This document shows, piece by piece, positions 1-55,185 of a stretch of 55,185 nucleotides of DNA; within the stretch, counting starts at the first letter, position 1; each line of letters starts with the position of its first letter. This DNA comes from an uncultured Spartobacteria bacterium (GTDB lineage Bacteria > Verrucomicrobiota > Verrucomicrobiia > Chthoniobacterales > Chthoniobacteraceae): the NCBI GenBank assembly GCA_903919125.1, contig CAIXGS010000079.1, positions 1-55,185 of the forward strand, read 5' to 3'. The notes beneath the pieces are model-generated. The model saw only the letters and a list, made by a program, of their open reading frames with translations. It searched no databases and had not been told where the DNA came from. Made by a program: the position numbers and the translations under genes.

Positions 1-123
1 CTCCTCCTTGTTGAAGTAAAAATCCCACGAAAGACGCCCTTAACTAAGTGCCATTCGTGTCTGTCCCCCTCGCGTCCCCTCGCGCCCCCTCGCGCCATCG
101 CTCACGCTTTCAGGTAGGTTCCG

Positions 124-410
124 ATGCCGGAGGCATCAAAGCCATTAGCCGGTCGGTTGAGCGAAGCGACACCACCGGATGCGATACAAAAAACACCACG
201 CATCCCATCGGGATGCCAGCCCTTCCATGCTGCTTGGCCATTGTTATTTCGCGCCGACGCCCAACGTGTTTCCCACACAAGATGGCTTGTCTTGCCCTTA
301 ACGCCTCGCCGCTAGCATCCCTCTGGGATGCAAGCCTTTTCAGCCTGACAAACCGGTGGTGTCGTCGCGTCGCTCCTCAACCTCCGTAATGGCTTTCATG
401 CCTCCGGCAT
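124..410. repeat. 287-bp element A, copy 1, with terminal inverted repeats
   Basis: The element starts with ATGCCGGAGGCAT (124-136) plus a ten-base extension and ends with the near-exact reverse complement of this 23-base stretch (388-410). Inside, a second inverted pair reads roughly CCGG..GAGCGAAGCGACACCACCGG on the left and CCGGTGGTGTCGTCGCG on the right. A copy of almost the same length lies at 39160-39444 in the opposite orientation. No convincing protein is encoded, so it looks like a non-autonomous MITE-like element. The rest of 1-600 holds no gene. Positions 52-69 carry a CATTCGTGTCTGTCCCC repeat copy, followed by short tandem CCCTCGCG units. Confidence 0.7.
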
Positions 411-489
411 GGCAAACCGCAGCATCCCCACGACGACTTTGGGCGACTCACCTAGGGTTAGGGGAAAAAGAGGGAAAAAGTGGAAGAAA

Positions 490-562
490 TGGAAAAGTGT
501 CTGTCCCCTGGTGGGCATTCGCGGTTACAAGAAAGGGAAAAGTGTCTGTCCCCTGGTGGGCA
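490..562. repeat. Direct pair of GTGTCTGTCCCC repeats
   Basis: Two copies of a roughly 27-base unit (490-517 and 535-562) contain AAAAGTGTCTGTCCCC followed by TGGTGGGCA and lie 45 bases apart. They belong to the dispersed family whose other strand reads GGGGACAGACACTTT. They sit just upstream of the alpha/beta hydrolase gene. No function is visible beyond being part of the repeat family. Confidence 0.7.
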
Positions 563-687
563 CCACTTTCCATCGGTTTCGATAAAAAGAGATCAAACTA
601 GGGTCAGTGTTCATTTTCTTTCATTCTCGCAGTGAGAGAACCGCCGTGAGAGAACCGCAAGGGACAGACACTTTCCGTCGCCTACTC

Positions 688-1611
688 ATGATGATCGGTT
701 CTTTCTCCGCCATGCTCCCCGGTTGCGCGTCCCTCACGCCTTATGAGGACGCCATTGCCAACCTTCCGCAGGAGAATTTCCTGACCTTTCGCGGTTACAA
801 AGTCCATGTGGAAGAATGCGGCCACGGCCCGCCGCTCCTGTTGCTGCACGGCTTTGCAGCTTCGACTTATTCCTTTCACAAGCTCGTGCCGCTGCTCGCG
901 GAACACTTCCGGGTCGTGGCCATGGACTACTATGGATTTGGCTACACGGAGCGTCCAAAGACGACGGAGGAATTCGGCATAAACGCGCAGTTAGAACTTA
1001 TCCGGCATGTCATGAAAGCGAAGCGGATGGGGCCGGCGACCGTCTTGGGTCATTCCTACGGAGGCACCCTGGCCCTACTGCTGGCGGAGTCTGATCGCAA
1101 TTTGGTCGAACGCCTCGTGCTGATCAGCGCGGTATCGGAATTTGGCGACGCGCCCGCTTGGCTGCGCTCCCCAGTCACGCGCTGGCTGGGTTACAACGCC
1201 AGCCGACTTTTGCTTTCGTCGCCGAAGCGTTTCCTCGAGCTGCAACGGCGGGCCTATTATCAGCAAGAAGTGCTCACCCCAGAGGTCGCGGAGGCCTATC
1301 GAGCACGGCTTTTGATCGAGGGATTAAAGGAAACTTACTTCGCTTTCACCGCCGGCATGACCAGCGGAGCCAGCCCTTCTTTGAATCTGACTAGCGTGGA
1401 GCTTCCCGTCCTCGTCATGGGCGGCCGACACGATCGCATCGTACCGCTGGAAAGCGCCCGGCGGTTGGCTGCGGCCCTCCCCGACGCGCGGTTCCTCGTC
1501 CTTGAGCAAAGCGGTCACTCCGCGCCGGAAGAAGAGCCAGCGACCGTGGCGGCGGCGATCCGGGATTTTGCTGGGCATTCGAATGGGAACCGCAGGGGAC
1601 AGACACTTTAA
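688..1611 (+). CDS. Lipoprotein alpha/beta hydrolase
   Basis: The product is a serine hydrolase of the alpha/beta-hydrolase fold, probably anchored as a lipoprotein outside the cytoplasm; its substrate is unknown. From ATG 688 it is 307 residues. A short signal ends in the lipobox MLPGC (Cys13). An HG motif forms the oxyanion region near residue 54. The nucleophile is Ser123 in GHSYGG, with Asp249 in GGRHD and His277 in SGHS completing the triad. An open frame continues upstream to a GTG at 607, but that part crosses a GGGACAGACACTTT repeat and would bury the signal peptide, so I start at 688. The last residues, RRGQTL, and the TAA stop are encoded by a second copy of the repeat at 1585-1609. 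The gene therefore sits between two direct copies. The fold call is firm; the specific activity is not. Confidence 0.85.
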   Translation: MMIGSFSAMLPGCASLTPYEDAIANLPQENFLTFRGYKVHVEECGHGPPLLLLHGFAASTYSFHKLVPLLAEHFRVVAMDYYGFGYTERPKTTEEFGINAQLELIRHVMKAKRMGPATVLGHSYGGTLALLLAESDRNLVERLVLISAVSEFGDAPAWLRSPVTRWLGYNASRLLLSSPKRFLELQRRAYYQQEVLTPEVAEAYRARLLIEGLKETYFAFTAGMTSGASPSLNLTSVELPVLVMGGRHDRIVPLESARRLAAALPDARFLVLEQSGHSAPEEEPATVAAAIRDFAGHSNGNRRGQTL

Positions 1612-1732
1612 TTGCTCAAAATGGGGGGTCTGCGTAGACGAATGCTAGATCTGTCCATTTTGTTGGATTGGATCCAGCAAAGGCTTTCCGAGCATTTCGA
1701 ACAGTGGAGCGCTTTGAAATGTCTGCTAAATT

Positions 1733-1782
1733 AGTCTTTTAAAAAGACTGATTTTAAACGATAGCGGTCTTTATGAAAGACC
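1733..1782 (+). promoter_or_regulatory. Paired 7-3-7 palindromes, the second centred on the start codon
   Basis: AGTCTTT-TAA-AAAGACT (1733-1749) and GGTCTTT-ATG-AAAGACC (1766-1782) are both perfect 7-base inverted repeats with a 3-base centre, and they share the core GTCTTT..AAAGAC. Their centres are 33 bases apart, about three helical turns. The ATG in the middle of the second is the start codon of the downstream ATPase gene. This looks like a two-site operator. As RNA, the second would place the AUG in a hairpin loop. The role is inferred. Confidence 0.55.
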
Positions 1783-3098
1783 ACTTACGCGAGGCAATCC
1801 GTCAGAAACTTGGGGATGCCTTAGAGCTCCCTTTTCCTAAATTGACCCCAAGGGAGGCTTCCACAGCCCCTCTAGAGGGAAAGTCTCGGGCGATTATCGG
1901 GATGCGTAGAGCTGGGAAAACAACTTTTCTTTATCAGTGCCTCGCGGCACGCCTTGCCGAGGGCGTCCCTCGCAACCAGCTGATGTATTTTAACTTTGAA
2001 GACGAACGTCTGGGGGAGATGGAGGCTGTGGATCTCGGGATGATCTTGGACGAGTATTACCGCTCTCATCCAGAATCTCGAAGAACAGAACGGGTAACTT
2101 GGTGTTTTGATGAAATTCAGGTGATCCCCGGCTGGGAAAAATTTATCCGGCGTGTGATGGACACTGAGAATGTGGAGATACTGCTCAGCGGCTCCTCTGC
2201 GAAGATGCTCAGCCGAGAAGTGGCCACAACGATGAGGGGACGATCTCTGGAAACGGTCATCACCCCATTTAGCTTTCATGAATTTGCGAGGGCACGCGGC
2301 CTGGCTCCGGTGGAGAGTTCGCTCATCAGTGGGCGCGAGCGGTCATCGTGGCTCGCCTGTTTTGATCAATATCTTGAAATTGGGGGCTTTCCTGAGGCAG
2401 GCAACGAGTCCCTCAGGAATCAACGGGTAACTTTGCTCCAAGGCTATGTAGATACAGTGCTGTTTCGAGACGTGGCAGAGAGGCACGGCATTGCCAATCT
2501 AGTGGCGTTACGAGCTTTTGTAAGACAACTACTCAGGCAACCGGCTAGTCCCCTGAGCGTGAGCAAGGTTTACGCAGATTTTCGTTCACGCGGGATCAGC
2601 ATAACAAAGGAGACCCTGTTGGCGATGCTTGCCCATCTGGAGGATGCGTTTCTAGTGTTCACACTACCCGTTGCAAGCCGCTCGGAACGCAGACAACAAG
2701 TGAATCCCCGCAAACTGTACCTTGCTGACCACTCGCTAGCCGCTGCCTACAACCCACTCAAAAACAGTGACCGAGGACATTATCTGGAAAACATCGTCGC
2801 CTGTGAACTACTGCGTCAGAACTGGAGCTTGGCCTATGTCAAAACGGTGCAGGGGCATGAGGTTGACTTCCTCGCCACCCAATCGGACGGAGGCACCCAA
2901 CTCATCCAAGTAGCCGCTGAGATTGAAAATGAATCAACTTTTCAAAGGGAGGTTCGGTCTTTGGTGGGGGCTTCAAAAGAGTTCCCAGAAGCACGGAAAA
3001 TTCTACTGACCGAAGACACCCCACCGCGTGGCTTCAGTTTACCAGAGGGTATCGAAGTGATTCCAATATGGCACTGGCTGCTCCGCCCCACCCAGTGA
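1773..3098 (+). CDS. AAA_14/DUF4143 family ATPase
   Basis: This is a 441-residue P-loop ATPase of the widespread AAA_14 plus DUF4143 type. The Walker A motif is GMRRAGKTT at residues 43-51 and a Walker B-like WCFDEIQ lies at 110-116 (Asp113, Glu114). The C-terminal DUF4143 region contains HEVDF near residues 362-366 followed by a beta-strand, reminiscent of PD-(D/E)xK nuclease cores, but catalysis is not proven. Length and domain order are normal for the family. The physiological role of these proteins is poorly known; they are often patchily distributed. The gene stands alone between repeat-rich stretches, and its start codon lies in the middle of a palindrome, which suggests autoregulation. 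Confidence 0.85.
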   Translation: MKDHLREAIRQKLGDALELPFPKLTPREASTAPLEGKSRAIIGMRRAGKTTFLYQCLAARLAEGVPRNQLMYFNFEDERLGEMEAVDLGMILDEYYRSHPESRRTERVTWCFDEIQVIPGWEKFIRRVMDTENVEILLSGSSAKMLSREVATTMRGRSLETVITPFSFHEFARARGLAPVESSLISGRERSSWLACFDQYLEIGGFPEAGNESLRNQRVTLLQGYVDTVLFRDVAERHGIANLVALRAFVRQLLRQPASPLSVSKVYADFRSRGISITKETLLAMLAHLEDAFLVFTLPVASRSERRQQVNPRKLYLADHSLAAAYNPLKNSDRGHYLENIVACELLRQNWSLAYVKTVQGHEVDFLATQSDGGTQLIQVAAEIENESTFQREVRSLVGASKEFPEARKILLTEDTPPRGFSLPEGIEVIPIWHWLLRPTQ

Positions 3099-3167
3099 TT
3101 CGGACAATGGTGTCCTTACCAACAGGCAAACTGACGCAAGGTACGCCAGCCACAAATAGAGTGGAGG

Positions 3168-3268
3168 GACGCGGGGGACAGACACTTTCTACCCTTCCTT
3201 TTCAACTCCTTTTGCCGTCGCGACTACTCGCAAAATCGGGAGTAAGGAAAGTGTCTGTCCCCCGCGTC
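3168..3268. repeat. REPIN-like inverted pair of GGGGACAGACACTTT units
   Basis: A perfect 22-base inverted repeat (3168-3189 and 3247-3268) with core GGGGGACAGACACTTTC flanks a 57-base loop. Two REP-like units facing each other around a short spacer is the layout of a REPIN, which is known to be moved by REP-associated tyrosine transposases. No such transposase is in the window. This element fills most of the gap between the ATPase gene and the next gene. Confidence 0.7.
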
Positions 3269-3394
3269 TCTGTTTCTCCAGTTGGCCGTCGTGGTGGCCT
3301 CGGTTTCGATTCTGACTCGGCTCCGGCTCTTCTGGTTGATTAGCTTGTGCGTCGGAGCCTTGGGCGCGGTGATCGGTCTGAGTACTTATTGGAT

Positions 3395-3853
3395 TTAGTT
3401 TTTCTGGAACAACCGGATCCAGGCCGGGAAGGACGTGACCACCAGAGCCGTTCCGAGAAGTCCGAGCAGACTGGGGAGTTCTGCATTGAAACTGAACACG
3501 CACCACGCGGTCACGATCCAGAAAAAGAGATTGCCGGAAGCCACCGCGTAAACCCACGAGGCAAAGCGGTGTTGATCTCGGAAAAAATTCATCTCTCGGA
3601 TCCGGGGGGTGTTCTGGGTGTTTTTCGAGACGAGGCGCAGAAAAACAACGGGGCTAAGATTCAGTGCGATGATTCCCACCGCCCAGAGCCACAATACCCG
3701 AAAATCGTCCGTGTAGTGGTGAAGGAACCAAGTGGCAGTGAGAGTCGCCAACACATTACCCGTTGCTCCGACGTAGATCACCAAGGGGAACTGGCCCATG
3801 TCTTCTAGGGCGTTCATTTCATGCAATCGCTTGGCGGGAGTCGGGGAATTCAT
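3395..3853 (-). CDS. Hypothetical inner-membrane protein
   Basis: From ATG 3853 the product is about 152 residues with roughly four hydrophobic segments: near FPLVIYVGATGNVLATL, LWLWAVGIIALNLSPVVF, FASWVYAVASGNLFFWIVTA and LLGLLGTALVVTSF. The charge pattern fits a small integral membrane protein. I do not recognise a family. The frame stays open up to an alternative start at 3895, and an internal Met at 3817 is also possible. Both neighbours are repeats, and the plus-strand frame opposite looks like a shadow. Coding is likely from its composition; the function is unknown. Confidence 0.6.
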   Translation of the reverse strand: MNSPTPAKRLHEMNALEDMGQFPLVIYVGATGNVLATLTATWFLHHYTDDFRVLWLWAVGIIALNLSPVVFLRLVSKNTQNTPRIREMNFFRDQHRFASWVYAVASGNLFFWIVTAWCVFSFNAELPSLLGLLGTALVVTSFPAWIRLFQKN

Positions 3854-3934
3854 GACGCCACAGTCTGGCACGCCTTTCGATTTGTGCCAGTCCATCGGTG
3901 CAAAAGTGGCCTTCTATCGGCTGCCATAAAAAGG

Positions 3935-4150
3935 GTGAGAGCCCTTTTGCTGTTTTGTCTTCTGCTGGGAATCACGGCGTGTTCGCGTTCGCCCGAGGCG
4001 GCAACACCCGTCAACTCCCGAAGTTGGCCTTCACGCACGACTGGGTGTGAGGGAATTGGGTGTGAGGGGACAGACACTTTCCGCCGCATCACGCCCTGTT
4101 TTCCAACGCACGAATCGCAAGCCTTGCCAGAACAAGGGGCGCCGGACTAA
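3935..4150 (+). pseudogene. Truncated lipoprotein gene running into a repeat
   Basis: From GTG 3935 the frame encodes a good lipoprotein signal (RALLLFCLLLGITACS, lipobox ITAC). After about 25 further residues it runs into low-complexity sequence and a GGGGACAGACACTTT repeat at 4066-4080. The mature part has no recognisable domain. I infer the 5' end of a secreted lipoprotein gene whose remainder was replaced by repeat DNA. It could still be a very small intact lipoprotein. Confidence 0.35.
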
Positions 4151-4375
4151 TGCAACCCATTCAGGGTTAGTGGCTTGCTGGGATGACCAAGGGTAGGTCC
4201 TCCTGCGTCGACCCAACCCTGGGCTGGAAGATTCAACGCCCTTGGCGTTGGCAATCCAAATTCAACTGCGAGAAAGGAACACCAAGGGTGTTCAATCATC
4301 CAGCCCAGGGTTGCGCGCTGCGGGCTACCCTGGGTCACGCCCACAAAATGAGCCACAACCCTGCAGGGGTTGCAT
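4150..4375. repeat. 226-bp element B with ATGCAACCC ends
   Basis: The element begins ATGCAACCC and ends GGGTTGCAT, a perfect 9-base terminal inverted repeat. Internally CAACCCTGGGCTGG (near 4214) is repeated inverted as CCAGCCCAGGGTTG (near 4300). GGGGACAGACACTTT-family copies face each other on either side (4066-4080 and 4399-4412). Half of the same element, in the other orientation, lies at 44654-44765. There is no coding potential. It fills the gap before the sulfatase gene. Confidence 0.6.
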
Positions 4376-4481
4376 AAGCCTCCCTTGAAGGAGAGGCCAA
4401 GTGTCTGTCCCCTGCCCCACTACCCCACTTAACTTCGAGTCTGATTTATTTCTAAGATCCAGAGATCCGATTTGGTGCCCG

Positions 4482-5954
4482 TTATCGGCCCTTTGCCATC
4501 TCTGCCCCGAGAACTGCTTTCATTTGAGCAAGACGCTCGGTTTGAGTGGAAGCCAGATCCACCTTTTCTTCCAAATCCTGAGCGAGATCGTAGAGCTCGA
4601 AAGCTCCTTTTTTTGCCTGGACCAATTTCCAAGTACCGACTCGAAGAGCGAGTGGGGCTTCTCCATTGTTCTGTAGGACGAGCTGTTCGCGACCCTTGTT
4701 TCCCTTGGAACCCAACAGCGCTGGGAGAACATTCACGGAGTCTGGAATCGCGTCCTTGGGGACATTTTGCTCGGTGAGCGCAGCAAATGTCGCGGGCAAA
4801 TCCACAAGCCCGACTAAGGCATCCGATGTGGCATTCTCGGGAACGTGTCCCGGCCAACGCACGAGGAATGGAACCCGGTGCCCGCCCTCATAGAGGCTAC
4901 CTTTTTGACCGCGCAAGATCCCGTTCGGAGTCTGCAAGCTGTGCAGTTCGTTGGTACCGTCATCATAAGTATCTTTGAGGGCGCCGCCGTTGTCGGAGCT
5001 GAACACGATGAGCGTGTCTTTACTGATCCCCTTCTTCTCAAGTGCGGCCAAGACTTGTCCGACTGTCCAATCGAGCTGATGAATCACATCTCCACGCCAG
5101 CCACACCCGCTCGTTCCTCGAAAACGAGGATGGGGAACCATAGGTTCATGAATATCATGTGTGGCGAGATAGAGGAAAAACGGTTTATCGGACTGCTGCT
5201 TCTCGATGAAGCCAACCGCTTTCTCCGTCAGTTTGTCCGCCATATCCTCGTCTTTCCACAGCGCAGATTTTCCACCCGTCATATAACCGATCCGAGAAAT
5301 TCCGTTTACGATGGTTTGCGAATGGGACTTGTCCGCTTTGATTTTTAAGAGATCGGGGCGCTCCAGTCCGGTTGGGTCCGTCCCGATTCGTTTGCCGTAA
5401 CTGACCTCGATGGGATCCGCAGGATCCAGACCCACGACTCGGTGGTTTTCCACAAAGACACAGGGCACCCGATCGCCGGTCGCCGGAATGAAGAATGCAT
5501 AATCAAATCCCACTTCCAAAGGACCTGGTTTGATCTCGCCATTGAAGTTCGGGACGGTATCCCCCAGCCCAAGATGCCATTTTCCCACGATCCCCGTGGT
5601 GTAGCCGGCACTCTTGAGAATGGAGGGAAGCGTGGGTGCATTTTGGGGAATGAGCAGAGCGGCATCTCCGGGGGCGATGCCAGTTCCCTTTTGACGCCAC
5701 CCGTATTTTCCGGTCATCAATGCAAACCGAGTCGGGGTGCAAACAGAGGCGGTGGAATGCGCGTCTCGGAAACGAGTCCCCTCTTTTGCGAGACGATCGA
5801 TGTTCGGGGTTTGAACCTTGTTTGCACCGTAACACCCGACATCCCCGTAGCCGAGGTCGTCACTGAGGATGAAGATGATATTCGGAGTAAGGGCCGGTTT
5901 AGCGGAGGCGTAGGCGGGGACACTGAGCAGAAGCAGCAGGAAGAGTTTTTTCAT
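4482..5954 (-). CDS. Secreted formylglycine sulfatase (arylsulfatase type)
   Basis: This is a 490-residue type I sulfatase that would hydrolyse sulfate esters, probably on a polysaccharide, in the periplasm. It has a clear signal peptide (MKKLFLLLLLSVPAYASA). The metal-binding start NIIFILSDDLGYGD places Asp32-Asp33, and the signature CTPTR at residues 72-76 has Cys72 as the formylglycine precursor. IVGKWHLG and a late SSDNGG motif are also present. A longer TTG start at 6020 would hide the signal peptide, so I use the ATG at 5954. A maturating enzyme is needed but none is in the window. The stretch from here to about 6249 holds no other gene. Substrate specificity cannot be read by eye. Confidence 0.92.
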   Translation of the reverse strand: MKKLFLLLLLSVPAYASAKPALTPNIIFILSDDLGYGDVGCYGANKVQTPNIDRLAKEGTRFRDAHSTASVCTPTRFALMTGKYGWRQKGTGIAPGDAALLIPQNAPTLPSILKSAGYTTGIVGKWHLGLGDTVPNFNGEIKPGPLEVGFDYAFFIPATGDRVPCVFVENHRVVGLDPADPIEVSYGKRIGTDPTGLERPDLLKIKADKSHSQTIVNGISRIGYMTGGKSALWKDEDMADKLTEKAVGFIEKQQSDKPFFLYLATHDIHEPMVPHPRFRGTSGCGWRGDVIHQLDWTVGQVLAALEKKGISKDTLIVFSSDNGGALKDTYDDGTNELHSLQTPNGILRGQKGSLYEGGHRVPFLVRWPGHVPENATSDALVGLVDLPATFAALTEQNVPKDAIPDSVNVLPALLGSKGNKGREQLVLQNNGEAPLALRVGTWKLVQAKKGAFELYDLAQDLEEKVDLASTQTERLAQMKAVLGAEMAKGR

Positions 5955-6249
5955 GGGGGCAAGGGAGTGGTGGAAAGTAGTAGCGTGAGCGGTTTCGCGA
6001 TAAAACAAGAAACGGCGCAAGCCTCGCCGAACTCCGTCGCGGCGATATTAGGGAAATGCTTTTCACCCCATGGCACGATTTCTTCAGCCTGGACGCAGGT
6101 GCGTTAAACCTCCGCTGGTTGTGCCGATGCGCCTCCCTAAGTTGGCACCACCGCGGCGACAACTCTGACGGCAAAAGCCATGGTGCACTTGCGGCGGTCT
6201 ATGATCATGATGTGTCGTTTTGACTAGAATATTGCTTCGGGCTCGTGCT

Positions 6250-7752
6250 TCACGCGATCAGCTCCTTAATTACATGCCCGTGCACATCGGTGAGGCGGCG
6301 GTCGATGCCGTTGCTGCGGTAGGTGAGCTTGGTGTGGTCGATGCCGAGTTGGTGAAGGATGGTAGCGTGTATATCGTAGCAGGTGGTGGGATTGGAGCGA
6401 TCGAGGGGTTTGTAGCCCCATTGATCGGATTCACCAGCGGTGGTGCCGCCTTTGATACCACCACCGCAGAGCCAGTTGGTGAAGACGTAGGGATTGTGGT
6501 CGCGCCCTTTGCCACCGCCTTGAGAGCTCGGCATGCGGCCAAACTCAGTGGTCCAGAGGATGATGGTGTCCTCAAGCAGACCGCGCTGTTTGAGGTCGCG
6601 AATGAGGGCGCTGGCTCCTCGGGCGAAACCTCGCGCGAGCGGGCCGTGGTCGCGCTCGACATCCTCGTGGCTGTCCCAGTTGCGCCTAGGAAAGCCGTTG
6701 TCGTTGCCGCTCCAGATTTGCACGAAGCGCACACCCCGTTCGAGAAGTCGCCGGGCGGCGAGACATTTGCGTCCAAATATGTCCATCTCCTCCTCGGCGT
6801 TAATGGTCTTCGGCCAGTCTTTCACGTCGTCGCGGATGCCATACATCGCCTTGGTGGCGGCGGATTCTTTGGAGATGTCGAGAGCCTCGGGCGCAGCGAG
6901 CTGCATCTTGGCGGCGAGTTCGTAACTGCGGATGCGTGCGTCCAGACGTTCATCACCGAGGCGCGTGGCCGCGTGAGTCGCGTTGAGCCGGGCGAGCAAG
7001 GCACCTCCCTCGCGCTCGCTGGCGGAGGTGATGAAGTCGCCCCGCTTTGCGTCGGGGAAAAGGTCCACGATGGGCGTCTCGCTGCCAGGATAAATGACGG
7101 TGCCCTGATGCTGCGCGGGTAGAAAGGCGGCATCCCAGTTTTTGGTGCCGTTGGAGGCGAGTCCGCGATGGTCGGGCAGCACGACGTAGGCGGGCAGGTT
7201 GTCATTCATCGAACCAAGCCCGTAGCTCACCCATGATCCAGCGCTAGGAAAGCCGGGCCGGTTGAAGCCAGTGCTCTGAAGAAGTGTGCCCTGCGAGTGA
7301 ACTCCAGTCTTGCCGACGAGGTTGTGAATCCATGCGATTTCATCCACCACGCTGCCGAGGTCGGCGACGACTTCGCCGAGCATCTTGCCGCTCTGTCCGT
7401 GGGACTGGAAATCCCACACGGGTTTCTTCCACGGGCCCAGTCCGTTTTGGAACGCCTCCACGGCCTCGCCAAAGTCGCTGGGTTGGCCGTGGCGCTTCAC
7501 GAGTTCGGGTTTGAAATCAAAGAGGTCCAGATGGCTGGCCGCGCCCGCCATAAAGAGTTGCACGACGCGCTTGGCCCTAGGCGGATGATGCAGCTTGCCG
7601 CTGAGGATGCTGGGTAACTCGCCGGCACGGGCTTGTTCCGTACCCATTAAAGCGGCGAGCGCTATGCCACCGAGACCGCCTCCACTTTGCCAAAGGAAGT
7701 CGCGGCGGTTCATCGTAGAGGGGGTGGTAGAACGATGGAAAGGTGAGTTCAT
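6250..7752 (-). CDS. DUF1501 family protein, Tat-exported
   Basis: A Tat signal (NRRDFLWQSGGGLGGIALAAL) is followed by a DUF1501 domain with the usual landmarks: HLDLFDFKPEL, DEIAWIHNLVGKTGVHSQG, TEFGRMPSSQGGGKGRDHNP and a final DIHATILHQLGIDHTKLTYRS. I know DUF1501 as an alkaline-phosphatase-like fold found almost always beside PSD1 proteins; its reaction is unknown. The ATG at 7752 lies 5 bases after the PSD1 stop; a second Met at 7713 starts directly at the Tat motif and may be the true start. It is translationally linked to the upstream PSD1 gene, so the two probably act together in the periplasm. Confidence 0.9.
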   Translation of the reverse strand: MNSPFHRSTTPSTMNRRDFLWQSGGGLGGIALAALMGTEQARAGELPSILSGKLHHPPRAKRVVQLFMAGAASHLDLFDFKPELVKRHGQPSDFGEAVEAFQNGLGPWKKPVWDFQSHGQSGKMLGEVVADLGSVVDEIAWIHNLVGKTGVHSQGTLLQSTGFNRPGFPSAGSWVSYGLGSMNDNLPAYVVLPDHRGLASNGTKNWDAAFLPAQHQGTVIYPGSETPIVDLFPDAKRGDFITSASEREGGALLARLNATHAATRLGDERLDARIRSYELAAKMQLAAPEALDISKESAATKAMYGIRDDVKDWPKTINAEEEMDIFGRKCLAARRLLERGVRFVQIWSGNDNGFPRRNWDSHEDVERDHGPLARGFARGASALIRDLKQRGLLEDTIILWTTEFGRMPSSQGGGKGRDHNPYVFTNWLCGGGIKGGTTAGESDQWGYKPLDRSNPTTCYDIHATILHQLGIDHTKLTYRSNGIDRRLTDVHGHVIKELIA

Positions 7753-7757
7753 AGCAG

Positions 7758-10700
7758 TTAGTCGATGAAGACGAATTCGTTGAGGTTGAGCACGAGGCGG
7801 CAAGCGTTCGCGAGGCCGTGCTGCTTTGCATAGTGGACGAGATCATCACGCTCGGCATCGCTGGGCGTGCGTTGCAGCGCGATGCGGAAGGCGGCGCTAA
7901 TTTGAGCTGCGGGGTCGCTGGTTGGGTTGGTGACGCGTTCCGCGAAGTGCTTCGCCATCGCGAGTGCGAGCTGGTTGTTCATCTGCGCGAGTGCTTGCAG
8001 CGGTGTGATGGTCTGGTTGCGCCGCTCCACGAGCATGGATGGGTCCGCGCAGTCCATCGTCGCCAACCACGGCTGCTGCTGACTGCGCACGATAAAGCGG
8101 TAGATGGAGCGGCGTTGGATTTTAGCGTCCTCCGGATCGGAGAGCTGGTATTCGTAGTGCGGCGAGTGCTCCGGATGCGTAATGACGAAGTCCTGGAAGC
8201 TTGGCCCGCCCATGGTGAGGTCGAGCTTGCCAGCGGCGAGCAGGATGCTATCGCGAATTGCCTCCGCCTCCAGCCTGCGGCGGTTCTGCCTCCAGAGCAA
8301 TGTGTTCGAACCATCGATCTCGCTGGCACCTTTCATTAGCGCCGAGTCGGGTACGGATGTCTGGCGATATGCTTCGCTGGTGACGATGAGTTTGTGCAGC
8401 ACCTTAAGCGAACCTTTCGCGTCATCGCGGAACCATACTGCCAGCCAGTCGAGCAGCTCGGGATGCGTGGGAAGCGATCCCATTTTGCCGAAATCATTCG
8501 GCGTCTCCACGATGCCGCGCCCGAAATGATACTGCCACATGCGGTTCACGATGCTGCGCCATGTGAGCGGGTTACGTTCGTCGGAGAGCCAGCGTGCCAG
8601 CGCGGCGCGACGCTCGCCTTCGTCCGCATCGGGTTTCAGGTCGAAGCGTGAAGGCAGCGGCGACAGAAAACTCAGCGAACCCGGCAACACTTCTTTACCA
8701 GGCCGCTTCACATCGCCGCGACCCAGAACGGTGATGGTGCGCGGCTTGCCGCCATTCGGACCGGTGCCGGAGAACGCGCCGGTGCCGTAATGCACGATGC
8801 CCGCATAGACCATTTGCGGCTTAGGGAACTTGCCGAGTTCTGCCGTCACGCGCTTGAGTTCCTCAGTCGCGTCGGTGCGTTGCTTGCGCTTTGGCTCCGC
8901 CAGTGATTCGAGCAACAGCTTCGCACGCTGCGCTCGCAGACTGGCGATGTCGCCCGCGCCGGCATCCGGCTGCACGGGAGCGTGGCCGTCCACGAGGTTC
9001 GCCTTTGCCCATCGCGGTCCGGCTTCGATGCTGTCCTGCGCGGTGACTTCCTTGTCTAGCGCAAGATTCTTTCCAGCTTCATCGAGCACCTGCAGCTCGG
9101 CAAGCGCGAGGATGAAATCATTCTTGCGAGGCGCGAGCTTCGTCGCGGTGACGCGCACATAGCGGGCGTGAAAGTCGCCTTTGGCTCCACCCGTCGTGAA
9201 TGGGACGATGCCGGGATTGGTGAAGTCGCGCATGAAGGTCTGGTCGTGCCGCTTCCACACCAGTGCGGCCCCTTGACGAAACTCGGGGTCATCGCTCACC
9301 TCCACCTTGAATCGCAGCGGAAAGCCAAAGCCCGCTCCGATACCGCCAAAGTCATCGTAGGCAGGCAGCAGGACGATCTTGTCGATGTCCATGCTCTTGC
9401 CGAGATCTACCTGCACCCACTTCACCGCATCCTGTATCGGCGAAATCGCGCTGTGATAGCCAAACGCGGGAGAGCCGTTGCCTTTGAGGCTCTTCGTGGC
9501 GGTGTCGATGCGTTGATCAAGCTTTACGAGCTTATCGCCCGCCGCCTTGGTGGCTTCCTCATCGAGCGTCTTAATCCGCGCGTCTAGCTGACGCTTTTCA
9601 AACTGGATCATCGCATACCGCTTCGTGAGCGCGGCATCGGCGAAGTACGCTTTGTCGGCGCGATCCAATGCCGCGAAGTCCGCTTGGAGCGCGTAGTAAT
9701 CCTCCTGCTTGATGGGGTCGAACTTGTGGTCGTGACACTGCGCGCAATGCACCGTGACCGACTGGAAGGTGTTGATCGTGTTGCTCACCATGTCATCACG
9801 ATCGAGATGACGCGCGATCTTGCCGTCTGTCTTAGTCTCCGGCACTTCGCTATGGCCGATAAAGTCCCACGGTCCGGCAGCGATGAACCCAAGCGCCGTG
9901 ATCCCATCCACCGTATCGGGGAACAGAACATCGCCAGCAATCTGCTCCTGCACAAAGCGCGCGTAAGGCTTGTCTTCGTTGAAGGCGCGGATGACGTAGT
10001 CGCGATAGGGCCAGGCGTTGTTGCGCTGCTTGTCTTTGTCATAGCCGTGCGTCTCGCCGTAGTGGACGACATCGAGCCAATGTCGCGCCCAGCGTTCGCC
10101 ATAGCGCGGACTCGCGAGCAGATGGTCCACGAGCTTTTCATAGGCTTTCGGATCTTTGTCCGCGCAGAACGCATCCACTTCCTCCGCCGTCGGTGGCAGT
10201 CCGATGAGATCAAACGAGACACGGCGGATCAACGTGCGGCGCTCCGCCTCGGGAGACGAGGAAAGCCCGCGCTCACGCAGCTTGGCGTGGATGAAAGCAT
10301 CAATCGCATTCGCTTCACTGCCGGGGACGCTCGGACGTTTCAATGGCTGAAAGCTCCAGTGCTCCGTCACATCTGCAGCATTGGCTGTGATTTTCACCGA
10401 GGACTCAGACCAATTCGCGCCTTCCGCGATCCACATCTTTAGCGTCTCGACCTGTGCAGCGTTCAGCGGTTTTGCGTCGCTCTTGCGAGGCGGCATGAAG
10501 AGCTCCTTATCCGAGCCATCCACGAAATGAATCAGCGAGCCCGCCTCCGGTTTGCCCGGCACGATGGCGGCATTCCCGCTTTCGCCACCCGCAAGCGCTA
10601 CCTCACGCGAGTCCAGCCGGTAGTCGCTCTTGTGTTTTTCCGCGCCGTGGCACCCAGCGCAATGCGCCTCGAAGATGGGCTTCACATCGCGATTGAAATC

Positions 10701-10763
10701 CACGGATGCCGCTAACAGCGACGGGCAGACAGCGAGGAGAATCAGGGGAGTAAAGCGAACCAT
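7758..10763 (-). CDS. PSD1-type cytochrome protein (PSCyt1-DUF1549-discoidin-DUF1553)
   Basis: This 1001-residue secreted protein has a signal peptide followed by a planctomycete cytochrome c domain with the haem motif CAGCH (residues 35-39) and a later MPP. Next comes DUF1549 with GLPPTAEEVDAF and ERWARHWLD and a second haem-like motif HCAQCHDHKFDPI, then a discoidin-like (F5/8 type C) insert at about residues 431-590, then DUF1553 with NPLTWRSIVNRMWQYHFGRGIVETPNDFG. The insert starts HSAISPIQDAVKWVQVDLG and is closely matched by the sensor domains of the histidine kinase encoded upstream. The family co-occurs with DUF1501 and with polysaccharide utilisation genes, but its redox chemistry is not established. 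The DUF1501 gene follows immediately. Confidence 0.9.
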   Translation of the reverse strand: MVRFTPLILLAVCPSLLAASVDFNRDVKPIFEAHCAGCHGAEKHKSDYRLDSREVALAGGESGNAAIVPGKPEAGSLIHFVDGSDKELFMPPRKSDAKPLNAAQVETLKMWIAEGANWSESSVKITANAADVTEHWSFQPLKRPSVPGSEANAIDAFIHAKLRERGLSSSPEAERRTLIRRVSFDLIGLPPTAEEVDAFCADKDPKAYEKLVDHLLASPRYGERWARHWLDVVHYGETHGYDKDKQRNNAWPYRDYVIRAFNEDKPYARFVQEQIAGDVLFPDTVDGITALGFIAAGPWDFIGHSEVPETKTDGKIARHLDRDDMVSNTINTFQSVTVHCAQCHDHKFDPIKQEDYYALQADFAALDRADKAYFADAALTKRYAMIQFEKRQLDARIKTLDEEATKAAGDKLVKLDQRIDTATKSLKGNGSPAFGYHSAISPIQDAVKWVQVDLGKSMDIDKIVLLPAYDDFGGIGAGFGFPLRFKVEVSDDPEFRQGAALVWKRHDQTFMRDFTNPGIVPFTTGGAKGDFHARYVRVTATKLAPRKNDFILALAELQVLDEAGKNLALDKEVTAQDSIEAGPRWAKANLVDGHAPVQPDAGAGDIASLRAQRAKLLLESLAEPKRKQRTDATEELKRVTAELGKFPKPQMVYAGIVHYGTGAFSGTGPNGGKPRTITVLGRGDVKRPGKEVLPGSLSFLSPLPSRFDLKPDADEGERRAALARWLSDERNPLTWRSIVNRMWQYHFGRGIVETPNDFGKMGSLPTHPELLDWLAVWFRDDAKGSLKVLHKLIVTSEAYRQTSVPDSALMKGASEIDGSNTLLWRQNRRRLEAEAIRDSILLAAGKLDLTMGGPSFQDFVITHPEHSPHYEYQLSDPEDAKIQRRSIYRFIVRSQQQPWLATMDCADPSMLVERRNQTITPLQALAQMNNQLALAMAKHFAERVTNPTSDPAAQISAAFRIALQRTPSDAERDDLVHYAKQHGLANACRLVLNLNEFVFID

Positions 10764-10820
10764 GCTCCCACTCTACTCCGTCGTTGGAAAACTGTCATGC
10801 CACGCGTGCGCGTGACACCA

Positions 10821-11453
10821 TTAAACAAGACCTTCTTTAAGGGCCTTCGCCACCGCGGCGGTGCGGGTGTTCACTTCGAGCTTCTCGTAAATGCGTCGGA
10901 GGTAGGTATCCACGGTGTGGATGCTGAGCGTGAGTCGGTCGGCGATTTCCTTTTTGATGAGGCCGGTCACCATGAGCTGGAGGATTTCCTTTTCGCGTTC
11001 GCTGAGGCCGTAGTCGCTTTGCTTCGGGACGAGCTTGGAAAACATGTCGAGCACTCGGCGTGCGATGCGTGAGGTCATCGGTGAACCACCGTCGAGGGCA
11101 TCGCGCACGGCCTGCGTAATCTCGGTGGCGCTGCTCGTTTTCAAAAGATAGCCAGCCGCTCCGGCGCAGATCGCGGAGAAGACTTTGTCATCATCCTCGA
11201 AGACCGTGAGGATGACGACCACAGCCTTGGGTGAGCGCTCTTTGATGAGGCGGATGCCATCGAGACCGCTCATGCCGGGCAGTCCCACATCCAGCAAGAT
11301 CAAGTTCGGCGCGTCATCGTGGTCGAGTGCGGCGAGGGCTTTCTCGCAGGAGTCAAAGTCGCGCGTGCATTGCAGGCCATCCTCCGCATTCAACACACGG
11401 ACCAGTGTGCGACGGAAGGCAGCGTGGTCCTCGATAATCCAGATGCTCTTCAT
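10821..11453 (-). CDS. LuxR/NarL-type response regulator
   Basis: This is a 210-residue response regulator. The receiver domain has the acidic pair Glu8-Asp9, phosphoacceptor Asp55 in LLDVGLPG, Thr83 and Lys105. A LuxR-type helix-turn-helix follows at about residues 147-205 (LSEREKEILQLMVTGLIKKEIADRL, containing the usual EKEIL..G..NKEIA-like pattern with IKKEIA). It overlaps the 3' end of the histidine kinase gene by 4 bases, so the two form one operon and a cognate pair. The PSD1/DUF1501 operon starts less than 60 bases downstream on the same strand and is the obvious candidate target. Confidence 0.95.
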   Translation of the reverse strand: MKSIWIIEDHAAFRRTLVRVLNAEDGLQCTRDFDSCEKALAALDHDDAPNLILLDVGLPGMSGLDGIRLIKERSPKAVVVILTVFEDDDKVFSAICAGAAGYLLKTSSATEITQAVRDALDGGSPMTSRIARRVLDMFSKLVPKQSDYGLSEREKEILQLMVTGLIKKEIADRLTLSIHTVDTYLRRIYEKLEVNTRTAAVAKALKEGLV

Positions 11454-13369
11454 GAAATGCTAACCTCCAGCGTGATTCGCGTGCCGTTACCGGGCTCGCT
11501 GGTGACGTGAAGCTCCCCACCGATCACCTCGGCACGATGCCGAAGATTGGCCAGACCGTTTCCGGCAGTGACGGCGGCGACATCGAAGCCACGGCCATTA
11601 TCCTCGATGCGAAGATGAAAGCGCCTGGACTGCCACGAGACTTCTATCTCCACCTTCGTGGTATTCGCGTGCTTGGCAATGTTATGCACTGCCTCGCGAA
11701 AAAGCAGAAACACCTGACGATGAAACGTGAGTGAAGCGGTGGTCGCATCGTCGCGCGTCGCAACCTGAAAGTGCGTGTCGATGCCTTTGAGCAAAGCGGC
11801 GGCGCTTTGACGCATGGCTTCAACCAGGCTCGTCAGCTTCGGCGCATCGCCCTCGCGCACAAGCCAGACGATCCCGCGCATGGACTCGGCGGCCTCTCTC
11901 GCAAGGCGATGAATCTCATCCAATGATTCCGAAGCCGAGCCTTCCCGTAGCGCCAGTTCCGACATCAGCCGGATGCTGCCCAGATGACTGCCTATCTCAT
12001 CGTGAAGATCGCGTGAAATGCGTTGGCGCAACGTCTCCATCTCACGTTCGCGAAGACGTCTCGAATGCAATACCGCGCCCACCGCAAAGGACGCGCCCCC
12101 CAACAAGACGAGGCCCGCGAGCCACACGGCACGGGTTTGTGCCACACCGAGCGCGGCGGCTTGAGCGAACGCGAGCGTGCCGAGGTCTGCAGTGAGTTCA
12201 CGACGCTTCGAGAGCCCTGCCAGCCATTCGGCTTCGTCGATCAGCACACCCGAACTGCTGAGGCCATCCACCAAATGCCCGCTCTTCCAAGCGACCGTAG
12301 TCGTCTCATCCGAACTCGTGACAGCACTGCCGAGTGCAAGGTTTTTCCCTCCAGCAAAGGCTTGAAGCTCAGCGAGAGCAAAGACGAAATCGCCGCTGCG
12401 TTCCCAGAGCCGCGTGGCCGTGATGCGAATGTTCTTCGCCTGCAAACCGGGAGTCGGGATGGCCACGGGCGTATCGCCAGGATTGGGAAAATCTGCGTTT
12501 GTGCTGTCGAATATCGTTTGCTCGTCCGCCTCGATCTTGAACCTACGAGGGAAGCCGAAACCAAACCGATCCGGGTAATCACGTGGGTGCGCTGGGATGA
12601 GGCGGATCTCTTCCACTCGCTGTTTCGATCCCAAATCCGCCTGCACCCATTTAGTGGCATCCGCTGTGGGTGAAATCGCGCTGTGCCAGCCATTGGAATA
12701 CTTCTCCCCAGCCGTCACCGGCAGACCCAGCGCATAAGTGCCATCCACCAAATGCTTCGGCGACCAGGTGGGCAACGTTTCCACTGCATTTGGCGCGAGC
12801 ACGTCACATCGCAGCGCGACATTGCGTCCCTCACTAAGCACCAACACTTCTCCGAGACAAAAGATGAACCGAGAACTCATCCCCGGCTGTGGCGAGAGCT
12901 TCGTCGCTGTGAATCGCACATACCGAGCTTTCACGTCATGAGCTGCGATATGCCAAGGCGCAAGCACCGACGATGCATCGTCATTGGTGTAATCCAGCAG
13001 CGGCACCGAATCGGCAAACAGCGGATCATTCGACGCATCCACGCGAAAGCGCTTTGGGAATCCATACGCCTCCGCGGCACCGAGCATTGCGGGGACAACC
13101 ACCACCGCATCCAGCTCGCGCTCTACTCCCAAATCCACCTGCACCCACCGGACCACATCCGCCCTCGGCGCAAAGCCGCTATGAAACCCAGCCCGCTCAT
13201 GAGGCTGTGGCTGTGGAAAGGCCGGAAGAGCCGCCAGCTCAGACTCCAGCGCCTGCCGCTGTGCCTCCCCCTTCGCGATCTCCCCATTCAACCATGCCCA
13301 AGGACCACCAGCCTGCACGGCGGCGGCGACCATCCCAAAACTGAGCAGGAGCCTTTTCAACATCAGCAT
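11450..13369 (-). CDS. HisKA_3 histidine kinase with two outer discoidin-like sensor domains
   Basis: The 639-residue protein has an N-terminal signal/anchor, two tandem discoidin-like domains (about 62-210 and 228-370), one transmembrane helix (about 414-435), a HisKA_3 dimerisation domain with His456 in DLHDEIGSHL, and a HATPase domain with the N box around Asn563 and DNGRGF at 590-595. Each outer domain has WVQ.DLG near its start and HLVDG near its end. The second contains HSAISPTADATKWVQADLG, 15 of 19 identical to the insert of the adjacent PSD1 protein. Such domains normally bind carbohydrate or other cell-surface ligands. The kinase would phosphorylate the overlapping LuxR-type regulator. 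Two ATGs, at 13369 and 13363, are equally possible starts. Confidence 0.93.
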   Translation of the reverse strand: MLMLKRLLLSFGMVAAAVQAGGPWAWLNGEIAKGEAQRQALESELAALPAFPQPQPHERAGFHSGFAPRADVVRWVQVDLGVERELDAVVVVPAMLGAAEAYGFPKRFRVDASNDPLFADSVPLLDYTNDDASSVLAPWHIAAHDVKARYVRFTATKLSPQPGMSSRFIFCLGEVLVLSEGRNVALRCDVLAPNAVETLPTWSPKHLVDGTYALGLPVTAGEKYSNGWHSAISPTADATKWVQADLGSKQRVEEIRLIPAHPRDYPDRFGFGFPRRFKIEADEQTIFDSTNADFPNPGDTPVAIPTPGLQAKNIRITATRLWERSGDFVFALAELQAFAGGKNLALGSAVTSSDETTTVAWKSGHLVDGLSSSGVLIDEAEWLAGLSKRRELTADLGTLAFAQAAALGVAQTRAVWLAGLVLLGGASFAVGAVLHSRRLREREMETLRQRISRDLHDEIGSHLGSIRLMSELALREGSASESLDEIHRLAREAAESMRGIVWLVREGDAPKLTSLVEAMRQSAAALLKGIDTHFQVATRDDATTASLTFHRQVFLLFREAVHNIAKHANTTKVEIEVSWQSRRFHLRIEDNGRGFDVAAVTAGNGLANLRHRAEVIGGELHVTSEPGNGTRITLEVSIS

Positions 13370-13751
13370 TATCTACAACGCACGACCATCAGCAACTCAC
13401 GCAGATGCGTGACAGAAGACTTTTTCAGACATCCCCAAATCGCCGCACCCCACTCTGGTGTGACGCCCGCATACCACGCAGTTCAGAACCTTTCCTTCGG
13501 TGCACGAAGGCTCGCCACGAAGGATCGGCTGGCGGAGGGTTCGATGTGGTCCGAAGGCGCATTTTTAAAAACGCACTCTGAATTCCTTGATAACGGGAGC
13601 GAGACATTGCGCCTAAAACACTTCTTCATGTGGTCCCCGAGGGAGTAAGGAACTTGTTGCGGCGATAGCGAACTTAAGACGGTCAGGCTTGAACACTCCA
13701 GAATTGACGTTAGCACTTCGGTACTAGCACCCTATGCCCAACCATTGACAT
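13370..13751. other. Intergenic stretch with no recognised gene
   Basis: I see no supported gene in these 382 bases between the histidine kinase and the first toxin-antitoxin relic. The open frames here are extensions or shadows of neighbours. A TTGACA lies at 13745-13750 without a convincing -10 box. Confidence 0.5.
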
Positions 13752-14012
13752 ATTGGTGCACGAAATCGTGCGCTAGCCGTCGCTGTCGCGGATCAGTTCA
13801 GGCGAGAGCCCGCACTAGTGGATGTTGCGAAAAGAAACGTCGTTGCTTGGATAAAACGCCGTTCGCCCGGAGTGCGGTCCACTCTTGAAGTATGGGACAT
13901 TGCTTTAAATGGATCAAGCGATGACATCATTGAGCTTTTAACCGGCGAGGGCGAAAGACAAGTTCGGTTACGTCAAAGCAATCCATTTGCAGGAGTGCTT
14001 TCGAACCCGTAA
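13752..14012 (+). pseudogene. Decayed antitoxin-like gene
   Basis: The frame reads ARNRALAVAVADQFRREPAL, then helical sequence, and ends RLRQSNPFAGVLSNP. This resembles short proteins I have seen encoded next to PIN or nucleotidyltransferase toxins, which share a conserved RLRxSxPFAGVL near the C-terminus. No ATG or GTG precedes the conserved N-terminus: an ATT lies at 13752 and the first GTG is at 13818. After a TAA at 14010 the same frame continues with QTEILNRFQTVSK, which looks like the missing last helix. It is therefore probably inactivated at both ends. The family assignment is from memory of the motif only. Confidence 0.45.
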
Positions 14013-14109
14013 CAAACCGAGATTCTGAACCGCTTTCAGACCGTGAGCAAACTGTTTGCAGGCAGAGACTAGGAATTCCGAGGGCGAACGCAAATTTCGT
14101 TGATTCGCA

Positions 14110-14300
14110 GAGCTGAAGCCCATGCGCAACAAAGCATTCGAATTCAGAAATATTATCTGTTGCCAAAGATGCATTCTTGAGAACCGCACACGCTGCAATC
14201 AAAGCGTCCACTCGCAGGGTGCGTTTCCTACCCGCCCGATTGAAGATAGAATGACTGCAACGCGTTCAATTGACACAACTACGCCTGAGAAAGCTAAAAC
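14110..14300 (-). pseudogene. C-terminal fragment of a VapC-like PIN toxin
   Basis: The minus-strand frame from 14211 reads VDALIAACAVLKNASLATDN followed by ISEFECFVAHGLQL. This is the typical C-terminal half of a PIN-domain toxin: D-ALIAA-A, then LAT-N-.-EF, then GL-L. Upstream in frame, RKRTLR fits the family but a TGA follows within 70 bases, and the N-terminal catalytic Asp region is missing. A frameshift is likely near 14230. With the antitoxin-like relic close by on the other strand, this marks a dead toxin-antitoxin locus. The stretch 14013-14109 and the 100 bases before the next gene hold nothing else I recognise. Confidence 0.5.
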
Positions 14301-14397
14301 TAACGCATTCACAAAATGGGAGAATTGATCTTCTCAAACGAAGAAAAATAATTCTCCTGTAGGGTGCACATCCACCAGAAGCCGTTCAAGAATACCC

Positions 14398-15495
14398 CTA
14401 GGTATAAATAATCACGGAGTGCCAGCCCGTGGAGTACGTTTCAAACCCGGGCGCCATTGCATGAGCCACAAGCTGCGTTTTTCCAAAGTCGCCCTTAATC
14501 TCGTGAAACCCTTTTGGATCCGCCCATAGCTGCCTATTTTGAACCAGGGACAAACTTCCAGACAGAGGAGGCCCCTTGGTGTCGGCTAACACAGTGCCAT
14601 CCTCGCCCAAAATACAAACACGACAATGGCGCTTTTCCTCCTCATCCAGAGGTGTGTTATCGACAATGGTCTGGGCAAGGCTTTGCCATTTAAACAAAAT
14701 ACCGAGAACTCCTATAACTTTCCCGTGGGTTTCGCCGCCCTCCCGAATCGCCGCAGAATAGGCAAGGACGTACTCGCCGTTCACAAGACCGGGAGCATGC
14801 ACCGTTTCAAACGCAAACTCATCGCCAGAACCCGTTCTTAGCGCATCCAAAAACCAGCGTTGCTGGCCAGCAGACATCCCCTTGGAGTGATAATGCTCTG
14901 GGCGCCCGTTTGCGAGCACGACGCCATCTAGCGAACACACCACCAAGTCAAAGTAGACTGTGTAAGCGTTGAGAATCACGCCAAGTCGACTGGAGGCAAA
15001 TTGAGCATTTTCAGCAGTGGGCTCAGCCGCAAGTTGCACGACGCTCGGGTCGGTCGCCCACCAGCGAACATCACACGAGCGCTCGTAAAGATTTCGATCA
15101 ATCAAATCGATATTCGTGAGCGCCAAATCAGAAAACCTTTTGCCCCTAACTTCCGATGCAAGCCTCTTAGAGATGAGCGTCAACTCATCAATATCCTGCC
15201 GCATTTCCTTGGACAGATCGTTGACCACCACCTGCGTCGTCCCAGAAAGGGCACCCATTTCGGTAGCGACCACGGAAAAAGAACGTCCAGCGTCTCCGGC
15301 GCGGGCCGCCTCAATTCTGGCATTGAGCGAAAGGAGGCGGATCTGGCTGTTCACGCCGTTAATATCCTTCAAGGAGCGGTTCATGTTCGTTCCTATAGAC
15401 CCTGCCAAACGGTGGATTCTTTCTGGCAATCCCAGTTGCGAGGCACTCTCCGCTTGATCAGCAGGCATAAGACGCTTATCTTCAATTGTTTTCAT
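14398..15495 (-). CDS. Soluble MCP-tip plus Cache-like sensor protein
   Basis: The 365-residue protein starts with a short methyl-accepting chemotaxis hairpin tip (INGVNSQIRLLSLNARIEAA followed by RAGDAGRSFSVVATEM, residues 45-80), without the long methylation helices. A Cache/PAS-like sensor region follows at about 125-340, with DLVVCSLDGVVLANGRPEHY, DEFAFETVHAPGLVNGEYVL and VCILGEDGTVLADTKG. No signal peptide or membrane segment is visible, so it appears cytoplasmic. This is unusual because Cache domains are generally extracytoplasmic and precede the signalling domain. It could talk to a CheA/CheW array or act alone. No che genes are in the window. It is a single gene. Confidence 0.75.
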   Translation of the reverse strand: MKTIEDKRLMPADQAESASQLGLPERIHRLAGSIGTNMNRSLKDINGVNSQIRLLSLNARIEAARAGDAGRSFSVVATEMGALSGTTQVVVNDLSKEMRQDIDELTLISKRLASEVRGKRFSDLALTNIDLIDRNLYERSCDVRWWATDPSVVQLAAEPTAENAQFASSRLGVILNAYTVYFDLVVCSLDGVVLANGRPEHYHSKGMSAGQQRWFLDALRTGSGDEFAFETVHAPGLVNGEYVLAYSAAIREGGETHGKVIGVLGILFKWQSLAQTIVDNTPLDEEEKRHCRVCILGEDGTVLADTKGPPLSGSLSLVQNRQLWADPKGFHEIKGDFGKTQLVAHAMAPGFETYSTGWHSVIIYT

Positions 15496-15776
15496 AAATT
15501 CAAACTAAAAGCGTTTCCCAATTAGCACCTCTTATGCCAGACAGCTTTTTCAGAGGAAAAGCCGAGGAAAGCGCGATACCGACGGGCTTTTATCAATCAC
15601 AGTGCTCAAAAAACTGCACCTGACGAAAAGAGCGGCGGAATGCCCCCGATATTGTACAAATATAAAAGGCTGGGTTCTTACTACACACCAGCGTTTGGGC
15701 TCGCGCTGAACCAAGACTTGAGGGATTTTTGAGTCCTCTCCCACTATCGCCACATCCTGCGCCAACCATCCCGCCC

Positions 15777-16745
15777 ATGACCACAGATCCCGACCCCACT
15801 TATTCCGCTGTGACCGTTGGGACCTTTTACACGAGGCACGCAATATCCCTTCAGATGGAGCAACTTGCTCCTTCAAGCGCCGGAATGGAACGGGAGATCA
15901 GGGAACCCACACTCAACCGCCCCGGACTGGCGCTTGCTGGATTTTACTCTTATTTCGCTGAAAAACGGATTCAGGTGTTCGGTTTTGCGGAATTTTCCTA
16001 TCTCAACAGTCTGGATCCATTGGAGGCGCAAAACCGCTGCCGCGCCCTGTGCGAGCGCCCGATTCCGTGCATCATTGTGGCCCGAGGTTACGAACCCCCA
16101 CCCTACCTTATTGGAGAGGCGGCGGCGGCGGGGGTGGCGGTTTTCATCAGTAAAATGGTGACGATGAACTTTCTAAACGCGGCGACGTTGGCGCTTGCCA
16201 ACGATTTTGCGCCTACGAAGAGCGAATACGGCTCGATGGTGGACATTTTAGGCGTCGGGACGCTGGTGCGAGGCTCTAGCGGCATCGGCAAAAGCGAGTG
16301 CGTCTTGGGTCTGCTCGAGCGGCGACACAGTCTGGTGAGCGACGACATCACGCGCTACCGCTCCATTGAGGGGCGCGAGCTCATCGGGACGTCCCCAGAT
16401 TTGACGCGGCACCACATGGAAGTGCGCGGGCTAGGAGTGATTAACGTGATGTCGATTTTCGGAGTCGGCAGCGTGCGTTTGGAAAAGCGACTGGATTTGG
16501 TGGTGACACTTCGAGACTGGCAGGAATTGGAGGAAGTCGACCGCACGGGATTGGATCAAGAGTACTACGAAATCCTGAGTGTGCGGATTCCGCATGTGAC
16601 CATCCCGGTTCGGATGGGCCGGGATTTAGCGCGTTTGGTAGAAGTGGCGGCGCTGGATCAGAAACTAAAAAGCATGGGCCATCACAGTGCGCTGGAATTC
16701 AACGAGCGTTTGCTGCAGATAATGCAGAAAAAAGAGAACTCGTAA
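15777..16745 (+). CDS. hprK: HPr kinase/phosphorylase
   Basis: This cytoplasmic enzyme would phosphorylate HPr on its regulatory serine and reverse the reaction. The 322-residue protein from ATG 15777 has the P-loop GSSGIGKSE (residues 167-175), an acidic pair in LVSDD (Asp189-Asp190) and the HprK signature MEVRGLGVINV (214-224). In well-studied HprK proteins an active-site His precedes the strand leading to the P-loop (pattern HG.LVDI.G.G); here the aligned residue appears to be Tyr151 in EYGSMVDILGVG. HPr and EI genes follow directly on the same strand, so the identity is secure. The His-to-Tyr change may affect the phosphorylase direction. Confidence 0.92.
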   Translation: MTTDPDPTYSAVTVGTFYTRHAISLQMEQLAPSSAGMEREIREPTLNRPGLALAGFYSYFAEKRIQVFGFAEFSYLNSLDPLEAQNRCRALCERPIPCIIVARGYEPPPYLIGEAAAAGVAVFISKMVTMNFLNAATLALANDFAPTKSEYGSMVDILGVGTLVRGSSGIGKSECVLGLLERRHSLVSDDITRYRSIEGRELIGTSPDLTRHHMEVRGLGVINVMSIFGVGSVRLEKRLDLVVTLRDWQELEEVDRTGLDQEYYEILSVRIPHVTIPVRMGRDLARLVEVAALDQKLKSMGHHSALEFNERLLQIMQKKENS

Positions 16746-16787
16746 ACTGCCACGAACCCCGTAGCCTCAGCCCTTTTTCCGATCCAA

Positions 16788-17051
16788 GTGACCAAAGAAC
16801 TAGCCATCCAAAACCGCCTCGGACTTCATGCACGGCCTTCTGCCATGTTTGTAAAGACCTGTAATCGTTTTCGCTGTGAGATTTGGGTAGAAAAGGACGG
16901 CGAACGAGTAAACGGCAAAAGCATCATGGGCTTAATGATGCTCGCAGCCGGTTTGGGTTCGCGTTTGAAAATCACCTGCGAAGGCGAAGACGAAACTTCC
17001 GCCATGGACGAAATCCAGAAGCTGCTCGACCGCAAGTTCGAAGAAGACTAG
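16788..17051 (+). CDS. ptsH: Phosphocarrier protein HPr
   Basis: This 87-residue HPr starts at a GTG at 16788. The phosphohistidine is His14 in RLGLHARPS, and the regulatory serine is Ser45 in NGKSIMGLMML, the site HprK would modify. Both phosphorylation sites are therefore kept. It lies 42 bases after hprK and 24 bases before the EI gene in an evident operon. No PTS permease (EII) genes are in the window, which suggests a regulatory rather than transport role, as in other bacteria with incomplete PTS. Confidence 0.95.
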   Translation: MTKELAIQNRLGLHARPSAMFVKTCNRFRCEIWVEKDGERVNGKSIMGLMMLAAGLGSRLKITCEGEDETSAMDEIQKLLDRKFEED

Positions 17052-17075
17052 CGGCGTTTCCCGCTGTCCCATGCC

Positions 17076-18839
<1,764 letters not shown>

Positions 18840-18869
18840 GGTCCTTTGGGCGGTTTGCGATTCAGGGGC

Positions 18870-20408
18870 ATGCTCGCAAAGGTCTTTTCGGCAGCGGTTC
18901 ACGGGGTGGAAGGGTTGGAGGTGGAGATTGAGGTCAATTCCGCCAGCGGTATGACAGCGATTATCATCGTGGGCCTACCGGATACTGCGGTGCGTGAAAG
19001 CCGAGATCGGGTCACCACAGCCGTCTCCAACAGCATGCTGCACTGGCCAAGAGGCCGCACCACCATAAACCTCGCCCCAGCGGATGTGCGCAAAGAAGGC
19101 CCGTCCTTTGATCTACCCATCGCTCTTGGACTTGTGGCGGCCTGCGAAGAAACGCCGCTCCCGAACCTCGCCGCCTACTGCATTGTGGGGGAACTCGCGC
19201 TGGACGGCTCCATCCGGCCCGTGCGAGGCGCCCTTCCGATTGCACTGGCTGCACGCAAACACGGCAGGCGAGCGTTGCTGCTTCCCTTTGAAAACGCCAC
19301 GGAAGCGGCCCTTGTCGAAGGGATCGAGGTGTTCGGAATGAGGACCCTTGGCGAAACCGTTCAATTCCTCAGGGGCGAATTGCAAATACCCGCGACACCA
19401 CACAACGCACAGGCACTTTTGCATGAAGCTCGACTTTCGTCGGGAGGCGATGACTTCGCCGATGTGCGCGGACAGCACCAAGCCAAACGCGCCATTGAAG
19501 TTGCCGTTAGCGGTGGACACAACCTGCTAATGCTTGGTCCGCCCGGTTCGGGGAAATCGATGCTAGCAAAGCGCATTCCCTCACTGATGCCGTCCATGTC
19601 GCTGGAGGAGGCCATTGAAACGACGAAAATCCACAGCACTTGCGGCCTTCTGGGCGGCAAACAATGCGCCTTCGTCGCCAAGCGTCCCTTTCGCTCGCCG
19701 CACCATTCGATTTCAGACGCCGGGCTGCTGGGAGGCTCGGCTAATCCGACTCCGGGCGAAGTCAGTCTGGCTCATAACGGCGTGCTATTTTTAGACGAAT
19801 TGCCTGAGTTCCGCCGCGCTACGCTGGAGGTTCTCCGGCAACCTCTCGAGGACGGCGCCGTCACTATATCACGCGCTGCGGGAAGCCTCACCTTCCCTGC
19901 CGACTTCGTGCTAGTCGCCGCCTTGAACCCCTGTCCTTGCGGCTTTTATGGGGACCGCAAAGGGCGCTGTCGCTGTTCGTTGCAACAGGTGCAGCGCTAT
20001 CGGGCTCGCGTCTCGGGACCGCTTCTGGACCGAATCGACCTCCATTTGGAAGTCCCAGCCGTCACCTACAACGAGATGAGTCGCGGCGAACCGGGCGAGG
20101 CGTCCGCGCAAATCCGCCAGCGGGTCATCGCCGCGCGCGCCGTGCAACAGACGCGCCTCGCCGGAAGCGCCCGTTGTAACGCGAGGATGCACTCCCGCGA
20201 GATCCGCAAACATTGCGCACTAAACCCAGAATGCGCCGCCTTGCTGCAATCTGCCGTACAGGCACTGCATTTGAGCGCACGCGCCTATGATCGCATTCTG
20301 AAAGTCGCCAGAACTGTGGCCGATTTAGCGCAAGCTCCGCACATCGAACCAGAGCACCTCCAGGAAGCCATCGGCTACCGAACTTTGGACCGCGAGATTT
20401 GGAAGTGA
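18870..20408 (+). CDS. comM: ComM/YifB-family AAA ATPase
   Basis: From ATG 18870 the product is 512 residues with the typical three parts: a ChlI-like N-terminal domain ([15 protein letters not shown]), a Mg-chelatase AAA core with Walker A GPPGSGKS (223-230) and Walker B FLDELPEF, and a C-terminal Mg_chelatase_C helical domain ending in GYRTLDR. A cysteine-rich loop [15 protein letters not shown] is normal for the family. In naturally competent bacteria ComM is a helicase that promotes branch migration during transformation. The frame is open to 18846 but [12 protein letters not shown] is the conserved start. Neighbour genes suggest no special link. Confidence 0.9.
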
Positions 20409-20441
20409 ACGTGGCGACCGAAAAGTGAAGGTATCGACAAA

Positions 20442-20699
20442 TTTGGCCGCGATCACGCCTGACACGGCTTTTCAATATGGCTCGCGGGTGCGGGCATCAA
20501 AGGCCGCCAATCCATGGGGGCCGCTGATGAATTACGCTTTAAAGCCGTCGAGGACCGTCGTCACGTCAGCGATTTGCATGCAACGATCTTGCATCTCATG
20601 GGCATCGATCACACTCGGTTAAGCTTTCTGCACCAAGGACTGAATCAGAGACTCACTGGGGTCGGACACCATCGAGCCATTACCGAGGCACTTTCTTGA
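20442..20699 (+). pseudogene. C-terminal remnant of a DUF1501 gene
   Basis: The frame reads FGRDHA, a TGA stop, then HGFSIWLAGAGIKG, DELRFKAVEDRRHV and DLHATILHLMGIDHTRL. This follows the last 80 residues of DUF1501 proteins, matching the intact copy at 53402-54838 (DLHATMLHLLGMDHTKL). The in-frame stop and the loss of the N-terminal four fifths make it a relic. It ends at the edge of a GGGGCAGACACTT repeat copy (20709-20721), which lies just before the next gene. Confidence 0.75.
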
Positions 20700-20794
20700 A
20701 GAAACGCAAGGGGCAGACACTTAGACCCTTTTTCGGACAGACGCTTTTGCAGACAAAAACTTGCGCGACCGAAGAAAGCAGGTATCGACAGTCC

Positions 20795-22813
20795 ATGTAT
20801 TCGCTCCGGTATTTTAACATTCTTGTCGCGTTCATGGGATTGTTCCGGAGTTCGCTGTGCGTGGCTAGTGATCAACAGCCGGTTGTGGTGGCCCATTACA
20901 TGCCGTGGTATGCGACAAAAGAAGTGAGTGGTTCATGGGGCTGGCACTGGACCATGAATCACTTTGACCCTGACCATGTGCTGTGGGACGGCAATCGTGA
21001 GGTTGCCTCGCACGACCAACCGCTTATCGGCCCGTACGACTCAGGCGACGAGCATGCACTGGAGTGCCAGGTCCTGCTGATGAAATTTTCCGGCCTGCAG
21101 GGCGTAATCATCGACTGGTACGGCATCGGCGAAGATCTCGATTACGCTGCGAATCATAAACACACCCTAAAACTTGTGCCTTGGCTGAAGCGAGCCGGAT
21201 TGCGCTATGCCGTGTGTTACGAAGATCAGGCGCTGGCAAAGAAAAGCACCAACGGCACTGAGAAAACATCTGCTGCAGTGTCGCAGGCGGAAAAAGACCT
21301 GCTCTGGGCGCAAGACCACTGGTTCGCAGATCCTTCCTACATCAGGCAGGACAACCGCCCCCTGCTGCTTTTGTTCGGACCTCAGTTGTTAAAGCCGGAG
21401 CAATGGACGGCACTTGAAAAGCGTCTCTCGACGCGCCCATTCACATTTGCACTCCCGCATTTGGCTCGTTCTGCCGGAGCGGAGGGTTCGTTTGCCTGGC
21501 CTCCAGTATCGGGCGGAAAGACCTTACGCGCGGACGAGTGGACCCAACAGCTGAAGTCGCTGTACGGGGGAATCGCAAAGGGCGAGCGCGTGATGGCAAC
21601 TGCGTTCCCGGGGTTTAAGGACATTTACAAGCAGGCGGGCGTCGGAGAAAGCTTTGGCGGAATTTCCCCACGGATGGGCGCGACGTTTACCGAGTCTCTG
21701 GACTTGGCCTTGGGCGCTGGTTCGCCCGTGGTTCAAATCGCGACCTGGAACGACTACGGAGAGGGAACTGCGATCGAACCCACGCGCGGTGCAGGATACA
21801 AGTATCTAGAGATTCTCCAGAAGCGTCTCAATGTCTCCGCTCACGGGTCGGCTGATTTGCGCTTGCCGGTAATGTTGTATCAACTTCGTAAAAGAATTGG
21901 GTCCGACGCCGTGTTGGGTGCGCGACTGAATGAGGCGGCTCAGTTGCTTTTTGAATCGAAGTGCCTTGAAGCTGAGGCTGAGCTCGCGAGGGTAGGAACG
22001 GAAATCGGTAAGCGAGCCGCGGTGTTTACTGATTTCCCAAATGATCCCCAAGAGAAGTACAGGTTGGTTTCGGAAATTCTGTATCGGAGTGGTGATAATC
22101 TCACGCAAGCCATGCAACAACGGTGTCGGCTGGACTTATACTTTCCGGTTGATCACCAGCCCTATTCGACGGTTGTCTGGTTTCATGGCGGCGGACTCTC
22201 CGCGGGAGAGCGTTCCATCCCCATGTATCTTCGCAAACGCGGCGTGGCGATCGTTGCTGTGAATTATCGTCTGAGTCCCGCTGCGAAGGCCCCGGAATTT
22301 ATTGAGGACGCCGCGACCGCAGTTGCGTGGACGCTTAAAAATATCCACCACTATGGTGGGTCCGCTGAACGTGTTTTTTTGAGCGGTCACTCCGCAGGCG
22401 CCTATCTTTCGTTGATGGTAGGGCTGGATAAAAGGTGGCTTGGCGCTCACCAATTGGATCCAAAGGCGATTGCGGGTCTGATCCCTTTGAGCCCGCAAGT
22501 AATCACACACTTTGCCATTCGTGAGGAGCGCGGTATGGATGAAAAACAGCCCTTGGTCGATGATCTCGCGCCTTTGTTCCATGTGAAGGCCGATGCGCCA
22601 CCTATGCTAATTGTGACGGGTGACCGGGAGAAAGAACTAATGGGGCGTTACGAGGAAAACGCGTACTTCTGGCGGATGATGAAATTAGCGGGCCACAAGG
22701 ACGTCACGCTCCATGAAATACAGGGATTCGACCATGGGAAAATGGCCGAACCGGCAATGCCCTTAGTGTTGCGATTTGTTGAGTCGCACAGCCCTGCTGA
22801 TGCCCGCAAATGA
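20795..22813 (+). CDS. GH99-like glycosidase fused to a carboxylesterase
   Basis: This 672-residue secreted protein joins two enzyme-like halves. The N-terminal half resembles GH99/GH71-type alpha-glycan hydrolases: VVVAHYMPWYA (30-40), GVIIDWYGIGED and QIATWNDYGEGTAIEPT. The C-terminal half is an alpha/beta-hydrolase esterase: WFHGGGLSAGE, nucleophile Ser533 in GHSAGAY, Asp610 in VTGD and His647 in FDHG. This suggests combined glycan cleavage and de-esterification. I start at ATG 20795, which gives a signal peptide (MYSLRYFNILVAFMGLF); the open frame extends to 20696 through a GGGGCAGACACTT repeat and is unlikely to be translated from there. A 323-base copy of part of this gene lies at 31611-31933. 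A sulfatase gene follows. Confidence 0.8.
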   Translation: MYSLRYFNILVAFMGLFRSSLCVASDQQPVVVAHYMPWYATKEVSGSWGWHWTMNHFDPDHVLWDGNREVASHDQPLIGPYDSGDEHALECQVLLMKFSGLQGVIIDWYGIGEDLDYAANHKHTLKLVPWLKRAGLRYAVCYEDQALAKKSTNGTEKTSAAVSQAEKDLLWAQDHWFADPSYIRQDNRPLLLLFGPQLLKPEQWTALEKRLSTRPFTFALPHLARSAGAEGSFAWPPVSGGKTLRADEWTQQLKSLYGGIAKGERVMATAFPGFKDIYKQAGVGESFGGISPRMGATFTESLDLALGAGSPVVQIATWNDYGEGTAIEPTRGAGYKYLEILQKRLNVSAHGSADLRLPVMLYQLRKRIGSDAVLGARLNEAAQLLFESKCLEAEAELARVGTEIGKRAAVFTDFPNDPQEKYRLVSEILYRSGDNLTQAMQQRCRLDLYFPVDHQPYSTVVWFHGGGLSAGERSIPMYLRKRGVAIVAVNYRLSPAAKAPEFIEDAATAVAWTLKNIHHYGGSAERVFLSGHSAGAYLSLMVGLDKRWLGAHQLDPKAIAGLIPLSPQVITHFAIREERGMDEKQPLVDDLAPLFHVKADAPPMLIVTGDREKELMGRYEENAYFWRMMKLAGHKDVTLHEIQGFDHGKMAEPAMPLVLRFVESHSPADARK

Positions 22814-22919
22814 CCTTATGGGGCGGGGCGGATGACGCCCGTTGACTCCCCAAAAAGAATTGTTCAATCGGAACGCAATTACAAATATCCCCAACCGAAA
22901 TTCGAGCCTAATTTTTCTC

Positions 22920-24533
22920 ATGAAATTGTCCCATATCGCACTTCTAACTTTCTTCATTCCGCTGTTTGCTGCCCGAGCCGAGCAACGAATGAACATACTC
23001 TTCGTGTTCGCCGATGATTGGGGCCGCTATGCTAGTGCCTATGCCAAAGCCGATGCTCGCCCCTCCCTCAATGACGTGATTCATACGCCAAACGTCGATC
23101 GCGTGGCTAAAGAAGGCGTTCTGTTTCGGAATGCATTTGTGAGCGCCCCAAGTTGTACCCCTTCACGTAGCGCACTCTTTTCAGGGCGCCATTTTTTTCA
23201 GACCGGGCAGGGTGCGATCCTGATCGGTGGGAAGTGGGATTCTGCCATTCCATCCTTCCCATTGATGCTCCAAGAAAGCGGATATCACCTTGGAAAGACT
23301 TACAAAGCTTGGGGGCCTGGCTCTCCTGCAGATGGAGCCATTGGAGGACAACGGTTTGCCTACGAAAAAGCCGGACATCTCCCCAATCATTTTTCACTCG
23401 AAGTTACAAAGATGATGGCGCAGGGCGTCTCGTTGGCAGACGGACGGGACAAGGTGCTGGGACAGGTCCGCGACAATTTCGACATGTTTTTAAAGGACGC
23501 CAAACCTGGGCAGCCGTGGCTGTATTATTTCGGCCCAACAACGACACACAGAACTTGGGCAAAGGGTTCTGGGAAAGCGTTATGGGGAATTGAGCCGGAG
23601 CGTCTGAAGGACGTTATGCCAGGCTTTTTACCGGATGTCCCAGAGGTCCGCGAAGATGTAGCCGATTATTTAGGGGAATGCCAAGCCGTCGACGCCTATC
23701 TGGGCGTCCTGTTGAAGCGGTTGGAGGAGACAGGGCAATTAGAGCATACCGTGATTGTATTAAGCGGCGACCATGGGATGCCCGGGGTCCCCAACGGCAA
23801 AGGAAATGTCTATGACCACGGGAGCGCTGTGCCTCTTGTTATCCGAATGCCTGGAACACCCTCGGGACGTGTTGTAGATGATTTAGTTCGTCTGCCAGAT
23901 CTTGCGCCGACGTTCTTGGAGATAGGCGGGGTACAAGCCCCGACTGATTTGTATGGTCAATCGCTCGTTCCACTTCTGAAATCCGAGCGCAGCGGTCAGG
24001 TGGATCCGTCACGCAAATCCGTCATCATCGGCCGGGAACGTCATGTCGACACCGCGCGCCCCGACAACCTCCCCTACCCGATACGCGCCCTGCGAACCAA
24101 CGAGTACCTTTATATCCGTAATTTCGAGCCGGAGCGTTGGCCGATGGGAGATTCTCGCGGCATCAGCGAATCGAATACACCGACCCAAGAGGCGCTCGAG
24201 AACGATACGCGAGTTGCATTTCAGGATATGGACTCGGGACCAACCAAAGCATGGCTGGTCATGCACCGTAGCGATGGCGCGGGCGCATCATTTTATCAAC
24301 GCGCATTCGGGAAGCGTGCGGCAGAGGAACTTTATGATCTCAAAACCGACCCGAATCAGTTGCGGAATGTGGCAGAGGATCCAGCGTATTCCGCGCAGAA
24401 AGCGCGCCTTTCAAGCGTGCTTTTGTCTGAGTTAAAATCCGCAAACGATCCACGCCTAGCGGATCCAGTTTCCTACGAACACCCGCCCTTTACGGACTTG
24501 GCGGCCCCGAGAGGATCCAAGCGCGTTCGCTGA
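22920..24533 (+). CDS. Secreted formylglycine sulfatase (N-sulfoglucosamine sulfohydrolase-like)
   Basis: From ATG 22920 the product is 537 residues with a signal peptide (MKLSHIALLTFFIPLFAARA). The metal site is NILFVFADDWGRYASAYA (Asp32-Asp33), the formylglycine motif is CTPSR (79-83) and a late motif is VIVLSGDHGMP. The WGRYASAYA start is typical of the heparan N-sulfatase-like branch as I know it. It follows the glycosidase-esterase fusion gene at 107 bases and would act on sulfated sugars in the periplasm. An earlier frame start at 22842 lacks a signal peptide. Confidence 0.9.
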   Translation: MKLSHIALLTFFIPLFAARAEQRMNILFVFADDWGRYASAYAKADARPSLNDVIHTPNVDRVAKEGVLFRNAFVSAPSCTPSRSALFSGRHFFQTGQGAILIGGKWDSAIPSFPLMLQESGYHLGKTYKAWGPGSPADGAIGGQRFAYEKAGHLPNHFSLEVTKMMAQGVSLADGRDKVLGQVRDNFDMFLKDAKPGQPWLYYFGPTTTHRTWAKGSGKALWGIEPERLKDVMPGFLPDVPEVREDVADYLGECQAVDAYLGVLLKRLEETGQLEHTVIVLSGDHGMPGVPNGKGNVYDHGSAVPLVIRMPGTPSGRVVDDLVRLPDLAPTFLEIGGVQAPTDLYGQSLVPLLKSERSGQVDPSRKSVIIGRERHVDTARPDNLPYPIRALRTNEYLYIRNFEPERWPMGDSRGISESNTPTQEALENDTRVAFQDMDSGPTKAWLVMHRSDGAGASFYQRAFGKRAAEELYDLKTDPNQLRNVAEDPAYSAQKARLSSVLLSELKSANDPRLADPVSYEHPPFTDLAAPRGSKRVR

Positions 24534-24650
24534 GGCGCGAGTAACGCTTCATTGTTCGGAAACCAATTGCTTGCCCAAACCTCTCCGAGCGCAGGCTAAG
24601 AGACTCCGGACCGAAGTGAACGGCAAATTCGCACACGCCATCCCGCCGTC

Positions 24651-25649
24651 ATGCTAAAAAAATATTGCGCTGCACTGCGTCTGCCCGTTTTCACCGGTCT
24701 ATTCGCGTTGCTCTCCAACGATACCAACTTGCTTGGTGCAGAGCGACTGGTCCTGTTGGAGCAACCTAGCCACGCCACACTTGCCGAGCACTTTCACCTG
24801 AGTGCCAAGCGGGTCATCAGCCCCTTTGCGCTGAAAGCCATCCAGAGAAATCCCAATACGAGCAATGGAGCGTTCGTACCGGCGAGCTGGCCTATGGGCA
24901 CAAAAACCGGCTTCTATCCCCCTCCAGAATGCCAGGTTGGGATGTTGGATCAGCCGGGCAGCACTGGGGTGCAAATTTCAGGGGACACGATTGGGGTCTA
25001 CCTCAACAGCGTAGGCGTTCCCATGGATCTCAAGAACGCGGTTCCCGGCAAACTCATGATCACCCCAGAGGCCGAACCTTCCGAACCGGTCATGCTGAAG
25101 CCTGGCCAAACTTTCACACTCACTTTTGAACTGCAAGTGCCCGTGACGGTGACTACTCCCAAGGTTAAATCGCGCTATTATATGAACTGGTGTCTTTTAT
25201 TTCTCCCGAAAAGCACCATTGGAATGACAAAGAAAGTTGCTCAGGCCGCTGGTTCTATTTCCTACACAATAGGTTTTTACACCTACGGCTATGACTCAAA
25301 AAAACCGGTTGCAGAATCCGTCCGCCAAGATCCGGTGACCAAAAACTGGATGGGCTATACCAGCGCAGAAGCCTCCTCACAGCGCTGCACACTGTTGCCC
25401 AGCATGACCACAATGCAGGGGCAGCCTTGGTCTGGATTCAAGCCCTTCGGCGTATCTATCTCGTTTGAGCAGTTCAGCAGGACGCTCGCCGAGATCATTG
25501 CTATTGCACCCGATGCGAATCTGCCGAGTGAGCCGAGCGATTGGTATTATGCCGGCACGCATTTTAACGCCGAGGCGATGTACTCCGGCGGGCCGGTGGA
25601 AGCCGGCTGGTCTATGCGTGGGGCTCGGTTGGAGTTGAGCGCCCCCTGA
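24651..25649 (+). CDS. Secreted protein of unknown family
   Basis: The 332-residue protein has a plausible signal peptide (LPVFTGLFALLSNDTNLLGA region). The remainder is rich in beta-strand-like segments, aromatic residues and prolines, such as TFTLTFELQVPVTVTTPKV and SRYYMNWCLLFLP. There is no catalytic motif I recognise and no repeats. It lies between a sulfatase gene and two SGNH/sulfatase genes on the other strand, so it may be a secreted accessory or binding protein of the same catabolic block. The function is not known. Confidence 0.65.
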   Translation: MLKKYCAALRLPVFTGLFALLSNDTNLLGAERLVLLEQPSHATLAEHFHLSAKRVISPFALKAIQRNPNTSNGAFVPASWPMGTKTGFYPPPECQVGMLDQPGSTGVQISGDTIGVYLNSVGVPMDLKNAVPGKLMITPEAEPSEPVMLKPGQTFTLTFELQVPVTVTTPKVKSRYYMNWCLLFLPKSTIGMTKKVAQAAGSISYTIGFYTYGYDSKKPVAESVRQDPVTKNWMGYTSAEASSQRCTLLPSMTTMQGQPWSGFKPFGVSISFEQFSRTLAEIIAIAPDANLPSEPSDWYYAGTHFNAEAMYSGGPVEAGWSMRGARLELSAP

Positions 25650-25655
25650 TCTCCA

Positions 25656-27206
25656 CTAGGGATTGGGCCAAGAGTCCGTTCGAAAGGGGGAGGCGGGAAG
25701 ACCTGCTGCATTGTAGAGATTGCACTCAGGAAAGTTTGTCCAAGCATAGCGCGCCGCAGTGGGCGCTTTTACCTCGGGGGACGAGACGATGACGTCATCG
25801 CCATCGATCCTCGCATTGGCGGGTTTCCATTGCTTGTCTTCACCGGCTATCGTGAATCCTTTTAAAAGACCGCCCTTTGCCATGAGGCCGCCGTCGATGT
25901 GGGAGAATTTCAGAATAATTTCCTCTCCATGAATTTCATGTCCCTTCGGAAGTGGACCCGAGGTTGCTGAAACTGCTCTATGATAGACGGTCCCTAGAGC
26001 CCAGAGCGAGAGGCGACGCCCAACTTCCTGTTTGTTTTGCGGATGGATATTTTTCTCATCGCCAATGTCGATATTGATACCCATGCCTGTCTTTGGAAGC
26101 GCAAGAGTCTTGAGCATCGCTTCGCGCACGGCGGGCCAGTCGCGGCCCTGCCCACCGAAGTTTGGGAGTTGCGCCCAAGCAAAGGGAAATTCCTGTCCCC
26201 AGCGGCCCCGCCAATCGTTGATCAAGAGGCGGAGTTGTGCTTCGTAAAATGGGGCTTTAGTCGGGGTGCTGTTTGCCTCTCCCTGATACCAAAGAGCCCC
26301 TCTGATCGCGAAGGGAATAAGGGGAGCAATTTTTCCGTTGAACAACCCGCCAATCCCTCCACTGCGCTCCGTCGCTCCAGCGGGGTTCTTTGGAGGGCGG
26401 GGGATTTTCTCTTTTTGAGCACGAGCCTTCCTTACATCCTCCTTCCATTGAGCAATTTCCTTTTGGTAGTTTTGAATCGCAGATTCGGTGACAACGGACG
26501 ACTTATCGTTCGATAAGAGCTCAAAAAATGGCTTGAGATCGGCGTTTGCTTCCTGCGCTTCAGAAGCAATCCACGACTCGATGGGTGTGCCGCCGACGGA
26601 GGAGTTGATCAGACCCACGGGCGTTTGGAGTGTCTGGTGGATTTCGCGACCAAAGAAATATAGAGTCGCAGAAAAATTGCCTACAGTGTCTGGGGAACAA
26701 ACGATCCATTTTCCTTTGCTATCCTTTTGTGGAGCGTGTGCGGGGCCCGATTCCTCTCGGAACATACGGAGGTTGGGTAGTGTCGCTTTCTGTTTTTCCT
26801 CATCGAAGTTCATGGCGCGGTTTACCGTCATTGCCATGTTTGACTGGCCCGAACCGAGCCAGACCTCGCCCACTGCTACGTCCTCAATGGTGATTTGATT
26901 GTTTGCACGAATCTGCAACTTTAAAGGCGTGGGTGTCTGAATGGGAGCTAGGTTGATGCGCCAGCTTCCGTCGGCGAGGGCCGTGGCTTTCTGCGACTGA
27001 AGTGCCGCCGCGTTTCCTTCCCCTGCGGGATGTACGGAAACCGTTATCTCTTCGCCCGGGGCAGCCCATCCCCAGACGGGAATTTCAGAACCTTGAAGGA
27101 GTACCATATGGTCAGAAAAAATCTCGGGCAGACGGACGTCGCCTAGCATCGCGGCAGGTACGAGAAAGAGCAGACCTGCGCTCAGATACGGAGAGAAAAA
27201 CTTCAT
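25656..27206 (-). CDS. Sialate O-acetylesterase-like SGNH hydrolase
   Basis: This secreted 516-residue enzyme of the SASA type would remove acetyl groups from sugars. From ATG 27206 it has a signal peptide, an N-terminal beta-sandwich (FSDHMVLLQGSEIPVWGWAAPGE), the nucleophile motif GQSNMAM with Ser122, PVGLINSSVGGTPIESWI, and a distal DIGDEKNIHPQNKQEVG carrying the Asp and His. It is paralogous to the gene at 29734-31281. Its stop lies 7 bases beyond the end of the convergent unknown gene. It is separated from an upstream sulfatase gene by 55 bases on the same strand. Confidence 0.9.
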   Translation of the reverse strand: MKFFSPYLSAGLLFLVPAAMLGDVRLPEIFSDHMVLLQGSEIPVWGWAAPGEEITVSVHPAGEGNAAALQSQKATALADGSWRINLAPIQTPTPLKLQIRANNQITIEDVAVGEVWLGSGQSNMAMTVNRAMNFDEEKQKATLPNLRMFREESGPAHAPQKDSKGKWIVCSPDTVGNFSATLYFFGREIHQTLQTPVGLINSSVGGTPIESWIASEAQEANADLKPFFELLSNDKSSVVTESAIQNYQKEIAQWKEDVRKARAQKEKIPRPPKNPAGATERSGGIGGLFNGKIAPLIPFAIRGALWYQGEANSTPTKAPFYEAQLRLLINDWRGRWGQEFPFAWAQLPNFGGQGRDWPAVREAMLKTLALPKTGMGINIDIGDEKNIHPQNKQEVGRRLSLWALGTVYHRAVSATSGPLPKGHEIHGEEIILKFSHIDGGLMAKGGLLKGFTIAGEDKQWKPANARIDGDDVIVSSPEVKAPTAARYAWTNFPECNLYNAAGLPASPFRTDSWPNP

Positions 27207-27261
27207 TGTAAATAGTAGGTTTGCTTTTGAATTTATAGTTTTACGCCCGTGCATGTGGCGT

Positions 27262-28629
27262 TTAGCGGGGGGTGCTCAAAGGACTCGCATCTTTCAAAAG
27301 CGAGGCTAAGCGGACTCGCATGTCCTTCACGCGTTCCGGTTCCGACGCTGCCAAGTTCTTTGTTTCACTCGGATCTTCAACCAGATTAAACAGCGCCACT
27401 GGTTCGTATTTTTCCTCAACTTTGTGGGGCCGATTCTTCCCCTTTGGCTTTGCTTCGTCATCCTCCGTGCCATCGGACGCACTGCCAGACACTAAGAGTT
27501 TCCAATCTCCCATCCGGACCGCCGCACGCGATGGGCCCTGTGTGGAAACCGAGAGAATGGCATCGTGCGGCGAGGGCGCCGAGGTGGTGAGCGTCGGCCA
27601 GATATCCATCCCGTCAATTGGAAGTTTCTGGTCCAGCGAGCCTCCCGCAAGCCTGATTAAGGTTGGATACCAATCTACCATGTGAATTGGTTGATTCAGC
27701 CGTTGATTAGAAGGAATATATCCAGGCCAGCAGGCGAAGGCCGCCGCGCGAATCCCCCCCTCATAAATGGATCCCTTGAAGTCCCGTAACGCTCCATTAT
27801 CTCCGGGAGGCAACCCGCCATTATCGCTCGAAAAGATAATCAACGTATTCTCCAAAATCCCAGCCTTGCGCAGAGATTCTTCGAGCTGCCCGATGGCCTC
27901 GTCTACCGCCGCAAGCATACCTGCAAGCTTTTGCCTGTTCCCCTTAAGATTCGCGTAGGGCTTGATGTAGGAGTCGGGAACCTGAAAGGGACTGTGCACC
28001 CCATTAAATGGCACATACAAGAACAAGGGCTCCGCTTTATCCTCGGTTTCAATGATTTTGCAGGCTTCTTTTGTGATCAGATGCGTGGTGTAACCTTCTT
28101 CATTTAAGGGTTCACCATTCCGATACCAATCGACCTGTCCCATCCGTTCGTGGGTGAGGTAATCCAGCATTCCAAAGAAGTGTCCGTACTGGTGATCAAA
28201 TCCTCGGGCGTTGGGCTGGTAGGCCGTTTTAAACTCCCCAAGGTGCCACTTCCCAGTCAGCGCAGTCCGGTAACCGGCAGAACGAAGCGCATCAGCCAAG
28301 GTCCGTTCTTCCAAGGGAAGTCCCCAGGGAGCATGTGGCGAGACAATCGTATACACACCGGTGTGGGTGGGGTAGCGACCGGTCAGCAGTGCAGATCGCG
28401 TGGGAGAACACACAGGTTGCACGTAGAGGTTCTCCAGAATCACCCCGCTTTTGGCGAGTCGGTCAATATTTGGGGTTTGAATCTGTCGGCCGCCATTGAA
28501 CCCGCAGTCTGCGTATGCCAGATCATCGATCAGAAAAAACACGATGTTCGGCTGTTTTGTTTCCGCAGCATGAAGGTTCGAAAGATAAAGCAGACAAATC
28601 AATAGCTCGGATAAAAAACGGAGTCGCAT
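27262..28629 (-). CDS. Secreted formylglycine sulfatase (arylsulfatase B-like)
   Basis: From ATG 28629 the product is 455 residues with a signal peptide (MRLRFLSELLICLLYLSNLH). NIVFFLIDDLAYADCGFNGG gives the metal-binding Asp35-Asp36, CSPTR (74-78) is the formylglycine site, and GKWHLGEF and FSSDNGG follow. The pattern fits arylsulfatase B/N-acetylgalactosamine-4-sulfatase-like proteins. An upstream extension to 28764 has no signal peptide and is not used. It is in a minus-strand run with the acetylesterase downstream and a LamG-like gene upstream. Between 28630 and 28915 I see no gene. Confidence 0.9.
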   Translation of the reverse strand: MRLRFLSELLICLLYLSNLHAAETKQPNIVFFLIDDLAYADCGFNGGRQIQTPNIDRLAKSGVILENLYVQPVCSPTRSALLTGRYPTHTGVYTIVSPHAPWGLPLEERTLADALRSAGYRTALTGKWHLGEFKTAYQPNARGFDHQYGHFFGMLDYLTHERMGQVDWYRNGEPLNEEGYTTHLITKEACKIIETEDKAEPLFLYVPFNGVHSPFQVPDSYIKPYANLKGNRQKLAGMLAAVDEAIGQLEESLRKAGILENTLIIFSSDNGGLPPGDNGALRDFKGSIYEGGIRAAAFACWPGYIPSNQRLNQPIHMVDWYPTLIRLAGGSLDQKLPIDGMDIWPTLTTSAPSPHDAILSVSTQGPSRAAVRMGDWKLLVSGSASDGTEDDEAKPKGKNRPHKVEEKYEPVALFNLVEDPSETKNLAASEPERVKDMRVRLASLLKDASPLSTPR

Positions 28630-28915
28630 GGTGTTCAATGGGAAACACCGCCTATCTGAAAAAGTTATCGAAAAAGTGAATTGATAGATGACTTTAGGTT
28701 GTCGAGCACCGAGAGGTCCCGGCACCTCAAAGGGGCTTAAAGCCTCAATCACACCCCAACCCAACCTCTACGGCGAATGCATCATGTAGCGCGCCCGCGA
28801 TCATACCGCGCGCAAGAGCGGCGGAAGCGGTTTGAAAATCAAAGACTTACCGTTTTTGACTTGTTTTTCCAGATGTGCTTACGAGTCACTGGACAGGAGC
28901 GGCGACACAAGAAGC

Positions 28916-29617
28916 TCACGGTTTTGGCACGGTTGCCTCGATGCGAATGTCGTCAATCTCCAGGCCCTCTTCCGCCCCGTCTTGCATCCACAGAAGCTTC
29001 CTTTTGGGCTCATTAAAGTTGCTTCGAATCAGCTCCTTGCTCCAAAATTTACTATCCACACTAACCGTCACTTTCTCGCCCAGAAATACCAACTGCACCT
29101 CTCTCCAATCATTGCTTTTAAGATCCATCTTTTCCGGAGCCAGATACTCATTCAGACGATAAGCGCCACTCACCGCATCCGGTTCGCGTTTGTTTTGGCG
29201 CAACGGATGATTGGCGTCCTTGGAATGTGCATCCACTTCCAGAACCACGGAGTCGCGCAGGAGTTTGACTCGTAACATGTGATCCACACTTCCGAACCCG
29301 TCATCGCCATCCACAAAAAACCACAAGGAACGCCCTTCCCCGAGGTGACGGTAACGGAACGAAATGGTGAGATCCTTTCCCTCCACCGGCAGATACACCA
29401 TCGGTGGATACTTCCCACCACTCGAACCATGTGTCCACAACGCACCGTTACGGACCTCGGTGTTTTTGTTCGGAATCGGAGTCGTAAAGCGGCCTGCATC
29501 GAAGTCAGGGCCAAACGACTCATAGAACGGTAATGGCGAGGGCTCCGCGCCATGAAGCGGGGCGAGTGACGAAAGTAGCAGCGCGGCAAAAGCAGATGCG
29601 GATATTCGGCTCATCAT
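28916..29617 (-). CDS. Secreted LamG/DUF1080-like beta-sandwich protein
   Basis: This is a 233-residue protein with a signal peptide (SAFAALLLSSLAPLHGAE). The rest reads like a concanavalin-like jelly roll: TISFRYRHLGEGRSLWFFVDG, SNDWREVQLVFLGEKVTVSVD and a closing GLEIDDIRIEA. These features are shared with DUF1080/LamG-type domains that bind or process sugars. No catalytic residues can be assigned. It resembles the 39700-40446 gene in layout. It lies between a sulfatase and an acetylesterase gene on the same strand. Confidence 0.65.
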   Translation of the reverse strand: MMSRISASAFAALLLSSLAPLHGAEPSPLPFYESFGPDFDAGRFTTPIPNKNTEVRNGALWTHGSSGGKYPPMVYLPVEGKDLTISFRYRHLGEGRSLWFFVDGDDGFGSVDHMLRVKLLRDSVVLEVDAHSKDANHPLRQNKREPDAVSGAYRLNEYLAPEKMDLKSNDWREVQLVFLGEKVTVSVDSKFWSKELIRSNFNEPKRKLLWMQDGAEEGLEIDDIRIEATVPKP

Positions 29618-29733
29618 ATTTCTAGTGAGGGTGATTTGATTGCTCCGCTACTTGGCTGGGGCTGGCTGTGCTTCTTTATTAATAACGGGCCGAGCGAATC
29701 GCGGCCCCAGAGCAGCACTTGGTTCCCTGAATT

Positions 29734-31281
29734 TTACTTCTTCTGCGCGGGCCAGTCGTCGGTGCGAAAGGGGGAAGCGGGAAGGCCGGCGCCATTAGCC
29801 AAGCTGGTTTCGGGCCAATCCTTCCAAGCGTAGCGAACCGCAGCCGGTTGGTCGACTTCGGCGTTGCTGATAACGACGGAATCCCCGGCGATCTTTGCGT
29901 CGGCAGTTTTCCATTGCTGGTCCGCGCCGGCGATCTGGAAACCGGTGAGGGTGCCGCCAGTGATGGACTTTAGTCCGCCGTTGGTGTGTTTGAAGGAAAC
30001 CGTGATCTCGTTGCCCTTGGTCGAGGAACCCACTGGAAGCGGGCCGCTGATGGCAGGGACATTTTTCCCATACACGGTGCCCAGCGCCCAGAAAGAGAGA
30101 CGCTTTCCAACGTCTTGTTTGTTTTTCGGGTGAATGTCTTGGGCGTCGCCGAGGTCGATAGTGATGGCCATGCCAGTCTTTGGCAGTTCGAGTGTCTTCA
30201 GCATCGACTCGCGGATGCGGGGCCAACCCTCCCCGGGCGCGGTGTAATTCGGAAGCTGGACCCATGCGAACGGAACTTCCTCCTGCCAAAGCGTGCGCCA
30301 ACTCGTGACGAGTTGTGCGAGTTGGACGCGATAGAGGCCGGTATTGCCGGCGTTGCCTTCCCCCTGATACCAAAGCATGCCCCGCAGAGTGTACGGGACG
30401 AGATTGACGACCTTGCCGTTAAAAAGACCGGAGGGACCGCCTTTGAGCTTGTGCATGGCGAGGGGGTCTTTCGGCGCGGGGACGACGAAGGGTGTGCCTT
30501 CGGCCTTGGCTTTTTCGGAGGCGGCCTTCCAGACGGCGAGCTGCTTCTGGTGCAAAGCGGGAGCCTGTGCGGGATCGAAATTCCGGTACATATCAAGGCG
30601 CTGATCGTAATTAGCCTTCGTCTCGGGATTGGAGGACTGCACCTCCGCTGCCACCCAAGATTCAATGGGCGTGCCCCCGACGGAGGTGTTGATGAGACCG
30701 ACGGGCACGCCAACTTCCTTGTAAATTTCGCGCCCAAAGAAATACAGAACAGCCGAAAAACCGCTGACAGAGTCCGGCGTACATTCCTGCCAGACGCCTT
30801 TGCCCTCTGCCTGCGGTTGGTCGGAGGGACCGGAAGATTCTCGGTAGTGGCGGACGAGCGGGAACTTCGCATTCACCTTCTCGGTATCAAGGTGATAACA
30901 ACTGGCCACTGTCATGGCCATGTTGGACTGGCCGGAGCCAAGCCACACTTCGCCCACGAGCACGTCCTTGATCTCGATCTTGCGTCCGTCTTTGCCGCTC
31001 GCCGTGAGTTGGCGTGGTTCAGCGGATGCAGTCAGGGATTCGAGCTTGAGCGACCATTTGCCGTCACCACCCGCTTCGGTGGATTTCGATTGGCCGGCAA
31101 ATGCGACGGTCACGCGTTCGCCCGGATCGGCCCAGCCCCAGATGGCGACTGGTTTTTCGCGCTGAAGCACCATGTGATCGGAGAGCGGCGAGCCGAGGCG
31201 AAAGTCGTTGGCTTGAAGCGAGGGGCAGGTGGCGAAAAGGATGGCCATCAGGGCTGTGATGGATGTGGGGCTGGGTTTCAT
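29734..31281 (-). CDS. Sialate O-acetylesterase-like SGNH hydrolase, second copy
   Basis: From ATG 31281 the product is 515 residues with a signal peptide (SITALMAILFATCPSLQA). It has LSDHMVLQREKPVAIWGWADPGE, the nucleophile Ser119 in GQSNMAM, VGLINTSVGGTPIESW, GMLWYQGEGNAGN, and DLGDAQDIHPKNKQDVG. It shares the full-length layout of the 25656-27206 enzyme, so the two are old duplicates. It is probably periplasmic. The long plus-strand frame opposite this gene is an antisense shadow. Confidence 0.9.
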   Translation of the reverse strand: MKPSPTSITALMAILFATCPSLQANDFRLGSPLSDHMVLQREKPVAIWGWADPGERVTVAFAGQSKSTEAGGDGKWSLKLESLTASAEPRQLTASGKDGRKIEIKDVLVGEVWLGSGQSNMAMTVASCYHLDTEKVNAKFPLVRHYRESSGPSDQPQAEGKGVWQECTPDSVSGFSAVLYFFGREIYKEVGVPVGLINTSVGGTPIESWVAAEVQSSNPETKANYDQRLDMYRNFDPAQAPALHQKQLAVWKAASEKAKAEGTPFVVPAPKDPLAMHKLKGGPSGLFNGKVVNLVPYTLRGMLWYQGEGNAGNTGLYRVQLAQLVTSWRTLWQEEVPFAWVQLPNYTAPGEGWPRIRESMLKTLELPKTGMAITIDLGDAQDIHPKNKQDVGKRLSFWALGTVYGKNVPAISGPLPVGSSTKGNEITVSFKHTNGGLKSITGGTLTGFQIAGADQQWKTADAKIAGDSVVISNAEVDQPAAVRYAWKDWPETSLANGAGLPASPFRTDDWPAQKK

Positions 31282-31417
31282 TTGTATTTTCTCTGGTTGA
31301 GACCAACGGGAAGCCTGAGTTTCCGGTCTTGAAACCTCACAACTCAATCCCACGCTGTCGGTCTGCTGCTGTATCCGAAACTTTAGTCCCCTACTGGCGT
31401 TTTATTCAACTAAAGCC

Positions 31418-31504
31418 ATGAACCGCTTACGCTCTGTCCTTCTTTCGCTCGCATTGTGTTCGATTAACTTTGTCGCGCAGGCGGACGAGGCTGCCGATCT
31501 ATAG
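31418..31504 (+). pseudogene. Signal-peptide remnant of a secreted protein gene
   Basis: ATG 31418 starts a clean signal peptide (MNRLRSVLLSLALCSINF, then VAQA). The frame stops at TAG 31502 after 28 codons. The frame beyond the stop (LRLGSCPRAKEAGFNRAAG) has protein-like composition but I cannot place it. It looks like the 5' end of a broken secreted-protein gene. It is followed by tandem CGTCCCCG units at about 31580-31604. Confidence 0.4.
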
Positions 31505-31610
31505 CTTCGGCTTGGATCGTGTCCCCGGGCCAAAGAGGCGGGGTTCAACCGTGCCGCCGGTCTTGTCACGGCAGTTTACCCGTCCCCGCGTCCCCGCGTC
31601 CCCCGCTAAG

Positions 31611-31933
31611 CGCGGACCAGTAGACCAAACAACTGAAGTCGCTGTATGGGGGAATCACAACGGGCGAGCACGTGATGGCAACTGCGTTCCCGGGGCTTAA
31701 GGACATTTACAAGCAGGCGGGCGTCGGAGAACGCTTTGGCGGAATTTCGCTGCGGATGGGCACGACGTTTACCGAGTCTCTGGACCTGGCCTTGGGCGCT
31801 GGTTCGCCTATGGTTCAAATCGCGACATGGACGACTACGGAGAGGGAACTGCGATCGAACCCACGCGCGGTGCAGTGTACGAGTATCTCGAGATTCTTCA
31901 GAAGCGTCTCAATGTCTCCGCGCACGGGTCGGC
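31611..31933 (+). pseudogene. Recent partial copy of the GH99-like gene
   Basis: This 323-base stretch is nearly identical to 21529-21852, inside the glycosidase half of the 20795-22813 gene, with scattered substitutions. One missing base in the copy (TGGAACGAC there, TGGACGAC here) shifts the frame after QIATW. A TAG near the start (CAGTAG) also interrupts it. The copy ends exactly where a 33-base repeat containing GGGGACAGACACT begins, at 31934. It cannot encode a working enzyme. Confidence 0.85.
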
Positions 31934-31966
31934 AGAGACACAGGGGACAGACACTCATATCCTACA
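31934..31966 (+). repeat. 33-bp direct repeat, left copy
   Basis: AGAGACACAGGGGACAGACA marks the start of a 33-base unit that recurs at 33571-33603 with two mismatches. The two copies bracket the recombinase fragment, the TA relics, the attC-like site and vapBC. The core belongs to the dispersed GGGGACAGACACTT family. Confidence 0.8.
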
Positions 31967-31967
31967 C

Positions 31968-32223
31968 CGCCTAATGGAATGCCTTAGACTGAGGATCAAA
32001 GACGTAGAATTTGCTGAATTCTGGATAGGACATCCGTTCTGTGCAGGAGCTTCTCGGGCACAAGCATGTTGCCACTACGATGATTTACACACACGTGATG
32101 AACCGACCAGGAATTGCGGTACGAATTCCGGCGGATCTACCTCCTCAGAATCGATTGCCCTTCACGGGAACAAAGCGTTCCGCCTTGATCGAGTTAAACC
32201 AAATGCTACAATACAACCCATGA
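31968..32223 (+). pseudogene. Fragments of an IntI/XerC-like tyrosine recombinase
   Basis: A first fragment encodes RLMECLRLRIKDVEF, the conserved segment after the catalytic Arg region in integron-type integrases. After an internal deletion near 32022 the second fragment encodes G[18 protein letters not shown], [13 protein letters not shown] and IAVRIPADL. These hold the GH motif of the LGH box, the catalytic Tyr in IYTHV, and the integron-integrase-like tail. The stop replaces the Tyr usually seen in GYDIR. The gene is clearly dead. It starts immediately after the left 33-base repeat, and a toxin-antitoxin relic follows. Confidence 0.75.
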
Positions 32224-32468
32224 CACAGGCTGTTGCACACATCCTTGAAGAAGTATAGCAACTATCAGTCGTCGAACGTGCTGATCTGGCTGACCGGCTA
32301 CTGGCATCCCTCGTTGACGACATCCCTCCTGACATCGAGCAGAAACAAATTGACGAGGTCCGACGTCGGATTGCTCAAGTCGACTCCGGCGAAGTTACTT
32401 TAATTCCTGCTCACGTCGCATTGGAGCAAGTGCGTCAGCTGGTTCAATCCGCTCAGATCGCCAGTTAA
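32220..32468 (+). pseudogene. Addiction-module antitoxin gene with a premature stop
   Basis: ATG 32220 reads [35 protein letters not shown], then PPDIEQKQIDEVRRRIAQVD and ends QLVQSAQIAS-stop at 32468. The whole length matches small addiction-module antitoxins of the TIGR02574/Unstab_antitox type, which have a helix with LS..ER..LA..LL.SL. The single TAG at codon 13 inactivates it. A ParE-type toxin relic follows immediately. Confidence 0.75.
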
Positions 32469-32776
32469 AGGCCTCTCACAGCTTTCATCCAGAGGCGCTT
32501 ATTGAGCACACTCAAAGCGCAAGTTACTATTTGCACAATGCATCCCCTCCTGTTGCTGAAGCATTTATCTCCGCAGTAGAGTCGGCTATCTCAGAAATTA
32601 TTGGAGATCCAACGCTGCGTCGAGTAGTCGCCGAACCTGAAATTCGTTGCTACGTGTTTAAGCGATTCCCCTACGTTCTCTATTAACGTTGGCAGCGCGA
32701 CCGTGAACTTGTGAGTATTTTTGCCATTATGCACTGCAGTCGGGAACCGGACTATTGGAAGCACCGAAGCATCTAG
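32465..32776 (+). pseudogene. ParE/RelE-family toxin gene with a premature stop
   Basis: The frame reads SHSFHPEALIEHTQSASYYL, later IRCYVFKRFPYVLY, TAA, RWQRDRELVSIFAIMHCSRE and PDYWKHR. This is the complete length of a ParE-superfamily toxin; the FPY.(I/L)YY segment is hit by the stop at 32684. No start codon remains (TTA-AAG at the expected place). Together with the preceding antitoxin it forms a degenerate toxin-antitoxin pair. The attC-like site lies 42 bases after its end. Confidence 0.75.
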
Positions 32777-32817
32777 AGCCTCCATATGGAGAGATGCTAG
32801 TGCACCCCACGCCAAGA

Positions 32818-32885
32818 GCCTAACTAGGCGCTGCAGACGAACAGCCTCCATGCGTCACGGAAGCTGCTCAGTTCTGGCGTTGGGC
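32818..32885 (+). other. attC-like integron recombination site
   Basis: The outer boxes are GCCTAAC (32818-32824, RYYYAAC) and GTTGGGC (32879-32885, GTTRRRY) and pair with one wobble. Inside, CAGACGAACAGC (32834-32845) pairs with GCTGCTCAGTTCTG (32863-32876) apart from one mismatch and two bulged bases on the right arm, like the extrahelical bases of attC hairpins. The total of 68 bases is within the attC range. It lies between a TA relic and vapBC, close to an IntI-like recombinase relic. This is read by eye and no model was run. Confidence 0.5.
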
Positions 32886-32947
32886 AGATGCTCCGCCTCT
32901 CTACCAGGAACGCTCTTGATTATTGTATCGAGAGCCAAAAGGCTCGC

Positions 32948-32977
32948 ATACACACCAAGAGTCGATAGTGTGTGTAT
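32948..32977 (+). promoter_or_regulatory. Probable VapBC autoregulatory operator
   Basis: ATACACAC (32948-32955) and GTGTGTAT (32970-32977) form a perfect 8-base inverted repeat with a 14-base spacer, ending two bases before the vapB start codon. Dimeric VapB antitoxins usually bind such sites to repress their own operon. A second small hairpin, GAGCC-AAAA-GGCTC (32932-32945), lies just upstream. Confidence 0.5.
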
Positions 32978-32979
32978 TC

Positions 32980-33183
32980 ATGAAGCGCACAAACATCGTC
33001 CTTGATGAAAAACTCGTCTCAGAGGCACTCAAACTTACCGGCCTTAAAACCAAAAAGGAGTTGGTTCATCACGCATTACAACAACTGATCCGACGTGAAC
33101 GCCAAGTTGGCTTACTTGAACTGAAAGGAAATGTCCCATGGGAAGGCGATCTCAATCTCATGAGGAAAGGACGTTTCGCGTGA
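32980..33183 (+). CDS. vapB: VapB-family antitoxin
   Basis: The 67-residue protein MKRTNIVLDEKLVSEALKLT.. has the ribbon-helix-helix start of VapB antitoxins (RTNIVLDE.L..EA..LTGLKTKKELV..AL..L). The C-terminal stretch with GNVPWEGDLNLMRKGR fits the toxin-wrapping tail. The ATG at 32980 follows a perfect inverted repeat. Its stop overlaps the vapC start by four bases (GTGA), so the two are co-translated. It would neutralise the VapC toxin encoded next. Confidence 0.88.
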   Translation: MKRTNIVLDEKLVSEALKLTGLKTKKELVHHALQQLIRRERQVGLLELKGNVPWEGDLNLMRKGRFA

Positions 33184-33572
33184 AGGTCCTAGTGGATTCG
33201 AGCGTCTGGATTGATTTCCTGAGGAATAACGTCACTCCTAAAACACAACTTCTCGAGCAATTTATCGTAGATAGAGAAGATCTATGTATCTGCGGATTTA
33301 TCTTCACAGAAGTTCTTCAAGGAATCAAAGACGAAAAGAAATACCTTTCTACAAAACAACAACTTTCCAATCTGATCTATTTAGAAGACGATGTTTCCAC
33401 CTTCGATCTTGGCGCCACAATATACAGGGAATTGCGGAAACAGGGCCTCACAATCAGAAACTCAATTGACTGCCTGATAGCGGCAACCGTTATCCAACAC
33501 GGCGCTCATCTTTTAGACGCCGATCGAGATTATGAGTTTATTGATCAGCATTACCCGTTGCATCGCCTCTAG
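33180..33572 (+). CDS. vapC: VapC-family PIN-domain ribonuclease toxin
   Basis: This is a 130-residue PIN-domain toxin that would cleave RNA, with the four expected acidic residues: Asp6 (VLVDSSVWIDF), Glu44 (FTEVLQG), Asp97 (NSIDCLIAA) and Asp115 (LLDADRDYEF). It starts at GTG 33180 inside the vapB stop. The length and motifs are complete, so unlike the neighbouring TA relics this pair looks intact. Immediately after its TAG stop begins the right copy of the 33-base direct repeat, so the pair lies at the end of the bracketed segment. Confidence 0.9.
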   Translation: MKVLVDSSVWIDFLRNNVTPKTQLLEQFIVDREDLCICGFIFTEVLQGIKDEKKYLSTKQQLSNLIYLEDDVSTFDLGATIYRELRKQGLTIRNSIDCLIAATVIQHGAHLLDADRDYEFIDQHYPLHRL

Positions 33573-33603
33573 AGACACAGGGGACAGGCACTAATATCCT
33601 ACA
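33571..33603 (+). repeat. 33-bp direct repeat, right copy
   Basis: The second copy of the 33-base unit at 31934-31966 differs at two bases (GGGGACAGGCACT instead of GGGGACAGACACT, and CTAAT instead of CTCAT). It starts within the vapC stop codon and lies just before the end of the convergent cysK gene. Confidence 0.8.
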
Positions 33604-33608
33604 ATTCC

Positions 33609-34571
33609 TTAAGACTGCACGAGCGCACGTGCATGATCGGCTAGCGCAGTACTCAAATAACGCTCCCCAGTGCTGCAGCCTATGGTAACAATCAGCTTTC
33701 CAGAATACTCCGGACGAGACGCGAGTTGCAGCGCAGCCCACACATTGGCACCCGTCGAAATTCCCGCCAGAATGCCTTCTTCATGCGCCAGACGTTGAGC
33801 CGTTTCTATCGCGTCCTCGTTGGAGACCGTGATCACCTCGTCGATGAGAGCGAGGTTGAGGTTATTAGGCACGAAACCTGCGCCCGTTCCCTGAATTTTA
33901 TGAGGCCCCGGCTTCAGTGGCTCCCCCCGGAGCGTCTGGGTAATTACGGGCGAGGCAGAGGGCTCAACCGCAATGGTTTTGAAGCTCTTATTGCGAGACT
34001 TAATTACCTCGCTCACTCCGGTAATCGTTCCACCTGTGCCCACTGCAGACACCAGTGCCACGACGGTTCCGTTACTGTCGGACCAAATTTCCTCCGCCGT
34101 TGTCCTTCGATGAACTTCAGGATTGGCCGGATTATTGAACTGCTGGGGCATCCAGGCGCTCTGATCCAGCGCCACTAATTCCTCAGCCTTTGCAACAGCG
34201 CCCTTCATTCCAAGAGCAGCAGGCGTGAGCACCAGATCCGCCCCCAAAAGAGAGAGAAGAATGCGCCTTTCCACGCTCATGCTTTCAGGCATCGTCAGAG
34301 TGAGTTTGTACCCTCGCGCCGCCGCAACAAAGGCCAGCGCAATCCCCGTGTTTCCGGAAGTCGGCTCAATAATTCGCGACCCCCGCCCGATGCGCCCCTC
34401 CTTTTCGGCGGCGTCGATCATTGCGAGTCCAATCCGGTCTTTGACACTTCCCAGCGGATTGAAGAACTCAGCCTTGAGTGCAATCCTCGCCGGTAACCCA
34501 GCTCCAATGCGAGAGAGTTTAATTAAGGGCGTGCGGCCTACGGTTTGAGTAATGCTGTCAAATATTGGCAT
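33609..34571 (-). CDS. cysK: Cysteine synthase A (O-acetylserine sulfhydrylase)
   Basis: The 320-residue PLP enzyme makes cysteine from O-acetylserine and sulfide. The PLP lysine is Lys44 in NPLGSVKDR, the substrate loop is [13 protein letters not shown], the phosphate-binding glycines are VGTGGTITG, and GISTGAN follows late. Length is normal. A weak Shine-Dalgarno (CAGG) lies about 8 bases before ATG 34571. It is the last gene of a minus-strand cluster with a porin, an M14-like peptidase and a sulfate-binding protein, which suggests sulfur assimilation. Confidence 0.95.
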
Positions 34572-34677
34572 ATAACTACCTGTATTTTATGTTTTTAACT
34601 AAAAAATTTGTGCTTCTTAAGGAGCGTATTCCCTCCTCCACAGAGAGCATTCACAGTCACCGGGTGACGAAAGCGAA

Positions 34678-34713
34678 ATAGCCGGGCTCTTTCCCCCGAG
34701 CGAACCCGGCTAT
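34678..34713 (-). terminator. Hairpin downstream of the porin gene
   Basis: ATAGCCGGG (34678-34686) and CCCGGCTAT (34705-34713) form a perfect 9-base stem with an 18-base loop, about 20 bases after the porin stop. On the minus strand it is followed by TTTCGCTTTCG, an imperfect T-rich tail. It may end or attenuate transcription between the porin gene and cysK. Confidence 0.6.
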
Positions 34714-34733
34714 ACACACACCAAACTTTCGCT

Positions 34734-36206
34734 CTAGAACTTCACGGTCACATCCGCTTGGAAGATTTGGACGTTGTTGCGATCCGCAAGGCTTCCAGCA
34801 ACGCCAGCTTTACTCCAAGGAACTGTCGCGCTACCTGTAATGGCGCTACTGTCGAGTTCGGAACGCAGATTGAAGGCGTTTTGATAGGCAAGGTTCAGGA
34901 CCACCGCGTTTGACAGGTTGTACCCCACACCAAGCTTGAAGCCTCTTGTATTGAGCCTGCTATTAGCGAAATCCGAATCGTTAAGATTAGGATCCACTGC
35001 GGTCAACCCAGTCGCGCGGTAGTTGGCGAGAAGAGAGAAATCACCCTTCTTCTTGTTCTCCCCGAACACCAACCCGACCAGCCAAGCGTAGTCGTCGGTG
35101 GCGCTACGGCGGTTTGAGCCGTTTGAGCCAATCGCGCCGATTCGCGTCAATCCGTAAACATCATAGGCGCGCGTTTCGCCATCCAGATTATAGGAAAAGT
35201 CCCAAACCAACTTAGTCTTGATCCCAGCAATTTTTGTCGTGAAATCCCCCGGTAACAGCAACAACTGCAATCCCCGCGTTCCATTTGCTGCTGCAAATCC
35301 TGAGCCGTTCACGGTCGAAGCCGTCGCAGAGCCTCCGCTCAAAACCGAGCCGGTTGCATTTTTGGCGCTGGCGGAGTTGTAGGTCAAAAAGCCGGGGGCG
35401 GCAGTAAGTTTGTGACTATCATCAAACTTAAAGCCGACGACAGCCTGAGCCTGAAACAAAAAGGCATCGGTCGCTAAATCCGTCCCGTTAGCCTGGGATT
35501 TCCACCCCTCGTTGTTGTCCGCAAAAGTGAACTGACCCGCGTTCAATGTCACCTCCCACGGTCCTACCCACCCATAGAGCTTGTGCAGTTCCGCCTTCTC
35601 CGAGAGGCCCACCGGATTGATGTCCGCATCCCATACCAGCCCCTGCTCGTTTGTGTAGAAAGGGTTGGTCTGCTTCCCAATGACGCCGCCAAGGCCTTTG
35701 ATGGGCTCCCAGCCCAGATACGCCTTACTGATGTAGAGAGGGAACTTCCCAAAACCGCCACCCTCCCCCGCCGAACCAACCGTCTGATTGTCGGAATCAG
35801 AAGTCTGCCCCGTAGAAAGCTGGAAGCCCGCAGTGAACTCATCACTCAATTTCGCGTCTGCGCCAATGCGAAGCCGGATACGCTCCCGCTGGAGAGAGCG
35901 CTTGTCGTCTGAAGTCGACGCGTTCTTAAGCTGGGAGCGAATTTCGTCCCACTGGTAGCGGAAGCGAGCGTCTCCGTAAATTTTCAGCTCCTTGATGGAA
36001 CTATCGAGCTTAATTTTACCTGCCGACGTCTTTGAGAAGTCTTGCGCCAACTTGGCACGAATTGCCTCAGCCTTTGACTCCTTGATAACGCCCTCCTGCA
36101 CCAGGGCGTCCAACAGGGCGCCGCTGTCTTGGGCAAGAGCGTGGGCGGTGAGAGCCCCTGAGGCAAGGGCGAGGAGAGCCGCGGAGCGCGGGATATATTT
36201 GATCAT
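34734..36206 (-). CDS. Putative outer-membrane porin
   Basis: From ATG 36206 the product is 490 residues with a signal peptide (AALLALASGALTAHALAQ). A short helical N-terminal part (LLDALVQEGVIKESKAEAIRAKL) is followed by a long beta-barrel with alternating strands and a terminal phenylalanine (QADVTVKF), as in the putative-porin family common in Verrucomicrobiota. The frame extends to 36257 but the signal peptide fixes the start. It would allow small solutes through the outer membrane; its position between cysK and sbp suggests sulfur compounds. Its upstream leader is duplicated at about 47515-47584. Confidence 0.85.
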   Translation of the reverse strand: MIKYIPRSAALLALASGALTAHALAQDSGALLDALVQEGVIKESKAEAIRAKLAQDFSKTSAGKIKLDSSIKELKIYGDARFRYQWDEIRSQLKNASTSDDKRSLQRERIRLRIGADAKLSDEFTAGFQLSTGQTSDSDNQTVGSAGEGGGFGKFPLYISKAYLGWEPIKGLGGVIGKQTNPFYTNEQGLVWDADINPVGLSEKAELHKLYGWVGPWEVTLNAGQFTFADNNEGWKSQANGTDLATDAFLFQAQAVVGFKFDDSHKLTAAPGFLTYNSASAKNATGSVLSGGSATASTVNGSGFAAANGTRGLQLLLLPGDFTTKIAGIKTKLVWDFSYNLDGETRAYDVYGLTRIGAIGSNGSNRRSATDDYAWLVGLVFGENKKKGDFSLLANYRATGLTAVDPNLNDSDFANSRLNTRGFKLGVGYNLSNAVVLNLAYQNAFNLRSELDSSAITGSATVPWSKAGVAGSLADRNNVQIFQADVTVKF

Positions 36207-36390
36207 AATTAGTGTGCTTTTAATAAATACCTTGAAAATCAGACTGCATATTTTCAAAACGTGTAACTACTCTGTTTTAGTATAGATTTGGACCAAAAGA
36301 GATTCACCAAGCTTGTCTCGCTCAGGAACCCCGCCCGTCCCATCTTTCAATTGCCTCAACCGCACCCGCGGCGGAGGCAAAGCGTGTCGC

Positions 36391-37260
36391 TTACAGATTC
36401 GCTCCGTAAGCCATAAAGTGGCAGTACTCTTGAAGGGTCGCCTTCAAGGCCAAACGAAAGGAATTCCGCTGATCGGAAAGGGGCGCGAGGGCGGGACTTT
36501 CCAAGATGAGCTCAAACGGCTGCGGAAATTGCTGCGGCGCAGCGCCCAGAATCCCCTCATAGGACTCGTGAATCATGCCGTTCACGGCGCGAAATCCATC
36601 GATAAATGGACGCGTATCGCGTTGCTGCGCCTGCTCTGCCGCGCTCAAAGCCGGCCCCAATAACTGCCGAGCCAGAACGTCGCCCCGCGCAAAACCGTAA
36701 AATCCAGGTGAAGTGTCGTCCGAGTGCAACGAGATGATCCCGTCGAACTGGCGTGCCAAAATTTCACGTTCCAGTAATTGCACCTCTTTCTCCTGAGATC
36801 CCCGCCAGAACTCGCGGTTCAAATCCTTTCCAGACCGAGATTCCCGAGTTCCTGCGAGGAACCCGCCCGGATTGCACACGGGATACAAATAAAGCTCAAA
36901 ATGACGACCGATTTCCGGGGTCTCATCGAGTTCGCGGATAAAATCCATCAACCCCAGAATGCCAGCGGGTTCATCCCCGTGAATCCCCGCAAAGATGCCC
37001 AACTTATAACGCTCCTTAACCGTTTGCGTGCGCTGGAAACGGAAGCGCGGCAACCAAAGCGTCTCCCCAAAACTCTCCCAGATGGATAGCGCATCGGCCC
37101 GCAAGCATGGCGAATGCAAAGCCTGCGTGTACAAAGGCGACAAGAGCTCACGCAACGGCAACCGCTCTCCGCCGCCCAGGCGACTCTGCACGTGAGCGGC
37201 TGCCCGCCTCACGTAACTGCCAGCCTTGGGACTCAGAAGTCTTTCTTGTGGAAGAATCAT
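36391..37260 (-). CDS. M14-like zinc peptidase / aspartoacylase-type protein
   Basis: The 289-residue protein from ATG 37260 has the zinc motif GIHGDEPAG (His94, Glu97), NPGGFLAGTRESRSGKDLNREF, a third ligand candidate in LHSDDTSPG, and a late Glu in LILESPAL. This is the pattern of M14 carboxypeptidases and succinylglutamate desuccinylase/aspartoacylase proteins. No signal peptide is seen, so it is probably cytoplasmic. It sits between the porin and the sulfate-binding protein genes with 34 bases to the latter. The substrate is unknown; an N-acyl or peptide sulfur compound is only an inference from context. Confidence 0.8.
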   Translation of the reverse strand: MILPQERLLSPKAGSYVRRAAAHVQSRLGGGERLPLRELLSPLYTQALHSPCLRADALSIWESFGETLWLPRFRFQRTQTVKERYKLGIFAGIHGDEPAGILGLMDFIRELDETPEIGRHFELYLYPVCNPGGFLAGTRESRSGKDLNREFWRGSQEKEVQLLEREILARQFDGIISLHSDDTSPGFYGFARGDVLARQLLGPALSAAEQAQQRDTRPFIDGFRAVNGMIHESYEGILGAAPQQFPQPFELILESPALAPLSDQRNSFRLALKATLQEYCHFMAYGANL

Positions 37261-37294
37261 ATCTTGCGGAGATGCGGTTTGACCTATGCTCAGT

Positions 37295-38287
37295 CTACGG
37301 TTTGTAAATTTGATCAAACGTACCACCATCCGCGAAGTGGACGCGCTGTGCCTTAGTCCAACCGCCAAAAGCGCCGTCAATGGTTACTAATTCAAGCTTG
37401 GGAAACTGCGATCCATACTTAGCCAGAGCTTTCGCGCTGCGGGGTCGGTAGAAATTCTTCCCGATAATATCCTGTCCTTCCTCGCTGTAGAGGTACTTGA
37501 GATAGGCTTCCGCCAAATCCCGAGTCTTCTTCCCGTCCACATTCTTGTCCACCACACTCACCGACGCCTCAGCAAGGATGCTCTGGGGCGGCGCCACAAT
37601 CTGAAACTTGTCGGCTCCAAATTCTTTGAGCGCCAAAAACGCCTCATTTTCCCATGTCAGTAACACATCACCGATTTCCCGCTGTATAAAAGTGGTCGTC
37701 GAACCCCGAGCACCACTGTCGAGGACCGGAACATTCTTATAAAGTTTGCTGATAAAATCGAGCACCTTGGCCTCATCCTTACCAAAGGCCTTCTCTGCAT
37801 ACGCCCACGCCGCCAGATAATTCCAGCGAGCGCCTCCTGATGTCTTAGGGTTAGGCGTGATCACCTGCAAATCTTTCTTAATCAGGTCATCCCAATCCTT
37901 GATGCCCTTCGGATTCCCCTTCCTCACCAGAAACACAATCGTGGATGTGTAAGGAGCGCTATTATCCGGCAACCGACTTGCCCAATTCTCCGGAATCAAT
38001 CCGCCGTTGGAGTACAACGCATGAACGTCTCCAGCCAGCGCTAACGTCACCACATCCGCCCTCAGTCCATCAATCACCGCCCGCGCCTGCTTGCCTGATC
38101 CCCCGTGAGACTGCTTGATCGAGACGTTTTCTCCAGTTTTCGTCTTCCAATAGCGAGCGAAGGCTGGGTTAAACTCTGAGTAGAATTCCCGAGTGGGATC
38201 GTAGGAGACATTCAGTAAATCCCGAGCGGCGCTGGCGAGGGAAACGCTCAGCGCGAGGAACGAGAGGGTAAGAAGTGATAAACGCAT
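37295..38287 (-). CDS. sbp: Sulfate/thiosulfate ABC transporter substrate-binding protein
   Basis: This 330-residue periplasmic protein has a signal peptide ([16 protein letters not shown]) and the typical Sbp/CysP landmarks [83 protein letters not shown] and GGTFDQIY. It would deliver sulfate or thiosulfate to an ABC permease, but no permease or ATPase gene is in the window. A sigma-70-like promoter lies about 110 bases upstream. Part of its 3' end is duplicated near 47690-47955. Confidence 0.93.
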
Positions 38288-38396
38288 AGAAGGAATTTTT
38301 TGAAGTTTTAGTTAGGGAACAATCGGACTGGAGAACCACCGCCAACGGCACCAAAAGGCGACCGGTGAATAGCAGCGAAACTTCCGTGACAATCAA

Positions 38397-38426
38397 TGTA
38401 TACTTGCAGGGTGTAGATTGAGTCAA
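38397..38426 (-). promoter_or_regulatory. Candidate sigma-70 promoter of sbp
   Basis: On the minus strand TTGACT (38421-38426) and TATACA (38397-38402) are separated by 18 bases and point toward sbp. The match to consensus is partial and no start site is known. Confidence 0.4.
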
Positions 38427-38531
38427 AGATTATTTCAAATATTTTTCTGCATCCACTCGACTTCGGTCTACCCAGCAACAGTCCAGATGCAAAACCACGC
38501 CACCAAGCGGCTTTTGAGCACAGTTTACTGA

Positions 38532-38837
38532 CCTGAAAAACCGGCACTTAACCTCGGTTCACCTGTCCTGAAGACTAAAACGAAGTGGAGCCTCAAACTG
38601 CGCCCCCTCAAAAGCATTGCTAACCTTGCAACGCCAACCGCCCTCTACAGCCGCCTTATCCAAGCGCAGGAAAGCGTGCTGGGCTGGCAAAAAGCGAATG
38701 CCTATCCTTTGCACAACCCGCTAGCCGCTCGGCTCGATCTTGCCGCAGGTGACGAATTCCATTGGTCCACCCCAGCATGCCAGTTGATTTCCGACGCCAT
38801 TGTTACCAAGGCGCTCGAATCGCAGAACACCAAATAG
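38532..38837 (+). pseudogene. Open frame without start, possible gene remnant
   Basis: A 101-codon frame with protein-like composition ends at TAG 38835. It includes LKSIANLATPTALYSRLIQA, QESVLGWQKANAYPLHNPL and STPACQLISDAIVTKALES. It has no ATG, GTG or TTG near its beginning and I recognise no family. It may be the 3' end of a lost gene. The surrounding region from 38427 to 39159 holds no other feature I can support. Confidence 0.3.
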
Positions 38838-39159
38838 AGGTAGATCTACGATCCAAAGAACGCAACCGCAGCGGAGTTCTGTTCTGCGCTAGTGGTTTGT
38901 CAGACTTGGTCTGTTTTTGAGTAAAATCACCGTTTTTTTTAACATCAAAACACCTTAACGAAAAGTTAGAGGGGCCTTGCTGGGTATTTTAGAACGTCGA
39001 TTTTAGTGCGCGAACGTAAGTCCGACAGGCTCCTAGTAGACAGGGATGTCTAATTTGGCGGTTCTGGCGACGCCGCGTTGAAAGAGGGCGATTGGTGTTT
39101 TGCCGATTAATTGCTTCGGTGAGGCACCCAATGTCGTCGTGGGGATGCTGCGATTTGTC

Positions 39160-39444
39160 ATGCCGGAGGCATGAAAGCCAATTGCCGGTGGTTGAGGAGC
39201 GACGCGACGACACCACCGGTTTCTCAGGCCGAAACCGCCCGCATCCCAAGGGGATGGCAGCGGCGTCGCATCTCAGGTCCAGCAGGCAATTATTTATGGG
39301 AAACACGGTGTGCGTCAGTGCGAAATAACCATGGCCCAGCAGCTTGGGTGACTGGCATCCCGACGGGATGCTCTGTGTTTTTTAGCCTATCCGGTGGTGT
39401 CGCTTCGCTCAACCACCGGCAAATGGCCTCGATGCCTCCGGCAT
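39160..39444. repeat. 285-bp element A, copy 2 (inverted relative to copy 1)
   Basis: It begins ATGCCGGAGGCAT (39160-39172) and ends with the reverse complement ATGCCTCCGGCAT (39432-39444). The reverse complement of the interior follows copy 1 at 124-410 over its whole length, including the inner GAGCGAAGCGACACCACCGG block. The two copies differ by many substitutions, so the transposition is old. No gene is seen in it. Confidence 0.7.
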
Positions 39445-39517
39445 CGGAACTGTCATTCGCAGCCTCACTGCGGGGGTGTAAACGTTTGTCTGTAAAAGAC
39501 CGCACGAGACAGAAACC

Positions 39518-39568
39518 CGCCGCACTGGCAGTCGATGGAGCGTAGCGGAATCGGCTGCTAGTGCGGCG
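39518..39568. repeat. Strong 19-bp hairpin
   Basis: CGCCGCACTGGCAGTCGAT (39518-39536) and its inverted partner ATCGGCTGCTAGTGCGGCG (39550-39568) match at 17 of 19 positions around a 13-base loop. It lies about 130 bases beyond the end of the minus-strand gene at 39700, so it could act as a transcription end, but it lacks a T-run. It may equally be another intergenic repeat. Confidence 0.5.
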
Positions 39569-39699
39569 GCGCGCCAACGCCATCCCGGCCCCTCGGGATT
39601 GCAGGCGTCCGCCCAAGGCTGAACACTGAAGGTGAGTCGCGTAAATTAGTCGGTGGAGCGTGAGGAATGTGACGCGATCGCTTTGCGGCAATCCCGTCG

Positions 39700-40446
39700 T
39701 TAACGCCCTAATTCCTCGATGACGATGTCGTCCAAGAGCAAGGGGGCGAAGGCGATGAAGGCAATGGTCTCCTTTTCTGCATCCGAATGCTTCATCACCT
39801 GTGTCAGCACCTCTTTCCCATCGATCCAGAGAGTCCACTGGGTCCCGACATTCTCCACCACGAATTGATGCCATTGTCCTTTCACTAAAGCGGCGGGAGA
39901 TTTGCAGCTGATACCGGGCGCGGAGTAGGCAAGGTACGGCTTAAAGATGTCCGCCGGACCGTGGTCCTTTTTCTTTCCGACCAGGCGTGGATCGTTTTCA
40001 TCGTACGTGAAATCACGCTCTACGATGGAGACGACTGCGTCCGTTGTATTACGCGGGAGACGAGCATACACGTCTCCGATATGCCACACGGGGATTCCTG
40101 TTTTTGCAGGGAAAGGTGTGTTAATCAGCATTGAAAGGCGCGCCGACTCGTCCTCGAATTTCACGCGGTAGGAGACCCTAACGTCCCTCGCTTTTATCCG
40201 CGGGCTAATCGAAGTGCCGTGTGCTTTTCCGGGGTGCTGTTTTGCGTCGTAGATACTGGCGAGCGCCCCGTCCCGAAGTTCCCACGTCTCTGGGATGTTC
40301 CAGGAAGAGATTCCAAAAATCGCTTTATCGACGACATCGTTACTGAATTCGGCTTTCACAAGAACAGTGCCTTGGGCCGCGCTTTGCGCTAATACGCTTG
40401 TTGTGAGCAGGGTAAGCGAGAGAAGGAGTGGCGTTATTTTGTTCAT
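39700..40446 (-). CDS. Secreted LamG-like beta-sandwich protein
   Basis: The product from ATG 40446 is about 248 residues with a signal peptide (ITPLLLSLTLLTTSVLAQ). The fold features are those of concanavalin-like/DUF1080-type domains: IPETWELRDGALASI, RVSYRVKFEDESARLSMLIN, KGQWHQFVVENVGTQWTLWIDG and a closing LLLDDIVIEE. No catalytic site is assigned. Its start lies a few bases after the DUF1592-type cytochrome gene stop, so it belongs to that operon and may bind the same glycan. Confidence 0.7.
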   Translation of the reverse strand: MNKITPLLLSLTLLTTSVLAQSAAQGTVLVKAEFSNDVVDKAIFGISSWNIPETWELRDGALASIYDAKQHPGKAHGTSISPRIKARDVRVSYRVKFEDESARLSMLINTPFPAKTGIPVWHIGDVYARLPRNTTDAVVSIVERDFTYDENDPRLVGKKKDHGPADIFKPYLAYSAPGISCKSPAALVKGQWHQFVVENVGTQWTLWIDGKEVLTQVMKHSDAEKETIAFIAFAPLLLDDIVIEELGR

Positions 40447-40452
40447 CAATGG

Positions 40453-43038
40453 TTATTTCATTTGGAAATCTGTGCTGCTGACCAAGGCCTGCAGGAAAGC
40501 TCGGACTTCGAAATTCTGTTTCTGTGATTGCTCTAAAATTCGAACGGCAAGGTCTTCGTCGGAGAAGCCAAAAGGTCGCCCCAAGCCATACTCGATCAGC
40601 GCTTCGGTGAGCCCTCTTGCGATCCGCTCCGGTTTTGCGGCGATCAAATCCCGCAGTTCGAAGTAATCCTTAAATGCAGGCCCGTTGTGAAAGGCGCCTG
40701 CAGGTTCGATGGGCCACGTCTTTTTCCCAACGCCCTTCTTTTCATATCCGTCTTCTGTTCGCCACTTCCCAGCGGCATCGAAGTTTTCCAAACCGAAACC
40801 GATGGGATCAATTTTGCGGTGACAAGAGGCGCACTGTGGTTGTTCCTGATGCGCCATTAGGCGCTCATGCGTTGTGAGTAGTTTTCCCTCGAGGCGCGAA
40901 AGCTGCGGCACATTCGGCGGCGCAGGAGGCGGGGGCTCGTGCAGAATTTTCCGCAGGATCCATGCACCGCGTTCGACTGGACTGGAGTCTTTCCCGTTAC
41001 TCCCCATCGCGTGGATTGCTGCCATTCCGAGGAGCCCGCCGCGTGGGGAATCTGGGGCTAGTTTCACAGGCCTAAAGGCATCCCCGCTGACATCTGGGAT
41101 CCCATAATAATTCGCCAGCAGTCCGTTGATGACCACAAAGTCGGACTTCAGCAGGTAATTCAGGCTCTTACGTTTCTGCAAAAGAGACGCGAATGTTTCG
41201 ATTACCTCCGTTCGCGCGGCAGCTTTTGTACTCTCGTCAAAAGTGCGATGTACTTTCGTATCAAACTGGAAGAAATCGAGCCGATCCAGACCGAGCCACT
41301 GATGAACAAAAGCGTTCACAAAAGCCGAGCTCCGGGGGTCGTCTATCATCCGGTCGAGTTGTTTGGAAAGGATCTCGGGTTTACTCAGGTCTCCCGTTTG
41401 GCTGAGAGCCAGTAATTCCGAATCCGGTGGAGCGCTCCAGAGGAAATACGCGAGACGGGTTGCGAATTCGCGTTGTGTGAGGTGGCGACGGGTTGGGCCT
41501 GAACTCGGTTCGGCGAGGTACAGGAATCCGGGAGAGGCGAGGACAACGCTCAGGGGTTCTTTCAGCGCATCGTGAAACGAGTCACCAGCCTTGCGCCGGA
41601 CCTGAAACAACTCAATGAGCCGGTCCATGTATGCGGGATCCGGCTTGAGATCACGAAAGGCGCGCACGGCGAAACGTTCGAGTAGGGCTCGCGCCGTCTG
41701 AGTCTCCGGCGTTTCTGTATTCTCCGCGACGAACAACTCGGCAATCGCCGGAGGGTTGGGCTCCGCGAGTGGTCCCTCCCATTCCACCCAATCAATCCAA
41801 AGCGCAGGTTCAGGACCGACACCAGTGGCCTTACGCGCAGCGGTGTAGAGATCAAAGTCGAGCTTCACATCACGTTTTTCGCGGACCACAAAAGTGCGCG
41901 GGCCGTTCCCCGTGATATTCACTGGGAACTCGATGATCTGCGGTTCATCGATTGTTCCGCTGATCTGAAAGGTGTGCATCAAGCTGAAATCCTCTGTTCC
42001 AGAGGAACGGCTTCCGAGGGCGACAAAATGCCTCTCCTGCGGAGTGCCTTTCACTGCACCGATTCGGAAGCGCAATTTGTATCTGCCAGGTTCAACTTTT
42101 TCGACTTCATGTTTTGTCTTGAGCCATCCCGAAGGTTGATCCGGAGGTAGCGTGACTACTTCCTCAGTAATGACGTTGTAAATAGTCAGGTACGCACCTT
42201 TTTGCGTGAGCGGATCGTTTAGATAACGCTCAAAGGACGGCCCGTGTTCGTCGAAGACTCTTACCCGGAACTTTGCCTCTACCTCATCGGCGATGCCTTT
42301 GCCAAAAGCGCTGGGCGGCTTGCTCCGGTCGCTGTCGAGGTAGGCTTTTGCCACACTGTACCCACCTTTGTAATAGCCGTTGTAGGTGCCACCAACCTTT
42401 GCGTTTGCATGTAGCTCGACCTCGCGGCGTTCTCTGATCGTTCTGAGGGGCGATTCCTTTGATTGCGCTGACGCCCCGAGTGCGCGTACAAAGCTATCAT
42501 CGACCGCTCGGCGGCCCAGTGCCAGGTACTGTTCGAACTGATCGGATGACATAAACAGCGCGGCCCCCACCGTGTCGAAGGCTCCCGATCCACCGTCCTT
42601 GGGCAGATCATGAACATCGACTTCCACGCCGAGTAATTCGCGAATCGTGTTTTTATATTCCCGCTGGTTGAGGCGGCGCATCGTGATGTTGCCGTGTTGA
42701 TCGCTGAGCGTTTTCCGGGCGACCACGAGAGTGTTGGCAACGGAGTCGAGGAATTCGGTTTTCGCCCCCTTCTCTGGTTGTTTGCTGTCATCCGGAGGCA
42801 TCTCGCCGGAATTGACCTGGTTTAGAATTTTCTGCCAACGCTCAGCGTTTTCTACGGAGTCGAGTTTTAGCGAAACGTTATCGAGGCGCAGTTTTCCTTT
42901 TTGTTTATCGGCGTTGTGACACTCGGTGCAGTAGCTCTCGAAGAACTGACGGTGTTTTTCTGGAACGACCGCTTCGTTCGCAGGAAAGGCCGTTGTGGCG
43001 GTCAGGAAAAAGGCAGCAAACCAAGAAAAACGGTTCAT
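40453..43038 (-). CDS. DUF1592-type cytochrome protein (PSCyt1/DUF1587/1592/1588/1585)
   Basis: From ATG 43038 the product is 861 residues. A signal peptide (FSWFAAFFLTATTAFPA) leads to a haem motif CTECH (37-41) and a later MPP. The DUF1587 segment has RRLNQREYKNTIRELLGV. A long beta-rich insert follows, then the DUF1592/1588 region with LTQREFATRLAYFLWSAPPD, and a C-terminal CASCHRKIDPIGFGLENFDA carries a second CxxCH, then DUF1585. This is a second class of planctomycete-type cytochrome, distinct from PSD1. The DUF1552 gene lies directly upstream, which is the normal partner. Function is unknown; electron transfer linked to glycan or other polymer use is an inference. Confidence 0.9.
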   Translation of the reverse strand: MNRFSWFAAFFLTATTAFPANEAVVPEKHRQFFESYCTECHNADKQKGKLRLDNVSLKLDSVENAERWQKILNQVNSGEMPPDDSKQPEKGAKTEFLDSVANTLVVARKTLSDQHGNITMRRLNQREYKNTIRELLGVEVDVHDLPKDGGSGAFDTVGAALFMSSDQFEQYLALGRRAVDDSFVRALGASAQSKESPLRTIRERREVELHANAKVGGTYNGYYKGGYSVAKAYLDSDRSKPPSAFGKGIADEVEAKFRVRVFDEHGPSFERYLNDPLTQKGAYLTIYNVITEEVVTLPPDQPSGWLKTKHEVEKVEPGRYKLRFRIGAVKGTPQERHFVALGSRSSGTEDFSLMHTFQISGTIDEPQIIEFPVNITGNGPRTFVVREKRDVKLDFDLYTAARKATGVGPEPALWIDWVEWEGPLAEPNPPAIAELFVAENTETPETQTARALLERFAVRAFRDLKPDPAYMDRLIELFQVRRKAGDSFHDALKEPLSVVLASPGFLYLAEPSSGPTRRHLTQREFATRLAYFLWSAPPDSELLALSQTGDLSKPEILSKQLDRMIDDPRSSAFVNAFVHQWLGLDRLDFFQFDTKVHRTFDESTKAAARTEVIETFASLLQKRKSLNYLLKSDFVVINGLLANYYGIPDVSGDAFRPVKLAPDSPRGGLLGMAAIHAMGSNGKDSSPVERGAWILRKILHEPPPPAPPNVPQLSRLEGKLLTTHERLMAHQEQPQCASCHRKIDPIGFGLENFDAAGKWRTEDGYEKKGVGKKTWPIEPAGAFHNGPAFKDYFELRDLIAAKPERIARGLTEALIEYGLGRPFGFSDEDLAVRILEQSQKQNFEVRAFLQALVSSTDFQMK

Positions 43039-43073
43039 CGTCTGAGTCGTCTGAAACATCTGGAATGAATCGC

Positions 43074-44363
43074 TTAGGCGAGTAGTTCTTTCGCTACTCC
43101 GGTGCTGTCGCCGTGGCGTTCTGCAGGCACTCCGATGCCTCGTAGCAACGTCAGCCAGACATTGGCGAGGGGCGTGTTTTTGGGCAGTACGATGTGTTGG
43201 CCGAGCTTGAGGCGAGCGGCACCACCGGCAAGTACCGTTGGGCAGTTATCCAGATAATGGATCGAGCGAATGTTGCTGCCGTAGGCAACGCAACTATTTT
43301 CAAATAAAGAAGATCCATCTGCTTCCTTAACCGCCTTGAGTTTATCAAAAAGTCCGGCCAACAGCTCGCTCTGGGCCGCGTCTCGTTTTTGCGAAGCCTC
43401 TGTTCGCTCCCCAGGCGTATAGTGGCTCATGTCGTGGGACGCGACTTTGGAACCGAGGCTTGCCAGCAGAGTCTGAACGGGCTGGCGATAAGTGATTACT
43501 CGTGTGGCGTCGGTCTGAAGGGCAGCCACGATGAGGTCGTACATCACTTTGATTTCCTCACGGCCGGCGAGTCCTGGTTTGGGCTCTGGCATCGGCGCTT
43601 TTCCTTTGGGGACCGTGAGCCATTGCTCGTCTTTGCCTAGACGGGTTTCAATATCGCGGATGCTTTGGAAATATTCGTCCAGTTTGTCAGTATCGGAGCT
43701 GCTCAGTCCCCGTTGGACGCGTCGGGCATCTTCAAGGACGGTATCGAGTACACTGCGTTTTTGCTTGAGGGCGGCCTGGCGTTGTTCGAGGGGAAGCGTT
43801 TCGTCTGAGAACAGGCGGTGATAGGCGACTACAGGATTATCAAGACCAGCCACGGGTTTGCCTCGTTGATCCCAGGCCAGCGAAAGCCCCGGTCCGTGGC
43901 CGGAATTTTGGACGTCCGGGGTATTGAGCTGAATGGAGGCGTAACGTGTGTCGTTCCCAAGAATGCCCGCGGCTACCTGATCCGCAGAAATGGAGTTATG
44001 GAAACTCTGGCCCGGCTCCGCGTAACGGTTGGCGCCGGTGAGCCAGAAAGTGCTGCCCCAATGCGCTTCGTTGGCGAATTTGTTCGTACACCCTTGGACG
44101 ACGGTGAAGTCTTTCCGGTGGCGTTCCAGAGGCGCCAGACCCGGAGGGAGGGTGTAATCGGATCCGGTTTGTGCGAGGTTCGGAAACCACGTCTCATTCG
44201 TGACGCCATAGCCGAAACCCAAGAAGATCATTCGCTTTGGAGGCGTGGTCGACTTTTCCTGCGCGAATGCGCGGAAATCCAAAGAGGGAAGAAAGGGCAA
44301 TGCGATGAGGGAGCCCGCGGTGCTCCGTAAAAAATGACGGCGCGAGAGTGGGGATGGTTTCAT
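43074..44363 (-). CDS. DUF1552 family protein, Tat-exported
   Basis: The 429-residue protein begins with a Tat signal (SRRHFLRSTAGSLIALPFL) and has DUF1552 landmarks: RMIFLGFGYGVTNETWFP, QGCTNKFANEAHWGSTFWLTG, SADQVAAGILG and SSLFENSCVAYGSNI. It is the usual partner of DUF1592-type cytochromes, 35 bases upstream of that gene on the same strand. It is probably periplasmic; its reaction is unknown. Confidence 0.9.
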   Translation of the reverse strand: MKPSPLSRRHFLRSTAGSLIALPFLPSLDFRAFAQEKSTTPPKRMIFLGFGYGVTNETWFPNLAQTGSDYTLPPGLAPLERHRKDFTVVQGCTNKFANEAHWGSTFWLTGANRYAEPGQSFHNSISADQVAAGILGNDTRYASIQLNTPDVQNSGHGPGLSLAWDQRGKPVAGLDNPVVAYHRLFSDETLPLEQRQAALKQKRSVLDTVLEDARRVQRGLSSSDTDKLDEYFQSIRDIETRLGKDEQWLTVPKGKAPMPEPKPGLAGREEIKVMYDLIVAALQTDATRVITYRQPVQTLLASLGSKVASHDMSHYTPGERTEASQKRDAAQSELLAGLFDKLKAVKEADGSSLFENSCVAYGSNIRSIHYLDNCPTVLAGGAARLKLGQHIVLPKNTPLANVWLTLLRGIGVPAERHGDSTGVAKELLA

Positions 44364-44566
44364 GGGGCGGAAGCTTTTTAAGGATTACCCGGCCGGCAAG
44401 GCGGACTTAGCAGCCGATTTAAAAAACTCGTATTTCTTCAAATTTAACCAATCGATGGGCCAATCAGGCGCCCGCCGGTGCGGATGCTATTGTGGTATTG
44501 TGAGAACAAGCTGAAGTTCGTCCGCGAATTAGGATCCAAATTGAGCGGGCTCTTGAGAGCGAGGCT

Positions 44567-44807
44567 GGGGACAGACACGAATGGCAATTAGTTAAGACGC
44601 TTTTAGCGCGCCTGCCTCCTTCATTTGGCGACTGGGATAGAGAGGGTTTCCGGATGCAACCCTGATAGGGTTGGCTGTGTTTTTGGTGACCCAGAAGTAG
44701 GCCCGCCAGCGTCGGTCCAACCCTGGGCTGTATTATGCAACACCGTTGGCGTTATGAGCCGAGCCTCACTTGGAGCAGGAGGGCAAGTGTCATTCGTGTC
44801 TGTCCCC
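44567..44807. repeat. Inverted GGGGACAGACACGAATG pair enclosing half of element B
   Basis: GGGGACAGACACGAATG (44567-44583) and CATTCGTGTCTGTCCCC (44791-44807) are perfect inverted copies. Between them, 44654-44765 follows one half of the element at 4150-4375 (ATGCAACCC end, then GTGACCCAG, CCAACCCTGGGCTG and GTTGGCGTT). The left unit extends into TTAGTTAAGACG, also seen inverted at 36-52, and GTTGAAGTAAAAA at 44852 recurs near position 10. From 44364 to 45033 I see no gene. Confidence 0.65.
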
Positions 44808-45033
44808 TGTACGGCCACTCTTTCGTGCAATGGCGGAGCGGTAACCCTTTTGGTTGAAGTAAAAACCCAACGAAAGACGTCGCAGGAATGTGGAGGGCCA
44901 ACTCGCGATGGAAGCAATTAACAGGCACTTATACCCCGCTCATACCCGAGCCAATACAATGGAGAGAACTCCAGTTTGCTACAAATTGAAGCTTATCAGG
45001 CCGAGTTCAATGTTTTATCCATTTAGGACGTTC

Positions 45034-47529
45034 ATGCCTTTCTTCTCCAACCGCCTTCTTTCTAGGACCGCCAAGGGAGGTGTAACTTTCTTCTTGCTGC
45101 TAGCGTGGACAGCTAATGCCGCCGAAGTCCACGTCCGCCCAGAGGGGCCGATTCGCACCTTTGCTGAGGCGAGGAACGAAGCACGAAATCGCAAAGAAAA
45201 CGTCATCGTCCACGCGGGCACTTACTACCTGCCGGAGACGCTGGTGTTTACCAGCGAAGACTCAGGGACGGAGTATCGCGCAGCCGAAGGCGAGAAGGTT
45301 GTGATTAGCGGAGCAAGCCTAATCGAACTAATCTGGGAGCCTTATCAGAACGGCATCATGCAGGCGAGGACGCAGCCCGGCTTGGTATTCGATCAACTCT
45401 TTGTCAGCGGCCAACTCCAGCACATGGCTCGCCACCCGAACTATGATCCGAGTGCAACGAAACCAAAGCGCTTCGGAGCGGGTGCTAATGGAGAACCGGA
45501 TGCGCCTAAATTTAATGGCTCTTCACGCGACTCCACTTCACCGGAACGCGTGGCCCGCTGGGGCGATCCCGCGGGTGGATATGTTCACGCGATGCAGGGT
45601 GCACTGTGGGGCAGCATGCATTATCGGATCCTCGGCAAGAATGCAGACGGCACGCTGGAGTTGGAAGGCGGCTGGCAAAACAACCGTCCGGACAAAGGTG
45701 CTCACAAAGATTTTCGATTTGTCGAAAATGTCTTCGAGGAGTTGGACTCGCCCAGCGAATGGTTCCACAACGCCAAGACTAACACCCTCTACTTCTATCC
45801 GCCCAAGGATGTGGACTTGAAAACAGCGAAAATCGAGATCGTCCGTCTACGCCAGCTCATTGATTTTGCCGGTACAAAAGAACACCCGGTGAAATCAGTA
45901 TCACTGCGCGGGATGACGTTTACTGCGGCAGGGCGCACCTTTATGGAGAACAAGGAGTCGTTGCTGCGTTCGGACTGGACCATCTATCGCGGCGGCGCGG
46001 TATTTCTGCATGGCGCGGAGGACTGTTCCATCGAGAATTGCGATTTTGAGCAACTCGGTGGAAACGCTATTTTCATTAGCGGCTACAATCGCAACATAGC
46101 GGTACGCGGCTGCCTGATCCGCGAGTGCGGGGCCAACGGCGTGGCCATCGTTGGCGAGCCCAAAGCCGTACGAAGTCCCATGTTCTCATGGGGGCCGGGC
46201 AATCCGTACAGCGGAGGCAAGCCACAACTCGAACCGCAAGAGATTGACCGTGCGCCGGGACCTCTAACCGAGGACTATCCTGCGAAGTGCCTAGTGGAGG
46301 ACTGCTTGATTACGCGCATTGGTCGGTTGGAAAAGCAGTCGGCGTGTGTAGAAATCTCTATGGCACAGGACATCACCGTACGGCACTGTTCTGCATACGA
46401 GGTGCCTCGCGCGGGATTGAACATAGGCGATGGCTGTTGGGGAGGCCACGTGATCGAGTTCTGCGATGTCTTCGATACGGTGTGCGAGACAGGAGACCAC
46501 GGCAGCTTCAACTCGTGGGGGCGTGATCGTTATTGGTCTGGGTCTGCAACTTTCTTGAAGAATCTCAATGCAGCCACGCCCATCGCGGAGCTCGCTTTTG
46601 CCGACGCGATGAAGCCGATCCTTCTGCGCCATAATCGCTGGCGTTGCGACTACGGCTTCGATGTCGATCTCGACGACGGCTCCACTCATTATGAAATCAC
46701 CAATAACTTGCTGTTAGGACGTGGACTTAAATTACGCGAGGGTTTCCACCGCGTTGTGAGGAACAACATTATCGTTAACAACGGTATGCATCCCCATTGC
46801 TGGTATCCTTCCAGCGAGGATGTGTTCACCCAAAACATCGTGATGCGGCCCTACTTGCCGGCTGCCATGCAAACCGACTTATGGGGTAAGCCAGAAGATC
46901 GGAATAAGTGGGGCAAAGAAATTGATCGAAATCTGTTCACCACGACTGAGGCGGATCGTATCAAGTTCGCGGCCAACGGATGCGATGCCCATTCGCTAGT
47001 CGGCGAGCCAATGTTTATGGATCCAACGAAAGGAGATTTTCGTGTGAAGGAGGGCTCGGCAGCATTGCAACTCGGGTTCAAGAATTTTCCGATGGATCAG
47101 TTCGGGGTGACGTCACCGCGCCTCAAAGCCATCGCCCGCGTGCCTGAGTTCCCACGAATTGATAGGGTCCGCACTGCTCCGTCGCTTGCCGAAAAGCTGC
47201 GGGACTGGCAAGGAGCCAGGCTGCGGGAGTTAGAGGAAATGGAATTTTCAGCGCTCCAGATTTCAGAAAGTGACAAGGGTGTGATTGTCGCGGAGTGCCC
47301 TACGAACAGTGCCGCCTACAAAATGGGTATTCGGCCTAAGGACTTCATCCAAAGCGTTGACGGCCGTTTGGTGAGAAACATTGAGGACTTTTTCGCTGTA
47401 ACGAGCGCTAATGCTTCCGGCAGGAAGATGAAGATGAAGCTCAGTCGAGCGCTACAGGAAATGACCATTGAAATAGGAGGCGATGGCAAGGAGCGCGGCA
47501 GAACGTCTGATACGCTTAATCATAATTAG
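45034..47529 (+). CDS. Secreted right-handed beta-helix protein with C-terminal PDZ domain
   Basis: From ATG 45034 (AGGA a few bases upstream) the product is 831 residues with a signal peptide (GGVTFFLLLAWTANAA). An N-terminal FAEARNEARNRKENVIVHAG.. leads to a parallel beta-helix (CSIENCDFEQLGGNAIFISG, NIAVRGCLIRECGANGVAI, HYEITNNLLLGRG, RNNIIVNNG), as in pectate-lyase-like and GH141-like enzymes. A PDZ-like domain ends the protein (SAAYKMGIRPKDFIQSVDGR). Probable polysaccharide-acting periplasmic protein. The last residues come from a segment duplicated from the porin leader. Starts at 45010 or 44890 are possible but less convincing. Confidence 0.8.
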   Translation: MPFFSNRLLSRTAKGGVTFFLLLAWTANAAEVHVRPEGPIRTFAEARNEARNRKENVIVHAGTYYLPETLVFTSEDSGTEYRAAEGEKVVISGASLIELIWEPYQNGIMQARTQPGLVFDQLFVSGQLQHMARHPNYDPSATKPKRFGAGANGEPDAPKFNGSSRDSTSPERVARWGDPAGGYVHAMQGALWGSMHYRILGKNADGTLELEGGWQNNRPDKGAHKDFRFVENVFEELDSPSEWFHNAKTNTLYFYPPKDVDLKTAKIEIVRLRQLIDFAGTKEHPVKSVSLRGMTFTAAGRTFMENKESLLRSDWTIYRGGAVFLHGAEDCSIENCDFEQLGGNAIFISGYNRNIAVRGCLIRECGANGVAIVGEPKAVRSPMFSWGPGNPYSGGKPQLEPQEIDRAPGPLTEDYPAKCLVEDCLITRIGRLEKQSACVEISMAQDITVRHCSAYEVPRAGLNIGDGCWGGHVIEFCDVFDTVCETGDHGSFNSWGRDRYWSGSATFLKNLNAATPIAELAFADAMKPILLRHNRWRCDYGFDVDLDDGSTHYEITNNLLLGRGLKLREGFHRVVRNNIIVNNGMHPHCWYPSSEDVFTQNIVMRPYLPAAMQTDLWGKPEDRNKWGKEIDRNLFTTTEADRIKFAANGCDAHSLVGEPMFMDPTKGDFRVKEGSAALQLGFKNFPMDQFGVTSPRLKAIARVPEFPRIDRVRTAPSLAEKLRDWQGARLRELEEMEFSALQISESDKGVIVAECPTNSAAYKMGIRPKDFIQSVDGRLVRNIEDFFAVTSANASGRKMKMKLSRALQEMTIEIGGDGKERGRTSDTLNHN

Positions 47530-47955
47530 TCTGCTTTTAATCAATACCTTAAAAATCAAACTGCTTATTTCAAAAGCGTTACGTAATCGCCAGCCTTGGG
47601 ACTCAGAAGTCTTTCTTGTTGAGGGATCATATCTTGGGGAGATGCGACTTTGCCTCCTTCGGTCTAGGGCTTGTAAATTTGGTCAAACGTCTCACCGTCA
47701 ACGAAGTGGACGCGTTGCGCCTTCGTCCAACCGCCAAAAGCTCCATCGATGGTTACCAATTCAAGCCTAGGAAACTGCGATCCATACTTAGCCAAAGCCT
47801 TTGCACTGAGTGGGCGATAGAAGTTCTTCCCAATAATATCCCGCCCTTCCTCGCTATAGAGTTAGTTAAGATACGCTTCCGCTAAATCCCGAGTCTTCTT
47901 CCCGTCTACATTCTTGTCCACCACACTCACAGACGCTTCCGCAAGGATGCTCTGC
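47515..47955. pseudogene. Decayed, collapsed copy of the porin-leader/sbp region
   Basis: Positions 47515-47584 follow the porin start and leader at 36200-36265. Sequence from about 47585 follows 37210-37585, covering the 5' end of the M14-like gene and the 3' end of sbp on the minus strand. The roughly 945 bases between these in the original are missing. The minus-strand sbp part still reads [20 protein letters not shown] but is broken by a stop (TTAGTTAAG) and truncated. The copy is in direct orientation, many bases differ, and it is not functional. The stretch from 47956 to 48109 holds a GTACCGGTAC palindrome and nothing else I recognise. Confidence 0.75.
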
Positions 47956-48109
47956 TCGGGGCTACGATAAGTCGCCTCGTTGGGGATGGAAATCCCGCTT
48001 CCCCAGCATCGGATCCTCAATCTGAATGAGTCGAAGTACCGGTACCGAGGACGCGCAAAAGTTGCGGTTGGGATTCCCCTAGTCGCCGATTTGTTGGTAA
48101 CATCACGCC

Positions 48110-48913
48110 ATGAATTCCGAGGGTTGGATTGCAGTTTCACCACGCCACCACGTGCGACTTGCCCAAGAGTATCAGCACCTCATTCTGAAGCCTCCTGGTC
48201 GAGATTTTGTGGTGCGCACCCTCGCGCTGCGCAAAGTGGGCGACATGCCCTTGATGTCGGCAGAGTTAGTGATCGCCGGCACCGAAACTCGCCGCGAATA
48301 CCCCGCCACGGAGGTTTATCCGTTACACTTTCGCAAGACTTACTTTCCGGCAAGTTTGCACGGGGATCCGCAGGTTGAATTTCAACGACAAATGCGCGCC
48401 TCGGAATGGCTCACAGTGCCGCCGCCTATCGGTTGGTCGCCGCTGAGCTTCCGGAGTTGCTTTTTGCCTGGCAAGCCCTTCAACCGCATCTCCCCCTTTG
48501 GGATAGAGCCCGAGGAGCAAAACATTCAGGTAGCCTTGGAGCAACCGCTGGCTGCTGCCGCTGGCTTGTGGCACTTGCTGGACGCAGCTTACGGGCAGAT
48601 TACGACGCTTCACAACGCGGGTTTCAGCCACGGTGACATGGAGTTACACAACCTCATTGTGTGCCCCTCCCCGCTGGAAGTGCAGTTAATTGATTTTGAG
48701 AATGCAAAGGAACGCAACGAATTAAGCGATGCGCAGTGGACGAAGGCCTGCGACGCCGACCTGCGCCTCATCCTCAGGGAAGCTGTGTATTTAAAATGCG
48801 CTTTGGGGGAGCAGTCCGGTGCCATGTCGGAGGCCGCCGAGGCGCGGATGGAGTCTCTGTTCCAAAACCCCAACCGTTTCCGTCGCGCTATCTTGCGACA
48901 AGGCAGCCTCTAA
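48110..48913 (+). CDS. Protein-kinase-like (lipopolysaccharide-kinase type) protein
   Basis: The 267-residue cytoplasmic-looking protein carries the core of a eukaryotic-like kinase: HGDMELHNLIV (His174, Asp176, Asn181) as catalytic loop and LIDFENAK (Asp195) as the metal-binding DFG equivalent. The N-lobe is less clear; FRKTYFP may hold the lysine. This resembles the small LPS/RIO-like kinase families rather than classical Ser/Thr kinases. No membrane segment is seen. It stands alone between a decayed region and the propeller-PSD1 operon. The substrate is unknown. Confidence 0.7.
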   Translation: MNSEGWIAVSPRHHVRLAQEYQHLILKPPGRDFVVRTLALRKVGDMPLMSAELVIAGTETRREYPATEVYPLHFRKTYFPASLHGDPQVEFQRQMRASEWLTVPPPIGWSPLSFRSCFLPGKPFNRISPFGIEPEEQNIQVALEQPLAAAAGLWHLLDAAYGQITTLHNAGFSHGDMELHNLIVCPSPLEVQLIDFENAKERNELSDAQWTKACDADLRLILREAVYLKCALGEQSGAMSEAAEARMESLFQNPNRFRRAILRQGSL

Positions 48914-49123
48914 ACCCATGCCGTTGAGAGTAATGCCGGCAAGGGTCAAGTTGCTAAGAAGCAGTCCCCTTTGAAAAGGCCGCACATTCTTCGGAATGTC
49001 TTCTCATACTCGAAGCGCCTTGGGGTTAACTATGAGCCGTTTTACTTCGTCTACTCCCAGAGTCGCAACGCAGCCGCCCGCTCAGATACTCTCCTTAAAC
49101 CTCAACGCCCCCTTATCACACGT

Positions 49124-50068
49124 ATGTCAGCCTTCCCCTCACCCAATTCCCGCCGATTCGCCGCGTCGCTCTGCCTTGCCGCCTGCGCCGTCCTCTCTGG
49201 CTTCACTGCCCGAGGCGAAGAACCCGCCATAACCCATTCATACGTCGCCTTCGGCGCAGCCACCGAGATTATTTCGGACAAAGGAGAGCTACTTTGGAAA
49301 TACCCAGCGTCCACAAGGGATGGATGGATGTTGCCCAATGGCAATTTGTTACTCGCCCTGAGCAAGAACAAAGACTACCCCGGCGGCGCGGTCATCGAGG
49401 TCACCCGCGAGATGAAAGTACTCTTCGAATACAAAGGGACGCAGTCAGAAGTCAATACAGCTCAATTACTTCCCAGTGGAAACATCATGCTTACGGAAGC
49501 AGGAGACAAGCCGCGCATTTTAGAAGTCGATCGCGAAGGCAAGATTGTCGTCGAAGTGGCGTTGCAATGCCAAAACACGAATCATCACATGGAAAGCCGG
49601 ATGGCGCGCAAGCTCCCCAATGGCAACTACCTCGTACCACAGCTCTTCGACAAGGTGGTGCGGGAATACACGCCTGAGGGCAAAATTGTTTGGGAATTTA
49701 AAACGCCCGAGCAACCCAAAGACAGTTGGCCCTTTACCGCAATCCGCATCCCCAACGGCAATACCATCGTGAACCTCACGCACGGCAATTCCGTCGTGGA
49801 GGTGAATCCCGAGGGAAAAGTGGTTTGGGAATGCTCCAACGCGGACCTGCCCGACGTCTTCAAAGATCCGTGCGGCGCGCAATGGCTGCCCAACGGCAAC
49901 CTGATAATCACGAGCTACGCTGCCAAAGGAGATGCGATTAAGCTGTTTGAAATCAACCGCGAAAAGAAAATTGTGTGGAGCCGCCAAGACGGCAAGTCCC
50001 ACGGCATCCACGAGTTCCAGATCCTCGATACTAACGGCAAGCCATTAGAGGGCACCATCTACCGCTAG
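49124..50068 (+). CDS. Secreted PQQ-like beta-propeller protein
   Basis: From ATG 49124 the product is 314 residues with a signal peptide (CLAACAVLSGFTARGE). At least five repeats carry an (L/I)P(N/S)GN motif followed by strands: MLPNGNLLLAL, LLPSGNIMLTE, KLPNGNYLVP, RIPNGNTIVNL and WLPNGNLIITS, each preceded by G.(I/L)(V/L)W-type strands. This fits a beta-propeller resembling PQQ-repeat or arylsulfotransferase-like proteins. The PSD1 gene starts 18 bases later, so they share an operon. It may bind a partner or ligand; no catalytic site is visible. A frame start at 48971 lacks a signal peptide. Confidence 0.8.
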   Translation: MSAFPSPNSRRFAASLCLAACAVLSGFTARGEEPAITHSYVAFGAATEIISDKGELLWKYPASTRDGWMLPNGNLLLALSKNKDYPGGAVIEVTREMKVLFEYKGTQSEVNTAQLLPSGNIMLTEAGDKPRILEVDREGKIVVEVALQCQNTNHHMESRMARKLPNGNYLVPQLFDKVVREYTPEGKIVWEFKTPEQPKDSWPFTAIRIPNGNTIVNLTHGNSVVEVNPEGKVVWECSNADLPDVFKDPCGAQWLPNGNLIITSYAAKGDAIKLFEINREKKIVWSRQDGKSHGIHEFQILDTNGKPLEGTIYR

Positions 50069-50086
50069 CCACTTTTACGGAACTGT

Positions 50087-53000
50087 ATGACAACTAGAGC
50101 ACTGCGCCAATTTGCGCTCTCCACGCTGCTAACTGCGAGCCTTCCCATCAGCGCGCGGGCGGTCAGCGACTTGGAGTTTTTTGAGCAAAAAATCCGGCCC
50201 GTGCTCGCGGAAAAGTGCTTTGAGTGTCACAGCGCAGATTCTAAAAGCCTAAAAGCTAACCTGTTACTAGACTCACGCGAGGGATTCCTCAAGGGCGGCG
50301 ATACGGCTCCCGCACTCGTACCGGGCGATCCGGAAAAGAGCCCGTTCATCGCAGCCCTTCATTACGGGGATCCGGAAACCGCGATGCCGCCGAAAAAAGC
50401 GGGCGGGAAATTGCCCGAGAATGTTATCGCGGATTTCAGTGCGTGGGTGAAGGCCGGCGCTCCTTGGCCGGAGGGTAAAACGGCGAAGAAGAACTCCAAA
50501 AAGTTTGATCTGGCACAGCGCCGCGACGAACACTGGTGCTGGAAAGCTCCAGCCATCCATGCACTTCCATCGGTACAGCGCAAAGACTGGCCACGCTCTT
50601 CAAGCGACGCCTTCGTCCTTGCCAAACTTGAGGCCGCCCAACTCGCTCCCGCGCCCGAGGCGGACCGGGCAACGCTGCTGCGGAGAGTTACGTTTGATTT
50701 AACCGGTCTTCCGCCCTCCGTCGAGGACCTCAACGCATTTCTCAACGACAAGCAGCCCAACGCATTGGAGCGTGTCGTGGACAGACTTCTCGCCTCGCCG
50801 CAGTTCGGCGAACGCTGGGCCCGTCATTGGATGGATCTGGTGCGCTACGCGGAAAGCCGTGGGCACGAGTTTGATCCGCCGATTCCCAATGCGTGGCAAT
50901 ACCGCGACTATCTGGTACGCGCATTCAACGCGGACGTGCCCTACAATGCGTTCGTCAAGGAGGCGATCGCAGGTGACCTTTTACCCGCGCGCCTGCGGGC
51001 TGGGACTGGGGCCAACGAGTCTGTGTTGGGCACGGGATTCTGGTTTCTTGGTGAGGAAGTGCATTCCCCAGTGGATATTAGGCAGGACGAAGTGGACCGA
51101 CTGGACAATCGCTTGGACGTCATGGGCAAGACGTTTCTGGGGGTGACCATCGCGTGCGCCCGGTGTCACGACCACAAGTTCGACGCCATTTCGCAGAAGG
51201 ATTACTACGGGATGATGGGCGTTTTGGTGAGCAGCAGCCAGCGCTTGGTCAGATTTGAAACCATTGAACAAGAACGCGTTGCCGCTTCTGAAATTGCCAA
51301 ACTGAGTAAAGAAACGGGACCCGCCCTGCTCAAGCTTTACGCCCAAGCGTTGCGTCCCGCGCTGGAGCGTCTGCCAGAAACGCTAGCGGAGGTCAGACTC
51401 CAAAGCGCAGGAAAGGCTGCTTCCGAGCCGTCGACCGAGGAAATTAAGTCGCCGTGGAGTGAAGAGCTCACGCGTGCAAAAGCCTCACCGGCACATCCGC
51501 TTCGTGCCTTCGCCAACGCATGGCTTGCGCCGAAGCCAACTCCCATCAGCGCACAAAATCCGCCAACCACAGCGCCCAACCCGTCTCCCATAATCATCGC
51601 CGATTACACCGGTTCCAACGCCACGCCCTTTCTGCAAGACGGCTTCGCATTTGGGCTCGCTCCCGCTCAAACTGGGGCACCGCTGCTTGGGGCGTCATTT
51701 GACAAGCCGTTGGCGGGCATCGTACAACAGCCGTCGGCGAGGAGGCAGGATGCTTGGAAGGATATCACAGTGAAGGGCGATCTGGATCCGGGGACGTTAA
51801 AAGACTATCCACGCAGCGGCCAATCGTTGCGCACACCGGAATTCACCGCAGGGGGTGGGAGCCTGTGGTATTTGGTGCGCGGCGCTGGCCGGGCTTACGC
51901 GGTGGTGAATTCGCATTTAATGATCCAAGGGCCACTCCACGGAAAGACGCTCACCAAATGGGCGGACGCTGGACGCTGGGAATGGGTGCAGCACCGCTTG
52001 GAGACGTATCAGGGGCATCGCTTGCACGTAGAGCTCATGCCGGATGGCGCGGAGGATTTCGAAGTGGCGATGGTGGTGGAGTCGGAGACAAAGCCGCCAG
52101 TACCGGAGGGCTTTTCTGGCGCGGGTGAAGCGGCGGCGCTGGCGGCGGGCGGCGGCGATCCGGTGCACGCGTTGCAACGAGTTCTGGCAGAGACGCTCTC
52201 AGCCATGGAAAGCGGTCGCCTGGCGGACGCTCCTGCGTTGAGCGGCTTTGCGGACTGGATGGTGCGCTCGCTCGACCTGCTCTGTCCGCCCGCGTCACCG
52301 GAACGGAACGCCCTCTCCGCAAACGCCCGCCGCACAGTGGAGCGCTACCAAACGGTTTGCGCTTCCTTCAAACGCCAGTCCCAAGTGGCGACCGCAATGT
52401 TTGAGGGCTCGGGCGCGGACGAATTTCTCCTAAAGCGGGGTTCTCCCAAAACGCCGATGGCGCCTGTGCCTCGCCGTTTTCTGGAAGCGGTGAGCGGACC
52501 ACAGGCTCTTCCACTTACGGCGGGAAGCGGGCGCCGGGAGTTGGCTGAGCTAGTCGCCTCGGCCTCCAATCCGCTGACCAGTCGCGTCTTGGTCAACCGT
52601 GTGTGGCATCACCTTTTCGGCAAAGGAATTGTTCCAACAGTCGACAATTTTGGAGTACTGGGCCAAGCCCCAACGCATCATGAGTTGCTAGACACGTTGG
52701 CGGTGCGTTTCTCCAACGAAATGGGTTGGTCGCTCAAGACGCTCCTTCGCGAGCTCGTGCTATCCTCGACGTACGCCATGGCCAGCTTGCCAGCCGACGC
52801 GCTTGCCGAGGAAAAGGATCCCGAGAATGCGCTGCTGCACCGCATGAATCTCAAACGACTCGAAGGCGAAGCGATTCGGGACTCGATTTTGGCCGTTTCC
52901 GGACGACTGGATCTGACGGCGGGCGGTCCCAGTGTGCCAGTTTTCATGACCGCCTTTATGGAGGGGCGCGGCAAATCCGCATCGGGTCCTCTGGATGGAA

Positions 53001-53395
53001 ACGGACGGCGCAGTGTCTACATTTCCATCAAACGCAACTTCCTCTCCCCCATGATGCTGGCTTTTGACACACCGATTCCCTTCAACACCATGGGGCGCCG
53101 TAACGTGTCCAACGTTCCCGCCCAATCGCTAGTGCTCATGAACGACCCCTTCGTCGTGCAACAGGCTGGCCTCTGGGCTGCGAGGCTCCCTTCGAACCAA
53201 CCGCCCGAGGCGAAACTTCGCTCCATGTACGAAACCGCTTTTGCCCGTGAGCCTCTCGCGGAGGAAATCCGCGATGCGCTGGCATTCATTCAAGATCAGG
53301 CCACAGCACTAGGAGTCTCTGCGAGCGACCCCAAGGTGTGGAGCGATTTCGCCCACGTTGTTTTCAACGCCAAGGAGTTTATCCACATCAACTGA
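50087..53395 (+). CDS. PSD1-type cytochrome protein (PSCyt1-DUF1549-DUF1553)
   Basis: The 1102-residue secreted protein has a signal peptide, a haem motif CFECH (44-48) with a later MPP, DUF1549 (GLPPSVEDLNAF, ERWARHWMDLVRYAESRGHE, second motif CARCHDHKFDAI), a beta-rich central insert (SLWYLVRGAGRAYAVVNSHL, GHRLHVELMPDGAEDFEVAM), and DUF1553 (NPLTSRVLVNRVWHHLFGKG, RRNVSNVPAQSLVLMNDPFV). The insert differs from the discoidin-like one in the 7758-10763 paralogue, which suggests a different ligand. The DUF1501 gene follows after 6 bases. Function is unknown but the haem sites imply redox activity. Confidence 0.9.
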   Translation: MTTRALRQFALSTLLTASLPISARAVSDLEFFEQKIRPVLAEKCFECHSADSKSLKANLLLDSREGFLKGGDTAPALVPGDPEKSPFIAALHYGDPETAMPPKKAGGKLPENVIADFSAWVKAGAPWPEGKTAKKNSKKFDLAQRRDEHWCWKAPAIHALPSVQRKDWPRSSSDAFVLAKLEAAQLAPAPEADRATLLRRVTFDLTGLPPSVEDLNAFLNDKQPNALERVVDRLLASPQFGERWARHWMDLVRYAESRGHEFDPPIPNAWQYRDYLVRAFNADVPYNAFVKEAIAGDLLPARLRAGTGANESVLGTGFWFLGEEVHSPVDIRQDEVDRLDNRLDVMGKTFLGVTIACARCHDHKFDAISQKDYYGMMGVLVSSSQRLVRFETIEQERVAASEIAKLSKETGPALLKLYAQALRPALERLPETLAEVRLQSAGKAASEPSTEEIKSPWSEELTRAKASPAHPLRAFANAWLAPKPTPISAQNPPTTAPNPSPIIIADYTGSNATPFLQDGFAFGLAPAQTGAPLLGASFDKPLAGIVQQPSARRQDAWKDITVKGDLDPGTLKDYPRSGQSLRTPEFTAGGGSLWYLVRGAGRAYAVVNSHLMIQGPLHGKTLTKWADAGRWEWVQHRLETYQGHRLHVELMPDGAEDFEVAMVVESETKPPVPEGFSGAGEAAALAAGGGDPVHALQRVLAETLSAMESGRLADAPALSGFADWMVRSLDLLCPPASPERNALSANARRTVERYQTVCASFKRQSQVATAMFEGSGADEFLLKRGSPKTPMAPVPRRFLEAVSGPQALPLTAGSGRRELAELVASASNPLTSRVLVNRVWHHLFGKGIVPTVDNFGVLGQAPTHHELLDTLAVRFSNEMGWSLKTLLRELVLSSTYAMASLPADALAEEKDPENALLHRMNLKRLEGEAIRDSILAVSGRLDLTAGGPSVPVFMTAFMEGRGKSASGPLDGNGRRSVYISIKRNFLSPMMLAFDTPIPFNTMGRRNVSNVPAQSLVLMNDPFVVQQAGLWAARLPSNQPPEAKLRSMYETAFAREPLAEEIRDALAFIQDQATALGVSASDPKVWSDFAHVVFNAKEFIHIN

Positions 53396-53401
53396 ACCGT
53401 T

Positions 53402-54838
53402 ATGCCTCTTTGCAATCACTCCAATTCTCGATTCGGAAATCGCCGCGACTTCCTAGCCCGCGCCGCTGGAGGCTTCGGCGCGCTGGCCTTCTCGGCACTG
53501 CATCCCCAGAGCGTTTTTGGCGCCGCCAAAGCCGCTGCTTCCGGCACCGCGATTTCTCCGCACTCCACCCATTATCCGGGGAAGATCCGCAACATCATCT
53601 TTTTGTACATGGATGGCGGTCCTTCCCAAGTGGATACATTCGATCCTAAGCCACGTTTGGCAGCCGAAAACGGCAAGCCTTTCGGGATGAAAATGGAGCC
53701 CACGCAGTTTAACAGCAACGGCGCCACTTTGGCCTCCCCCTGGGAGTTTAAGGAGCACGGCCAGAGTGGGATCCCAGTGAGTAGCCTTTTCCCCTGCGTC
53801 GCCCAATGTGTCGATGATCTTGCCATCGTGCGCTCGATGACCAGCGAGTTTTCCGAGCATACCAACGCCAACTATTTCCTCCATACTGGCAGCGGACTCC
53901 AAGGTCGCCCCAGCATGGGCGCGTGGATGGGCTACGGGCTGGGAACTGAAAATGCGGATCTTCCTGGGTTTGTGGTGCTCAATGGCGGGCTGATTCCGCC
54001 CGGCGGGCTGGACAACTTTAACTCGGGCTTTTTACCAGCGACCTTTCAGGGCTCCATCTTCAAGCCGGGGGGCGAGCCGGTTTCCAATATCAAACCCACC
54101 GAGGCGCAGGCCGCCCTTCAGTTGCGCAAACTGGAACTCACCCGAAAAATGGATCGCGGTCTTCTGGCGCGCTTTGGAGCGATGGACCAGTTGGAAAGCT
54201 CCATCATGAACGCTGAACTGGCGTTCCGAATGCAGGCCGCCGTGCCCGAGCTCATGGAAACGTCTGGGGAATCCGCAACGCTGAAGGCCATGTACGGCTT
54301 CGATGCGCCAATGCCGCAGACCCGTATTTTCGCCCAGCAATGCCTTCAAGCGCGCCGTTTGATTGAGCGAGGCGTCCGGTTCGTGGAACTCACCTGCCCC
54401 AATGCAGGCGGTGACCGTTGGGATCAACACGGCAAACTGCGCGAAGGTCACGAAAACAACGCCCGCGCGGTAGATCAACCCATAGCAGCACTGCTCAAAG
54501 ACCTCAAGGCCTGCGGCTTGTGGGAAAGTACGCTAGTAGTTTGGGCTGGAGAATTCGGGCGCACCCCCTTCGCTCAAGGCAAGGATGGCCGCGATCACAA
54601 TCCCTTCGGCTTCACCATTTGGCTGGCAGGAGGCGGCATCAAGGGTGGGACGATTTTTGGGGCCACGGACGAGTACGGCTATAAGGCTGTGGACAAACCA
54701 CTCATGATCCACGATTTGCACGCCACCATGCTGCATCTTCTTGGAATGGATCACACAAAGCTGACCTTCCGTTATTCAGGTCGCGATATGCGACTTACCG
54801 ACGTCCACGGGGAAGTCATCCACGACATTCTGTCGTAA
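53402..54838 (+). CDS. DUF1501 family protein, Tat-exported
   Basis: The 478-residue protein begins with a Tat signal (NRRDFLARAAGGFGALAFSAL). DUF1501 landmarks are FLYMDGGPSQVDTFDPKP, DDLAIVRSMTSEFSEHTNAN, AGEFGRTPFAQGKDGRDHNP and DLHATMLHLLGMDHTKL. It follows PSD1 with 6 bases and the propeller gene before that, an order seen also (PSD1 then DUF1501) in the 6250-10763 operon. It is probably periplasmic. Its fold is of the alkaline-phosphatase type as I recall, with unknown chemistry. Confidence 0.92.
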   Translation: MPLCNHSNSRFGNRRDFLARAAGGFGALAFSALHPQSVFGAAKAAASGTAISPHSTHYPGKIRNIIFLYMDGGPSQVDTFDPKPRLAAENGKPFGMKMEPTQFNSNGATLASPWEFKEHGQSGIPVSSLFPCVAQCVDDLAIVRSMTSEFSEHTNANYFLHTGSGLQGRPSMGAWMGYGLGTENADLPGFVVLNGGLIPPGGLDNFNSGFLPATFQGSIFKPGGEPVSNIKPTEAQAALQLRKLELTRKMDRGLLARFGAMDQLESSIMNAELAFRMQAAVPELMETSGESATLKAMYGFDAPMPQTRIFAQQCLQARRLIERGVRFVELTCPNAGGDRWDQHGKLREGHENNARAVDQPIAALLKDLKACGLWESTLVVWAGEFGRTPFAQGKDGRDHNPFGFTIWLAGGGIKGGTIFGATDEYGYKAVDKPLMIHDLHATMLHLLGMDHTKLTFRYSGRDMRLTDVHGEVIHDILS

Positions 54839-54966
54839 CAGCGAAGAGCCCACTGTGAAAAAGTCAGGAACACCACGTTGTTACTGAACCTTCACCGAGG
54901 CAGCTGGACTCATACCAAATCTTGAAGAAAACTGGTTCTTCTCTCCCGGGAACGCGGAATAGAGTA

Positions 54967-55044
54967 GGGAGACGCGTTTGGTAAACCACCCACACGCGTC
55001 TCCCCCTCATCGAACCGGACGGGCGGATTTCCCGCATCCGGCTT
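54967..55044 (-). ncRNA. Group II intron domains V and VI (3' end of intron)
   Basis: Read on the minus strand, 55044-55012 is AAGCCGGATGCGGGAAATCC.. ending CCGGTTC: a hairpin with the AGC triad near its 5' base and the shape of domain V (usually GAGCCG..CGGTTC). It is followed by GATGAGGGG and a 10-base perfect stem (54995-55004 with 54967-54976) as expected for domain VI. The intron 3' end would lie near 54960, about 120 bases beyond the DUF1501 gene. The family call is by eye. Confidence 0.55.
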
Positions 55045-55068
55045 TCGGAGGCTGTTCTCCGGTTTGCT

Positions 55069-55185
55069 TCATGATTTTCCGTAGGCTGCATGGTGCGGCA
55101 TCCGGTACAGGCCGTATCTTTCCCTCAGTTGTTCACGGGTGTGTTCGGGGGCGTATCGTCCTCGGATTTTGGCGTGTTTCTTCCA
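55069..55185 (-). CDS. C-terminal tail of a probable group II intron-encoded protein (cut by window edge)
   Basis: An open minus-strand frame enters from the window edge and ends at 55069 after 38 residues: WKKHAKIRGRYAPEHTREQL, then RERYGLYRMPHHAAYGKS. The basic, R-Y-G-L-Y-rich tail directly before a domain V-like hairpin is where the maturase/reverse transcriptase gene of a bacterial group II intron should end. The catalytic domains lie outside the window, so this cannot be confirmed here. Confidence 0.45.
   Translation of the reverse strand, partial: WKKHAKIRGRYAPEHTREQLRERYGLYRMPHHAAYGKS

What the first reader, a model, noticed from the sequence alone, without database searches (positions are those of the whole stretch)
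1733..1782. Two identical-architecture palindromes, one wrapped around a start codon
AGTCTTT-TAA-AAAGACT and GGTCTTT-ATG-AAAGACC are both exact 7-3-7 inverted repeats, 33 bases centre to centre. The second has the ATPase start codon as its centre. Such a match is unlikely by chance and points to either a two-site operator on the same DNA face or translational control by a start-codon hairpin. A link to AAA_14/DUF4143 genes would hint at how these common but poorly understood ATPases are regulated.
Basis: seen in the sequence. Interest (0 to 1): 0.62.

Follow-up and report, generated by a model that had tools for sequence, protein, structure and literature searches.

The report
Self-switch of a common bacterial ATPase gene
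Two matching DNA palindromes in front of this gene are very probably docking sites where the gene's own ATPase protein binds to switch itself off, and the same pair at the same 33-base spacing sits in front of related genes in many bacterial phyla, which offers a first handle on one of the commonest uncharacterised candidate anti-virus gene families.

Summary
AGTCTTT-TAA-AAAGACT (1733-1749) and GGTCTTT-ATG-AAAGACC (1766-1782) are exact, 33 bp apart, and the only two copies in the 4.34-Mb genome. Upstream of AAA_14/DUF4143 relatives in many phyla the same geometry recurs: two palindromes 33 (sometimes 32) bp apart (57/122 upstream regions against 6/610 in-gene controls; 47 of 57 at exactly 33). 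The letters change between clades (GTCTT, CTCCTT, CGCCTT, TGGTAA), but both sites change together. They lie on a sigma-70-like promoter, -35 in site 1, start of transcription in site 2. The operator tracks the protein, not the host phylum. Of 359 variable protein columns, the two that best predict the operator are E280 and L283, neighbours on the recognition helix of the ATPase's own winged helix. Best reading: autorepression through two operators. In the window's clade the second operator carries the start codon and the mRNA is probably leaderless, so the start-codon hairpin idea fails. The family is PADLOC candidate defence PDC-S01, reported as the fourth most common defence in prokaryotes, with experiments pending. 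Binding and repression are inferred, not measured.

The parts
1733..1749 (.). Operator site 1 (AGTCTTT-TAA-AAAGACT), over the putative -35 element
   Evidence: Exact palindrome; positional counterpart in relatives at 33 bp from site 2
1766..1782 (.). Operator site 2 (GGTCTTT-ATG-AAAGACC), centred on the start codon and the predicted transcription start
   Evidence: Exact palindrome; same place in the 14 ATG-centred family members
1737..1742 (+). Putative -35 hexamer (TTTTAA, 3/6), in the centre of site 1; inferred by position from relatives
   Evidence: Best -35 offset over the aligned family; weak match in the window itself, no consensus promoter called there
1760..1765 (+). Putative -10 hexamer (GATAGC, 3/6), just before site 2; TATAAT in relative L008
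   Evidence: Best -10 offset over the aligned family, 17 bp from the -35
1773..1775 (+). Start codon ATG; predicted transcription start within about 2 nt, so a leaderless mRNA (inferred)
1773..3098 (+). AAA_14/DUF4143 ATPase, 441 aa; PADLOC candidate defence family PDC-S01
1890..2285 (+). AAA_14 ATPase domain, residues 40-171, Walker A GMRRAGKTT and Walker B WCFDEIQ
2499..2723 (+). Winged helix-turn-helix, residues 243-317
   Evidence: AlphaFold2 model, mean pLDDT 85; matches archaeal AAA+ plus winged-helix proteins
2607..2645 (+). Recognition helix, residues 279-291 (KETLLAMLAHLED); E280 (2610-2612) and L283 (2619-2621) covary with the operator
2781..2918 (+). Degenerate PD-(D/E)xK part of DUF4143: E339, D365, then Q379-V-A381 in place of (D/E)-x-K

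Best explanation
The two palindromes are operators for autorepression. The AAA_14/DUF4143 ATPase encoded at 1773-3098 binds them through its own winged helix (recognition helix 279-291), most likely one dimer per palindrome. The two dimers, 33 bp (about three helical turns) apart, lie on nearly the same face and can cooperate through the AAA+ domains, probably depending on nucleotide. Site 1 covers the -35 element and site 2 covers the start point of transcription, so occupancy shuts out RNA polymerase. In this clade the transcription start coincides with the ATG, so site 2 carries the start codon and the mRNA is leaderless. In relatives with a leader, the right half of site 2 (AAGGAG) doubles as the ribosome-binding site. 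Shown here: paired geometry, its conservation, promoter overlap in the family average, lack of other copies in the genome, operator-protein covariation, the winged helix in the model, no conserved neighbour. Inferred: binding, dimers, repression, nucleotide control, and the trigger that lifts repression.
For: Pairs upstream of relatives: 57/122 against 6/610 in-gene controls at score 30 or more, 47 of 57 at exactly 33 bp and 4 at 32; of 23 loci fetched after the pattern was seen, 11 have their best spacing at exactly 33 out of 31 spacings tried. Detection 100%, 87%, 51% and 45% with falling relatedness, controls 2-5%. Dedicated sites: the motif occurs only at this gene in the window's genome; in 15 genomes of CTCCTT/CGCCTT-type relatives the exact CTCCTT palindrome occurs 2, 1 or 0 times at the gene, with only two strays elsewhere, and in two complete chromosomes exactly the two sites. 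Operator distance follows protein distance (Mantel r 0.74, p 0.0005), and the CTCCTT type spans at least six phyla in one protein clade. Top two of 359 columns predicting the operator are L283 and E280 (partial r 0.61; next 0.47; highest in 300 free permutations 0.49), still in the top three without the window clade, without the TCTCC type, or thinned to 29 sequences. H283 goes with C at half-site position 4 in 32 of 32, against 4 of 17 without H283 (counted). The E280 to G(T/A)CTT link holds in separate lineages: window clade, L042+L047, L062. -35 and -10 searched over all offsets peak 17 bp apart at the same places in both groups. No flanking gene family recurs in more than 3 of 83 loci.
Against: No binding or expression data. 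The window's own promoter hexamers are weak (3/6 each) and a consensus scan finds none. Sequences are related by descent, so the correlation is not fully independent; column 395 also ranks high in subsets. About half of the more distant homologs show no detectable pair. Some helix types (KDDLY, KNALY, REAIQ, REYIA) break the simple position-4 rule. The second site in L007, L008, L010 and L011 is imperfect.
Confidence: 0.8

Rival explanations
1. A separate host regulator binds the two sites and controls the ATPase gene.
For: Two-site operators over promoters are usual for many repressors (general knowledge); nothing here measures who binds.
Against: The motif has no other copies or regulon in the genomes; no regulator gene is conserved next door; operator type follows the ATPase clade across phyla; the best predicting residues lie in the ATPase's own recognition helix.
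Confidence: 0.08
2. The palindromes act in RNA: hairpins, the second one sequestering the start codon, control translation.
For: If transcribed in full, the region folds better than shuffles (z -3.7 and -4.2).
Against: Predicted RNA starts mid-site 2, and RNA from 1773 has no unusual fold (z 0.28); both palindromes share the same letters and change together, which hairpins do not need; inner stem pairs of site 2 are not conserved; no Rfam match.
Confidence: 0.05
3. The protein binds the pair as an activator or as a DNA-structural or segregation complex rather than as a repressor.
For: AAA+ plus winged-helix proteins include origin binders, Orc1/Cdc6, and the archaeal regulator Orc1-2 acts on its own promoter.
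Against: Sites lie at about -32 and +2 relative to the predicted start, where bound protein should block polymerase; activators usually bind further upstream.
Confidence: 0.12
4. Chance or a mobile repeat remnant.
For: The window's first 4 kb is rich in another repeat, GGACAGACACTTT.
Against: That repeat is different in sequence; the operator pair is single-locus and conserved by position in dozens of relatives.
Confidence: 0.01

Closest known systems
PDC-S01 (PADLOC candidate single-gene phage defence; AAA_14 + DUF4143, COG1373-like)
   Same: Same protein family by profile (E 8.6e-101), ATPase fused to a PD-(D/E)xK-like domain (PMC12988326)
   Different: Described only as an abundant candidate; no operator, winged-helix readout or regulation found in the library. 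This branch lacks the catalytic lysine
Archaeal AAA+ plus winged-helix ATPases SSO1545 (2fna) and PABY2304 (2qen)
   Same: Same fold over residues 19-328, VIA-align Z 15.4-15.7
   Different: 14-16% identity; the C-terminal nuclease-like part is not covered by the match
Orc1-2, archaeal AAA+ winged-helix DNA-damage regulator
   Same: AAA+ protein with a winged helix that acts as a transcription regulator and binds its own promoter (PMC9738581)
   Different: Binds ANTTTC elements at many promoters; here the sites are paired palindromes at one gene
BrxR and CapW, WYL winged-helix repressors of phage defence
   Same: Repressors binding inverted repeats at promoters of defence genes, including brxR's own (PMC9122601; PMC9122588)
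   Different: Separate WYL regulators of multi-gene systems; here the candidate defence ATPase itself carries the DNA-binding domain

Membership tests
AAA_14/DUF4143 ATPase (PDC-S01) | AAA_14 and DUF4143 above the curated cut-offs | tested here: met
   109.9 bits (cut-off 27) and 75.8 bits (cut-off 28.1)
AAA_14/DUF4143 ATPase (PDC-S01) | Match to PADLOC PDC-S01 models | tested here: met
   PDLC04787 E 8.6e-101 over residues 40-438
AAA_14/DUF4143 ATPase (PDC-S01) | Intact Walker A and B | tested here: met
   GMRRAGKTT and WCFDEIQ
AAA_14/DUF4143 ATPase (PDC-S01) | Anti-phage activity | not testable with these tools
   Candidate by genome context only; [quoted passage not shown]
Active PD-(D/E)xK nuclease | D ... 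(D/E)-x-K catalytic motif | tested here: not met
   D365 then Q379-V-A381; Q-x-C/A/S/T in nearly all homologs of this branch, while the Thermus-type branch has E-V-K or E-I-K
Autoregulated winged-helix repressor | Winged helix-turn-helix in the protein | tested here: met
   Helices 243-255, 263-272, 279-291 and strands 295-298, 313-317 in the model
Autoregulated winged-helix repressor | Palindromic operators over its own promoter | tested here: met
   (family); own hexamers weak
Autoregulated winged-helix repressor | Operator specificity tied to recognition-helix residues | tested here: met
   E280 and L283 top of 359 columns; by covariation only
Autoregulated winged-helix repressor | Measured binding and repression | not testable with these tools
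   Needs EMSA and reporter assays
Structured RNA leader | Hairpin in the transcribed leader with conserved pairing | tested here: not met
   Predicted start mid-site 2, inner pairs not conserved, no Rfam match

The most novel reading that the evidence does not exclude
The whole AAA_14/DUF4143 family, among the commonest candidate defence genes in prokaryotes, consists of self-regulating DNA-binding ATPases with a two-part operator code: the branch without a catalytic lysine uses paired palindromes 32-33 bp apart, the nuclease-type branch uses direct repeats 22-23 bp apart, and specificity is set by a few recognition-helix residues that evolve with the DNA. The gene would be a single-gene sensor-switch in which repression is lifted by infection or foreign DNA.
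Probability: 0.35. Interest if true: 0.85.

Novelty: new variant of a known kind. Interest (0 to 1): 0.7.

Why it matters
Autorepression through palindromes is a known kind of control, but this family had no described DNA target: the full-text library holds one incidental paper naming DUF4143. PDC-S01 is reported at 29,494 bacterial and 9,986 archaeal occurrences with experimental validation pending (PMC12988326). A conserved operator pair, a predicted promoter and two named specificity residues make its DNA binding and its inducing signal directly testable in laboratory strains, and give a natural set of orthogonal repressor-operator pairs. The leaderless arrangement with the start codon inside an operator is also unusual.

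Tried and rejected
Start-codon hairpin: rejected on the predicted 5' end, lost inner pairs and shared letters between sites. Genome-wide regulon of a host factor: rejected. Adjacent regulator gene: none conserved. Known RNA family: none. Viral contigs with a close relative: none found; PHROGs: no match. NCBIfam: only a meaningless weak hit. PDB by sequence profile: only a weak hit to a sigma-54 domain, E 0.005, over residues 248-289, which I do not rely on. Other palindrome gap lengths: odd gaps give 33 bp and even gaps mostly 32, the same sites in other registers. No literature found on DUF4143 with palindromes or operators.

Full report
WHAT IS THERE. The window begins with an alpha/beta hydrolase gene (about 691-1611) and then an AAA_14/DUF4143 ATPase of 441 aa at 1773-3098. 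Between them, AGTCTTT-TAA-AAAGACT at 1733-1749 and GGTCTTT-ATG-AAAGACC at 1766-1782 are exact palindromes, 33 bp between centres, the second one around the start codon. In the genome of 4.34 Mb this motif is found nowhere else, and near-matches are at the control level. ATG 1773 is the first start codon after an in-frame stop, and close relatives begin at the same residue.

RELATIVES. Thirty loci from GTDB genomes, 69 places from genomes of the window's phylum beyond its own and 23 distinct ones from two further groups were examined. Among close relatives nearly every one has two palindromes at the same spacing. A score that compares all four half-sites gives 57 of 122 upstream regions at 30 or more, against 6 of 610 equal stretches inside the same genes; 47 of the 57 are at exactly 33 bp and 4 at 32. 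Of the 23 loci fetched after the pattern had been seen, 11 have their best spacing at exactly 33 out of 31 spacings tried. With 7-base arms a gap of 5 does best; even gaps give mostly 32. Detection falls with distance from the window protein (100, 87, 51, 45%) but stays far above controls of 2-5%. The half-site differs by clade: (A/G)GTCTT here, CTCCTT in a clade that spans Myxococcota, Pseudomonadota, Acidobacteriota, Planctomycetota, Spirochaetota and Thermodesulfobacteriota, CGCCTT in L023, GTCGC in L009, TGGTAA with spacing 32, TGGCAAA, TTTCC and others. In each case both sites carry the same letters.

PROMOTER. Aligned on site 1, TTGACA and TATAAT were scored at every offset in two groups separately. 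Both groups peak at offset 5 for the -35 and offset 28 for the -10, a 17-bp spacer. L008 has a perfect TATAAT, and L034 and L020 a perfect TTGACA in the centre of site 1. The start of transcription is then expected about 7 nt past the -10, in the centre of site 2. In 14 family members, mostly Verrucomicrobiota (L009 is labelled Planctomycetota), the ATG (GTG in L006) sits exactly there, with no Shine-Dalgarno in front, so the mRNA should be leaderless, and codons 2-4 are dictated by the right half-site: M-x-D in the GTC type, M-x-G-E/D in the CTCC type. In 29 others the start codon lies further down, mostly 5-13 nt after site 2, and in the CTCCTT type the right half AAGGAG is itself a Shine-Dalgarno. 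In the window the hexamers are weak, 3/6 each, and a consensus scan calls none, so the promoter here rests on the family.

WHO BINDS. Operator distance tracks protein distance (Mantel r 0.74, p 0.0005). After whole-protein distance is regressed out, the two best of 359 variable columns are L283 and E280, partial r 0.61 each, next 0.47; 300 free permutations reach 0.49 at most. Both stay in the top three when the window clade is dropped, when all TCTCC operators are dropped, and when the set is thinned to 29. The AlphaFold2 model (pLDDT 85, pTM 0.85) shows helices 243-255, 263-272, 279-291 and strands 295-298, 313-317, a winged helix whose third helix begins K279-E280-T-L-L283. From the table, every one of 32 proteins with H283 has C at half-site position 4; of 17 without, 4 do. 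In the tree, E280 with G(T/A)CTT occurs in the window clade, in L042+L047 inside the D280/H283 clade, and in the remote L062. No other gene accompanies the ATPase. The simplest account is that the ATPase reads its own operators.

HOW IT WORKS, MOST LIKELY. One dimer per palindrome, two dimers about three turns apart on about the same face (33/10.5 = 3.14 turns), bridged by the AAA+ domains, over -35 and +1: autorepression. Shown: geometry, conservation, promoter overlap in the family average, covariation, fold. Inferred: binding, stoichiometry, repression, nucleotide control and inducer. Foldseek and VIA-align place residues 19-328 with archaeal AAA+ winged-helix ATPases 2qen and 2fna (Z 15.7 and 15.4) and Orc1/Cdc6. 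A regulator of that build, Orc1-2, is known to bind its own promoter (PMC9738581).

WHAT THE GENE IS. PADLOC files it under PDC-S01, a candidate defence gene, fourth most common in prokaryotes, validation pending for most such candidates (PMC12988326). In this branch the PD-(D/E)xK lysine is replaced, Q-x-C/A/S/T, so nuclease activity is doubtful. In the other branch (E-x-K, such as T. thermophilus TT_P0211) no paired palindromes are found (0 of 30), but 11 of 30 have 13-base direct repeats (12 or more matches) 22-23 bp apart upstream, against 0 of 180 controls. TT_P0211 RNA rose 6.6-fold when a plasmid was present, only with Argonaute (PMC4406477). That is a lead, not a test.

LIMITS. No wet data. 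Related sequences are not independent. The in-gene controls differ in composition from intergenic DNA; the fixed spacing of 33, not the score alone, carries the argument. Many loci are from metagenome assemblies whose labels may err.

Noticed in passing
L139-L169, upstream of AAA_14/DUF4143 genes with an E-x-K motif: The nuclease-type branch lacks paired palindromes (0/30) but 11/30 have near-perfect direct repeats 22-23 bp apart upstream (controls 0/180), for example L147 GGCAAATGGACG three times; a second operator layout.
   Followed up: partly
window 494-4080 (494, 539, 662, 1597, 3176, 3248, 4068): GGACAGACACTTT occurs 7 times in the first 4.1 kb of the window and nowhere else in it, and 94 times in the genome (reversed control: 1), flanking genes in both orientations; an unexplained dispersed repeat.
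   Followed up: partly
G000:C69:27590-27736 (L005, L066): A decayed fragment 69% identical to residues 353-401 of the ATPase, with two stops inside, lies elsewhere in the same genome.
   Followed up: no
G000:C21:5233-6126 (L004, L065): A second, remote AAA_14-type ATPase of the E-x-K kind in the same genome; no paired operator found upstream.
   Followed up: partly
L012-L034, site 2: In the CTCCTT type the right half-site AAGGAG, followed by the start codon a few bases later, would serve as both operator and Shine-Dalgarno sequence.
   Followed up: partly
window 1773-1784 and the same codons in relatives: The second to fourth codons of the ATPase are dictated by the operator: M-x-D in the GTC type, M-x-G-E/D in the CTCC type.
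   Followed up: yes
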